A stretch of 64,000 nucleotides of DNA from Monodelphis domestica (taxonomy: Eukaryota; Chordata; Mammalia; Didelphimorphia; Didelphidae), in NCBI RefSeq assembly GCF_027887165.1, contig NC_077232.1, forward strand, positions 16,627,255-16,691,254. Direction: 5' to 3'. The notes beneath the pieces were generated by a model that saw nothing but the letters and a program-made list of their open reading frames with translations, ran no database searches and was not told the origin of the DNA. Below, piece by piece: positions 1 to 64,000 of the stretch (position 1 is its first letter; every line of letters starts with the position of its first letter). Both the position numbers and the translations under genes were made by a program.

Positions 1-208
1 CTCATCTTCTAGAGTTCAAATCTGGCTGCAGATACTTACTAGCTGTATGTCCCGTGGCAAGTCACTTAACCCAGTTTGCCTCAGTTTCCTTATCTATAAA
101 ATAAGATAGATAATGAGCTGGAGAAAGAAATGGCAAACCACTCCATTATCTTTTCCAAGAAAGTCCCAAATGGGTTCAAAAAAGTTGGACATGACTGAAC
201 AACAACAA
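1..208 (+). repeat. CORE-SINE, type A, cut by window edge
   Basis: The stretch has the CORE segment (AGCTGTATG...GCAAGTCACTTAACC), the TCAGTTTCCTTATCTATAAAAT block and a 3' end TTGGACATGACTGAACAACAA. This is a tRNA-headed marsupial SINE ending in CAA units rather than poly(A), which suggests RTE-type rather than L1 mobilisation (inference). The 5' end lies outside the window. Confidence 0.8.
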
Positions 209-1678
209 TAGGATAAGAAATGTATGTTTTGTAAAGTTATCTGCTATTCTTTTCCTCCAGCTTCCTGCCTATTGAATTCCTATATCACATGAAAGAAAAC
301 AAACTGGATTATTACAGTTGAAATTCTCCAGAGACTCATCTTATTTTACAATTATTTCTTAAATCACTAAAAGCAAACCACAGAAAGAGAGAAAAGCATG
401 AGCCATGGGACCAGCTACATTCTCTGGGAGTAAGCTGAGCCAGCCCAGAGTCCCTGATTCCAGGAAAAAGGCTAACTTCCTGTTTCATCTGTCAATTTAT
501 GCTCTTGTGAGATCCCTTTCTAGAACCTTTCTGGAAGACTCAGACCTCATTCTGGGCAAGAAGTAAGTCTTCTGATTTCCAGGAGTTTCTCATCCCCTCC
601 TTGTCACTTTGAGCCAACATAGTGCTAGCTGACTGACTTCATTACTTAAGAGAATATTTGGTGCTAGATCAAACAAAGAATTGGTCCCCACCCTACCCAT
701 CCTTTCCAAAGACAAAAGAACTATACCAAATAAGAGAAGACTGCACCCATGACCTCAGTCTGGGGACAGAAGCCAGTTCATAGTTTTGGTCAAAAATCAA
801 CCATTTGAGTTTTAAAATCAAAAAAGTTTGTTTTGGGGACCAAAAAGGGGTACAAATTAATATTAACTTCCATAGGATATATATGAGAGATGTTATGAAG
901 GTAGAATCCACAGGACTTGGCAACAGATTGGATTTTAGAGGTGAGAGAGAAAGTAGTTGAGATTGATACCAAGGTTTCAAGCCTGAGTAACTGAAGAAAT
1001 GGTAGTGCCCTCAATAGTAGTGGGGAAGTTCCAAAGATTCTAGGACTTTTTGGTGGGGATGGGGAAGAGCGAGAAATTTGCATTCTGTTTTGGACCTGCC
1101 GAGTTTAAGATATCTATGCTATGGAGCATCTAGTTGGAGATGTTGAATAGGTAGTTGGAGATGCAAGTCAGAAGGTCAAGAGAGATCAGGGCTGGACAAG
1201 TAGATTTGAAAATCACCTGGAGAGACATTGCAGAAATCCATGAATATTGCTGAGATCACCAAATGAAAAAGAACAAAGGGGAAAGAGAAAAGGGTCCAGA
1301 ATAGAACTTTGGCTATAGTTAATGGCCATGACCAAGATGAATATCCAACAAAGAAAATGAGAAGTCAGTGAGACAGGTTCAAGGACTTCCCCAGAGTTTC
1401 ACAGTGAGTATGTCAGAGGCATGACTTGAACCTATAAATCCACCTGAATTGTCCAAGGTCACACAAGTAGTGAGTGACAGGGTCTACATTTGAAACCAAA
1501 TTTTTAAATTATAGGTCCAACCTTCTTTTTCCTGGAGTACGTAGTTAACTATTCTTCAATGTATATCTTAGAGAGCTTCTTAAAGGCACTGAGGAATTAT
1601 GATTTTCCCAAAGGTACACAGGTAGCAAGTGGCCTGCTGCTCATGCCCAGGATAGGGATGGGGCGATTAAAAGCACAC
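209..1678. other. Intergenic, no gene; one degraded ancient repeat
   Basis: No open frame here resembles a protein. The stretch at about 1080-1320 (cytokine-like wording absent, GTTGGAGATG repeated) resembles other copies near 5.8-6.3, 30.3-30.8 and 32.3-32.5 kb, so it is probably an old interspersed repeat that I cannot name. The rest shows nothing I can assign. Confidence 0.45.
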
Positions 1679-1792
1679 ATTGTGTGGATAGAATTTGCTC
1701 CCCAGGACCCTCTTACCCAGCATCCCATCTGTGTGTATGTAAATGGGCAGCTGAGTAAGAGAGTCCTGGGGAGCAAATTCTATCCACACAAT
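1679..1792. repeat. Near-perfect 43-bp inverted repeat (hairpin)
   Basis: The left arm 1679-1721 and right arm 1750-1792 are reverse complements at 41 of 43 positions, with a 28-nt loop. Both mismatches are C opposite A on the + strand. In a minus-strand transcript they become G-U wobbles, so that RNA would pair along the whole stem. No target duplication or transposon termini are obvious. It could be a foldback element or a pre-miRNA-like hairpin; no function is shown. Confidence 0.85.
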
Positions 1793-1799
1793 AGTATAC

Positions 1800-1823
1800 A
1801 TACACACACACACACACACACAC
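1800..1823 (+). repeat. (CA)n microsatellite
   Basis: About twelve CA units follow directly after the 43-bp hairpin, then a short TATGTATGTATA run. Confidence 0.85.
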
Positions 1824-3119
1824 ATATGTATGTATATTCAGACATAGTACAATTACCAGAAAAGATTGTGAAGTAAAAATGAGCCATATACAAGAGCTTC
1901 ATATCTGATCCAGCAGGTGAGTTCATGCCTTGCCTATGAGGACATTCTTTGGATGAGTGTCCAGAGGTAAGGAGCCAATCAGGAAGAGCTGAGACAAGAT
2001 GGATAACATGAAACCCTCCTTCAAATTTTAAATGTGGAGAATAGGTGACTATGATGTGTAAGCAACAAATTATACAGAGAATAGACAGTTTATTACCAAA
2101 TAAAACTTAAATTAATGTTAATATGACACATATTGGATGTTATGACCCATCATTATAGGCCTTTGTACATGGCCCTTAAACCTAAATGATTTTCTAAAAG
2201 TTATTATAAATCATCTTTCTATAGTGCTTTCAGCTTGGAAAAGGACTTTCCTTACAGCCATCAAGTAATGTAGATGGTCTGTCAGTCAGTCAATAAATAT
2301 TTATGAATCATCTACTATGCACCAAGCACTATGCCACACACTGAAGCTACAAAGACAAAAAAAAAAAGTCATTTTCTGCCTTCAAGGAACTTACAATCTA
2401 AAGGAAGAAGAGAAAACACAAAAGGAAGCCACAAAATAGGGGAACGGGAAAGAGGACAAGAAGATGACTGACTTGGGGGCAGAGAAGAAAAGTCAGAGAA
2501 GTGCCAAAGTAGTCCAGTCAAATAAGAAATAAGGAGATGTCCAAGCTGAGCTCTCTGGAATTCATGACCTCACCCTCCAATCAGAGGGGCAGAAAGTAGC
2601 AATGAGATGAAGTCTGAAGGCTGATGGAATCTTATGGGATACTAAAGTTATCCCAGCATCAAGCTACCCCTGCTTCATGGTGAAGTCAGCCAAAGAAATT
2701 CCAGAGTAGAGCAGCCCGCTGTAAAAAAAGAAGGGCCATCATACCCGTTTTCTTGGTGAGCACATTAAAGTTGAGAAGTATACTGTTACCCAGGACCACA
2801 TACTACTGAGTATTAAAACTAAAATGTAAACCCAGTCTGCTCATTCAAAATTCAGCATTCCTTCTCCTACATCATCCTGGATCTCCACATCGCAGAAATG
2901 ACTGGAAATAATGTTCTTTTTATACAGCCACTTTTATACCCCTCTTCTCACAGCTTTCATTGATACTACATCCCAGAGAACCATTATTATCATTCTCAGC
3001 CTTTCCTGATTGACCATATCTGACAAAGTAGGTCTCATTCTGCATCTTGAATCTATAACCTCTCTGTCACAAGGTAGGTAGCATCATTTAGTCCTCTAAA
3101 ATCATGGTTATTCTTTCAA
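1824..3119. other. Intergenic, no gene; ancient repeat at about 2285-2430
   Basis: The block CAATAAATATTTATGAATC...CACCAAGCACTATGCC followed by a CTTCAAGGAACTTACAATCTA segment recurs as diverged copies near 18.83, 21.88 and 52.17 kb. It is an old interspersed repeat whose family I cannot fix. The remainder has no recognisable content. Confidence 0.45.
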
Positions 3120-3625
3120 AGTTGATTATCTTTATAACTTTATTCTCATTTATATTTGTTTCACTCTGCATCAGTTCATATAAGTCTTTTAAAGTTTCTT
3201 CAAAACCAGCCTTTTCGTCATTTCTTATGGTGAAGTAGTATTATATTTGGGGCAGCCAGTAGATAGAGCACAGGGTCTAGAATCAGGAAGACCTGAGTTC
3301 AAATCCAACCTCAGACACTTCCTAGCTATATGATCCTAGGCAAGTCACATTGTCTGCCTCCATTTCCTCATCTGTAAAATGAATTGGAAAAGGAAAAGGG
3401 CAAACCACTTCAGTATCTTTGCCAAGAAAAACTCAAATGGGGTTACAAAGAGTCAGACACAACTGAAATGACTAAACAACAAGAAGTATTTCATTAAGTT
3501 AATATATCATAATTTAGTCAACTATTCCCCAATTGGTGTTGGTGGAGGGGAAAAAACCCTCTTATTTTTTCTGGGTTTTTTTCTACTATAAATAGAGCTG
3601 CTATATAAGTATTTTTGTACATAGG
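3120..3625 (-). mobile_element. L1 3' region, antisense, split by a SINE
   Basis: Two pieces (3120-3248 and 3486-3625) carry the complement of the L1 ORF2-terminal region. Recognisable words are CACTCTGCATCAGTTCAT and CAACTATTCCCCAATTG, which recur in the L1 copies at 38.6, 42.4 and 44.5 kb. The type A SINE at 3249-3484 separates them, so the L1 is older. Confidence 0.65.
3249..3484 (+). repeat. CORE-SINE, type A
   Basis: A complete copy starts GGGGCAGCCAGTAGATAGAG, contains the CORE motif and ends CACAACTGAAATGACTAAACAACAA. It lies inside an older antisense L1 fragment. AAGTATT-like words occur on both sides and may be the target duplication. Confidence 0.8.
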
Positions 3626-4439
3626 AAACTCCCAGAAGAGCTAAAATCTCAACCCAAATTCTCTGACTTCCAAAAGTCAGGCTTTTTTTTTTTAACTGCA
3701 TTAAAAGAAGATAACAAAAAAGAGTAGATGATGTCATTGAGGAAGAGGAAGGAGAAACTATAAAAGTAGGTTTCCAAACTTGGCCATTTTGCTTCAGCTA
3801 GTCTCTGTTTATCTTCTAGTATGCTAGGACAGAAAGAAGCTGAAGGTTCTTTTTGTCCTGCCTTACAAGGCATGTTTGTGCCTTAGGGAAAACTATGACT
3901 GGGTAGATCCATTCTAGAGGAAGACTGTGTCCCTGAAATACCCATCCTTTGTCCTTGGCAACTTCAAGAAAAGAGTTTCTTTCCTCCCTCCAACCTAGCC
4001 AAGGAGTTCATATCATCCTCAGCTGGGGAAGCAGAGGCATATTTTCAGAGAGTCAGTGGATATGGAGAGAAGACTCTGATTGTCTGAAATTGTCCCATCT
4101 AGTATATACCATAGTATGCAAATCTAAGCCCCACAAAGACTATGGTCCAGTCCTGTTGTGAAGACAGGATTAACTCTTCCCTTGTCTATTTTTAGTTAAT
4201 CAAATCAAGAACTTACAGTGCCCCTACTTACCATTAAGTATGAAAGTTCAAAAGTCACTTACCAGAGTAAGCTCACAACTCCAAAGGCCACTGCCCCCAC
4301 CCCCACTGGCCCCAAACCCTCTTACCCCCTGCAGTGCTGGGCAAATTGAAAGACTGCAATTGGTTTCTGTGAAGAGGAGGAATGACAGTAAGTGACATGG
4401 AAAAAGGAGCATAAAAGAAAAGACCAGCATGGTCTAGGA
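3626..4439. other. Intergenic, nothing assigned
   Basis: No gene or confident repeat is visible. Short open frames on both strands lack any family resemblance. Confidence 0.4.
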
Positions 4440-4790
4440 ATCATTCCTTTCCTGACGTTTAGAGTGAGTGGCTAAGATTCCTTTCCTGGTGTTTGGAGGA
4501 GACTTTTTCCCCGGTACCTGTGTTGGTAGAACTCTGACTGAAGGCTATGACCACCAGGACTTCTGACTGAGGAGTACCAGGAAATCCACTTGGAGATCAT
4601 AGGACTTGGGGAAGCCCCTGCCAGGGCTGAGCTGCACTTCACTGGAGAAGGGCTGGTAGGCTTGTTAGGAATCTGTCTATCTACATTTTACACTTTCACT
4701 CTTTCTTTCTACCTCTTTGTAAATAAAAGTTGCTAAAAGTCATTTTGACTTGAGCTATATTTTAAAATTGATGACCACAATATTACTTTA
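4440..4790 (+). mobile_element. Possible LTR 3' portion
   Basis: A pyrimidine-rich stretch is followed by TTTGTAAATAAAAGTTGC and then GTCATTTTGACTTGAGC. This resembles the poly(A) signal plus U5 part of an endogenous retroviral LTR. I see no clear termini or target duplication, so this is tentative. Confidence 0.3.
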
Positions 4791-4844
4791 TAATTCAGTT
4801 AGTATAAAACCTAAATTTAAACCTTACACTATTTTTTGTTTTTG

Positions 4845-5042
4845 TTTTAAAACCCTTACTTTCCATCTTAGAATCAATACTGTATATTGGTTCCAAGGCA
4901 GAAGAGTGGTAAGGGCTAGGCAATGAGGGTTAAGTGACTTGCCCAGGGTCACACAGCTAGGAAGGATCTGAGGCCAGATTTGAACCCAGGACCTCCCATC
5001 TCTGAGCCTGACTCTCAATCCACTGAGTTACCTAGCTGCCCC
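4845..5042 (-). repeat. CORE-SINE, type B
   Basis: It reads in the complement from CAGCTAGGTAACTCAGTGG to a final AAGGGTTTTAAAAC. The CORE segment (TGACTTGCCCAGGGTCACACAGCTAGG on this strand) is intact. The poly(A)-type tail suggests L1 mobilisation (inference). Confidence 0.85.
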
Positions 5043-6548
5043 CTAAACCTTACACTGTTGAAGGAATCAGCTGCGGCATAGTGAAAGGAGGCCTCAATGA
5101 GGATTCTGGAGACCTATACCTCTAACTCTATTTGCCTCTCTTGAATGGAACTCCTGGCTTCCTTCAGCCACCATGGTTTGTCCAGATTCTATTCTAGGGA
5201 AGCCTGATTTCTTAATGAGAGAAGTAAGCTCCCTATTCTCATATTTACTGGCTCATTATCCAAGTCCCCTTGGCTACTCCAAGGACAATTTTACTTTTCA
5301 TTCCTGTCTAAAGTTTTACTACCTTCCCCAAAGGCAGTAGGTAAAAAAAGATATCCAATGCATAATATCAGTCAGGTAGAGGATGAGTCATTTATCTAAC
5401 ACAAAAAGAAATGATAAGCATAAAAGAATCAGAGTATGAATTAACAGAGTGATTTTAACAGAATATACTTGTAACTACTAGTATGACTACGAGTACAATT
5501 ACCTAAAAAGGCTAACATCAAAGCCTCATGAAGACATAAAACACAAAACATACTAATTAGTCATGTTATTTTTTCCCTCTGGTAGCATCAAAGAACCTAC
5601 CTGTGGCATTCTAGTGGTCTCTCTCTAATGGTGACTCTTCCCTTGGTACCAGTCTAATCTGACCACTCTTTCCCCACTAATTACTCTACTGCCAAAGAAG
5701 AAGACAGCAGCTACCATCACTGCACATCTTTTGATCTTTATAAAGTTGTTGCTAAGGAAGGAAACACATAGGAGAATCAAAGGGAAGTAGGAGTCTTAGT
5801 ACAAGACCTATTAAGTCCATGGTCATAAATGGGTGATGTCCCTGAAGAGAAAGTTCATTCTTTTCCATCCCTTGATGAAATCATATCTTGTCACCTGAAG
5901 GGCTTCCACCAATAGGTTACCAGCCAAAAAAAACCTAAATATTATACCCCAAGTCATCAATTTCCAACACAGTACACTTTCAGCAGATGAGTCATATATG
6001 GTTAGGCACCAGTAGCCAAGAGTTCCTATCTGGTGTGTCCAAAGTAGGCAGAAGTTATCTGCTCTGTGGGGAGAGGAGTGGAAGGAAGAAAGGAACTCAT
6101 TAAACTTGGGTAGAAGGTAGTACAATTTGGCTGGAATTAGGTCAGATAAAGGGGTAATATGTCATAAAATTGGAAGAATAGGTGGCAAAGGGATTGTATA
6201 AAGGCCTAAATTTTAGGTTAAGCAGGTTATAAATTTTTTTGGTAGGCAATGGAGAGTTATTAAAGGTTTTAGAATGGAACAGTAAGATTCTTGGACTTCT
6301 GCAATGAGCAAATTATACTGGCAAAGCAGAAGCTCACTACATTCCCGTCTCTATCAAATGAAATAATATTTGTAAAGTGCTTAGCACAAAGTACAGGCTA
6401 TATAAATGCTTACTCCCTCCATCCTATTCTCCTTAGCAAATCAGTTAAAAGACCTGTTGACTGTACAAAGTATGATTTTGTAATGATAGATTAGAGATGT
6501 GGAAAGTGGAAGCAGGTAGACCAGTTAAAGAAACCATCACTGCCTAGG
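5043..6548. other. Intergenic, no gene; ancient repeat fragments near 6150-6290
   Basis: The part around 6150-6290 (GGCAATGGAGAGTTATTAAAGG) matches the same unnamed old repeat seen at 30.3-30.8 kb. Nothing else is recognised. Confidence 0.4.
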
Positions 6549-6640
6549 GCAGTGGTATCAAACTCAAAAAGAAGCAGATGGTGGGAGAGGGGGGTGCTGC
6601 ATATTAATTTAGAAAACCACAGCTGCTACTCTGCCAAATC
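6549..6640 (+). mobile_element. hAT (Charlie-like) terminal fragment
   Basis: It begins CAGTGGTATCAAACTCAAA, a typical terminal inverted repeat, and continues with TTAGAAAACCACA, an internal word of the same non-autonomous family. The opposite end of this type appears at about 11446-11485. Confidence 0.55.
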
Positions 6641-6906
6641 CCTCAATAATCAGAGAGGCTAGAGGACTCTAACCCTAAAATTGCAAATGTCTACCAAGGG
6701 TTTGCAGAAGCCCAGAGAGACTAGTTGAAGACACTTAAACTGGTATTTAGGTTTAGCTTTACTTAAATACTTCAAGGACCCCAAAATCTAAATTTTCACA
6801 TATTGACTTCTTTTCTGTATCAGTTCCAGAGAAGGAGACCTTTCTCCTTGGCAAAGGTAACCCCTTTATTTATGATTTATGCCCTTGATCTCCTTCAGAG
6901 GTTTGC

Positions 6907-7121
<215 letters not shown>

Positions 7122-7211
7122 TCTTCTTCTCTCCTTCTCCCCTCTCCTACCCTATCTTTTAACTCTAACCTTGTCAGCTCACAATCTGAAACATGCTCAG
7201 TTCTTTCACTA

Positions 7212-7620
7212 AGAGTAGGGTAGTGCGGTGAATAATTTTCTGAGTCTGGAATCAAGCCAACCTGGGTTCAAATCAAACCCGACATTGAAAAGTCCCATGA
7301 AATAGGTTTTGATCAAGGACACATGTAAAACCCATTAGAATTGAGCCTCTGCTATAGGAAAGGTTGGGGGAGGGGAGGGAGGGAAAGAATATGATTCTTA
7401 TAACCAAGGAATAATGTTCTAAATTGACTAATTAAATTTTTTTAAAAGTCCCATGACTATAAGAGTTTTGTTTCCCTCATATCTAAAATAGAACTAATAA
7501 TGACTCTAGTGCTTACATCTCAGGGTTGCTGTGATATTCAACTGTGATAATGTATATGTATGTAAATCACTCCCTCTTAAAGAGCTACATAAATTTCAAT
7601 CAGCTTTTGTTATTCACCTG
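7212..7620 (+). repeat. MIR/THER-type SINE interrupted by L1 tail
   Basis: The 5' part (to 7300) and 3' part (from 7444: CCCATGACTATAAG, CTCATATCTAAAATAG, CAGGGTTGCTGTGATATTC) read as one old CORE-SINE. It is split by the L1 3'-end insertion at 7301-7443. Confidence 0.65.
7301..7443 (+). mobile_element. L1 3' UTR insertion with 13-bp target duplication
   Basis: The 13-bp word AAAAGTCCCATGA flanks the insert at 7288-7300 and 7444-7456. The inside reads ACACATGTAAAACCCATTAG, a G-rich GGGAGGGGAGGGAGGG block and an AT-rich end. This is the same order as the antisense L1 ends at 9.4 and 44.1 kb, so this is a severely 5'-truncated L1 in + orientation. Confidence 0.8.
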
Positions 7621-8040
7621 ATCTAGCCATCCCTCTCATGCTGTTAACCCAGAATTCTCCTCCAGTTCACTGCTGAGATCCATTTGTTCATTTTCTACTT
7701 ATTTCTCAACCCCTTCCAAATTGGCTTCTGACCCAACCAGTCTAAAGAAATTACACTTTCAAAGAGCAGGAATGACCTCCTAAACTCTAAATCTGATGAA
7801 TAGTCAATCAGTCATTGACCTTTCAGCAACTGCTCTCTTTACTACCTCTGGATACCCTCCAAATATTCTCATCTCCATTGGATTCTGTAACATTATTTTC
7901 TCTTTGTTCTTTTTCCTACCTAATTTCTTAGTTCCCTTTGCTGGATCATTTCTTATCTGTGGGGGGTACACCAGACTCTATCAATGGGTGCAATTATCTC
8001 TATGTAGATGTCACCCAAATGCATAAATCTAGCCCTAATT
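7621..8040 (+). mobile_element. L2 LINE fragment (reverse transcriptase region)
   Basis: The strand reads in L2 order: CTCCAGTTCACTGCTG, CAAATATTCTCATCTCC, then TATGTAGATGTCACCCAAATG near 8001. The last would translate as Tyr-Val-Asp-Val, a decayed form of the Tyr-Ala-Asp-Asp catalytic box. The frame is broken and it cannot encode an active enzyme. Confidence 0.6.
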
Positions 8041-8164
8041 AATCTTCTTAATTCCAGTCTTAAAAAACCAACTCCCTTAAAAAACACTTATTCTTGACTT
8101 CCTTTTGTTCTTTTAATCACTACCTTATATGAACTTTATCTATGTGTTGGGGCACAGATTTATA

Positions 8165-8430
8165 AAAGCCCAAAGTAGGAAAGGTGCTCAGAAGCCATCT
8201 TGTCCAAGCCATTACTAGGACAAGAAAGGCTTCTAACATCCCCCATGAATGCTCGCCTATGTTTTTATTTGGAAATATTCAGTGATGGCAAACTCATCTC
8301 ATTAGACAGCCAGTTCCACTTTAGGGAAGTTCTAACTGTTAAGAACTTTCTATTTACATAAGGCCTACATAAGACTCTCTATAACTTCCATATGGCTAAA
8401 ACACAATAGAACCCGCCTTCCCAAGTGGAC
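8165..8430 (-). mobile_element. CR1/L3 LINE 3' fragment, antisense
   Basis: Words such as CATCTTGTCCAAGCC, GATGGCAAACTCATCTC and CAGCCAGTTCCACTTTAGG follow the order of the CR1/L3 3' region in complement. The copy is old and diverged. Confidence 0.55.
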
Positions 8431-9123
8431 TTTGGATTTCAATTTCCTTGTCATTATTGATGGAAAAAAGGGTTTCTCCTTAACCACCAAAGAATTCTGT
8501 TGAATGATAGGACACTTTGATATCTTCCTTATCTCCTATTCTCTTGAGTTATACATACTTATGTAGGGTGTTGTTTTTTTTTTCACCACAACTATGTGAA
8601 ATAGTGCAAAATTTAAAATTAAATCTTAATAATAAAAATATATTTTAGGAGGTTTATTAAATGATCATTAGAAATCAAGGAATAAAGAGGGTACAAAATA
8701 AAAACCACGTGCCTGTGGCTAAATCAGCCATTTCAAAATCCCTGCTTTACTGCTGCCACCATACTTGCTGTATGCCAAAGAAACAGAGGTAGGCAGGACT
8801 GCCCACTGGATATTTATTCCCTGTCTGCAAGAAGTAAGTAATGGCAGGAAGTCAGTGGGCTCCCGGGAAATGTAGTTTTTTTTTAGGGTAACAGATTTTC
8901 AATTATACAGTAGGGAGTACCAGTGATATGATTCCCTTTTTACAGAGGAAAAAACTGAAGCTCCGTGAGGTCAAGTAACTTACCCAAAATTAACCAGCAA
9001 GAAAAGGTCAGACCCAAAATTCAGATTTACTCTTTCATATCTTACATATTTTCCTATCTCTCCATGTACATGACTACCATCCTAGTTAAGGCTCTTATCA
9101 TCTCTCACCTGGACTCTACCAAT
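8431..9123. other. Intergenic; MIR piece about 8940-9030, short L2 piece about 9030-9122
   Basis: GAGGAAAAAACTGAAGCTC...TCAAGTAACTTACCC is an antisense MIR core. TCATCTCTCACCTGGACTC is L2. Otherwise nothing is seen; no gene. Confidence 0.45.
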
Positions 9124-9520
9124 AACCTTCCTTTTTCTTTTTTTAATTTCTTTTTATTGTCATGCAAAACCCTTTTCCATATTGGTCATTGTTGTAAGAG
9201 CACACTCATACATAACCAAATCCCACCCCACCCCCAAATAAAGATACACTGAAATGAAAGACAACTCCAACAGTTCTTTCTCTGGAGGTGGATAGCATTC
9301 CCCATCATAAGTCTTTTAGGATTGTCCCAGATCATTGCTCAATTACATTTTTTTTAATTTAAAAATTTTTATTTATTGATTTAGAATATTTTTTCCATGG
9401 TTCCATGATTTCTGTTCTTTCCCTCCCCTCTTCCCACCCTCCTCCCATAACCAAGGAGCAGTTCCATTGGGTTTTACATGTGTCAGCTCAATAGCCTTCT
9501 AATTGGTCATGTGCCTAAAG
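9124..9520 (-). mobile_element. Two L1 3' ends, antisense, one after the other
   Basis: The first (9124 to about 9345) opens with a T-rich tail complement and contains CATAAGTCTTTTAGGATTG. The second (about 9346 to 9520) opens with another T-rich run, then CTTCCCACCCTCCTCCCATA and GGGTTTTACATGTGTC. That is the complement of the L1 3' UTR also seen at 7301 and 44.1 kb. Confidence 0.65.
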
Positions 9521-9859
9521 TCTCTCCCCTTAGCAATCCTTCCTAAACATAGATATTAAGTTGATATTTACAGGTCACAAATCTGAGCAATCTCTCTTCT
9601 GTTCATGAGTTCTAGAAACATAGAAAGTCTTATATTAGCATATTGTGAATATGAAAATCCCATTCCCCTTATGATCCTGTAATATTTTATACATATTCTA
9701 TAATTGAGTTATGTTATAGTTATTCTGTTCTGATATTGCCCCCCTGCCCCATGATTTGAACTTTTGAGCTAATTCACTTCTGGCTGACTAAGCTATACAT
9801 CCTTCTCTATTCTGGGTCTGTGCTTTTCTGACACTCTGAGTTAAAATACACACCCTGCA

Positions 9860-10303
9860 TTTGTAAGACCAGTGCCCAGTGGCACACTCTCAGCCCGAGT
9901 ATAGTAAAGGACCTGAGTTCAATAGGTCTGTGAAAGCAACATCCTTATGACATAATTGTTCTCAGAATCCCTGCAGCTGTCCAACTCTTCAGGTCACCAC
10001 TGCTTACTTGTATAAATGGCATTGGGTACAGAACATACTTGCATCAGTGGAATGGGCCAAGTGACAATTTGGCAGGCATGAGCCAAGTGAGTGATAATGG
10101 TCAAGTTAGTTCTATCAACTCCCATTGTACTTCTGATCCTACTTCTGTAAATTGTGCTATAAAAGGAGGCTGCTCTCAAGGCTCCAAGTCTTTGGTGGCT
10201 AACTGGAGTCCGGCTTTATTGTGAGATTGGCCCCTTTTCAGTAAACCTATTTCTTTTTTTTTGACTTGGGGACTGTTTTATTTTTGGTGTCTTGACTAAT
10301 AAA
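9860..10303 (+). mobile_element. Probable solo LTR (promoter and poly(A) features)
   Basis: GTGCTATAAAAGGAGGCTGC at about 10155 is a strong TATA box. It is followed by GCTTTATTGTGAG and TTTCAGTAAACC, which look like R/U5 with a variant poly(A) signal. The left edge TGTAAGAC and right edge GTCTTGAC are imperfect inverted ends. I found no clean target duplication, so the boundaries are approximate. Confidence 0.5.
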
Positions 10304-10492
10304 TTTAAAGCCCCTCAAAATCTAGCTCCAAATAGTCTTTCTAGACTGATTCTACATTACTCCCCTGTGTTCCAACCACAGTGAAACACTTGTTATTCCT
10401 TATGAATGACAAGTCATTTCCCAAGCTGTGATGATATTTAGAAAGCCCTCCCTCCTCACCCCCAGTTGTTGGAATCCCTAGCTTCCCTGAAT

Positions 10493-10847
10493 GCAGCTAG
10501 GTGGCACTGTGGATAAAGTGCTGAGCCTGCAGTCAATTGGACCTAAGGTCAACTCCAGGTTTAGGGTAACAAGTCACATTTTTTTTAACCTTTATATTGT
10601 CTTAGTAACAACTCTAAAGACAGAAGAGCAAGGGCTAGGCAAAGTGATTTGCCCACAGTCACACATCTAGAATTGAACCCAGATCCTCCTGATTCCACCC
10701 TTTTGAGTAGGTCACTTAAACCTGTTTACCTCAGTTTCTTCATCTGTAAAATGAGCTGGAGAAGGAAATGGCTTACTATTTTGGTATCTTTGCCAAGAAA
10801 ATGCTAAATGGGGTCACAAAGAGTTGACTACAACCAAACAACAAAAG
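10493..10847 (+). repeat. CORE-SINE type A with a nested SINE
   Basis: It starts TGCAGCTAGGTGGCACTGTG and ends GACTACAACCAAACAACAA. The CORE is interrupted near 10575 and resumes near 10703 around an antisense type B piece. Confidence 0.7.
10577..10702 (-). repeat. CORE-SINE type B nested in type A
   Basis: The complement carries the type B tail (AACCTTTATATTGTC...GACAGAAGAGCAAGGG) and part of the CORE (TGATTTGCCCACAGTCACAC). It lies within the type A copy and is therefore younger than it. Confidence 0.6.
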
Positions 10848-10904
10848 TTTTCTTCAAGAGCTCTATCCTGGTCCTCCCAGCTATCAGCATTCTCCCCTGT
10901 ATCA

Positions 10905-11125
10905 CAAGAAATTGCTTTGCTGCTATTTCATAGTTTTCTGGGTGTGAGTCTTTTCTCCTCAATAAAATGACGGAAAAACATTATGGAGCAAGCATAATAG
11001 GCTTATGTAGAATGTAAGTTCTTGGAGTATATGAGCAATTACGTTTTTGGTTTTGTATCTCCAGCGCCAACCATAGTGCCTGGCACATAATAGGTGTTTA
11101 ATAAATTTGATTGTTGAATTTAATT
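10905..11125 (+). repeat. L2/MIR-like 3' end, one half of an inverted duplicate pair
   Basis: ATCTCCAGCGCC...GTGCCTGGCACATAATAGG is the L2-type 3' tail. The whole stretch matches the complement of about 40120-40375 at roughly 85-90 percent by eye. The likeness continues across the adjoining hAT piece and the SINE (see findings). Confidence 0.65.
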
Positions 11126-11206
11126 GAATTTGGATTCTTAGAGTTGTGCTCTTTCTACTTTTCCATAGTAAAGTCACTAGGAAATGCTAACTTCTAGAGC
11201 AGGGAC

Positions 11207-11485
11207 ATCAGACCCTACCAATAACTCTCCCCAGCACAACCAAACCAGATTAAAATGTAATGGGGCTGGGGGGGGGGGGGGGGGGGCGAAGCTAGGTACA
11301 TCAGTGGATTGAGAGCCAGGCCTAGAGATGGGAGGTCCTAGGTTCGAATCTGGTCTCAGGCACTTCCCAGCTGTGTGACCCTGGGCAAGTCACCTAACCC
11401 CAATTGCCTGGCCCTTACTGCTCTTCTGCCTTGGATCCTTACTCAGTGATTGGTGGCCCCTGTTTCTATGTTTTTGATGCCACTG
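11207..11485 (-). mobile_element. hAT (Charlie-like) fragment interrupted by a SINE
   Basis: CCCTACC...CCAGATTAAAATGTAATGGGG at 11213-11263 and GTGGCCCCTGTTTCTATG...GATGCCACTG at about 11446-11485 are internal and terminal parts of the hAT family seen at 6549. A type B SINE lies between them. Confidence 0.55.
11264..11446 (+). repeat. CORE-SINE type B with poly(G) head
   Basis: A run of about 20 G precedes CGAAGCTAGGTACATCAGTGG. The CORE (AGCTGTGTGACCCTGGGCAAG) is intact and the tail is truncated after CTTCTGCCTTGGATCC. The SINE joins the hAT sequence at the same place as the copy at 39862-40056. Confidence 0.8.
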
Positions 11486-12387
11486 TTCTAGAGGACCTCT
11501 TTCATTCATACAAATTTTTAAAAAGGTATAAAAAGTATAAAAGTACAACTAAAAATATAAGATATAAATAAATAAAGTATAAAATGACTTACATTCTTTA
11601 ATAGGAAAGAGGGGGTGAAAAGGTTTGAGAGCCCTGAGACTAGAAGTAAGGAAAGGGACTCTGAGAAGGAGTTGAGAGCTCTTGCTTCCTTCATAATTTT
11701 TCCTACAGCTGTCCTTGTTTACCTCCAACTGTACCTAGACTAAGTCACTAAGAGATGAGCAGGACTAGTTTAAAGGGTATACTGATGCAAATTCATGGGT
11801 TCTGATGGCAAGACTCTGCTAAGGGCTAAGTAATTCAATGGATAGTACATGGACTTCTTATCAGTTTGTAGAGGAATTCCAAGACTGTGAGTTGGAATCC
11901 TCCCCAGAGGTGTGTCTTGCCCAAGTTTGGCCCTAGGCATGTTTCAACAAAGGTTTTTTAAATCATTAAAAAACTGTTCAAAGTGTCTTACTTTAAGCAC
12001 AGTCCACATCCTATCTCTGGAGGCCCAGCTCTGTAATCAATCTGAGAATACTGGAGCTCTGAGGTGGTTAAGATGATTACCACGTGGGTGGGGAATGAGG
12101 ACACCCAGTTTCTTGGCAGCCCATGGGAAAACCAAAGTCCAAAGGTCTTTGGGAAACATTAGTTCCCTTGTTATTACTTCTTTTGTTAGGGGCAAAGAAT
12201 GGAAGTAGAAGAGAGGCAAATCATTGACATCAACAGGCAGTGTTCTGCAGTCAAAAACAAAGCTATAACTAGGAATTTATTAAATTAAAATTTATTAAGC
12301 CCAAAGATAGCCCTCAGCTGGATATTGGTGGGATGAAAGAATTTAGTACATTCCTATTTTAATGAATTATTCTTGCTATCTGTGAAG
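11486..12387. other. Intergenic, nothing assigned
   Basis: No gene and no confident repeat. AT-rich around 11510-11590. Confidence 0.4.
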
Positions 12388-12610
12388 TGGGCAACTAGGT
12401 AGCCTAATGGATAGTGCTAGGAATCTTCCTGAATTCCCATCTGGCCTCAGAAATTACTAGCTGTGTGACCCTGGGCAAGTCACCTAACCCTATTTGCCTC
12501 AGTCTTCTGATCTATAAAATCTATAAAATGAGCTGAAGAAACCACTTCAGTATCTTTACCAAGAAAACCCTAAATGAAGTCACAAAGGGTAGGATATAAC
12601 TGAACAACTG
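12388..12610 (+). repeat. CORE-SINE, type A
   Basis: GGGCAACTAGGTAGCC, the CORE AGCTGTGTGACCCTGGGCAAG and the end ATATAACTGAACAAC are visible in order. Confidence 0.75.
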
Positions 12611-12687
12611 AGCACTTTATAAGCTTAGCTCTGCTAAGAAGGTCCGAAGCACTATTGTTCTCAGATGCCAGAGCCTACAAACTAGAC

Positions 12688-13650
12688 CCATGATGGCAAA
12701 CCTATGACACATGTGTCAGCAATGACATGTGTAGTCATTTTTTCATTACATGTGACCAAATGTGGGCTCAGCGAGCCTTGAGGTCCAAGAGCCTGCAACT
12801 GTCGCCATGGCCATGCCCTGGCCTGGCCCTCAGGGGAGGGATGCTCCACACACTGGCTTTGGGGACAGGGGGTGTGTGCCAAGCGGCTGGGGCACAGGGA
12901 GGAGCACACACATGGAGGGAGCTTAGGCAGGTAGGCTGGCCAGTGTCAGCCACTGCTCTCCTGGTGCTGCGCGCTCGCGCGCGCACACACACACACACAT
13001 ACACATACACATACACCCCACCAGCTGGCTGGGAAAGGGCAGGGTGGGACAGGGCCAGTGGAATACTGGGTGGGGCTCTGGCTCATGTGCAATGAAGGAG
13101 TGCCTGGAACCAATTACCAGACACTTTTAGCACCCTGAAAAATATAGCAATGACTTACAATTTTTTCTTCTGCGTACTTTTGTGAGACCTTATTCTCAGA
13201 GTTAAATAATATCAAAACCAACAAAAGAAACAGATTTACAGATGAAATTAGTAGTGCTTGCTTGGGCTTGAAGTATACAAAATACCAATCTTCAATTGAA
13301 GATTTAGCCACTGAAATTCAGCTACAGAAAAGTCACTAATAGGCAGGTTAGTTAAAGAATTTCCCCTCCCCCCTCATCTCTTCACTTATCTTAGTTCATA
13401 GCACACCACACAAGTTAAATAATATCAAGACCAACAAAAGAAACTGACTGATGAAAGGAGTCACTAAACAAGTAAGTTAAATTTGGTTTATTAAATACAG
13501 TTATATGTTACAATTATACATTTTTGTTATTTAAACTATAAATGTTGCAAAATTATGTTGTTTTTTTTCTCAAAGTGACACACCACCTGAGTTATGCTCA
13601 GTTTTTTGGCAAATTTTGACACACCAAGCTCAAAAGATTGCCCATCACTG
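12688..13650 (+). mobile_element. hAT DNA transposon remnant with transposase C-terminus
   Basis: Terminal repeats read CATGATGGCAAACCTATGAC on the left and, in complement on the right, CAGTGATGGGCAATCTTTTG. The 8-bp word AACTAGAC flanks it at 12680-12687 and 13651-13658, the size expected for hAT. From about 13179 the + strand translates as Cys-Glu-Thr-Leu-Phe-Ser, then Asn-Asn-Ile-Lys-Thr-Asn-Lys-Arg-Asn-Arg and a stop at about 13339. This matches the C-terminal dimerisation segment of hAT transposases. The GC-rich 5' half (12750-13080) does not encode the rest, so the element is dead. Confidence 0.75.
12969..13016 (+). repeat. Alternating GC/AC tract (Z-DNA-prone)
   Basis: GCGCGCTCGCGCGCGC is followed by (AC)n and (ATACAC)n. 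The run of alternating purine and pyrimidine is a classical Z-DNA former. It lies inside the hAT remnant. Confidence 0.8.
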
Positions 13651-13658
13651 AACTAGAC

Positions 13659-13880
13659 CCATGTTGGCAAACCTATGGCATACATGCCGGGGGGGGGGGG
13701 GAAGGGTGCTCCCTTCCCCCTTTCCACTGTACCTGAGGACATTTTTTCATATCACTTTCCCCTCTGCCCAACAACCCAATGGAAGTGTTTCCTCCCTACC
13801 CTGTCTGGGATAAGGCTCAAATGCAACATAAGGATGCAGTTTGGGCTGTTGGTCTCTAAAAGGTTTGCCATCAATGACTT
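13659..13880 (+). mobile_element. Short non-autonomous hAT (MITE)
   Basis: It begins CATGTTGGCAAACCTATGGC and ends, in complement, TCATTGATGGCAAACCTTTTAGAGACC, the hallmark of a hAT MITE family. Its left target copy is the right target copy of the previous element. The right flank CTTAGACC is a one-base-changed version. It contains a G14 run near 13690. Confidence 0.7.
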
Positions 13881-14644
13881 AGACCATTAATGAGTTGCCC
13901 TTCTCTAAAGTTTTCAGCAGAAACTGGAAGAACATGATTTGGGAATATTTTAGAGGCTATACATGTATTGGTAGGGAAATGGACTAGGGCAGCCAAAAAG
14001 ATTCCCTCTGATGATGAAATCCTGTTAATTTAGGGTCTCCAAGTTGCTTGTAGTCTTAAATTGGGGGTAGAGATGGATAATGATAGGAAAGCTCAGTTCT
14101 CAATTCTAACCTGGCTCTCTGAAGGCTTTTCTATCAATGATTAGAGTAGGTTTTCTGATCTTTATTTCAATGTTTCCAACTTTCATTGAACATGTGATCT
14201 CACTGACGTAAACACTACTTTCAACTCATAAGCCCAACATAATCTTTTCCTTCTCTCTGGCTTTCCTCTATGTCCTCCTAAAAATCCTCCAGGAGATGTA
14301 CTTAGGGGTATGCTGGTAAAAGTCAACCGATTCTCCAAAAACAAGTTTACAGGGTACATTTAAAATTTAATCTGTAATATTAACATTTTCTCCATTACTT
14401 CCTTAAATCTAGAATGACAATCAGTTCAACAATAAATCAGGACCTAATTTGAAGTTTGATCATTTCTTTGATGAAAATGTTCATGCTAAAAATTTAACAA
14501 TCAGATCTGCCAAGAGGGTTAGAGAAGGTTATATAACCTTCTTCTAGGTCTCTTGATGTGGTTTAGAAACCAATAGAGCGCATAGGCTGCTTCTGGTCTC
14601 ATTCCAGTGTGATCATGTAATATGAGATTTGAGAAATAATTTTG
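13881..14644. other. Intergenic, nothing assigned
   Basis: No gene or confident repeat is seen. Confidence 0.4.
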
Positions 14645-15080
14645 TTAATAATAATAATAATATCTAGCATTTATATAGCATTTTAAATTTTGCAAGCACT
14701 TTGAAAATATCTCATTTGATCCTCACAGCAACCTTTGGAGACAGGAGCTATTATTTTTTTTAAACCCTTACCTTCTGTCTTAGAATTGATACTAGGTATT
14801 GGTTTCAAGGAAGAAGAGTGGTAAGAGCTAGGCAATTGGGGTTGTGACTTGCCAGTGTCTGAGGTCATATTTGAACCCAGGACCTCTCATCTACAGGCCT
14901 GGCTCTCTACCAACTGTCCCTGGTGCTATTATTTTCCTCTTTTACAGATGAGGAAACTGAGTCAGATAGCGGTCAAGTGACTTGCCGAGGGTGACATAGG
15001 TAGAAAGTATCTGAGAGTAGATTTGACCTCAGGTCCTTGACTCCCAAATCCAGTATTAGAGCACCTAGTTGCTTAATCCT
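14645..15080 (-). repeat. MIR-type SINE, antisense, split by a SINE
   Basis: TCTAGCATTTATATAGC...TCTCATTTGATCCTCACAG and TTTTACAGATGAGGAAACTG...TCAAGTGACTTGCC are the complement of a full MIR-type element. The type B SINE at 14758-14925 interrupts it. Confidence 0.75.
14758..14925 (-). repeat. CORE-SINE type B with target duplication
   Basis: The word GCTATTATTTT flanks it on the left (from 14748) and on the right (from 14926), as expected of L1-assisted insertion. Inside, AACCCTTACCTTCTGTCTTAG is the tail complement. Confidence 0.75.
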
Positions 15081-16462
15081 CTTATTTCATAGATAAGGAA
15101 AAAAGTCTAGAAAAATTAATGACAGCTCAAATTCACAAAGATGCCAGTAGCTAAACTAGAACTCATATAGTATCTCAGAAATGAAAAGATCTTTAAAGGA
15201 CATCTTGTTTCACTGGTCTTTAAAAACGGGATTACTTCCTCAACATTAAAATAACAGTGATTCAGTGATTCAACCTCTGCCTATATCTAGGCAGTAATGG
15301 GGAACTTACTACTTTATTCCATCTACCATTTTCATATCTTTGAATAGGCACATATTGCTGTCACAATACATACACACACACAATATATTGGTGATAATCT
15401 AAGTTCAGTTCAAATGCCACCACCTTCACAAAGCCTTTTTGATCCCTCCCAGCTACTTGTTTATCCTCTTAAAAATTATTTTATATTTATTTTGTGTATA
15501 GTTTATACTTATACATTGGGTACATTGTTTCTCCTGATAAAATGTAAAGAATTGTTTCATTTTTGTCTTTGTAACCCTAGCATGATACCTGCCTATAATA
15601 TTTACAAAATGCCTGTTGAATGTAATTGAATGACAAGGTGGTAGGTGAATCCAGGGTGGAGTTAGATGCCATAATGAAAGCAGCAAACATCAAGAAAAGG
15701 AAGTATCAGCACTATTTCACCAGGATGACTTTACTACTATTTTCTTTCTCTTTGGGGGATTGGGGGGGGGAGGTAGTCACTTAATCAGATAAGAGGGAGG
15801 TTGTTGAGAGAACTCAGCTACATTTTAACAAAGCATTGGATATGTGTCATGTTCTTCCTAGGAGAAGACTAAAAGGTGTAGCTCAGACAAACCATAGAAT
15901 TAGATTCATGATTGTTCAGAATTGTGGGTTCAGAACTGTTTGAAGAACAATTATATGTGATCAATTTGGGCCCAGGAGAAAGGGGTAGAAATTGTAGGCA
16001 GGCCAAATGAGACTGGATGTCTAGAAAAATTTCCTAATAGCAATTGCCCTAAAGTGGAATGGGCTGCCTTTATCTTCAAAGAAAAGCTGAAGGAGCATGC
16101 TTTAATGGGTCCTGACTCAGACTTGGCTATGTGATCCTAGTAGGGTTGTTTGACCCCCAAGTGTATTCAATCTCCTCACCTGAAGGGAAGGGGGACTCAG
16201 TGGCCAATGAGGTCCCTTGTGGATTGAAATCTTTGATCTTATGTTTCTTTCATTTTGGACTAATCTCTGTGGAAGTGTTCAATTCAATTCTGTGTGAGGA
16301 GGAATAGAAGGAGGATGCTGCATGGAGGCTGGACACAGTCACAGATTAAGTGCATAAAATGAAGCATAGAAAGATTTATAACACAGAGTAAGGTTTATAT
16401 ATATGTATATGCATTTGTTTATAATATACATGTTATGTATTATATGTAATTATTATATATGT
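15081..16462. other. Intergenic; CR1/L3 fragment about 15170-15370, L2-like tail about 15410-15630
   Basis: ATGGGGAACTTACTACTTTATTCC is CR1/L3 in complement. AAATGCCACCACCTTCACAAAGCC...CCTGTTGAATG is an L2-like 3' end. An AT-rich stretch lies at 16395-16462. No gene. Confidence 0.45.
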
Positions 16463-17594
16463 TGTCAACATGGAAATCTAGAGACCCCCAGTTTATTTAG
16501 TTTGAGGGTAGAAACCCCAGATTTTGACCTTGTCACAGGAGAGGTTTCCCCCTGAGGGAAGGTCCCACTTCACTAGACAATGGATATCCTGGTAGTTTGG
16601 GTGGGAGCAGTTAATCTAATCCAATATTAAGTATCTCTTTTGTCCCCCTAGGCTAAGGTTAAACCCTGGTCTGAGTCTTTATCCTTTGTGTCCATTGTGG
16701 GGGGGTGTATGGGGTGCTCAGGGAGGAGTAGTATATCTGGTATGGAGGGCTTGTCATGCCCTCCTAGGGCAGCTCTCCAGCCTCTGACCCTCACCTGACA
16801 CCCAACTCTCACTTGTGGCTCCCAGTAGCTGCTAGCATGCCCCAGCGGCCACACCCCGGGCAACAGCTTTGACAGGCCGGCTAAACCTTGTGAGGGTAGC
16901 CATTGAGTCATCGTGGACCCCTGGTGAACTAGGGCTTTGCTCGCCCAGCATGTGAAGACTGCTTCGGCCGAAGAAACCAATAAGAAGGTTCAACGGCTGA
17001 GATGGCGATGCAACAAGGCACTGTGGAGTGCTTAGGGCATGTTGGAGCACAAAAGACAACATGGCCATCCAATGCAGCTGAGGAAGTCTCATGCCACTGG
17101 ACCAAGGCTTCCAATGCCGAGAGAGTGGGACTGTCTCTGTGCATTGACTTTTCCACTTAAATCTCCTTCACGCACAAGTGTCTTTGTGCACACTCATCTA
17201 TCATAGATGAAAATGCACAAAGACAATCGTCATCCTCAGACTACTACTACTACTACCATTGTGGGGCATCAGCCCCTCACTGTGGTTCCTGTCTGGAACT
17301 CCTCATTTTCCTTTCTTACCATTGTAAAGTCAATCAACTGTCCCTCTCACCCTAAGCCCCCAGGTCATCTAGAGCTGTATATAAATTCCCCAAATTCTTT
17401 TGTTCCTCTGAGTCCATCCTGAGTAGGTGGCACTCCCAGGGGTCATTGACCAGAGCCGCCAAAGTTCAATTCCCCACTCTGTGCAGTCCTCCAGATCCGA
17501 GCAGCTCTCTTATCCTAGCCTATTAGCGCTGAACCCCTTTAGCCCTTGATTAAAGAGTGATTTTGACTAATAGTTGTGTTATTTCTAGTTGACA
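16463..17594 (+). mobile_element. Solo LTR copy A, interrupted by a SINE
   Basis: It opens TGTCAACATGGAAATCTAG and closes TTCTAGTTGACA, so the ends are TG...CA with the 7-bp inverted repeat TGTCAAC/GTTGACA. GTATATAAATTCC at about 17378 is a TATA box and GATTAAAGAGTG near 17550 a variant poly(A) signal; both indicate + orientation. Flanking 4-mers ATGT and AAGT may be a decayed target duplication. The LTR is about 85 percent like copy B by eye once the SINE at about 16708-17258 is removed. No retroviral genes adjoin it. Confidence 0.8.
16708..17258 (+). repeat. Type C SINE inserted in LTR copy A
   Basis: The word CCATTGTGGGG occurs at both junctions, a clear target duplication. The interior CACTGTGGAGTGCTTAGGGC...GGACCAAGGCTTCC is shared with the copy at 29.14-29.67 kb. 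The 3' end is (CTA)n rather than poly(A). It is long for a SINE (about 550 bp). Confidence 0.75.
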
Positions 17595-17657
17595 AAGTGT
17601 ATGCACATGGAGAACCATATTTAGGAAAATGTCTATTACGCATAGTCTATAATCTAT
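17595..17657. other. 63-bp spacer between LTR copies A and B
   Basis: There is no primer-binding site, polypurine tract or retroviral coding sequence here, so the two LTRs are not the ends of one shortened provirus. Its last four bases (CTAT) are the left target copy of LTR B. Confidence 0.7.
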
Positions 17658-18245
17658 TGTCAACATGGAAATCTAGAGATCCCCAGTTTATTTAGTTTGA
17701 GTGTAGAAACCCCAGGTTCTGACCTTGTCACAGGAGAGGTTTCCCCCTGAGGGAAGGTCCCACTTCACCAGACAGTGAACTTCCTGGTAGTTTGGGTGGG
17801 AACAGCTAATCCCATCCAATATTGAACATCCCTTTTGTCCCAATGGTTTCTTCCCCCTAGGCTAAGGTCCAGGACCAAGGTGACCCAGCCCTAGGCTAAG
17901 TCTTTCCCTTTTGTGTCCATATGTAGGACCTCAGCCCCTCACTATTATTCCTGTCTGGAACTCCTCATTTTCATTTCTTACCATTGTAAAGTCAATCAAC
18001 TGTCCCTCTAATCCTAAACCCCCCAGGTCATCTAGAGTGGTATATAGGTTCCCCAAGGTCTTTTGTTCCTCAGAGCCCATCCTGAGTCCCTGACACTCCC
18101 AGGGGCTGGTGACCAGGGCGTCTTGACTCTGTGCAGTCTTGGAAAGCAGCTCTGTTGTCTCTGTTATTAGTAGCACTAACCCCTTTTCCCTTGATTAAAG
18201 AGTGATTTTGACTATTTAATTGTTCTGCGTTTTTTCTAGTTGACA
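17658..18245 (+). mobile_element. Solo LTR copy B with 4-bp target duplication
   Basis: TGTCAACATGGAAATCTAG to TTTTTCTAGTTGACA, 588 bp. CTAT flanks it at 17654-17657 and 18246-18249, a 4-bp duplication typical of gammaretrovirus-like (ERV1) integrases. GGTATATAGG serves as TATA box and TTGATTAAAGAGTG as poly(A) region. It is a solo LTR left by recombination (inference). Confidence 0.85.
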
Positions 18246-18270
18246 CTATAAAGCTACATAGATCTATGTA

Positions 18271-18346
18271 TAGGGTGTCCCAAAAGTCAGTGCAGTTTTA
18301 AACTTTTAAAAGTTAGAATTGTACTAAGACTGTTGGGACAGCCTAT
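18271..18346. mobile_element. Mariner-type MITE, 76 bp
   Basis: TAGGGTGTCCCAAAAGTC at the left and its imperfect complement GACTGTTGGGACAGCCTATA at the right form a palindrome. It is bounded by TA, the Tc1/mariner target. A diverged relative is at about 55257-55331. Confidence 0.65.
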
Positions 18347-19429
18347 AGAGCAAGGAAGCAACCATAGTGACCACTGGATTTAGAGTTGGAAGGGAGCTTA
18401 GAGATCAAGTAGCACAAGCCCCTTGTTTTACAAATTAAAGAGCCCGAGTGACCAACACCTACAAGTGACATGCGTACACATATACATACATATACATGCA
18501 TGTTGTATGTATACATATAATTATTGAGGAGAAGCAGCATTGTATAATATGTCTGACTTGAGAGTCCGGAAGGCTAGGTACTAGTCCCAACTTTGTTGAG
18601 GACTTCGAGTGATTGAGCACATCTAGCTATTGTTCAAATCACCACCAGAAGAGCAGCTGTCCTCTGCCTTTCTAATGCAGTTATCATGTAACTTTGAGAA
18701 TTCTAATTATCTTTGTATCATACCTACCTACTAGAGTGAAAATGGAAAAAATAAATAAAGGAGAAGGGGAGGAAAGTTGAGAAGCAAAGGAAGTTGGAAG
18801 GAAGAAAGGAGGAGGGTTGGGAGAAAGGATTTATTAAACCTCCTCTGTGCCTGGCATTGTGCTAAGCTCTGGGGACCCCAAAAAGGGCAAAGTGCTTTTG
18901 GCAGTCCAGATGCTAAATGAATAAACTATGCACTGCACGATTCTTTCCCGCCCTGGACAGCCAATGCTTGGAATCTCCATCCCCCCCCCCCCCAATTGCT
19001 CCTCAAAGTGGGAGAGCCCAGGAGATGGGAAGTCTGCAGGACAGCGAGATTCTGCCTGTACTTTTTAATGATTCCTTGTGAAAACTATTCTTTGCGAAAA
19101 CTTGATCCTGGACGCTTTGTAGATGTGCTACACAGTCCGAGTGCAGTTCAAAAACACACTGTTCTTCACTAGATTTCTTCCGTGAGTCTTTCTCTAGTGT
19201 AAACAACACGTGTCTTGTTTCACAACAACAACAGTTTCCCAACAAGACAAACAGTGAAATATGCATTAGATAATAACACACGTCCAACCCTCCTTTCTTG
19301 AGGATGGGAAGGAGGGAAAAAACATGGATCTCAGTGTCAGAAATCGAACACTAATAATTGTATTAACCTGTAATCTGGAAAAAGAAAATTAAAAAAGAAG
19401 GCCCCGAGGGCAGGGACAGTTTCCTTTAG
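18347..19429. other. Intergenic upstream of PATL1; no gene
   Basis: Holds a THER-like SINE scrap near 18530-18620, an old-repeat piece near 18830-18910 and a C14 run at about 18980. The open frame at 19003-19287 (minus) has no recognisable domain. Confidence 0.4.
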
Positions 19430-20420
19430 GTCTCACCGCGCGCAGGGAAGGCACTTTGGCCAGGCTCAATCAGGGTTTGCAGATGGATGGACTCAAGTTC
19501 TGTAATGGGGCGACAGAGCTGGTAAAATAAAGAGGAATGGTAGGTGGGGGTCCGCGGGCCCAGAGAGGGGCAGATAGAGCCCGAAGAGGATTCTCAAGGT
19601 CAAGGAGGTAGGAATACTGGCCTCAAGCCGCCCCTGTGGACTGTAACCCAGGGACGATCACGCGGACTCTTCCCCAACTCCCAACCCCGCGGACAGATGC
19701 CTCGTGATAGGAAAACCTGCCACGCCCCAGCCGCTGGACTAGACGTTGACTCCAGGGTATACAGCCCGGGGCGGGGGAAGAGGTCCCCACGCAGGGGCAG
19801 ACCTGAGCTCCGGGACTTATTTCTCGCAGGCGGAACGGTACTACCGAGCGCCACATCCGTCTCTGCGCAACCGCACAAGCAAGAACGGGTGCTTCCTCTC
19901 CCCTTACCCCTCCCCTCCGCCTCCCCGCGGTGCTGTGCAGCGCGCCTGCGCACGCCCCTTTGCACGCTGGCACGCAGGCGGCGTACGGCGGCGGCTAGGG
20001 GTCGCGAGCCGGCGGAGGAGTGGCGGGCGCGCGCGGAGGAGCCCGGGGCGTCGGACGCGTTTCCCCCCCTCCCCACGCCTCCCTCCCCCATCCCCCTCCC
20101 GCTCCGCCTCCTCCCCCCCTTCTCCCTTCCCCCTCCCCCCGACAATGTTTCGCTACGAGGTGAGCGCGGGCCACCGGAAGTGGCCCCCCAGGAAGAGGGG
20201 TGAGCGGGAGGGGGAGGGGAGCTGCGGTAAGGGGGTACCCCCGCCCCGAGAGGACGAGAGATGGGGGAGTGGGAGGGTCCGGGCCTGGGCCCGTTACTCC
20301 CGTTACCCCTCCCGATCCTGGAGCCGCTGCCTGGCCTGAGGAGACAGGGGTGGGGGAGGCTGCTCTGGAGCATGGGGGGGGGGGGAAGAGGGCGCGATGT
20401 TTCTCGTAGACTGGGGGGTG
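19430..20420 (+). promoter_or_regulatory. PATL1: CpG-island promoter of PATL1
   Basis: The sequence turns abruptly GC- and CpG-rich here and falls off again after about 20420. No TATA box lies near the start codon. CTGCGCACGC at 19946-19955 matches an NRF1 site, and CCGGAAGT at 20174-20181, just inside intron 1, matches an ETS site. Both are typical of housekeeping promoters (known). The transcription start cannot be read directly; somewhere between 19950 and 20140 is likely. Long open frames on both strands here, such as 257 codons on the minus strand, follow from GC richness. Confidence 0.75.
20145..20159 (+). CDS. PATL1: PATL1 coding exon 1 (aa 1-5)
   Basis: It encodes MFRYE and ends GAG|GTGAGC, phase 0. 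The ATG has A at -3 and is the first ATG that joins in frame to exon 2. The 5' UTR part of the exon lies upstream in the CpG island. Confidence 0.95.
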
Positions 20421-23400
20421 TCCTCCTAGAACAGTAAAGAGCCTCCCCTTGGGCCTTGAGGGACTCTGTAACTTTGGAGGATTACCCTCTGTAACTTTGG
20501 GGGATTACCTGAGCCTCGGGGGACTCCTGGGGTCCCGGGGAGACTCCCCCTGTAACTTCGGGGGAGTCTCCTTGTAGCCGTGGGAGACTCCCCTAGGGTC
20601 TCTGCTCTGTAACTTTGGAGGATTACCTCTGTGGCCTTGGGAGGCTCCCTTCGTAACTTTCGAGGTTCCTTTTAACTTTGGGAAACTTCCTCTAAGGTCT
20701 TGGAGGCTCCACTGTAGCTGTGGGGAATTCCCTCTTTAGTCTTGGGGCCTCCATCTAACTTTGTGAGTTTCTATCGGTAGCTTAGGGGGCTCCGTCTCTG
20801 CAGCGTTGGGGGGTGGAGTGCTGAGGAGATGAGGGCATGCTGCCTCCCGGGCACCCATCTCTTGGCGGATCTGTGGGGAACAGGTGCTGGAGTTATTGTG
20901 ATGCTGGAGCAAACCTTTAGGGGGTCGAATAGCCTCCGGAAGATAGTGGTTGTGTACAGGACCTACCCCTAGGCCTTCGTTGTAGCTTGGACTGCAAAGT
21001 CCTTTGGCCTGGGACTGTCATAACCTTGACCTGCATGAGAACGGGGGAGGGGGGGGTGGCTCTGTGTTCCTGGTAGAAGCCACTGACGTCATGATGCCTG
21101 CAAGGACCCCCTTATATGGAGGCTAATCTTTGGTGTTTGTTTTTGTTGTTGCTCCTGTTAGAGGGGATGGAAGAGAAGGTTATCACTTTGATTTATAATC
21201 CTTCCCTTAGATTTCTGACTGGAACTGCTTAATTGAAGCCTATAATTGTTCAGAAATACAGAGCAGGTAGCTTTCTCCAGCACTTTTCTGGACTAAAGAA
21301 ACCCGAGATCTCCTGGTGCAGTGTTGATCTCTGTAGAAAGATAGCAGAGACCTGCCTTTGTGGAATTGTGGGAAGAGTTCTGATCCTGAAGTTGGAAGTG
21401 GGTTTGAATCTCAGCTTGGCTACTTAATTACTGCTTATGTGAATTGGGCACCAGAATGAAATCAAGCATTGGGATGGTCCTTAATGGCCTTCTAGTGCAA
21501 CCCCTTTACTTTACAGGGGAGGAAACTGAGGCCCACAGAGGTTAGGTGACTTAGGTACCAAATGGCTGACTTGGTTAGAACTCAGGTTGCCTGATCCCAA
21601 ATCCAGTTACAAATCTGCTGTTACTGTAATTCATGCTTTCAGCAAGCTTTTATTAAACTCTTTCTAGTAGAAAGGGCACTGAGTCTGAAAACAGGAAGGG
21701 ACCCACCTCTACTGCTTACTATTTGTGTGATGTTGGGCAAGTCTTTACTCCTCTCTGAGTCAGTTTCCTTATCAGTGACTAGATGTTGAAATTGATAGCC
21801 TTTGATATCCCTTCCAGCTCTTAGACCTGCGCCTATATGCTGGCTCTGTGCTTTTCTCCAGAGATACAAAAGTAAAAATTAAATACCCCCTGGCCTTGAG
21901 GTTAAATACAAATAAGACACACAAAGTAATTTCTCATGGGGGTGGAGAGGTGGAGGGAAGGATCAGAAAATGTATGAATGAAGTGAAACTCTAGCTGAGC
22001 TTTGAAGGAAGGTTCACATGAGGAGGTAGTGCCTTACATATACTTGCTAGCCCTCAGTTTCCTTCCACTTCAGAAATTCTGTAACCTGGTGACTTTGAGC
22101 AAAGTGAATTTCATAGCACTCAGAATTTCATAGCACCATAGATCCAGAACTGAAACCTCAAAGATCATGCATTCCAATCTCCCTCATTTTACTGATGAGG
22201 AAACTTGAGACCAAAAGGGGTTAATTAATTTGCACAAAAGCCACACAAGTAATGAGGCAAAGTCAGACTTTAGACCTGGTTTCTGAGTCCAAGATTATCA
22301 TTCTTTCCCATCTACCACATTGCCTCCCTTACTGTAAAATGGGGAAATATAGGGCCTCTTTCCCCTTGCATTCCTCAGCTTCTTGTGCCTTCTGTCTCTT
22401 TGGTATGTGGAAGAGAGTGCAGCTAATGACTTTGTGCCACTTTGCCTCACTTTAATCCAATTTATGCTTGAGTCAAAAGACATCAGTAGTTTTGGTTCTC
22501 TTGCTACAAAGGACAACCACTGACTGATTCTAATAATAATTTTTAATAATAACGTCTCCCATCTATATAATACTTTAAAGTTTACAACACACTTTACAAA
22601 TATCTCATTTGATCTTTACCCCAGCCCTTGGAGGTAGGCGTAGTATTCTCATTTTCCACAAGAGTAAAATGGTAGAGATTAAATGATTTGCCCAAGATGA
22701 TGCTAGTAAGGGAGTGAGACAGGTTTTGAACTCAAGTCTTACTGACTTCAAGTTCTGTACTCTATTTGGTGCACCAGCTAGCTTAGAGAATTAAGCCAAA
22801 GGGCATGGCACTTCTGGCTCATTTACCCCACAAGAATTGGCAAGAAGTCTTCCTGGCTACTTAACATGAGTATGCCCAAGCTTCAGTAACTTTTTTTGAT
22901 AGATGTGGAAATAAGGCATGGGAAGAAGTGAGCTATAGTCATTTTTTAAAAGCAGAAAGGAATAATCAACTGAGGACAAAGTGGAGGGAAAAAATTTGTA
23001 AGCCATGCAATTGTGTTTATACAAGAGCACAGAGATGATTTATTGAGGTTTGCTTTGTTGGAAAATGGAGTGCATCCTAAGGCTGAAGACTTTATATAGT
23101 GGCATTCTTTTTTTTTTCTCCAAGTAGAGAATGAGAAAATTTTGAGAAAAAAGGAATAATAGGTTGAGAATAAGTGAACATGATACAGAAATAAGTTTAG
23201 AAGAAAAAATACCTAAAACTCAGACCTAGACATGTAATATAATTAACTTTCAATTTCTTTTACTACTTTGACCAGGGAGAAAAGGATTAGTTTCAGTTCT
23301 GACTTACTATCACAGTTGAGATTTAAAAGGAAATCCCTTTACTAGATTTCTGATGAATCATGTGAAATAATGCAAGTCGGGGAAATATTGTATGCAATGT

Positions 23401-26400
23401 AAAATCAGGCATGAAAGACAAAATTATAAATAAAGGCAACAAAGCTGAAGTTAGATGCTACAAGATGGTGTTTGTTACCAAACTATTCAAGCGCATATCT
23501 TTTCTACTAACAAATAAAAAGTGACACTATCAGTGGCAATCAAGCTATTAGGTGATTTAACTAAGCTGTTTTTAGAGACTTTACTTGGCATTTGGTTGGA
23601 CCTTATTGTAGTGATTTTAGAGTGTTGGAAACTGTCTTTAGTGTCAAAAAATATCAACAAAACCAAGATATCGATTTAAAGAGAAATGAAACCCTGAGGA
23701 GAAATGGGGAAATGGGATAACTACTGAAAGACAACACTGTCCTGAAAGTAAATTCACCTTTGAAGGTTGTCTCTTGTGGGAGAAAAGGTTATGTAGAGGA
23801 GAGACCATAGTCTTCATGAAAGTTAATGGACTACATCATTCACAGACTACATTGTGCAACAGAGAAGAAAGTGGTCTTCTCAGAGGTGAAAATGAAATAG
23901 TATGTGAACTTATTGAATGCTATAACCCTGTCTCTTGTCTCTTTAGTCCCTAGAAGATTGTCCTCTGGATGAAGATGATGATGCATTTCAGGCTCTGGGG
24001 GAGGAAGATGAAGATATTGATCAATTCAATGATGACACATTTGGAGCAGGTGCAGTTGGTAAGTGTCACCTCACATTCTAGGCATTCTTATACCTCTTCT
24101 CTGGCTGAAAGACATCACCAATTTAACATCTCTATTTTGAGTCTCTGTCATCAAAACTCTTATGTTGCCATGAAATACATGACCTTTACTTTTGTAGTCT
24201 TGAAAAAGAAGTGGAGACTCTGGAACAAGGAGAAAAATTAGTGGACTTCACTTTTGAACTAGGGCTGAAAGATGATAAAGTGGATAGAGTGCCAGTCCTG
24301 TTGTCAATCTGAGTAAAACTCTGTCAGTTACTAACTGTGTGACCTTGGGCAAGTCCCTTAAGCCTGTTTGCCTCAAGTTCTTCATCTATAAAATGAGCTG
24401 GAAAAGGATAGGGTAAGCCACTTCAGTATCTTTGACAAGAAAATCTCAGATGAGGTCAAGAAGAGTTAGATATGACTGACCTTAACAATTTTGAACTGGA
24501 TTTTAAAATAATTAGTCAATGACCCTTGGAGCTATTTAGGCTTCCCCTCTTAGAGTTAAGAAGCAATGTCTACTCATCCTTCAGTTGTGAAGGATGACAT
24601 TAATAACACAGGTAGAGGGAAATATAATGATAATGACAAAATTAAAATGTGAAAATATGTGTAGGAATTTAGAGTTGAGGCATTTGTTAAAATGAGTAAT
24701 TCGAATGAAGTGTAGTAGGTGGCAAATATATACACAGAAGCAGTGAGGGAAAGAAGAAAATGTATGGTTATGGCTGAGGCTGAAAAATGCAAGAAAGGAT
24801 AGTCTTAGAAGTCTTGCAATGTTCTGCAGCTTTCAATACAGCTAAGCTTTATTACAAATTAGGCTGAGATGAAGATGGGGGGGAAGTGATTGAGAATATA
24901 AGGATGGGAATTAAGTTATTAAAAATTCCACATAGGACTAAGGAACTGTCACTGTCAGAAACACAGCAGTGTTCTGAGTACCAGCCAAAATGTTAAGAGA
25001 AGGGGACCAAAAGGCCTTCTGGATTGTGCCCATGGTTGTGGAGACAGGCCAAAAGGATGCCATGCTCCAAGATGGTGGAGACTTTGCTGATATCAAAGTG
25101 AAAGGGTCTTAGAATAGAGTCATAGGGCAGAGAGCTTTCTGTAATTTTGTTATCTTTATGACACCAGCATTCCTAGAAAGTTAATATAATAACATAACAC
25201 AAAATGTTAAGTACTTAACTTTTGTCCATTAAGAGCATATTCTCTTTTCACCCTTTCATAAAGGTTTTCAATGATAAGATAAACTTTGACTGAATTGGAT
25301 ATTCATGTATATTGCCATATTATGTCTCAATTTTAAACCTGCAAAGATGGAAAGAATAATCTTTGCTCTCTGAATAACTTTCATCTTTGCTATGGGCAAA
25401 GTTATTTATTTGGAGTCTGGAGATGGGAATATTTTGTAAGGATATTTGGGTATATGGTATTTAATATCTCTTTCTCCCCTTCCCTCCCTTCTCTCTCTTT
25501 CTCTCTCCTTAAAATTGCCATATCCCTTAAAACACCACACAGAAGAAAAAAATACAGAAAGGAAAGAGAATTAAAGTAATGTACTGTGAAGTTACTTGGT
25601 AGCCTAGAGAGGAAGCATAACCAAGAAGAATTTTTTCGTTAACAAACTTTTTTTAACAAAGGATTTTCCAAGATAAGGGTTTTCCTTTGAGAAAATGTTG
25701 TGGTAAGGGAGTGGAATTAAAAATCATAAGAGTTTGGCAAATTTTATGTATGTATGTATATATATATATATATGCATGCCATGCTACCTCTCATCAGTAA
25801 TAATAATAAGCAAATATCATTAATTACAATAATATTAATGAATTCCTTTAGCCTGTTTGTGTGTGTATGTGGTTTTTGTTTGTTTGTTTGTTTTTTAATA
25901 AAACCCTTACCTTCAGTCCTGAAGTCAATACTGTGTATTGGCTCCAAGGCAGAAGAGTGGTAAGGGCTAGGCAATGGGGGTCAAGTGACTTGCCCAGGGT
26001 CACACAGCTGGGAAGTGTCTGAGTCCAGATTTGAACCTTGGACCTCCCATCTCTAGGGCTGGCTCTCAATCCACTGAGCTACCCAGCTGCCCCCCTGTTT
26101 GTGTTTTATATCACTATTATATATTCAGAGACTTAGCCTTTTGATTGAATCAGCCTGGCAATATTAGTGACTATGGGTTAGTGGTACCAAGTTTCAGGCT
26201 TAATACAATTAATTATCTTGTTCTGCATAAGTTAAGTTTTTATGTTATCTTAAGAATAGTAAACTTAGCAAGTAAAGTTTTTGACAAGGCAAAACTTGCA
26301 TACCAGACAAACTCAATAGAGAGAGTGCTGCTCACCTGTCATTTCCATGTTGAAATTGAATGTTTTTTCCCTTCAATCATAATAGGTTTGCCTTTCTTAG

Positions 26401-29400
26401 GGACTATGATTGTCCCTAACTAAGCTAAGTCTCCATTGCTCCCTGATTATCTCTCCTGCTCTTATCCATTAATGCTCCTTTATCTTTCTGGGTTGACCAT
26501 AAGGCCACCTGTATTTACCACCACAGTGGCTAGTGGAATTGTTTGAATCCAAAAGCAGCTAAGAGTGAGAGCCTGGTCATAGTGTCAGTATTTTTTGGTT
26601 GAAAGGAAAGAGGCCTTGATTTATGTTAAAGAGGTCAGGCTTTCTCCTCCTCCCCCATCACACCTCTTGTTTTCTTCTTGACAGGGCCACTTATGACCTA
26701 CATGGATTGAGGTCAAACTTTGACATAACTGCATTCTTTAGGTCATGTGAAAAGTATAGAGGGTGAAGGGTTGCCACACAGTGACTGTGCTGGTATTCAA
26801 AATGCTACACATTGTGTCTCTAAGTGATCTTTTACATTTATTGAAAAAAGAAGAATGGATAAATTTTTATATTACTATGTAAATATGCCCCTTTGATTCA
26901 GGATTAAATGTCTAATTGTAAAAATAGTACATCTTGACCAAACTGGTAGCTTTAATCTTTTATTTTTTAAGTTGACAAAAATCTACTTCTTACTGAACTA
27001 CACCCCCAATTGAAAGAAGAAAGGAAAGAAAAAAAAGCCTTGTAACAAATATGCATTGTCAAGCAAAACAAATACTTAATATTAGCTGTGGACAAAAATA
27101 TATTTGTCTCTACCCATATTCCATTTCTTTTATCAGGTGGTGGGTAGGGCAGGTAGCATGCTTCATCATCAGTCCTCTGGAATCCTAGTATCTAAATAGA
27201 AGTAGGCTCTTAGTAGGGGAAATGGCAAGTAAGGAAATGCAGTGATACTCCTCATGCTGAAGGAAGTGTGGTCTGAAATAATACATTATTTACACAACCA
27301 TTTGTGTTAAAAAAAAATGTCTTTTCTGTAAATGTTACAACCAAAACATAGCTCATTAGTACCTTGAAAACTTTTGGAATTTGTAGCTTTAAAAAAATTT
27401 TTTATAAAAAGGAAAATGATATGCCATTTATTCTGATAAAGGGAGTTGTTGGGCAAGGAATGGAATCTAGTATGACTGAGAGAGCACCTACAAATCTGTA
27501 TGCTTCTGTAATCACATTTGGTTTATCTTTTCTACTTCTGCCATCACTAGTACAAGAATGGACCACTATTCAAGGTCAGGGAAGGTCCATTGTTTCCTAA
27601 TTATTAATGTTTCCAGAGCTATAGTACCCAGCATCTGGTGGATAACAGAAATACATAGTTGTTCCATAGTTATAAGGTATGGGAAATTATTTATCCCAAC
27701 CATTGGTTTAGTATTAGGATGATTAATATAAACATTTATTTTATTTTTGTTTGCAATGTTGAATTTTATATTAGACCATAACCAGTGCTTTAAGAAAATG
27801 CATAGGGTGGGGGGTGTCAAGCTAGCGTCTTACTACATCACAGAAATTTAAGAGTTGGAAGGAACCTCAAGGTCCAAACTGTTCCTAAACCAAACTCTGC
27901 AGCTATCCAAATGTAGTCAGCTAGCCCTTCTTGATGGCCTCCAGGGAGGAGGAGCACAGTCCTTCTGCCAAGCCTGAACTTTCCTCTTCAGAGTGTCCAC
28001 CCATTCATTGTTCAGGCCTCTGGGGCAAAGTAGAATGAAGACAATTCCTTTCCCCCCCTGATAGCTCTCTAGATTCTTGACTCCCATGCTCTCACTTATA
28101 AACCTTGCTTAACTTACTGAACAAAACCCAAAATCTATTCTTATCCTAATAAATCCTAAGGCTTATCTTCCCCAGGCTAAACAAATTCATCTGTCTTAAT
28201 ATCAACTCTAAGATGGAATAGCATGAGCTAGGCAAATGGGGTTAAGTGAATTGCCCAGGGTCACACAGCTAGGAAGTGTGAGAGGCCAGATTTGAACCCA
28301 GGTTCTCCCAACTCCAGGTCTGGTGCTTTATCCACTCTACTACCCAGCTGTCCCTAATAAATCCATCTTTTCATTCCTCATTTGATATGATCTAAAGGCC
28401 CTTTACCCTTCTGTGGGGATACTTTACATAGCATCATTGTCCTTCCTCGAATCCCAGATGTGTTCTAACTATATCATTGGACAGCAGAAGTCTTTTCCAG
28501 CCTGGCCATTATGCCTCCCTTTGTGTAGCTTCCTGCTGACTCGTGTTTAGTTTGTGGTGTGGTCTAAATTTTTAAGGCCCAGAACTGCTTTGTAAGTAGT
28601 CATGCTTCTCCATTCTTGCACTTGTAAATTTTGGTGGTGGTGGTTTTGTTTTATTCACATAAAGATTTTACATTTTCCATCTGTGGCTCAATGAATGGAG
28701 TCCTGGATTAGGAATTGCAACCTGGGCTCTGCTTTTTATGTGACCATCAATGAGTTTCTTCTCATTTGTTGCTCTTAGATTAGGAGCCAGGTCTAAATGT
28801 TATTCAGTATAATACTCTATAAGACCTAGTTTCAGATGAGTTAGATCTGTTTCTTTTTCTCCTTGATCTGTTGCCATATATAGGCTAAGACAGACAGCAC
28901 TGATACACAGAATGTCTAGAGTACCTACAAGCAGCTTATCCACATATTTAATACAAATGTGTACAATCATAGAAGAATATTATTCAAGTGGAATTAGGAA
29001 GAAACTGCTACTTATCAAAGCTTTAGAGAGGAACTAGAGATTTCAGGAGCTTTTTGGTGAATGAAATTGAACTTTACAAACTGGTCTGAGGAAAGAGTTT
29101 CTTATAGATATGAGAATGGAATGGTTTTATGGGGTTCGGAAGGACTAACACCTCTGGGGTGAGGGCTTGCCAATCTCTTTTCAGGGCTGCTCATTCACCT
29201 TTGGTATTCACCTTTCACCCAACTCTCAACTGTAGCTCTAAGGATCTGTAGTATGCAAAGCTGCTAACACCCCAATAAAACCACCTCAGCAGAATTGAGG
29301 GCAGTTGACAAGGTCTAAACCTATTGGTGAGTGAGGGGGATGTCTTCCTCCAAGCCTGTGAAGACTTACCCTAGTGGAATGGGAAGAAGAGAAACAATTT

Positions 29401-32400
29401 GTTCCAAAGGCCATGAAGGCAGCCAAAGCAGGTTCTGTGGAGTGCTTGGAGCTTGAACAGACATAGAAGACTACAAGGTCATCTACTGCATCCTGGGCCA
29501 TTGCCAGAAATTCTGATTTTTGTCTTGCCACTGGTCTTTGATGACTTTGGAAGAGAGTGAGGCTGATAACTTTGTGCAACTCTGCCTTACTTAAGTCCAT
29601 GTTCAAATAAGGACATCACTTGGTGATGTCATTGGTCCTCTTAAAAAATGAAGGATGAGCAACAACAATTAAAGAAATTTTGGAAGAAGAAAAGAAGTGT
29701 GTTTTAGGAAAGATGGATGGTGATCAGAATTCAGATCGACAGAGAATGAGCCCCAAAGACACTGGAGTTGCTACATATGGGGTAGCAACAAGAAAAAATT
29801 TCCAGCAAAACTGTCACAGACTGAGTAGAAGTGAGGATAGAGCCTGCAAAAGGAAAAGGTTTACCCAAATAAAGAGCTCAGCAGAATCTGGATGAAGATT
29901 GTACTTACAGGAATTAATGGAATTGCAATGGAATGAAGAAAAGAGGCAGAGCTGAGAGATCATGGAAGTACATGGGCATTGTACTCCAGACAGGAACCAT
30001 GCTGGTGCACTATTAGTTCAGTGTTTCTGGGGAGGCTTTCATCTTAGATGCTATAGAGTCAAGATTCCATTGCCATATTTGAGTCAGACCCACTAGTGGT
30101 TGAACCATAAGTAAGTCTCAATAGTAGTTTTTAAAGATGTTCTTTAAGGATATTAACACTTGCAAGCCAAGATCTTTCAGAGATCTGATTTGTTCTTGAA
30201 ATGGGCAGTACCTTTTGTCCCACTTCTTTTTTCTCTCTTTTTGAAACAAAAATATCATTTTTTCTCTACCTATTTCAAAAAGATACACTTTAGTTTAGCA
30301 TGAGAACTCATTCAACTTCCATTTATTGCACACTTTCAATGTTTGAGGTTTTAAGTATTAGGGGAGGATGAGAGAATTTTTGTCTTCATGAACTTAGTAG
30401 AATAGAGAATACATGTATAAGTAACTAACTCAAGGTTGAATATTGAGGTTTAATAAGAAATAAAAAGTTCTAAAAGAGTCTAGAGGAAATTGGGCCTTTT
30501 TTTCTTACTGGGAGTATCAAAGAAGATAGCTAAGAATTGGAAAAGCTAAACAGCATTTCAGGCAGAGAGAATAGCATGAGTAAAGGCTTACACATAAAGA
30601 ATTTCAGAGAAGGCTTCCATATTAGGACATAGTAATTTAGTTGGAAGGTAAAGTATATGAGTAGTACAGCTAATAAGGTTAGAAAGATTCAGTGACCATC
30701 CAAGTCATGGAGAGCTTCAAGTGAAGAATTTGAGCTTTATTTAGTTGGCAAAGAGGATCTTCAAAGGTTTTCATGATAAGAGCTTTTGCTTAGGAAGATT
30801 AATCTGATAACAGTAATTAACTGTCAGTGATTTCACAATCTGCACAAGTTATTCTCTCCTCTAGCCCTACATTTACTCAGGTTCCCAAACTTTGGAATAT
30901 TTGAGGCCTTAAACTTAGTAGCAAAGCAGAACCCATAAAATAATTACTATTTTGCTCCCAGAAGAGCAGTATTTATGGATATAATCAGAATATGTAATAT
31001 GTATAGGTGGGTAATGAACTTGCTAATCTAGTATAGGTTAAAGCCAGGCACTATTCTTGGAATTCAGGATACAAATAGAAAGAATTTCTACTTTCAAGGA
31101 ATTTTCACTGTAACAAACACATGATCCATAGGCTGTTGGGAATCCGTAGCTCAACAACATAAACAAATCTATCCATAATGAATTCTATACAATAAATTTT
31201 CCACTAATCTTAAACAGAGAAAGCACACTCTGTGTTCCTTTTGCTTCTGTCTTTGTATTCTAGGCACTTAGCACAGTATCTAGCACATGGTAGATACTTA
31301 ATGCATGTTGATTAAGAAAAGGACACTGTTACCTCTTCTCTTAGACCTTCTGGACTGTATGTACATGGGCCAGAATGGGGGTGGGGGGTGGGGAGGTGAA
31401 GCAGAGGAGAGGCTGTAATAGAGCAAGTATTTGCTATGTAGCTCAGCTCCAGCTTAGAGCAACCCTGGGTCAGCAAGCAAGGTTGGAAAGGGGGCCCCAG
31501 GTTCTTCTGGCTACCAAGAGGAGGAAGAAAAGTAGAAGTAGAGTTCTGCCCTCTTTGTAACAGCTGCATGGGGCAAAAGAATGATGGCCCAAACTCCAGA
31601 AGCTGCATCTGCTTTTAGTCCTACCACATCTCCTCAGTATTTTTGTTATAGATGGGATTAGCTCATGCAAGTTGAATGCCCTCAGAAGCCAAATTAGAAA
31701 GGAATCTGATCCCCATTTAATTAGCTCAGTCATCTCCTTTGTCAGGGTCCATTCAAGAAGGTCCTGTTCTTGCCCTGATAAGAAGCCACACCTCAACTTT
31801 GACTGATTGAGGAATGTTCCTGTACTAGTAGTAATTAGGGTTGATGGGGGAAAGATTTTTCTACCCTTCTCTTTTCAAACAAGCTAGAAAATGTTAACTC
31901 TTAAGTGCACATCATAATAATATATAGGTCAGATTAAAGGCAAATAAATTATTTATAAGTACATTATAACTAATGTGAGGGGGATTGAGAGCCAGGCTTG
32001 GGAATGTTGGAGGTCCTGGGTTTAAATCTGGCCTCAGACACTTACCTGTAAGACCCTGAGCAACTTACTTAACCCCCATTGCCTATCCCTTACCATTCTA
32101 ATGCCTTAGAACCCATATATAGTATTGATTCTAAAATAGAAAGTAAGGGCTTAATAAATAAATTAATGCAGAAATCAATGCAGGCTTAAACTAGGATGGT
32201 GGCATTAGGAATCAAGGGGGGCTAGTTCTGAAAAACTTTCAAAATAGAAAATTTCAAAATATGAAACAAAATTTAATTAGGGGTGTGGAGAAAAAGAGAA
32301 AGGTAAAAATCCACAAAGACTTTGACATTTTAGACCTAGGTGATTGGAAAAGTAATGAATAAGTTAAGGAGAATAGTGGGAGCATATATTAAAGGAAGAT

Positions 32401-35400
32401 GGATTTTACTTTGAACATGCTGAGTTTGAGGTGTCAGTGTTGTAGCTTGTTGGGAACATCCAAGAGCTACTTGGCTCTTCACTTATGTTGCTTTAGAGAG
32501 AGAGAGATTAGGGCTAGAGATATCCCTTTGGTTCTTTTCCCCCTTACAGGTGATAATGAAAATGGTTGAAATAGAGGTGATTCTGAAGGTAGAAGAGATA
32601 ATACAAAAAAAAATTGTAAAACTATAAACCTCACACTCCCAATGATCTTGTAGTATAAACCTATCATGTTTTCATGAGCAATATTCTGTCTTTGGTTTCC
32701 TTGTAGATGATGACTGGCAGGAAGCACATGAGCGCCTGGCTGAATTGGAAGAGAAGCCAGTGGTGGCTGTTGAACAGGCAGGCAATGGAAGCACTGATGA
32801 GATGGACTTGTTGGGAGACCATGAAGAAAACCTGGCAGAAAGACTCAGTAAAATGGTGATTGACAATGAACTGGAGGACCCAGCTATCATGAAGGCAGTG
32901 CAGACCAGGCCTGTTGTGCAGGTGAGTGGATCCCCAGGCTCCGAGGGCTTGGAGGTAGACTCTCTGGTACTTCCACCTGGACAATGTAATTGAATGATGT
33001 CTTAAGCTTTGTAACTTTTTACTGTGCTGAGGTTCCTTATATGCTTGTTACTAAAAGTGAATAAAGAATAAAAAGGCTTCCATAGTGGTAGGCCTGCCCA
33101 CATAAAAGACTGAGGGGTGAAATGTGTTTTCTTAGATTGTTGAATGCTCTGGATCCTCCTTCAGATGGAAGAGAATAAAGCAGCCAGAGAATTCAGATTG
33201 TTCTAATGTTCCAAAAATTATTCATCTCTTTTCCTTTTTTGTGCCCCCAGCCTGGAGGTCTCAATTCCAGCATTTGGGATGGCCCTGCAGTTCTGAGACG
33301 AATACGAGGACCACTGCTTGCTCAGGTAGCATATGTAGTCACATTAATAATCCAGAGTACACAAGTAGTTTACTATTGTGAAATATATCATTGTTTTCAC
33401 AGAATGTAGCTCCGTGAGGGCTTGTCCTTGTGTCCCCAATTCCTTGCAAAATCCCTGGCACATGATAGGTCCTTAAGGCTCCATTCAACAAACATTTATT
33501 AAGGCATATTGAAACAAGAGATGTGGTAGTGACTGCAAAAGTCTTGTTTGGTGTAGTATTTGTTCCCCAATTTGAGTTATTTTTTTATACCATTAAATTC
33601 AGTTTAACCCACCCACCACTATAACTGTGCCACTGATTAGGGTCATGTTGTCTCAAAGTGTCTTCGTATCTCTGGAAATTACTAAAGCATTTGCATGTCC
33701 AGTTTTCTTAATTGCTTTGTTTTTCAATCAGGAAATGCCCACAGTATCTGTGTTAGAATATGCCTTGCCTCAGAGACCCCCACAGGGTCCAGAAGAGGAA
33801 CGGGACCTTTCCGAGCGGGCATTACCAAGGCGTTCCACATCTCCTGTCATTGGGAGCCCCCCTGTCAGAGCAGTCCCAATAGGCACTCCACCTAAGCAGA
33901 TGGCTGTACCCAGCTTTAACCAGCAGGTATGTCTCATTCACAGGCACTCAGCCCAGGATAACGGGAATCTGGGCAAAATCATTTAGTGGATTTGTTCTGG
34001 GAGGAGGGAGGAAGATTTTGGTAGGCACTAAATTAGAAAGGAAAATAGCCAATTTAGAGTAAAGAAGAGAAAGATGCCCCTATCATCCATTGCTGCTGCT
34101 GATATCTTGTAATTGAAAACAAATAGGTTACCACTTAATGATATTTTAAAAAATATTTTGGTGACTATCCAAAATGCTGCCAGATAATTAAAGGCTGGGG
34201 GGAATGGGAACACACAGTGCTGTCCACATCCCTTTGTACCCTTAAGATGTCCCTGCTTTCCCTAGAGCCTGTGCAGTCCTGTTCCATAGACTTTCCTCCA
34301 CCTGAAACCAGCAGCTGAAAAGGAAGGCCCATTTGGAAGGTATGGGGGGAGGGAGGTACTGGTATGGCCCAGCCAGGATCACTTTTATCTGAAACAGTAG
34401 AAACAATCACAGTGTATCATGAAGCTGCTGAGCATGGAGGCCATATCAGGATATCGAATATCACAAAGTCTCCAGAATGGGGCTTAGTTAATCCTCCAGC
34501 TTTCTTATCCATTCCCTTTCCCTAACAGTTTTCCAAAATGTGCCATCATGGGAGTGAGAATTTGCAAGTCCAAGAATTTGCTAGTACCTCCCTCAGCATG
34601 GAAGGGGTGGGGATACTGGAGAATTAGCTAAATCTCCCTCAACTAAAATGGGCACATTGTTGTTTGTGAGAGAGAAAAGATAGGAGGTCTATGCTTGAAC
34701 CTATTTAGAAATAGGGCCATCGCTTTCCATTTTACTTCTATGCCAAAATCTAAGGGGAGGGACACTTAGAGTAGGTGAAAGAGAAACTGGCTTGTGTCAA
34801 AGACCATTTCCATTGGATTTCTTTTTTCCCCAACAGATTCTTTGTCCGAAACCCGTTCATGTTCGTGCCCCAATGCAACAGCGATATCCTGCTCCCTATG
34901 GCGAGAGGATGTCTCCAAACCAGCTCTGCGGTGTTGCGGTATTATACTTGACTCCTTTCTTGTGGATGTGTGTGCATGTGTGCCTATGGATGTGCATCCT
35001 TCACCACCTTCTGCTGCCCATTACCGCCGCTGCTTCCTGAATTTCCATGTGTCCTTTCTACAACCTCTCAGCTTCAATTTTTTAATCTTAAAAGGGCCAT
35101 GAAGTTTACTACAATTCATGCTGCTTCTACTTTCTCTTCTTTATAAATCCAGGCTCTGATCACCTTGCCTTTGGTTTTTAAAGCTTTTTTTTAACCATTT
35201 GCTGCAGCTTATTAAATAACCAGTTTCCCTTTCTATAACTCAAAGTACCATTCTCTCACCTTTTTGTTTTCTTTGAGGAGATAGCCTGAGTATCATAAGT
35301 TGCTCAGTTTATATTATTTATACATGATTCAAGTATGTTTTGTGTGCCTACTGAATGGATATATTTTGTTGATTGGTTTTTTTCGTTTAGAACTTCAGTT

Positions 35401-38400
35401 TCCTACTTTGTTTTCCAGAACTCTTCCCTTTTGGGCCACCCATTTCCTCCCAGTGTCACACCTGTTCTCAGCCCCATTCAGAGAGCACAGCTTCTAGGAG
35501 GAGCACAGGTAAGGCTGTGTGTGTCTATCCTTGTCTTGCTAGTTCAGGCTTCTCACTTTATTTTCTTTTTTTAATTTTTTTTAAACCCTTACCTTCCATC
35601 TGGAAATCAATACTATGTATTGGTTCCAAGGCAGAAGAGTGGTAAGGGCTAGGCAATGGGGATCAAGTGACTTGCCCAGGGTCACACAGCTGGGAAGTGT
35701 CTGAGGTCAGATTTGAACCCAGGACCTCACATCTCTAGGCTTAGCTCTCAATCCACTGAGCTACCCAGCTGCCCCCTCACTTTCTTTTCTAAGGAGATAC
35801 TATTTGGTTTTTGTTACTACTCAGTCACTGCTTAGCATATTCTCTGCTTTGCTTTTCCCAGTGAAGGTATCGATGAAGAGAATGTTGGCTCTTTGGTGGA
35901 TAGAAGTGTACTGATTGACCGGTATAAGGTCCTTTGTAGCTAAATTGAAGTTTTTGTCCCTTCTTGTGCCTGCAGCCTGGACGTATGTCTCCTAGCCAAT
36001 TTGCTCGTCTCTCCGGATTTGTGAGCAGTCCCCTTGCTTCCATGAATCCCAAGTTGCTTCAAGGACGGGTTGCGCAGATGATTCCCCAAGCTCCTGGCTT
36101 CCGTGCCTTCTTTGGCGCACCTCCACCAGCTACACCACCCCCAGCACAACAGCATCCCTCCTGCCCAGGACCTCACCTGCAAAACCTAAGGTAACTAAAA
36201 TATTTCATCTTGGTTGAGTATGTCACCATAGAATCTAGAAACCCCAGATTTGTAGCCTAGTAAGAGCTGATGAACCCCAAGTTTTAGGACTAGCTTCTAA
36301 GTTAAAGACCCAAAGTTTGTACTTGTTCCCTGTTCCTGTGAGAATCCATCCTGAAGGGCATCTCAGGCTTGCTATTTCAGACTAAAAAATGGACCCCAAG
36401 GTAAAGACAGTCCACTTGAGGTGGGGCTAAGCCCAAACTGAATGACTCTAGCACAGTAGGCAGTGCATCAGTCTCAAAAGCTGAAGGTCCCAAGTTCGAT
36501 CCTCAGAAGGAGGTTATGATATATTGGAAGAGGCTTCTGGAAACAAGGAGAATCAGTCGGTTTGGGCTTAGCCTCCACCTCAAGTGAATTGTCTTTACCT
36601 TGGGGTCCATTATTCAGTCTGAAACAGCTAGCCTGGGATTCCCTTCAGGGTGGATTCTCACAGGGACAGGGAACAAGTACAAACTTTGGGTCTTCAACTT
36701 AGAAGCTAGTCCTAAAACTTGGGGGTCATCAGATCTTACTAGGCTACAAGTTTGGGTTTTCCAAGTTCCATGTTGACAAGTATAACATATATATGAGCAT
36801 CAAAGATGCTCATTGCATTTTTCGGGGTTGAAAGGGTATAACAGTCTCACTTGCACTTAGGACTGTTTCTAGAATGAGAAATTTAGCCAGAAAAATACAT
36901 ACCCTTCTAGCACTTCACTTAAGTGTCAGGACTGCCTTTAGGAGATGAGTATGTGTGATTTAAACTGCCAGGGTCTTGCTTTTTGGGTGCTTTGATATCA
37001 CTTCACAACCAGGTCTCCTGAAGTAAATGAAGACTTATAACTCTGCCTTAAAATGATGTCCCCTTAGAAATGTGAACTAGTTAACCACCTATCAGCTGAG
37101 TGAAGAGCTTGCTGGAGAAATGACTAGCTGGACACAAGAGTACTTCCTATCACTTGGATGATTCAGGGAAGCTATTTTTGTTTTTTCCATAGACCTCCGT
37201 CCCAGATGTTTAGACCAGATACGACTCACCTTCACCCACAGCACCGTCGACTCTTACATCAGAGACAGCAACAGAATAGAAAGTGAGTACCAGGTTCTTC
37301 TGAATTTGGAGGATGTTAATAGAAGAGATATTTCTACTTTACACTGATTGTTTTGACACCTGGTGAAATGCTTTTGTGGACTTGGTTGATCAAATAACAA
37401 CAGAGATAGTACTAAAAATCATCACCCTGACATAGCAGTTTAAGCTTTACATAGTACATTACGTGTGCAAGCTCATTAGATACTTACAACTCTGTAAGGC
37501 AGGTGCTGTTGTTATCCCCATTTTTCAGATGAAGAAATTGAAGCAAACCAAGCTTGAATGACTGTCGAGGTCACATACCTAGTTGAGGCCAGGTTTTAAC
37601 TCAGACTTCCTGAAAAAAACCGTTTTTCTCTTTTGTGCATCTACAAAGAAAAGGAGGGGAAAGCATTGAGGAAAGGAGGAAGTCCAACATGTTCACCTGG
37701 ACAGTACAATATAGGACAGTAATATTGTTATTGGCCCAGGTATAAACATACCGTGGGGCATAGTGGGAGTGCTCATGGGTTCTGAGATCTGGGCTCAAAT
37801 GTTGGTTGCAGCACATTTTAGTTGTGTGACCAAAAAAGGCAGATCATTTAACCCCCAGAGACTCATTTTCCTCAATTACATAAGAATCTGATATTACTTA
37901 TGCCACCTACCTTGCAGAACTTTTGTAAGATGAGTGCTCTGAAAATCTTCAAGGACTCGTCTTCTCATAAGAGTGCTGAGCAAGAAATTGGATGAGCTTA
38001 GGAAATTTGTTCAGTTATTTGGAAGAAATATTCTTTGTAAATTTGAATTTTCAGAATTATCATTAAGTAGCATAAGCCTCATCTCTCATCTCCATAAGTC
38101 TTAGTACTAAACTGACATATCTGAGGCTTTTACACTGTTCACTGTTGGCTTAGCTCTGTTTCTGGCCTTTCTGGAACCTTGCTCACATGACTTTCATTTC
38201 TTCCTGCCTGCTGGATCTTTGTCACCTTCTTGCTTTCGCTGGAGTTTCCTTTCTTGCTGGCATTGCCATGGACCCAAAAGAACAAAGAGTATTATCTATA
38301 AAAGTGAATCTTCATTTATGCAAGTTCACATGTTACTTTCAAAACTACCCTGCTTTTCCATGCTCTCTTCTGAACTTTCTTCTGTTCCCTTCTGTGCATG

Positions 38401-41400
38401 TGTGACAGTGTTTCAACCCTCCTCCAATTAAAAAACCAAGAGAAAGAAGATAACCAAAAAAGCCTTGGCTAAGACTTCTGAATCCACACAGTAGCAATGG
38501 CCAAAGTTGGGGGGGGCGGTTGGGGGGCTCTTTCTGCACCTTGTGTCATCACCTCTCTGAAGCTTTGTCCTGGTGCCTTCCTATGTTTGCTCATTGCTTT
38601 GATTGAAGTTCTTAAACCGGTCCAAGATGATTTTCTTTAAAATATTTCCCTTGTATAAATTGTTCTGATTCTGTTCACTCTGTATCAGTTCGTACTATTC
38701 AGTGTTTTCTGAAATGATCTCATTATTTCTCATGGCACAATAAATCTCATCACAATCACATACCATGATGATTTCAATCATTCCCTAACTGATGGGGAAT
38801 TCCTCTGCCCACCCCCTCTTTTAGTATCCCTTTCAGGATTAAGAAGTTTTGGGGGGTTTTTTGTGGCTATTCCATTCCTTATATGTTCCTCCCTCTTATA
38901 GTACACACACACACTCTCTCTCTTCCCCCCTCCCCCATCTCTCCCTCTCTCATTTTCCTGTTGAATTAATATATTTCTTTTTTTTTTTTTAAACCCTTAC
39001 CTTCCCTCTTGGAGTCAGTACTGTGTATTGGCTCCAAGGCAGAAGAGTGGTAAGGGCTAGGCAATGGGGGTCAAGTGACTTGCCCAGGGTCACACAGCTG
39101 GGAAGTGTCTGAGGTCAAATTTGAACCCAGGACCTCCCATCTCTAGACCTGGTTCTCAATCCACTGAGCTACCCAGCTGCCTCCCAAATTAATATATTTC
39201 TACAACAAATTGTGTGTTGTGTTTAACCTTCTTGTTTCTGTTTCAGATAAGAGTGAGATTTATCTGGTTTTACTTCTCCACAACTCCTTCCTCTGTGTTT
39301 GCAAATTCTTCTCACACACCTCAACTATGAAAAATAGCAAGTTATGTTCCTTTCTTCCTCCTTACTATTCTAATTAACTCTTCCTTCTCTTTCCTCTTTT
39401 TTAAAACCCTCAGAACAGAAGCCATCCCTATGTCTTCTGTTAAGGTTCTTCTGATGGGACACTTCTTTATTCTCCTTCATTAGAACATTAGCTCTAAATC
39501 AACATATAGCCCCTTTCAGTTGCTCAAATAAATTTCCCTTTCCTAGGTTTCTCCAAACTCTTGTGTTTATATTTCAGAATTCTTGCTTAGCTTTGGTCTT
39601 TTCATCAGAAATTTTTGGAAGTCTTTTATTCTATTAAAGTTCACTTTTCCCTTATAGAATTATACTCAGTTTTGCAAGGTAACTTATCCTTGATTATCTC
39701 TTTTGTCCTTATATTTTTTGGAAATTTTGGATTTTGGCTATGATATTCTAGAACTTTTCCTCTTGACTCTTAAGTTTTTGGGGGGGAGATGATCAATGGA
39801 TTCTCTCTTATCTTCACTTTGCCTTCCTAAATAGACTTAGGGCATAATTTCTTTTTACAAATAACCCTTACCTTCCATCTTAGAATCAATACTATTTATT
39901 TGTTCCAGGGCAGAAGAGCAGTGTGGGCTAGGCAATGGGGTTAAGTGACTTGCCCAGGGTCACACAGCTGGGAAGTGTCTGAAGTCAGATTCGAACCTAG
40001 GACCTCCCATCTCTAGGCCTGGCTCTCAATCCACTGATCTACCCAGCTTCCCCCTCCCTCCCCCATTACATTTTAATCTGGTTTGGTTGTGCTGGGGAGA
40101 GTTGTTGGTAGGGTTCAATTCAATTAAATTCAACAAGCAAATTTATTAAACACCTATTATGTGCCAGGCACTATGGGAGGCGCTGGAGATACGAAAACAA
40201 AAACATAATTGCTCACATGCTCCAAGAACTTACATTCTACATAAGTCTAGTATGCTTGCTCCATAATGGGTGCTTCATAAATGTTTTTCAGTCATTTTAT
40301 TGAGGAGAGAAAACCCACACCCAGAAAAATATGAAATAGCAGCAAAGCAAAAACAAAGCAATCTCTTCACAGCCTATTTCACTTCATTGCCCTTTTCTCC
40401 TTTCATATAATTATCCCCCTACTTCAGGCCCTCATTACCTCTCACTTGGACTATTGCAGTGGTCTACTGATTGGTCTTCCTACCTTAATTCTCTCCCCTC
40501 TTTGATCAATTCTCCACACAGCTACCAGACTGATATTCCTAAAGCACAGATCTGAATTTATTACCTCTCTTCGTTTTGTCTCTAGGATATAATACTGACT
40601 CCCCTGTTTAGTTCTTAAAGCCTCTCCTAATTTGACTTGAGCTTATCTTTCCAGGTTTCTCTCATATAATTTTCCTCCATGCAGTCTATGTTCCAGCTAG
40701 GTTGACCTTCTTTTCTTTCATCTCTATCTTTGCATTGGCCATCCTCCATTTTTGGAATGTTCTCTCCTTACCTCAACTTATTAGAATCTCTAGTTAACTT
40801 CAAAGCTCAGCTCAAATAACACCTTCTATGGGAAGTCTTATCTTTATCCTGCTAGGGCTCCCTCAAAAATTTTGCGTGTATATTTATACACATGATGTTC
40901 CTCTTCCAAATATAATAGTGTATGTTCCTTAACAACAGGGCTTTTTTTTTTGGTCTTTGGTCCTCAGTGTGAACATATCTGGTAATCTGGTATATAGTAG
41001 GTGCTTAACATATACTGATTAAATGAACTTGTGATCACGGACTTGAAGGCTCTCTACCTATTGTGCCTCATACATTTTTGTATTTCTTCCTCTCTTTTCT
41101 TTCTTCATAACGGTTCGGTTCCAATGCAGAAGAACAGTAAGGGCTAGGCAACTGGAGTTAAGTGACTTGGCCAGGGTCATACAGCTAGGAAGTGTCTGAG
41201 ACCAAATCAGTACATCTGTCTCCAGGCTTGACTATCTGAGCCACATAGTTGCCTTTGTGTATTTTTCTTGATCAGTCAGATCATCCTATGTGCTAATGGC
41301 CATTTAACTTTTCCTACTTCCATCCTTGACCTTTTACACATTCTGTTCACACATTTGTCAAATCACATTTTTATCTTCCAAAATACTTCTCCAATTATTT

Positions 41401-44400
41401 GGCTACATTTCCCCCTTTATTTGAAATGAGTATGGCTGTGGTTCAATACGTACTATGATATTTATGTATATGTGTTATTTTGTACTATATTCTTAATAAG
41501 TATTCCATATGCATTGTTAACCAACTGTAATGGTTTGGGTCTTAAGACCAAGCATAATCTTATGGCCAAGTGACAGGTTTTATGACTTGTCAAAGTCCTT
41601 GCTGGTCATACATTTCAGTGAGTAATACAGTATTTAGGTGCTTAAAGAACCTTAATTTTGAAATTTTCTTCTGAATTTATCACAAAGTTTTGGAGTGAGT
41701 TGCCAGAAGATATCACCTCCCTTTTATCAGAAGGATAGTGGAGACTTGAGTTGGAAAGAAGCATTAATAAGTTCAATACTAGGGCTCATGGTAGGCGTCA
41801 AGTATGCTAAAACAAATGAGTCATTGTTGCTCTCCAGGAACTGATATTCTCCTGGTTCACATAATAGTGAGTGGCAGATAGACTGCCCAGACTCAGTTTC
41901 CAAACATTTTTCTCTTTATTGCCTATACTTATTAACATCTTTTAAAAATATGTATAATGCAATTATATTCTTTAATTTGTACTTTATTTCTCTTTAGGGG
42001 TTTATTCTCACTGCCAGAGAGGAAAATATTATTTTTATATATACATTTTAAAATTTATTTTGAACATTCTTTTCTTTTTTAAATTTTGAGTTCCCAATTA
42101 TCTCCCTCCCTCCCATCAGAAGGCAAACAAGATGATATAATTTATACATGTGAAATCATGTAAAACATATTTCCATATTTGCCATATTTCAAAAAAAAGA
42201 CAAAAAAAACAAATTTGAGTGAGAAAGTTAGACTTAAATTTGCATTCATAGTCATCATTTCTTTCTCTGATAGTGAATTATATTTTTTTTGTCATGTGCC
42301 CTTGGAATTATATTGGATAGTTGCATTGATCCAAATAGCCAAATCTTTCGGTTGAATGTCCTTATAACATTTGTTACTGTCCACAACACTTTCTCAGTTC
42401 TCATTCATTTTGCATTGGTTTATCTAGATCTTGCCATGTTACAGCACCGTAATATCCTATCACAATCAAATATCATAACTCATTCAACTATTCCCCAATT
42501 ACTAGCATCCTCTCAATTTCCAGTTGTTGGCTCCCACAAAAAGCTGTCCTTTTCCTTTTTTCTTGATCTCTTTGTGATATAAACCCAAAAGTGATATTGC
42601 TGGGTCAAAGGGCATGCATACTTTGATGTCCCTTTGAGTGTTATTCCAAATTGTTCTCCAGAATAGTTGGACTAGTTCACTACTCCACCAACGGTCCATC
42701 AGTGTAACTATTTTTCCTAGAGAGAAAAATGTTTCTTTTTTTACTTCCTAAATTTCACAGCCATCAATCTTGTTAAAGTTGCTAATCATAGTAAATATAT
42801 AAATCAGTATAATATTCTTGTTTTGAAATAGAGTTGATAGTTCCTTAAGCATTAACACTGGCATTCCGTATGTTTCTTATGCAGTTATGACAGGACTGTT
42901 AAAAAATGATAATATGGGGGCAGCTGGGTGGCTCAGTGGATTGAGAGCCAGGCCTAGAGACGGGAGGTCCTAGGTTCAAATCTGGCTTCAGACACTTCCC
43001 AGCTGTGTGACCCTGGGCAAGTCACTTGACCCCCATTGCCTAGCCCTTACCACTCTTCTGCCTTGGAGCCAATACACAGTATTGACTCCAAGACGGAAGG
43101 TAAGGGTTTAAAAAAATGATAATATAATTCTTATCTATAGATACAAAAAAGAGGAAATAACTAATTTTTGTCAGGCTACTTAGGAACCTGGACTAGAGTT
43201 AAGTCAGACTTTTCAAAGTAAATCTCATTTTGCAAATCTTTTTTCACTAGATTCTGGACTGTCTTTTGTTGATCATTTTAACTTAGATATTATACTTTTG
43301 AATTTGCAGTAACTAAATCCTTTTTCAGCTTTCACATTCACATAAAGTTAGGCCATGAGCCAACCCTTATTTTTCTTATAACTGTAAAATGAAGAAACTG
43401 GATATGAAGATCATCAAAGATCCTTCAGGTTCTAAAATTGTCCAAGTATTTTACATTCTTACCTTTAAAGGAATGCAAAGAATTTTCTGCTTATATCTAT
43501 TTCTTTGCATTGTGCAGCCATCTCCCTTAAATTATGACTTAATTACATATCCTACCTAAAAACATTTTTTAAAATTGTACTGTTTACTTTCATGTTATTA
43601 AAAAGGTATATTAATAGCATCAAAACAAGGCAAGGTTCCTATCATTCCCAAATCTATGAGTGAATTGAGTATGTCTTCTTTTCCTTAGTCAACATCGAGG
43701 TATAAATGGTGCAGCTGGGGATAGAGGTCACCGGAGCAACAATCAGGAACAGCTACGAAAGGACCCATATGCCAACCTTATGTTACAACGAGAAAAGGAT
43801 TGGGTTTCGAAGATCCAAATGATGCAGTTACAAAGCACTGATCCCTACCTAGATGATTTTTATTACCAGGTACATACTTTCTGCTGATTTTTTGTATGCT
43901 CTTTGGTTTTAAATACTTAAATGAATTTGTGATTTTTATTGCTGCAGGACTCCTTGATGCCTTCTCATCCTGTAAGATTCTTGCTCTTATACCCCAAACA
44001 CTCTATAGTAGATCTATCCAGTACTCTAGAGACCTTCTACATATTTATTTTAATTTACTCTTGATACCACAATAAACACCTTCATTCTTTTGTTTGTTTG
44101 TTTGTTTGTTTGGTGATAGCACCAAATTTGGTCGATTTTGAACATTATTCCCTGGTTACAAAAATCATTTTCTATTCCTCCCTTCGCCCCTCCCATAGCC
44201 GACGTACAATTCCACTGGGTATTACATGTGTCTTTGATCAGAATCCATTTCCATATTGTTGGTATTTGCATTAGGATGTTCATTCAGAATCTACATCCCC
44301 AACCATGTCCCCCTTAACCCATGCAATCAAATGGTTGTTTTTTCTTTGGTGTTTTTACTCCCACAGTTTTTCCTCTGAATGTGAATAGTGTTCTTTCTCA

Positions 44401-47400
44401 TAGATCCCTCCAGGTTGTTGTAAGGATAATTTTAGGGTTGTGTTCAGGATCACTGCATTGCCACCAGTGGAGAAGTCCATTACATTCGATTGTACCACAG
44501 TGTATTGGTCTCTGTGTACATTGTTCTCCTGGTTCTACTCCTTTCGCTCTGCATCACTTCCTGGAGGTTGTTCCAGTTCACATGGAATTCCTCCACTTTA
44601 TTATTCCTTTGAGCACAATAGTATTCCATCACCAACAAGTACCACAATTTGTTCAGCCATTCTGTAATTGAAGGACATCCCCTCATTTTCCAATTTTTGG
44701 CCACCACAAAGGGTGCAGCTATGAATACTCTTGTCTTTTTCCTTATTATCTCTTTTGGTTATAAACCCAGCAGTGCTATGGCTGGATCAAAGGGCAGATG
44801 CCTTTGGGCATAGTTCCAAATTGCCCTCCAAAATGGTTGGATCAATTCACAACTCCACCAGCAATGAATTAATGTCCCAACTTTGCCACATCCCCTCCAA
44901 CATTCATTACTTTCCTTTGCTGTCATGTTTGTTTTGATTTGTATCTGATTATAAGAGATTTAGAGCACTTTTTCATGTGCTTATTAATAGTTTTGATTTC
45001 TTTGACTGAAAATTGCCTATACATGCCCCTTGCCCATTTATCAATTAGAGAATGGCTTGATTTTTTTGTACAATTAATTTAGCTCTTTGTAAATTTGAGT
45101 AATTAGACCTTTATCAGAGATTTTTGTTATGAAGATTGTTTCCCAGTTTGTAATTTCCCTTTTTATCCTTCATTCTTTCTACACTGCTGAATCACCTCCT
45201 TCCAAATATATATTTCTCAGGCAATACTTTTCTTTTATAGCCCCATTCAAAAACAAGTGTCAGTGGAATTTTCTTTTGAAATCCCAAACTGTCTCAAGAC
45301 TTGGTAAATTCTGTTCTTCATGCTGAATGCTGATGTCTATTAGTCCTTGTAATGCAATGGAATTTTTTGGGTGCACATTTCAATTATTTTCAGTAGTCCT
45401 TTTCAGTTTAATATATCAGATCCCTTCTGCATTATCTTTGCTCATCAGTATGGTTCATCCTTTAGATTACTCAACTTATTTGAAGAATCAGACTTTTGTT
45501 CTAGTAAGTGCCTGTCTTCCACTTCACATTCCTTAATCCTTATCCACCTCAACCCTACCTCTGTTGTGTCCCACTTTGTTCTTACCCTTTGCCTTCTACA
45601 ATTCCCTCCTTCCTTGTTTAATAGACTTTTCTGTATTTCAGTACTCTTCCTTTTGTGCCTCTCCTATCTGCTTCTTGCAGAGACTTGGGTCCCCATAGAT
45701 GACACCACATCCCTGACCACTCCCTTCAGCACTATATACACTTCCTTATATACCCCCTTGCCCATTGGTTTTAGGAGAGTTGGAATACTTCACACTCCCC
45801 AGGCCCACTTCTAGAATCTCTCTTGACACATCAGCTCCTTCCATCCATATATATATTATGGACTCCAAATCCTAATGGAAGTTGTCATCTATGTCATTCA
45901 GGATTCTTTATCAAGACGTTCAGGACCAGAAAGGGCTTTTTTACTAGAGACTTTGGCATATGTTGATGAAGCTCCATACTCCTCAGGCTTTTTTAGGTAC
46001 CATGAATGACCTCTATTCCACTTGACCTTTTACTTCACTACCACTCATGTATATTCCATTTCTACCACTAAAACCTCCAAAGAAATGTTTTCTATCTTAT
46101 TGGCCTATCATTCAATACTTCCCTATTCGTCACCTCTCCTAAACTTATTTATCATCCAGTACTTCTCTCCTCTCTACCATTGTTCTTGTTCTTTCTTTAC
46201 TTTTTTCCCTTTCTCAGTTTCTACCTTGTGATTTCAGCTCTATTGTACTCTAATCTCAAGTCCATCCTCTCTTGTCTTGTCAGTGTTCATAACCATGCCA
46301 GACTCTAGTGTAAAAATACTCCTGCCATCTTCTCCACTCCTGTTCATATGATGCTGAATGAACTTGGAGGGAATCATTCAACCAAACCGACCAGGTCCAC
46401 TACAGATATATATTTGCTAATGTCAAATGGTCCTCAGTCTTCATCTTTCTTAACCTCTGTGGCATTCAACATTGTTGACCACCTTGTCTTCTTGGTTGGA
46501 TACTCTCTTTTCTTTGTGTTTACATGATACAGCATTTTTCTTGGCTTTCCTTTTACCTGTCTGGCCTCTTCTCAGTCTCTTGTTTGGTAATGCATATCAT
46601 GTCCCTCAACTATTGGCTAGATCCCCAGACTTTGTTCTAAACCCTTTTCTTTTTCTTCACTCTCAGTTTGTGTCCTTAAAAGCTCCCATGGACTTAATTA
46701 TCATCTTCGTGCAGATGACTTCCAGATCTGTGTTTCTAGCCTTACTCATTCCTGAACCCAAATCTTCAACTACTTATTGGATATTTCAAATGAGATGATT
46801 TCTTAAACTCATTATATGCAAAAGAGAATTCTTGATCTTTTCCCCAAAACTCACTCTTCACCCTAATTTCCCTATTTCTGTCAAGGGCACCATGATCCAA
46901 TTGTGTACTGAGGGTTTGAAACATTGATGTTACCATGAACTCTTCACTGCTCTTCAACCCACATATCCAGTCAGTTGCCAGGTCTTGTCATTTCTTCCTC
47001 TACAATATTTCTGACATCTGTCCCCTTCTTTCCATTCAAACAATCACCACCCCACTTCAGGCCTTCATTGTCGTTTGTGTGGACTACTGAAGCTACATCC
47101 TGATTTGTCTCAGTGTTTCCAGTCTCTCACTACTGCAATCCATCTTGCACATAGCTACCAAAGTGATTTTTCTAAAGGTCCAATTTGAGCATATATTCAC
47201 TTATTTCAGTCATGTCTGACTCTTATGACCCCATTTTGGGATTTTCTTGGCAAAGCTCCTAGAGTGGTTTGCCATTTCCTTTTCCCCAGTTCATTTTACA
47301 GATGAAGAACTGAGGCATACAAGCTGAAGAGTCTTGCCAAGTGTCTGAGGCCAGTTTTCAACTCAGGAAGATGAGTCTTCCTGATTTCAAGTTGCTGTAG

Positions 47401-49666
47401 CACTCTATCCACTTTTCCACATAGCTACATAGTGTTTCTCAGTTAAGTGCAGGGTGCCCCATTTTATCTCTAGGTTCAAATATAATTGGTTTTAAAGCCC
47501 TTCACAACATGATCTCAAGCTGCCTTTCTAGTTTGGTATCACTCCCCCTCCTGCACTCTGTGGTTCAGTGACAAGCCTTTTTGTTTCTTATACACCGTCT
47601 TTGGGGCTCTTCACTGCCTATTCCCTGGAATAGTTTCCCTCATCACCTCTGTCTCTTAGAATCTTGTTTCCTTCAAAATTTTGCTCATGTCATTCTTCAT
47701 GAGACTAAAGCTTCCCGAGGGGAGAGAAGCTTTAAGGTAGGAAGATAGAGGAAGGATAGAAGTTTTGGATACCACGAGGGGGATGGCGGAGCCAAATTAT
47801 AGATATGAGGTTGCAGGAATGAGTCAGAAATCCAGGCCTTATTAATTATCAATGAGCCACAGCAACACTCCAATCAGTGGACTACTCAGAAGGCTTGTAC
47901 CGTCCAGTGATCCAAACTTAATACCACACAGGTCGGAGAGATGATAGAGAAAAGAAAATGCCTGGCCAAAGGCCAGGTCCCAGATGAGAGAGATAGAGAA
48001 GGATTAAAGATGGAGCTTGGCCAGAGGCCAAACTCCAGCAAGGACAGGCATCAGTGGGAGCTGAGATCCAAGTGAGGAAGAGAGGGAAGAGTGGGAAGAG
48101 TGGAAGAGAGAAGGCGGAGCATGCTGTGGCTGTATTTAATCTCTTTGATATGCAAATATACACAACACATAGATGTGGTTTCTCTTAGCCAGGTGAACAC
48201 AAAGAAACCTGTTTTCCTGCCTAACCTGTGGGAAGTTGGGGTCAAGGGTCAGAGGCTTTCCTAGCCATGTGCAAGACTGAGCATGCTCTCTTCTAAGACA
48301 ATCTGTACATACTGTTTCCCTTGCCCCTAGACAGGTGTAGACAGCTACAGAGACCTTCTCTGATTGTCCTCTGTTGCTAGGACTCCCTACCCACCCAGAC
48401 AGCCCCTGCCATACTCCCTCATAATTTTATATATATATATATATTTTCTTATGTATTTGTATGTGTTATCACTCCAATAGAACTGAAGATCTCAGAAAAC
48501 AGTAGTTTACCAATTCCATCTTTGTATCTCAAGACCTTTGTACAATGTCTGGCACCTCGTAAGTGCTTCCTCAGGCTTGATGAAAGATTAAATTGATAAC
48601 AGTAGATTTTCAGAGTTAGTTAAATAAAACCTGGAATATCGGCAAGCCAAACACTCTTATCCTGCCCAAACTACAGCTTCCAGTGTGGCCCATTATTCTG
48701 AATCATTAACATTTGAAGGACTAGGCACATGTGTCAATTGATGCAAATATTATAATTTTGCTTTGAAATAAATTTTTTGTCCTTTCTATTTTCTTTTTCT
48801 TAAAGATAAAAAAATAAATGTACTGTGTCAGTTGACACAGCTTAACTTCAGGGCCTTCTTGTATTAAAGATAATTTATAATTCTTTCTGTTCTTTAGAAC
48901 TACTTTGAGAAACTGGAGAAACTCTCAGCAGCTGAGGAAATACATGGAGATGGCCCCAAGAAAGAACGTACCAAGCTGATCACTCCCCAAGTGGCAAAGC
49001 TGGAGCATGCCTACAAGCCAGGTGAGTGTCTTAGCATTCAGTTCTCTGAGTGTTGAAACTATTTCAGGGCTTCCTAGGCTGGAGTTATACATGTCCTCTA
49101 AGCCCTCATTCTACAGCAAGACATTAATGCAATGAATGCATTTCCCATGACACCTTAAAATAAAGAGTAAATATCTTCAATTCTTATTCCACTGTGTGCT
49201 GAACTTAGGGGTTTACGTTATTGGGAATTATTGGGAAATATACATTCTCAGAGTTTGGACATAAAGGATCTTTTCTCAGATTTTGATGAGACAATAGCAT
49301 TTTCTTTAAAAGCTGTCTGCCAACATTGTTGTGGTTGTTTTGTTTTTATTTTGTTTTTGCAGTGCAATTTGAGGGCTCTTTGGGAAAGCTTACTGTCTCT
49401 AGTGTGAATAATCCTCGGAAAATGATTGATGCTGTGGTAACATCCCGGAGCGAAGATGATGTAGGTGTTAGCAGAACTGTCTACTTAAAGAGATCTGGAT
49501 TATCACCTTTCCTTCCTTGTGCCCTATCTGTGTATAACAGCAGTGGGTGGAGAAAAGGCTTGTTATTTGTCTGACATTTGCCTAGTTCTTGAGAGCATAC
49601 CATGATTTCTTTGCTTCTGTCTCCTACCCTCATCTCTGTCTTTTTTTTTCTTCTCTTTTTCTGTCT

Positions 49667-49722
<56 letters not shown>

Positions 49723-51497
49723 TATATGTATTTACATACACATGCAGTTCCCATCACCTCGAGCAAATGTATCCTACGTAAGTTTTATGTCCTTCGGTAT
49801 CTACACTTGGGCACTACTGGTTCATTTGTCTGTATTTTTCTGTGGTATTGTTTAGTGTAGCTTCTTCACTTTCAGCAGACAAAGGTTCCCTGTTCAGCTC
49901 AGTTTACACAATCTTTTTGCCACACTGCCTGCAGGAAGATACTCAGTCTAAGCTTTGGGATGGGCTTGACTAAAGACATAGCACTGAGGCGTCTGTCTTT
50001 TCTTAGGAGACCAAAGAGAAACAAGTTCGAGACAAGAGACGAAAGACTCTCGTTACAATTGAGAAAGTAAGTTCTAATAGTTATAACAACAATCAGCCAC
50101 CATCGGGAAATTGCCAGATTTTTATACACATGTATAGAGCTTTTGAAAGTGCGTATGCACAGACACATGTGCACACTATGGGAAAGTGCATTTATTGGAA
50201 TCCCAGAAGGGCTCAGTAAATGACATCATCTGGGCTTTAGTCACTTCTTGTTTGTTGCTTGTTGCTTGCCAGGCCATTCTAGCAAGCGCAGCAGTTTGGA
50301 GCTTTTAAGTACAATTCCAGGATTTCTGTTTTAAAACTTAGGCAAAGGGTAGACCTAATTTTTCTGCCTTTAGCCCTGTGGAGAAAAGGTAAGTAGAAAC
50401 ATAATAGGGAAGTATCCTGTTGGGAAAAGTTCAAAGCTCATTCCAGATCGAATAGAGACCTGTAGTCTCCCCGTCATCTGTTAGATTACTTCAGTTTCTG
50501 CTTAATATATCTAGTGCTTTGAGTTGGGTGGGCTCAGGGCTTGACAATGCGATGCCCTAACCCAGGGGCCTCTGATTGTCCCCCTAGACATACAGTCTGC
50601 TCCTGGATGTGGAGGATTACGAGAGGCGCTATCTTCTAAGCCTGGAAGAGGAGCGGCAGGCACTGATTGAGGAGAGAAAGCAGAAGATTAGTGACATGTA
50701 TGATAACCTGAGGGGGAAATTGCCTGGGCAAGAGAGGTAAGAGCTGCTGTTGGGGAAAGCATAAGATTGATAGGGTCTTTGCTTCTTTTTGTTCATGGAG
50801 AGTTATCTTTTTATCTGTTTGCATACACCGTGCCTTTTTTTTTTTAACCCTCACCTTCCATCTTGGAGTCAATACTGTGTATTGGTTCCACGTCAGAAGA
50901 GCAGTAAGGGCTAGGCAATGGGGGTTAAGTGGCTTGCCCAGGGTCACACTGCCGGGAAGTGTCTGGGATCACATTCAAACCCAGGACCTCCCATCTCTAG
51001 GCCTGGTACTCCATCCACTGAGCCACCCAGCTAACACCTACAGTGCCTTTTAGAACAATTATTTTCCTAAATCAAGGTATACACTTAGCTGTAGTTGTTC
51101 ATAAGGGTAAACTCTCCCGGCAGTAAGCCTTTCTAGAGTTGGATTGAGAGTGGCATTTTTTATTGTGGAGAAGCAGACATGAAGAAGAGAGATTAAACAT
51201 GTCAGGGATACCTGTCTGATAATTCAGGAAAAATTCCTTTTTTTTCCCCTACCACTTCCTTCAGGTTTAGGAATCAACATAGTAGCATTGATGAAATTAA
51301 AAGGAGGATTGGACCCTATCTGACATGAACTGGCTCCCCATTTTTACCATGAGAATTTTTCCCTAAAAAGTGTGCATACAGATCATACAGATAGACACTG
51401 TAAGGAGTCAACATAAAGTTTGCCCCTAAGTCTTTTGACAAAGATAATAAATGAAATGGTTCAGTACATAGGCAAAAGCATTTCATGCCTAGACGTT

Positions 51498-51529
<32 letters not shown>

Positions 51530-54500
51530 CATTTTTTCTTTGAGGAAAGGGTAGGTTTTGACACTACTTATAGTATAACAGTAAAGTGACCTCATGAGAT
51601 ATTCCATTGACAGTGTTCTTAATGGAATGAATCAGGAGCTCACTATACTCTTGATTTTGATTTAATTTGAAATCCTTTCTCCCTTTACAGACCAAGCGAT
51701 GACCACTTTACACAGATCATGTGTATCCGTAAAGGGAAGAGAATGGTTGCCCGTATTCTTCCTTTCTTGTCCAAAGAGCAGGCAGCTGACATCCTCATGG
51801 CAACAGCCAGGAACCTGCCCTTTCTGATCAAGAAGGATGCCCAAGATGAGGTAACAGCCCAGGAGAGACACCTTTCCTTTAGTCCTTCACAGCTGATAGC
51901 AATTCTAGGTTTTTCTCTTTCCTTCTCCTTAAGGCAAGAGAACTTTTCTCAGAAGTATGTTCTGGTCATTAAAAGTCATCTACTGGAGCCTTAAGTTTTT
52001 AATCGCTTGGAGGGTAGCAGAGCAGGCCATACAAACAGGAAGAAAAGAGCTGGTATATTGCTTTGGGTCTATAGTGTTGGGTCTATCTCTCCTGTTTGGC
52101 ACTTTCTTCATGTGCAGCTTCTTCCTTACTGTAACTTGATTATTCACTGTATAGCTTCTTATGGAGTGATTAAATGCCGCCAATTGGGGATACAGGTACA
52201 AAGACCGACAGAACCCTGCTTACCAGGAGCTTATGTTCTAATTGGGAAGGAAACAAGTACATAGTAAATATATAGCCATGACCAAGCATCGGTAAAGATG
52301 AATCAAGTAATATCCCTGTAAGGCCAGGCTGATATTTGTAAAACACTTTAAGTGAGCTGGGTAATGTTTGGATTCTTGTGCAGGGTACCTAAAAATCTCA
52401 GAATACAAAATTTAGAGTAGTTTCAGAAAATTCAAAACTGGATAAAGTTCAATAAGTAGTACAAAGTGATGTCTTAAAAGTACACTTCAGGGGATAGCTG
52501 GGTAGCTCAGTGGATTAAGAGTCAGGCCTAGAGATGGAAGGTTCTAGGTTCACATCTGACCTCAGCCACTTCCCAGCTATGTGACCCTGGGCAAGTCACT
52601 TGACCCTCATTGCCTAGCCCTTAGCACTCTTCTGCCTTGGAGCCAATACACAGTATTGATTCCAAGACTGAAGGTAAGGGGTTAAAAAAAAAAAGTACAC
52701 TTCATAAAAACTAAAACTGAAGAAAATATGCGATGCACACAGGAATAACAAAGAAACTTGTGAATTATGGCAGACTGTCTTAATGTCTGGTGCTTCTACT
52801 TAGAAAGATCTTATGATCTGGGATTAGAGAACCCTATGATGCTCAATCTGGAAAAGGCCTTAAAGATCACTTCATTGGAGTCTTATTTTATAGTTAATTT
52901 AGGACCCCAGAGCCCAAATAATATGACACATATATGTTGAGCAGTATCTTTCTACAGGCCCATGTTAAATTATTGTGTTAAGAATAGGAGAGGAGGGGGC
53001 AGCTGGGTAGCTCAGTGGATTGAGAGCCAGTCCTAGAGACGGGAGGTCCTAGGTTCAAATCTGGCCTCAGCCACTTCCTAGCTGTGTGACCCTGGGCAAG
53101 TCACTTGACCCCCATTGCCTAGCCCTTACCACTCTTCTGCCTTGGAGCCAATACACAGTATTGACTCCAAGATGGAAGGTAAGGGTTTAAAAAAAAAAAA
53201 GAATAGGAGAGGAAATTAAAAGACCAGAAAAGGGTATATGATTCAGAGAATGGAAAATATGTCTCAGAGGAATGATGTGGTTTGTGGTTTAACATTTTGA
53301 AGACACTAAAGGAATGACTTTACTCTCTTAAAGCATATAAAATTGTTATGAGAAAGACACTAACCAGTTATTTTCTTAATGAACCATATAGAAAGAAATA
53401 GTTTTGAATTATAGTGGGAGAATTTGGAGGACATAGATGAGTAAACTTGTAGTTTTGCCATCTTATTTCTTGGGTGGATACCTTTAAAATAAGATAAATA
53501 ATTATATTGTGTGAACTCTTATCTAGCCAAAAAAAAAAAAACCAACTGAACTCTTAGATTCTCTACTTTTCTTACTCTTTCTCTTTTTGGAACTCAACAC
53601 CTCAACTTTGTAGTCTAGAACCAGAGTCTATGAACTTTTAAAATGCATATTATTTGATTAATGTGTTTCTTATTGGTTTAATTCAGTTTACTTGCAATCC
53701 TATGTTTGCATGTTTTAAAATGTTATTCTGAAAAGGAATCCAATTGATTGCACCAGCTTGCTGCCTGAGTGGAATCCAGGACCCCCAAAAGGCTAAGTGG
53801 TGTTTTCAAAGGGTTGGATTCTAGTTTTGGCTCAGCAATGATTCTCTCTATGATTGAGGACGAGTCACTTTTCCCTCCCTTTATATTAGTTTCTCCAGAA
53901 TACCACTTACCCCACAAAGTGATTAAGGACATAAAATGAGGTAGGAATAAATATGAAAACTCTTGAAAAAGTCAACAGTATTCTGCAAGTAATCCGGCAG
54001 TGCACAGTCAAAAAGAAAAATACCCTTTGACCCAATGATTCCATTGTTGGGAACAGGCTCTCACACAGTGTTATCAAAAGCAAACAAAAATAACTCTCCA
54101 AAGATTTTCATAGCAACATTATATGTAATTGCAGGAGGAAAAAAAAATTGGAAGCAACCTCAATGTTCCAACAGTAGGGGAGTGAGTAAACAAAATTGTG
54201 TTACATTAATGTAATGGAATCCTCTAATGTAACTGAGATAGAGATGGAATGTAGAGAAATCTGGAATGAGCTTTATGAAGTAATGCAAAGTGAAAAATAC
54301 CTGGTGAAAAGTGAATGAGAATTAATGGGAATAGAATCTTTATTGGGAACAAAAAGTGAGGTGCTGAAAAAGTGTTATACTTTAAGCATTAAAATTACTA
54401 ATCCATGTTTATATTAATGTAGTGTTAAATTTCTAATAAAACATTTAACTTTTAAATGGTCTCTTAGATTCAAGATAATTCTATCTCTTGTGTATTCATA

Positions 54501-57500
54501 AAAAGATTTCTTCTCTTTGATTCAGGTGATATGGAATTGTTAATAAAATAAACTTGAAGAAGTTGGGGTGCTTTGGGACCTAATTTGAGGGTTACTCATT
54601 TTAACTGCAGATAATTTGATACTCTGTCCCTGGGATCCCTCACTTTTTGTTAAGTCTGGTTTCCTTCAGGCTATTGGATGATATGATTCCTTTCTCCCAT
54701 TGTCAGTGTCTGATGCTTTTGTCTTTCTTTCCTAGGTTTTACCTTGCTTATTGAATCCCTTCTCCCTTCTCCTTTATCATCTTCCATCAATGACTGTCAC
54801 CAGCCTTCTGCAACAGCTAATGAACCTACCTCAAAGTGCAGCTGCACCAGCACCCGCCAACCCACACCTCACTGCTGTGCTCCAGAACAAGGTGCTTTAG
54901 AACTCTGTACTCTCCTCCCCTCTGGACCTGAGCTGAAGTTGGCCACACAGGCTGCTATAGGGGCTAGCATAAGAGGCTGGGGAACCCTGGGAAAAGGCTG
55001 TTAACCTGCTTCATTTGTTATGGTGACAGTTAAAAATCTAGGCTTCTGGATATCCTGGGTAGAAATAGTAGTATCTACTCCTGCTTCTTCTAGTGCTCCG
55101 TAGTATCTCATGGTGTTAAATAAACTAGCTGACTATTAGTTTATATTCTTTTCTGAATATTAAAAGTGAGAAGGATATTTTAAAGGCAACAAAATTGGGT
55201 TCTAAAATAGATTAAATGTGTTTAAATCTATAGTTACTTTGGAAGGACCTGGAAATTACTGTGAATCTCAAAAGTCTTGGTGCAGTTTTAAGTTATCAAA
55301 GCTTAAAGAGTTTTGAGACACCTTTTGTAAATATGAAGAAAGTCTAATGCCGGTCAGACAAAAAAAAATCCAGTATTCTGACTTTGACAGTACCACCAGA
55401 GGGAATTTTAGTGGGAAAGCAGAGTTCCCTTCTCTGATATCAGATTCAAAAGGATAGGAATGTACATTCCAAAATATCCCTCACTTCCTAGTATGACTCT
55501 ATTGTCTGTAAATTTACTCCAGTCCTTCTGAAACCTGTTTATGTTTTTAACTTTAGCTGCTCTAGGGATGAACGGTTTCCTGCCTTTATTGCTGGGGGTG
55601 CTTCCCCTATTTTTAATATTCTAGAGTTTGTTTAGTAGGTCTTGGTTTATACTTCCCTTAAGTTTTGTGATTTGTAGTAACTACAATTATACCTCCTCTT
55701 AGTGTTTGTGTATTTTTAGAGTTTACTTTCTCAAAGTCTGTCTTCAACTACCTCCATCACCCTGATAATGTAGGCACTTTACTGGGCCTTGCTCACGTCG
55801 TATCTTCTCTTTTGAAGTCAGTCTCATTAAGAAGCCTTTCCTTTTTTAACTCCTCCTTTTGCCTGTACCATAGTTCGTCTTTTGGTGCTTCCCTTCCATC
55901 ATCAGTTCAGTGCAAGAAAGAGTTTCCCAGTAGTTAGAGTTGTACAGCCATGGCTTCTCTGTCTTTGGCCAGATGACAGACACCCAGTTAGGGGTGTCAG
56001 AGAAGAGAGTAGGTGCATTTTACAGGGGTTTTGCTCATTTCTTTCTCAGACTCAAATTCATTTCTATCCCAATGAAGAGGAGCAGGTAAGCTCATTCTTG
56101 CAGAGCATATATAACTAGGCAGATCTATTCCCCAGAAGGGTACTAGCCAAGTTCTTTATGTGCAAGCTAAAAGGCTCTCTGTATTATGACTCTTGTAGAA
56201 ATAGTGAAGGGGCAGGTGAATGCTTGGGGTCTCGATGATTTAGATGGCAGAAGAGGATTACGTGTAACAGACAGCCCTACACTATCCCCACCATCCAGCT
56301 CCTTCACTCCTATTCACATGCTGCTTAACAGAGCTGGAAGTCACACAACATTGCTGAATGGGTATATTACATTCTCGTCATCCAGTTAAGTAGGCCCAGA
56401 GTGAAAGCAAAGTAGTCTTCTGTAGTCGATTCTGTATTAGCACAAAGCTTTTCCAAACCTCCCCCTCCCCAGTTTTCCTCATCTGAAGATCTTGCCATTT
56501 CATGGGACCCTCGACCCTGTGCCCCACTCTTTCCACCTTTCTCCCAGTATCTCACAGTAATATCTTTCTCCTGGCCAAAGCCAGCTTCTTCCTGTATTTC
56601 CTTGGTCCAATCCCTTCTCCAGCAGATTGCCATTTCAGGCTTCCCCTCCTCTTAGTCTTCTGCCTCTTTCTGTCTGCCGGATCTTTCCCTGATATCCATG
56701 TGACTCTTCTTAAAAAGTCGTGTCATCCCGTTAGGGGCAATTAGAGCGCTGGGCCTGGAGTCGGGAAGATCTGGGTCCACATTTGGGCTCAGAACTGTGT
56801 GGCCCTGGACAAGTCTTACCAATAGCCCTGTTTGTCTTACCAATATCCTTGCCAAGAAAACCCTGTGAACAGTATGGTCCATGGGGTCACAAAGGCAGAT
56901 GTGACTGAATGACTGAACAACAACCCTCACCTTCCATTTAAGTAACCCTGCCACATCTGTACCTTCTCTCCTCAGTTGACACCAGCTGCTGACCTCAGCA
57001 CCTGACCAAGTTCCTCTCTCTGGAGTGACCAGTGCTCTTCCTCAGTCCTTCCTGACTCCCTCTCCTTCCAGACTTTCTCCTCTGGGCTTTTGGGACACCG
57101 CCCCCTGCTGGTTCTCTTCCTCTTCTTTATCTGTCTCCTTTGCTGCTTTATCCTCCAGAGTCCATCCCCTGCCTGGATGGATGCCAGCCATCTCCCCACA
57201 CTCCCTCAGAGACCTTGCCGGCTCACAGGGTTTTCCTTTGCTGATTCCCCTCAGATCTCGCCTTCCTGACTCAGGGACCCCTCTGCTTCATTACCTGACC
57301 ATTTCCCTATTGGACCTTCCAGATCAGATAGGATGGCGATGTCTCCAACATGCCCCAGACCCCCCGCCCCCTGCCACCACATTCCTCGTCATCCTGCCAG
57401 CCTCCCAAGATCAGAGCCCCAGTGTTTCCTTTGACTCATCCACTCTACCCAGTCAATGGCCAGATGTTTGCATTCCTCCCCTGCATCTCTCACAACTCCC

Positions 57501-59098
57501 ACCTTAGTGTGGGCCCTCTCGTCTCTCATCTAGATTATTTCAGTGACTCCCCCATTGGTCTCCTTGCTCTCAGCTCTTCCCACTTCAGTACATTCTCAAC
57601 ATTGCCCCTAGGTTCATTTTCTTAAAGCTCAGCTCTGACTGTGTCAGCACCCTTGTCAGTAAATGATTCACTCTGTTGCCTCCAAGATAAAATCTAAATT
57701 CCTCCCATTGGCTTTTTTTGGGAGGCAATTAGGGTTAAATGACTTCCCAAGAGTCCCATAGCTAGTAAGTGGCTGAGACTGAATTTAAATTCAGGTCTTC
57801 CTGACTCCAAACCCAACACTGTATCCACTCTGGGCTACCTAGCTACTTTATCCCATTAGCCTACCCTCAGTCTGTCTTTCCAGCTTTCTTAGAGATTACT
57901 CCCTGTGATCCACACAAAGCCAATTTCCCAGTTTCTCATACATGATGCTCCATCTCTCATTCCTCCCATTCCCTCCTCATCTGTGCCTAAAAGACATGGC
58001 CCAAGCATCCCTGCTCCACTTAACCTTTGCTGATCCCCTCAATGGCTATAGCCTCCCTGCCCCAGCTACTTCCTTTGAGGGCCCCTTTGTCTCTGTGTTT
58101 ATTTTGTAGACTTGGCTTTGTTTTTCTCCCCTGTCAGCTCCTTGTGAGTAGGGATTGTTTCCTTCTGTTTTCTTGTCTCCCCAGCTGGTTATAACATACC
58201 TGACTCCAACTGGTGCCTTTTTCTCTACAGTTTGGCCTGTCACTGCTCTACCTGGTCCTAAGCCGTGGAGAAGAGCTGCAGAGTTCAGACTCATCTACAG
58301 AGTTAATGCAGGACAACCAGTGGTGAGTCAGGGCAATGCCCTCTGCTTCCAGGAAGTCTTCAGGGGGAGGAGGGCCTGGCTCACTTGAGTGGTTATATCC
58401 CTAATGCCTTGCACAGAATCTGGCACACAGCAGGCACTTGGGGAAGTCCTGACCGAACGATTCCTTTTTCCTTCTCACGTTCCTTTTGTGGCTTTTCTCT
58501 GTCAGGACAGAGTTGATGTTCATGGCCACGAGAGAACTCCTGCGGATTCCCCAAGCAACCCTGGCTAAACCCGTCTCCACACCTGCAAACCTAACATCCC
58601 TTTTTTCTCGTTATGTTGACCGACAAAAACTGAACCTGCTTGAGACAAAATTGCAGTAAGTTAAGCTGGCGCTCCTTCTTGTATCCAGGAAGAGGGTAGA
58701 GGTTGGGTTGGAGAAGGGATTGAAACTGAAAACTGAGGAGGAACAATGCTGAATGAAAGACAAGGAGAGCAAAAGGAGGCGCTTGTCATGAGAGTTCTTG
58801 TGCAGCTGGGTGGCACAGTGGAGAGAGAGCAGGAAAACCTGGGGTTAGCTGCTGGCTCAGACACTCACTGTGACCTCTCTGCCTCAGTTCCCTCCATTGT
58901 AAGTGGAACGATGACTCGGAGCACCCCTCAGAGCAATTGTGAGCATCAGATGAGATAACTGTAAAGCCCTAAAGTATTTGTGCCCTTCCCGTGTACAAAT
59001 CTTGTGGCTGTGTCTGACAAGTGGCTTCTGGTTGGTTTATTTTCCTAACGTGCTTTCTTTTTCTTTACACCATCAGGTTGGTTCAGGGGATACGGTAA
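20145..59098 (+). CDS. PATL1: PATL1, full coding span in 19 exons (766 aa)
   Basis: PATL1 is the main somatic vertebrate Pat1 protein. It scaffolds P-bodies, linking the helicase DDX6 and the LSM1-7 ring to decapping factors and so coupling deadenylation to decapping (known). Exons join to 2301 nt without a stop or frameshift. The start is MFRYESLEDC, with A at -3 of the ATG. Residues 34-38 (DDTFG) are the DDX6-binding motif within an acidic N-terminus. Residues about 115-370 are rich in Pro, Gln and Arg (the low-complexity aggregation region). About 430-505 ([10 protein letters not shown]... to SRSEDD) is the central conserved block, and about 525-766 is the helical PatC domain ending QLVQGIR. 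Every intron is GT-AG. Human PATL1 has 770 residues by recall. Its neighbour order in human suggests OSBP lies beyond the 3' edge; it is not seen here. Confidence 0.97.
20440..20815 (+). repeat. Degenerate GC-rich minisatellite in intron 1
   Basis: About a dozen imperfect units of roughly 25-32 bp recur, with a core like CTGTAACTTTGGGGGACTCC (variants GTAACTTTGGAGGATTACC, GTAACTTCGGGGGAGTCTCC, GTAGCTGTGGGGAATTCCC). It starts about 280 bp after exon 1. Confidence 0.8.
20816..23946. other. PATL1 intron 1, remainder
   Basis: Antisense MIR-type SINEs lie near 21450-21630, 22120-22330 and 22520-22790. A type C SINE tail lies at about 22425-22515, and an old-repeat piece at 21880-22010. The part 22800-23946 shows nothing I can assign. 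Confidence 0.5.
23947..24058 (+). CDS. PATL1: PATL1 coding exon 2 (aa 6-42)
   Basis: It encodes the acidic stretch [18 protein letters not shown] and on to [11 protein letters not shown], which contains the DDX6-binding DDTFG motif. Acceptor CTCTTTAG, donor G|GTAAGT; it leaves one base of codon 43. Confidence 0.97.
24270..24489 (+). repeat. CORE-SINE, type A (intron 2)
   Basis: AAAGTGGATAGAGTGCCAG, the CORE TAACTGTGTGACCTTGGGCAAG, and an end AGATATGACTGACCTTAACAA are present in order. Confidence 0.7.
25747..25775 (+). repeat. (TATG)/(TA)n microsatellite
   Basis: TATGTATGTATG passes into a TA run, followed by the self-complementary ATGCATGCCATGC. Confidence 0.8.
25895..26094 (-). repeat. CORE-SINE, type B (intron 2)
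   Basis: Full-length in complement, from CAGCTGGGTAGCTCAGTGG to GGTAAGGGTTTTATT. It is close to the copies at 35.6, 39.0, 42.9, 50.8 and 53.0 kb, so it is relatively young. Confidence 0.9.
27835..28640 (-). mobile_element. CR1/L3 LINE 3' region, antisense, split by a SINE
   Basis: ATCACAGAAATTTAAGAGTTGG...AAGGAACCTCAAGG, GGCTAAACAAATTCATC, TTTCATTCCTCATTTGATATG and TTCCTGCTGACTCGTG follow CR1/L3 order in complement. The type B SINE at 28202-28356 divides it. Confidence 0.6.
28202..28356 (-). repeat. CORE-SINE, type B, inside CR1/L3
   Basis: TTGCCCAGGGTCACACAGCTAGG and TACTACCCAGCTGTCCC mark the complement of a type B copy with a shortened tail. Confidence 0.75.
29140..29672 (+). repeat. Type C SINE-like element, about 530 bp
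   Basis: CACCCAACTCTCAACTGTAG, TCTGTGGAGTGCTTGGAGC, ATCTACTGCATCCTGGGCC and GGATGAGCAACAACAA appear in the same order as in the copy at 16.7-17.26 kb. The CAA tail suggests RTE-type mobilisation (inference). Confidence 0.7.
31980..32160 (+). repeat. CORE-SINE, type B (intron 2)
   Basis: GGGATTGAGAGCCAGG, then GTAAGACCCTGAGCAACTTAC and a tail TAGAAAGTAAGGGCTTAATAAA. It is more diverged than most type B copies. Confidence 0.75.
32707..32921 (+). CDS. PATL1: PATL1 coding exon 3 (aa 43-114)
   Basis: It encodes [20 protein letters not shown] and on to [13 protein letters not shown], a charged helical segment after the DDX6 motif. Acceptor TTGTAG, donor CAG|GTGAGT, phase 0 out. Confidence 0.97.
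33251..33325 (+). CDS. PATL1: PATL1 coding exon 4 (aa 115-139)
   Basis: It encodes [20 protein letters not shown] to LLAQ. Acceptor CCCCCAG; the donor CAG|GTAGCA is weak at +4 to +6. Phase 0 on both sides, so skipping would keep the frame. Confidence 0.95.
33732..33926 (+). CDS. PATL1: PATL1 coding exon 5 (aa 140-204)
   Basis: A Pro- and Ser-rich segment beginning [19 protein letters not shown] and ending [12 protein letters not shown]. It contains [21 protein letters not shown], with several Ser-Pro and Thr-Pro sites. Donor CAG|GTATGT, phase 0. Confidence 0.97.
33927..34836. other. PATL1 intron 5
   Basis: About 0.9 kb without recognisable repeats. Nothing else is seen. Confidence 0.5.
34837..34938 (+). 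CDS. PATL1: PATL1 coding exon 6 (aa 205-238)
   Basis: It encodes [20 protein letters not shown] through [13 protein letters not shown] place the donor at GCG|GTATTA because it is the only nearby GT that keeps phase 0 for exon 7. It is a weak donor. The stronger-looking GTGTTG nine bases upstream would shift the frame. Confidence 0.9.
35419..35508 (+). CDS. PATL1: PATL1 coding exon 7 (aa 239-268)
   Basis: It encodes [20 protein letters not shown] and [10 protein letters not shown]. Acceptor TTTTCCAG, donor CAG|GTAAGG, phase 0. Confidence 0.97.
35577..35775 (-). repeat. CORE-SINE, type B (intron 7)
   Basis: A full-length copy in complement, 69 bp after exon 7. It takes up nearly half of the 467-bp intron. 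Confidence 0.9.
35976..36190 (+). CDS. PATL1: PATL1 coding exon 8 (aa 269-340)
   Basis: It encodes [20 protein letters not shown] through [17 protein letters not shown] to HLQNLR. The Pro- and Gln-rich part drives P-body assembly in the family. Donor AAG|GTAACT; two bases of codon 340 are carried over. Confidence 0.96.
36221..36778. mobile_element. Palindromic LTR-like element with central tRNA-Met copy
   Basis: The ends are TGTCACCATAG and CATGTTGACA, with AGTA duplicated at 36217-36220 and 36779-36782. Left arm 36221-36443 and right arm 36552-36778 are inverted copies at about 90 percent by eye. Between them lie a tRNA-Met-like sequence (36444-36513) and 38 bp found in the right arm's reading only. 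Read on the minus strand the order is LTR-like 265 bp, full antisense tRNA, then an LTR-like arm in reverse that lacks those 38 bp. A 4-bp duplication and TG...CA ends indicate retroviral-type integration. The start resembles LTR copies A and B only over the first dozen bases. It carries no genes. Confidence 0.88.
36444..36513 (+). pseudogene. tRNA-Met (elongator)-like sequence in the palindrome
   Basis: TAGCACAGTAGGCAGTGC (D arm), TCAGTCTCAAAAGCTGA (anticodon arm) and AAGTTCGATCCTCAG (T arm) follow mammalian elongator tRNA-Met nearly base for base. The anticodon reads CAA instead of CAT, and one base of the 5' acceptor strand is missing. The acceptor ends GACTC and GGAGG pair only partly. 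A-box and B-box are well kept, so Pol III could still bind. A functional tRNA is unlikely. Confidence 0.8.
37193..37282 (+). CDS. PATL1: PATL1 coding exon 9 (aa 340-370)
   Basis: It encodes [20 protein letters not shown] and [10 protein letters not shown], a His-, Gln- and Arg-rich RNA-binding-prone stretch. Acceptor CCATAG, donor AA|GTGAGT with two bases carried over. Confidence 0.97.
38637..38860 (-). mobile_element. L1 3' region fragment, antisense
   Basis: ACTCTGTATCAGTTCGTAC, CTCATGGCACAATAAATC and CCCTAACTGATGGGGAATTCC match the complement of the L1 ORF2-terminal region seen at 44.5 kb. Confidence 0.6.
38987..39185 (-). repeat. CORE-SINE, type B (intron 9)
   Basis: Full-length, in complement, after an A/T-rich tail run at 38976-38990. 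A CT/CA-rich low-complexity run lies just upstream (38900-38960). Confidence 0.9.
39862..40056 (-). repeat. CORE-SINE, type B, in a duplicated context
   Basis: Full-length in complement. It meets the hAT fragment at CCCCATTACATTTTAATCTGG, the same junction as the SINE at 11264-11446. Confidence 0.88.
40066..40112 (+). mobile_element. hAT (Charlie-like) fragment
   Basis: ATTACATTTTAATCTGGTTTGG...GTTGTTGGTAGGG is the complement of 11207-11263, an internal piece of the same hAT family. Confidence 0.55.
40113..40385 (-). repeat. L2/MIR-like 3' end, partner of 10905-11125
   Basis: The complement reads ATCTCCAGCGCCTCCCATAG and GCCTGGCACATAATAGG, then on through TTGCTTTGCTGCTATTTCAT. It aligns with 10905-11125 in inverted orientation. 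Confidence 0.65.
40400..41040 (+). mobile_element. L2 LINE 3' region
   Basis: CTCATTACCTCTCACTTGGACTATTGCAG, CAGCTACCAGACTGATATTCC, CAAAGCTCAGCTCAAATAAC and GGTATATAGTAGGTGCTTAAC follow L2 order to the 3' end. Confidence 0.75.
41110..41255 (-). repeat. CORE-SINE, type B, partial
   Basis: AGAAGAACAGTAAGGGCTAGG...TGACTTGGCCAGGGTCATAC is the complement of a diverged type B copy. Confidence 0.65.
42025..42720 (-). mobile_element. L1 3' region, antisense, older copy
   Basis: TTTATTTTGAACATTCTTTTC, ATCTCCCTCCCTCCCATC, GTGAAATCATGTAAAACATATTTCC, CTATTCCCCAATTACTAGC and GATATTGCTGGGTCAAAGGGC are the complement of the L1 3' UTR and ORF2 end. Confidence 0.75.
42917..43115 (+). repeat. CORE-SINE, type B, well preserved (intron 9)
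   Basis: From GGGGGCAGCTGGGTGGCTCAG to a tail GGAAGGTAAGGGTTTAAAAAAAT. ATGATAATAT precedes it and recurs after it (GATAATATAAT), a likely target duplication. It is the best type B reference copy in the window, together with 52998-53202. Confidence 0.92.
43689..43869 (+). CDS. PATL1: PATL1 coding exon 10 (aa 370-430)
   Basis: It encodes [20 protein letters not shown], then [20 protein letters not shown] and [19 protein letters not shown]. The latter is the start of the conserved central Pat1 block. Donor CAG|GTACAT, phase 0. Confidence 0.97.
44091..45166 (-). mobile_element. L1 insertion, antisense, with 12-bp target duplication
   Basis: CCTTCATTCTTT flanks it at 44079-44090 and 45167-45178. 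In complement it ends in five CAAA units, preceded by the L1 3' UTR (GTCTTTGATCAGAATCC, ACATGTGTC on this strand) and the ORF2 C-terminal region (GCTGGATCAAAGGGCAGATG). It is about 1.08 kb, 5'-truncated and inactive. Confidence 0.88.
47195..47440 (-). repeat. CORE-SINE, type A, inside L2
   Basis: CAGTCATGTCTGACTCTTATG and GGTTTGCCATTTCCTTTTCC are the type A 3' end in complement, and CATAGCTACAT is near its head. Confidence 0.7.
47704..48345 (-). mobile_element. Probable LTR inserted in L2, antisense
   Basis: It interrupts an otherwise continuous L2. GAGAC stands on both sides (47699-47703 and 48346-48350). In complement it begins TGTAGCTGTCTACACC and contains the octamer ATTTGCAT, a TATA-like TTAAATA and the AT-rich ATTAATAAGG near its far end. 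The far end lacks a clean CA, so the family and exact edges are uncertain. Confidence 0.5.
48898..49021 (+). CDS. PATL1: PATL1 coding exon 11 (aa 431-471)
   Basis: It encodes [20 protein letters not shown] and [20 protein letters not shown], then P, a highly conserved central block. Donor G|GTGAGT; one base of codon 472 is carried over. Confidence 0.97.
49363..49460 (+). CDS. PATL1: PATL1 coding exon 12 (aa 472-504)
   Basis: It encodes [20 protein letters not shown] then [13 protein letters not shown]. Acceptor TTTTTGCAG, donor GAT|GTAGGT, phase 0. Confidence 0.97.
49668..49719 (+). repeat. (AC)n microsatellite, intron 12
   Basis: About 25 uninterrupted AC units lie about 290 bp before exon 13. 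They are likely length-variable. Confidence 0.95.
50007..50066 (+). CDS. PATL1: PATL1 coding exon 13 (aa 505-524)
   Basis: A 60-nt exon encoding [20 protein letters not shown], a basic linker ahead of the PatC domain. Both junctions are phase 0, so it could be skipped without a frameshift. Donor AAA|GTAAGT. Confidence 0.97.
50588..50736 (+). CDS. PATL1: PATL1 coding exon 14 (aa 525-574)
   Basis: It encodes [20 protein letters not shown], then [20 protein letters not shown] and LRGKLPGQE, the first helices of the PatC domain. Donor AG|GTAAGA, two bases carried over. Confidence 0.97.
50841..51041 (-). repeat. CORE-SINE, type B (intron 14)
   Basis: Full-length in complement, 105 bp after exon 14. 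It is opposite in orientation to the type B copies at 52494 and 52998 on the other side of exon 15. Confidence 0.9.
51691..51850 (+). CDS. PATL1: PATL1 coding exon 15 (aa 574-627)
   Basis: It encodes [40 protein letters not shown] and [13 protein letters not shown], part of the PatC helical repeat that contacts LSM1-7 and decapping partners in the family. Donor GAG|GTAACA, phase 0. Confidence 0.97.
52494..52692 (+). repeat. CORE-SINE, type B (intron 15)
   Basis: GGGGATAGCTGGGTAGCTCAG to GAAGGTAAGGGGTTAAAAAAA. AAAAGTACACTTCA before it and AAAAGTACACTTCA after it form a 14-bp target duplication. Confidence 0.92.
52998..53202 (+). repeat. CORE-SINE, type B, nearly consensus (intron 15)
   Basis: GGGGGCAGCTGGGTAGCTCAG to GGAAGGTAAGGGTTTAAAAAA. 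AAGAATAGGAGAGGA precedes and follows it, a target duplication of about 15 bp. The intact duplication and near identity to 42917-43115 suggest a young insertion. Confidence 0.93.
53985..54370 (+). mobile_element. Diverged L1-like 3' region
   Basis: GACCCAATGATTCCATTGTTGG, TTCATAGCAACATTATATG, TTGGAAGCAACCTCAATG and GTAATGGAATCC follow the order of the L1 ORF2 end in + orientation. The copy is old. Confidence 0.55.
54736..54891 (+). CDS. PATL1: PATL1 coding exon 16 (aa 628-679)
   Basis: It encodes [40 protein letters not shown] and [12 protein letters not shown] (PatC). Acceptor TTCCTAG; the donor AAG|GTGCTT is weak. Phase 0. Confidence 0.95.
56735..56932 (+). repeat. CORE-SINE, type A (intron 16)
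   Basis: GGGGCAATTAGAGCGCTGGG, AACTGTGTGGCCCTGGAC and TGTGACTGAATGACTGAACAACAA mark head, CORE and tail. Confidence 0.75.
57010..58190 (+). mobile_element. L2 LINE, split by a MIR
   Basis: TTTTGGGACACCGCCCCCTGCTGG, TCTGACTGTGTCAGCACCC, CCTTTGCTGATCCCCTC and GAGTAGGGATTGTTTCC follow L2 order. An antisense MIR at about 57715-57850 interrupts it. The open frame of 160 codons at 57025-57507 is a remnant without intact motifs. The L2 stops about 40 bp before exon 17. Confidence 0.75.
58231..58322 (+). CDS. PATL1: PATL1 coding exon 17 (aa 680-709)
   Basis: It encodes [20 protein letters not shown] and [10 protein letters not shown]. Acceptor TTCTCTACAG, donor TG|GTGAGT; two bases of the Trp codon are carried over. 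Confidence 0.96.
58395..58450 (+). mobile_element. L2-like 3' tail fragment (intron 17)
   Basis: ATCCCTAATGCCTTGCACAG...GGCACACAGCAGGCACTTGG is the L2 3' end, standing alone just after exon 17. Confidence 0.55.
58506..58655 (+). CDS. PATL1: PATL1 coding exon 18 (aa 710-759)
   Basis: It encodes [20 protein letters not shown], then [20 protein letters not shown] and KLNLLETKL (end of PatC). Acceptor CTGTCAG, donor CA|GTAAGT. Confidence 0.97.
58656..59076. other. PATL1 intron 18 with a THER-like SINE
   Basis: GTGCAGCTGGGTGGCACAGTGG at 58800 and GAGCATCAGATGAGATAACTG near 58940 mark a diverged CORE-SINE. The rest is intron sequence with a TTTCTTTTTCTTTACACCATCAG acceptor. Confidence 0.6.
59077..59098 (+). 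CDS. PATL1: PATL1 coding exon 19, terminal (aa 760-766)
   Basis: The 22-nt coding part completes Gln760 and encodes LVQGIR before TAA. The same C-terminal residues are known in mammalian PATL1, which fixes this acceptor. Confidence 0.96.
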
Positions 59099-60743
59099 AA
59101 GAGCTCTGGACGCCCCTGTGTCTCCAGGTGGCCCACCATCTGCACTGCTGCCATCACCATTGGAGTGTTTTCAGTCGGGGATGGAAGGTGGCTCCTTCCC
59201 CAAAGCAAAGCCTTGTGGGATTGTTTCTCATTGATAACTGGTATTTGGAGACAGCCCTGATCTCCTGCCTCCTCCTCCTCCTCCTCCTCACCGCTCGGGA
59301 AACTTGGCTGGCTCTGACTTTTGCTGGTTTCTTCTCCTTGCTACTAGGTCACAATTCTGCATGTCCTGCCCTGCCCCCAATTCTTTTTAACTTCCCTGGG
59401 ATTTTTTGGCTATGGAGTCACAGATGTAATCTCTTTAATCTGACATTTTCCCATCATTCATGCTGAGAGTAAATTATATCCCACCAAAAATATTCCTCCC
59501 CCTACCCTGTTTGATGCTTTGCCCTTATTAACATAACAAGACTCTAGGAGGGGACATTAGATAGAAATCTGATATTTGTCTTGCCTTCAGAGTCCCAAAG
59601 GCGTGATATGATGGCTTGGAAGAAAATCTTGCGTTGGGCTTTTGACCCTAGACCTTCTAACCAGCAGCCAGCTGGCGTGTGGGGAGTGTGGCTACTCCAT
59701 CCTGAAATCTAACTTGCCGATTGCCCTTCGTGCTAGCTGATCCTAAATGGGCATCCGACCCACAGATAAAGCAGCGAGCAATGCCCTGTCTCATGAGGTG
59801 CCCAACTCTGCTCAGAAGTCTTCATTCGTCTCCTCCTTTCTCTTTCTGCTCCTCAGTCGTGTATTTGCTGTGGAAACAGCACGAGTTTAGTTCTTTCATC
59901 CTCCCTGAAACCATAAGAGAAATGAGTGGATGCTTTCTAGCCCCTTCCTTGAGAGACTGCTGCACAGGATGATAGATTTCCCCCCGTAGTCTGCATTAGC
60001 AGTGTAGGGTCCTAACTGCACATCTTTGCACACTTACCCACCCTGTCTTCCTGGGAATGCTTTAGAAAGCTCCCCTGTGGCTTTTCTCTAACCCATTTTC
60101 ATTCAGTCCTCAATGGATAGAGGCCCCCCCACAGAAACCATGGATTCTGAGTTTGACATGGTCCTCCCTTCTCTCCCCTGCCTCCCACCTCCAGGTAGAA
60201 CTGCTGTCCCTGCTCCGTTTCACTCGAGTCCCATTTCCCAGATAACTGTGGGGCCTGGATTTGAAGCCCAGCTGGAACAGCCCCCCAGATTGCCCCTATT
60301 TCCTTAACAAAATTCACCAGGGGGCCTGGGGTTTATCCCCAGCGGGTACAGCCCCCGGGACAATTTAATCTGATGAATTTTCCTCAATATCCAATACTGT
60401 TTCCCTGCTGTTGTTCGCACCTTTGGTATGTGGTGGAGAGGAGAGCTTCTTTTATTTAAGAAGATGAACATTTTGCACATGTATGTATTGTACAACCGGT
60501 GAAATCCTCCGTTAGAAGCAGCCTCTCCTCATCGCTCTTAGTTCACATCTCTCCCCTCATCCAGCCCCCACTTCTTTACGAACCATTCCTTCCCTCACTA
60601 ACATCCAGCTTTCCCCAACCATCACTTACAGAATATTTCTGCCCATGCGCCTTCCTTCCCCCCTCACTGCTGATCAAGTGGACATTTCATTCTTTTTTTC
60701 CTTCCTGCGCTTTTACTTTTTTTGTTTGGTTCTGATTAATGAA

Positions 60744-60749
60744 AATAAA
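60744..60749 (+). terminator. PATL1: Poly(A) signal 1, AATAAA
   Basis: Canonical hexamer in GAAAATAAAAG. With the second hexamer 40 bp on, it would give slightly different 3' ends. Confidence 0.75.
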
Positions 60750-60783
60750 AGTTTCTAAATTTACATTTTTATAGGGTATTGTA

Positions 60784-60789
60784 AATAAA
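60784..60789 (+). terminator. PATL1: Poly(A) signal 2, AATAAA, overlapping a Pumilio site
   Basis: The hexamer sits in TGTAAATAAAAAC. TGTAAATA at 60780-60787 fits the Pumilio consensus. A GT/T-rich stretch (TGTGCCTTTCTTTCTCC) about 40 bp downstream fits a cleavage-stimulating element. Confidence 0.75.
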
Positions 60790-60805
60790 AACAAATTGTA
60801 TACTT

Positions 60806-62814
60806 GAGATTATCTGTGCCTTTCTTTCTCCTTTGTGCACCTAAATGTGTATTTCTTAAGACTTCATTTTACATTTAGTCCCGCTAGTAAACACCTTAAA
60901 ATGAGTAGAACCACCTTGGGAGATGGGTGCTGTTATTACCTCCCTTTTATACTTGGGGAAACTGAAGCAGAGGCTAAGTGACTTGCCCAAGGTCACATAG
61001 CTACAGAGTGTCCAGGGATGCCTTTAAACTCGGATCTTCCTGACTGCAGGCCCAGCAAGGGAGAAAATCTGCAGAAATAACTTTAGAGGGACTTCTGGGT
61101 GATGAATTTAGGACTACCCTCAGTCAAGAAGACCTGGCTCCATGTCCCATGTCAGAAGCCACTGGCTGTGTCTGTACAGGTCATGTAAACTTTCAGTGCC
61201 CCAGTGTCTTTCCAAGACTCCGCACTGTACAACATTTGCTGGTATAATCATTAAAAAGGGTTTGGGGTCAAATCGAGCATTATAAAACGTTGCTCAGGGT
61301 GTCTGCATGTGAACTAGAAGTCTTCCTGATACCAGGCCCAGCACTCTCCACTGCACCACCCAGCTGCCCCAATGAGGAACGTGCCTTAAGCTTTTTCTTT
61401 TCTGGCCCCTGCTCCAGATCTGATTGTTACCAATTTTAAGTGTAGTGCCAAGAGACCCAAGTTAGAATTCTGGCCCCTTTACTGACAAGCTTGTGACCGT
61501 GAGCACGTCACTGGTGTGATAGACCGAGACCAAGATCCAAATCGACTTTGACTTCACCAGATGGACCTGAGATCTTTCTAACCCTTGAGTATGGTCCAGT
61601 GATTCTAACTTCAGCCAGCATTAAGCATCAATGTTTCTTTAGCTCTTATTTTCTGACTTGGTTACAACTCAGATGACAGATGGGCAAGCTAAGTGACTTG
61701 ACCAAGGTCACCTGGGAAGTGTCTGAGGCCAAACTTGAACCCAGGTCTTTCTGATTCACCGCATGGCTCTCCATACACTGTGCTACCTAGTTGCTTCCAA
61801 GCATCAGTTATTTGTAAGGAACTGTAGGGATTGAATATCTGCATACAGAGGGTTAGAGGAAGTCCAGGGTCTTCACTTAATGCCTGGCAGATAGGACCAA
61901 CATTCAAAAAGTCTGGAGCTTCTCACAGCATCACTCCATTGGGACACCCCTTAGAGGTTTCATGATCCTCCTAACTCCCACTACACTGAATCCAGCACTG
62001 CCTTGGACATGGCTTTCCACGCGTGAGAAGGGATCTGAGGATGGATGAAGCTGGAGGGACCCCATCAACAGAGCTTGTGGCGTGGGCTAAATGGGGGCTT
62101 ATTCCTTCCTCCCAAAATTTTTGGAGGTCACCTCAGTAAAACCTAACGGATATAGAATGAGAAAATGGAAGCCAGTATTCCTTGAGGAGGCTCCAAAATT
62201 TGGAGGCTGACTCTTCGATCTGCAGCAGATGTATAGAGTCCTTCCTGCTCCAGGCTGTTTGGGGGAGCCCTTGTTCAGTCAGGGAATCCCAGGTAACTAG
62301 CTAAGTCCTATTTCTACCCTCTGCATCTTTTCATCTTGTCTTCTGAATCGTTCCCGTGTTCTCTAAGACCTTTGACGATGGCTGGCCACAGCATTCGAGT
62401 GAATCCTCTGGCTGGTTACCAGAGCCAGAGACTGGGGGAATCTTTGTGCTCTGGCAGAGATTCGGTAGTTCCTATTTAGAGGTCCCCAAGCCTGAATGGG
62501 AAGGACGTGGTGGTGAGTGGTCCCAGCTCTCATGACGTCTACACTTTGGCAGATAGTCCATTCAGCTATAAGCTCCACCTACAAGTCCTTATATTCCAAG
62601 TTGCAGACTCCAAGAGAGACTTTCCAGGCAATGTACACCTTTACTTGCCCAGGGAATCCCCTCTCTGACCCACTACCGCCACCCTCGCCATTCCATCTTC
62701 AGTCTCAGCGATAGACACTGGGAATTTTATTAGCCTTGAATTCCCCTCTCAGCAACTTCCACTCTCCCAACCAGGAAAATCCATTATTTTGCACCACACG
62801 GATGCCCCAAAAGT
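60806..62814. other. Downstream intergenic, repeats only
   Basis: Antisense MIR at about 60930-61070, CORE-SINE scraps at about 61110-61260 (+) and 61270-61370 (-), and another antisense CORE-SINE at about 61680-61800. 61810-62814 has nothing assignable. No exon of a second gene is evident. Confidence 0.5.
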
Positions 62815-62960
62815 TGGTTGGTTGTTGTCCTTCGTCCTCAAAGAGGACCAAAACAACATCATTGATGATGTCTTGACTCATGCATAAACTGGTTTTAAGT
62901 GTGGCAGAGTTGAACAAAATTGCCCGACTGTCTTCCAGTAGGTGGTGATGAATAGCACTG
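62815..62960 (-). repeat. Type C SINE 3' end, antisense
   Basis: GTTGTTGTCCTTCGTCCTC, CATCATTGATGATGTCTTG and GTGTGGCAGAGTTG are the complement of the tail shared with the copies at 17.2 and 29.6 kb. Confidence 0.7.
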
Positions 62961-63107
62961 ATTCTTATTTGTAGCTTTTTGTTCTGTATGTGAACTTTAA
63001 ATTCATTATTGCCCAAACAACTTTATTGTTCTTCCTCCATGATATAAGGTAAACTGAGGTAGTGATATCTCTTTTTTTAGAGCCCACTTTTAGAAGAAAT
63101 ATCTGGG

Positions 63108-63252
63108 GGGCAGCTAGGTGGCTCAGTGGGTTGATTCAGACACTTCTTAACTGTGTGACCCTGGACAAGACACTCAACCCTTATTGCCTAGTTCTTATCG
63201 CTCCTCTGTCTTGGAATCAATACACAGTATTGATTCTAAGATGGAAGCTAAG
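63108..63252 (+). repeat. CORE-SINE, type B, internally deleted
   Basis: GGGGGGCAGCTAGGTGGCTCAG is followed at once by TTCAGACACTTC, so the middle of the head is missing. The tail GATGGAAGCTAAGGATG runs into a (TG)n of nine units. Confidence 0.8.
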
Positions 63253-63274
63253 GATGTGTGTGTGTGTGTGTGCA

Positions 63275-63480
63275 GGCTCACAATAGTGGCACGGAGCACT
63301 GGGGCAAGAATTAAGAAGATCTAAGTTCCAATCCCAAACTGGACACTTACTAGCTATGTCTTAAGCTGTCTTTGCCTCAGTTTTCTCCTCTATAAAATGA
63401 GGAGAATAGCAGCACCTGCCTCACCTCACGAGGACCATTGCGAGGCTCAAATAAGATAACATGTAAAATGCTCTGCAATA
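63275..63480 (+). repeat. THER/MIR-type CORE-SINE
   Basis: CACTTACTAGCTATGTC, CTCAGTTTTCTCCTCTATAAAATG and GAGGCTCAAATAAGATAAC mark CORE and 3' region. Confidence 0.65.
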
Positions 63481-63529
63481 TCATTATATCATTATGTTGT
63501 GTGAACCACACAACAAGAATGTTGGGTCT

Positions 63530-63750
63530 GACTTGGTGATTCCATTTGGAGTCTTCTGGGCAGAGATAACAGAACGGTTTGCCATTTCCACCTCCATCCC
63601 AGTTTTGGGATGAGGGAACCAAGGCAAATGGGGCTAAGTGCCTTGCCTGGGGTCACCCAGCAGTCTGAGGCCAGCTTGGAACTGGGGAAGATAAGGGTGA
63701 CTCCAGGCCTGGACGCTGTTTTTCCAGAGCGTCACCTAGCTGTCCAAAGC
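63530..63750 (-). repeat. CORE-SINE, type A, antisense
   Basis: GGGTCTGACTTGGTGATTCC, GGTTTGCCATTTCCACC and CGTCACCTAGCTGTCC give tail, middle and head in complement. Confidence 0.7.
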
Positions 63751-63867
63751 TCCATATAAATGGTGGCTGATTTAGGAGGAATAGAAACCCCATGTGCAAG
63801 CGTTCCAAAATCAAAGTCCAGATTATATATGTCAACACTTAAGGATGTGTGTAGCGTCGTATCAAAG

Positions 63868-64000
63868 GTACGGGTGATAATAATAGCAAAAAGCACGTTA
63901 AGGTGTACAAAATATTTTGCAAATATTTTATCTTCATGACAACACTGTAGGTAGGTGCTAGAATTCCCCCATTTTATAGATGAGTATACAGGTTAAGTGA
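63868..64000 (-). repeat. MIR-type SINE, cut by window edge
   Basis: TTGCAAATATTTTATCTTC and CCATTTTATAGATGAGTATAC are the MIR 3' part and core in complement. Confidence 0.65.

Follow-up and report, generated by a model that had tools for sequence, protein, structure and literature searches.

The 558-bp palindrome at positions 36221–36778 of the window (the whole 64,000-nucleotide stretch of Monodelphis domestica contig NC_077232.1 analyzed here) is one copy of a large, non-autonomous, and widely spread element family. It has TG…CA ends, a flanking AGTA duplication, and a tRNA-Met-like center. The alignment of its two halves to each other begins exactly at the outer TG/CA ends and contains a single 1-base gap, with identity at 205 of 229 bases; the inverted arms of about 225 bp and the retroviral-type ends reported by the first-pass annotation were thus confirmed. 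The left arm (36221–36449, plus strand; TGTCACC…GACTCT) and the right arm (36549–36778, minus strand, ending in CA) represent the same LTR-like sequence, except that the left arm, throughout the family, lacks the final ~35 bp present in the right half. As the family comparison shows, these last ~35 bp of LTR-like sequence form an unpaired tail in the right half only (36514–36548, minus strand), and the tail end abutting the tRNA core reads …TATCACA in most copies and …TATCATA in the window copy. Because the flanks read TTGAGTA/TGTC on the left and GACA/AGTATAAC on the right, AGTA is duplicated (36217–36220 and 36779–36782, no strand assigned), as had been proposed.

The tRNA-Met-like core occupies 36449–36513 on the plus strand, as delimited by the Rfam tRNA model RF00005 and by tRNA-Met loci of the same genome. 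The RF00005 match covers 36449–36506 with 31.6 bits (cut-off, 29), in agreement with the annotated tRNA-Met-like center; ARAGORN called no tRNA gene within the window. On the same strand, the core contains an A-box-like stretch (TAGCACAGTAGG, 36449–36460) and a B-box-like stretch (GTTCGATCC, 36494–36502), both assigned by their fit to the Pol III box motifs. Folded as single-stranded DNA, 36221–36778 gave −220 kcal/mol, compared with −66 ± 5 kcal/mol for shuffled sequences (z = −29.7), and the predicted fold of the single-stranded element is one long hairpin. The host gene is PATL1, as annotated, judged from the similarity of one exon (at 51.7 kb) to PAT1 homolog 1 (PDB 2xeq, E = 1e-28); four exon translations had no match in Pfam. 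By eye, the element begins ~30 bp past the apparent 5′ splice site of a PATL1 exon (AAG/GTAACT; 36192–36221). The window also contains long (TC)n and (AC)n arrays (6912–7133 and 49669–49719).

The 558-bp element was used to search the 3.59-Gb assembly of the same genome (13 contigs), and the best 40 of 4083 first-look candidates, which are not to be equated with copies, were scored. All 40 places aligned over 518 to 558 of the 558 bases, and the 39 copies outside the window, dispersed over contigs C1 to C9, were 83–87% identical to the window copy. Perfect 4-bp duplications flanked 16 of the 37 copies with both ends aligned (L013, L027, and L038 were dropped from the best-scoring 40), compared with 0.19 expected from pairing left and right flanks of different copies, and 13 further copies matched at three of the four bases (2.4 expected). 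No perfect flank match of 3, 5, 6, 7, or 8 bp was found in these 37 copies. Two further sets gave perfect 4-bp duplications at 11 of 18 places and at 8 of 13, respectively (1 of 19 and 7 of 20 places were dropped for want of a usable end pair). As a property of the family, the duplication is therefore beyond chance, and its letters vary among copies. An integrase making cuts staggered by 4 bp leaves this signature.

The two arm–tRNA junctions are likewise common to the 40 copies. The left one is mostly GTGACTCTTTAG, and otherwise a small change of it; the right one is mostly AGGGTGTGAT, small later changes apart. The same two junctions in 40 copies indicate descent from one arrangement. In all, the element or some portion of it was read at 92 places, 51 of which hold complete palindromes. 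The first-pass annotation had left two options, an amplified non-autonomous class and a frozen reverse-transcription accident, and had proposed a search with the 558-bp sequence to separate them. That search, carried out in the same genome, returned many loci with the same junctions and different 4-bp duplications. The amplified class therefore holds; a single frozen accident is ruled out by the dispersed copies, all 40 scored places matching over at least 518 bases.

We then compared the arms within and between copies. In the 40-copy set, which consists of the best-matching of the 4083 candidates, the two arms of one copy were more alike (identity 0.898) than left–left (LL, 0.870), right–right (RR, 0.868), or left–right (LR, 0.868) pairs from different copies (0 of 5000 permutations). 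In the 51 complete palindromes, the within-copy value was again 0.898, against 0.860, 0.865, and 0.861 (0 of 10,000 permutations). Transversions taken alone pointed the same way. For 22 of the 80 arms, the partner was the closest of the 79 other arms, and for 33 it ranked among the closest three. A subfamily letter in one column was found in nine left and eight right arms, and in both arms of eight copies (1.8 expected). Ordinary DNA copying predicts that left arms are closest to other left arms and that arms within a copy are no closer than arms between copies; the data show the opposite. Judged from these comparisons, both arms seem to be renewed from one template at each insertion.

Many of the letters common to both arms probably predate insertion, since 177 of the 198 minority letters present in both arms of a copy can also be found in one or both arms of another copy, the other 21 being confined to their own copy. 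Identical runs between arms were slightly long (45.2 vs. 40.1; 5 of 40 copies at p < 0.05; Fisher p = 0.018), and this weak excess may leave room for some gene conversion after insertion. The corrected distance between arms is 0.139 in the window copy, and the family mean is 0.110. On the assumption that insertion started from identical arms, each arm of the window copy has accumulated ~0.07 changes per site; with the mammalian neutral rate assumed to be about 2.2e-9 per site and year, this would place the insertion at about 30 million years ago.

The tRNA core behaves differently from the arms. A tRNA-Met query was searched against the genome, and the best 40 of 571 candidates were scored and all inspected: 8 were armless tRNA-Met-like loci and 32 were family members, 4 of which were already among the copies from the element search, leaving 28 tRNA-selected places. 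Seven of the eight armless loci were called tRNA-Met by ARAGORN, and five matched the whole query at 90–99%. At tRNA position 39, all eight carry T (one of them, L094, is decayed), whereas the 87 readable element copies (four of the 92 places have no usable core, and one is gapped at this position) carry G (69 copies), A (15), or T (3). This shared G is the main reason to conclude that successive insertions did not each take a new tRNA copy from the cell. CCA is absent from the arm–tRNA junction in 40 of 40 copies, and this absence, together with the shared G, makes a fresh tRNA copy at each insertion unlikely. Nor does any of the 40 have a primer-binding site beginning with TGG; the inner end of the arm runs straight into the tRNA complement.

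The core also carries subfamily structure. Among 68 positions tested, 36506 is associated with one tail subfamily: A stands there in 9 of its 11 members, compared with 2 of the 29 remaining copies (p = 3.7e-5). Mantel tests correlated arms with tail (r = 0.35, p = 0.001), whereas the correlations of arms with tRNA (r = 0.14, p = 0.07) and of tail with tRNA (r = 0.07, p = 0.26) were weak, and we count these two against the scheme proposed below. RF00005 matched in 7 of 12 copies tested, and ARAGORN called tRNA genes in 7 of the 39 sister copies (L011, L017, L023, L029, L037, L043, and L045), with Met, Ser, and Thr anticodons (tRNA-Met in L017 and L029). Read from its sequence, the core, comprising tail and tRNA, is inherited from the founder.

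The tRNA-selected places also contained variant junctions. In 4 of the 28 (L083, L089, L091, and L093), the left junction keeps the 5′ end of tRNA-Met, GCCTTCTTAGC, which is also present in the four best tRNA-Met loci. On the right side, the LTR at the place matching this 5′ end reads GAGTGCCTCTTTTTGCC in L093 (right-arm motif GCCTCTT) and GAGTACCTCTTTTTGCC in L083 and L089 (ACCTCTT), so that at the supposed switch the LTR is near the tRNA 5′ end in L093 and one letter further from it in L083 and L089. In most window-type copies, GACTCTT stands on both the LTR and the tRNA side, and the palindrome looks as if it had grown inward over the tRNA acceptor. These variants bear on the earlier proposal that plus-strand DNA was copied through the whole tRNA primer, followed by a template switch: the four copies with GCCTTCTTAGC fit such a course, but a whole tRNA is not what the window copy contains, its 5′ acceptor being LTR-like and CCA being absent in 40 of 40 copies. 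A further variant, L095 (505–858; C9, near 64.1695 Mb), combines a different LTR body and inner junction with the same tRNA core and tail; its arms are nearly identical (98% over 60 bp and 100% over 22 bp), it looks young, and by eye it is flanked by a GTTC duplication.

Incomplete copies were examined for the position of their breaks. Among the 28 tRNA-selected places, 10 were complete, 8 had a break at element position 221–226 or 330–335, which are the bases of the hairpin loop, and 10 were broken or variant elsewhere. Five places selected by their LTR (L049, L053, L058, L061, and L062) also end near the loop base; breaks within a few bases of it were noted in these and in L081, L085, L087, L099, L104, L106, L107, and L110. 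Such breaks may be a trace of the hairpin. In the inspected one-armed copies, no perfect 4-bp duplication was seen by eye at the broken side (L081 matches at three of four bases). We therefore rejected one-armed copies as insertions of an unfolded molecule and leave them as deletions or single-ended events. In L055, a different tRNA-like repeat (Ile-like by eye) is nested inside an arm at ~940–1040.

To look for a parent provirus, the LTR alone was searched against the genome, and the best 40 of 3209 candidates were read (the window and 36 others were assigned by sequence, and three by their inverted partner). Neither a provirus nor a solo LTR with this LTR was found among these 40 places, which sets both aside as the main form of the family there; 39 carry the tRNA core or part of an inverted arm, and at the remaining one, L050, the element breaks in the tail, before the tRNA, so that its class cannot be told. 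No gag-pol internal region was seen at the 40 places, and the 3 kb beside 14 of the LTR places had scattered repeats in common but nothing that lay equally far from each LTR. LTR signals are scarce as well: of 40 copies, 2 contain AATAAA and 3 contain TATAAA, and the window arms have neither. A 20-base outer-end pattern had no match in the viral contig or genome contig collections. One locus, L070 (830–1035), holds a divergent, shorter, related LTR that ends in CACA and is followed by TGGTGCTGTGACTGAGG, without a tRNA core. This stretch, which we take to resemble the tRNA-His primer site, looks like a putative primer-binding site. L070 is a single locus, picked by a pattern demanding TGGTG after the LTR end; three of the four matches to that pattern had no similarity to the element, and none of the 25 best matches to L070 among the collected loci extends past the LTR end.

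Taken together, these observations lead us to propose, with only slightly more belief than doubt, that the family is a non-autonomous retroelement founded by LTR–tRNA read-through, amplified by fold-back, and inserted by an endogenous retrovirus (ERV)-type integrase. At its founding, retroviral plus-strand strong-stop DNA would have been extended through the LTR to the 5′ end of the tRNA-Met primer, and synthesis would then have continued on the LTR where the tRNA 5′ end GCCTTCTT resembles it, yielding LTR–tRNA–LTR. During amplification, each new copy would start from a single strand of one arm, the tail, and the tRNA, which would fold on its own inner LTR stretch and copy its arm into a second one; the arms would thus be identical at insertion and the core passed down. 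We infer the fold-back step because the arms are renewed and the core is inherited. The A- and B-box-like stretches, if they act as such, would allow a transcript that starts just before the tRNA. A 4-bp-duplicating integrase, for which the enzyme of a class I endogenous retrovirus is the simplest candidate, would then join the two identical outer ends, an integrase-type insertion being supported by the ends and the 4-bp duplications. Several points count against this scheme. A hairpin presents the integrase with a single end, and the scheme therefore calls for an additional step that yields a molecule with two ends. Recent priming by a tRNA would be expected to leave CCA behind, yet CCA is missing in 40 of 40 copies. 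The scarce LTR signals, the lack of a provirus among the 40 best LTR places, the poorer fit of L083 and L089 at the supposed switch, and the slightly long identical runs between arms weigh against the scheme as well. A bolder version, which we regard as tentative and rather doubtful, is that the palindrome itself replicates by self-primed fold-back as a self-perpetuating snap-back retroelement with a heritable captured tRNA and a borrowed integrase. If so, both arms would be renewed in every cycle, as a retrovirus renews its LTRs.

Other explanations account for parts of the data. Each palindrome might be formed anew, as a recurrent by-product, from a parent provirus with this LTR and a G39 tRNA-like leader: its strong-stop DNA would fold back or dimerize and be integrated as a dead end, and the next template would again be the provirus. 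Such a route accounts for arm renewal and the 4-bp duplications, and also for L095, where a new inner junction and a new LTR body accompany the same core; the lone related LTR of L070, followed by its putative primer-binding site, is in keeping with it. However, the 40 best LTR places include no provirus, and 39 of them have the tRNA core or part of an inverted arm; the 3 kb beside 14 LTR places share nothing at a constant distance; window-type junctions are the same in 40 copies, small changes apart; and L070 was chosen by its TGGTG, with 0 of 25 best matches continuing past the LTR end. We therefore consider recurrent formation unlikely. Gene conversion could instead have kept the arms alike in source copies and after insertion, while the palindrome as such was amplified vertically. 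The slightly long identical runs point in this direction, as do the 21 minority letters that are common to both arms of one copy and found in no other copy, but the run excess is small and 177 of the 198 both-arm letters recur elsewhere, which makes conversion as the main cause very unlikely.

A DNA-based origin was also considered. The element could be a small derivative of a Ginger-like, integrase-type DNA transposon with long terminal inverted repeats that caught a tRNA gene. Its TGTCA ends and non-specific 4-bp duplications fit Ginger elements, and scarce LTR signals and the lack of a retroviral parent among the 40 best LTR places are in line with it. Cut-and-paste transposition, however, keeps the two arm lineages separate, whereas here LL, RR, and LR pairs hardly differ in identity and all fall below the within-copy value; this comparison is a proxy, as gene conversion could mask separate lineages. 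In addition, the tRNA directly abuts the inner CA end of the LTR-like arm and is oriented as a primer would be. On balance, a Ginger-like origin appears distinctly unlikely. Local inverted duplication inside PATL1, which would explain why the two arms are inverted copies, is hardly conceivable, being refuted by the dispersed copies on C1–C9, many of which have their own 4-bp duplications.

The retroelement reading that we favor places the family near several known systems without making it identical to any of them. Like class I endogenous retroviruses (ERV1), it has TG…CA ends, a varied 4-bp duplication, and tRNA sequence by the inner LTR end; unlike them, its arms are inverted rather than direct (in the window copy and 51 complete copies), it has no coding region and no CCA, and its tRNA is inherited beyond the 18-nt primer site. 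Terminal-repeat retrotransposons in miniature (TRIMs) and other small non-autonomous LTR elements are similarly short and non-coding, with LTR-type ends and dependence on the enzymes of other elements, but TRIMs consist of two direct LTRs around a primer site and a polypurine tract, whereas here an arm is reversed around a tRNA. With tRNA-derived SINEs, the family shares high copy number and a tRNA-like part that matches RF00005 and has A- and B-box-like stretches. SINEs carry a tail and, being inserted by LINE machinery, are flanked by longer duplications; the element has TG…CA ends and 4-bp duplications instead of a 3′ tail and LINE-type sites. Ginger-type DNA transposons and palindromic MITEs also have TGT… ends, 4-bp duplications, and long inverted repeats, but differ from the element, in which the arms are renewed in each copy and a tRNA sits in primer position. 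In unintegrated retroviral DNA, LTR ends likewise touch in palindromic LTR–LTR junctions, which are products of circles or autointegration; the element, in contrast, is inserted, inherited, and amplified.

Among the literature matches listed (titles and abstract openings, with few subscription papers and no preprints), there was no description of inserted LTR–tRNA–LTR palindromes. The family may well be named in a repeat library such as Repbase or Dfam; relative to the literature searched, we have not seen stated either the composition of the element or the contrast between renewed arms and an inherited tRNA. Read-through of a primer tRNA and inverted LTRs are usually regarded as reverse-transcription products that lead nowhere. 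In this family, a structure of that kind seems to have been passed on, to have diversified into subfamilies with new junctions, and to have reached many places. That the arms are renewed while the core is inherited offers a direct, testable fingerprint of the mode of copying, so that a specific replication model becomes testable in any well-sequenced marsupial, and it would demonstrate that a mobile element can capture a primer tRNA and keep it as a heritable component.
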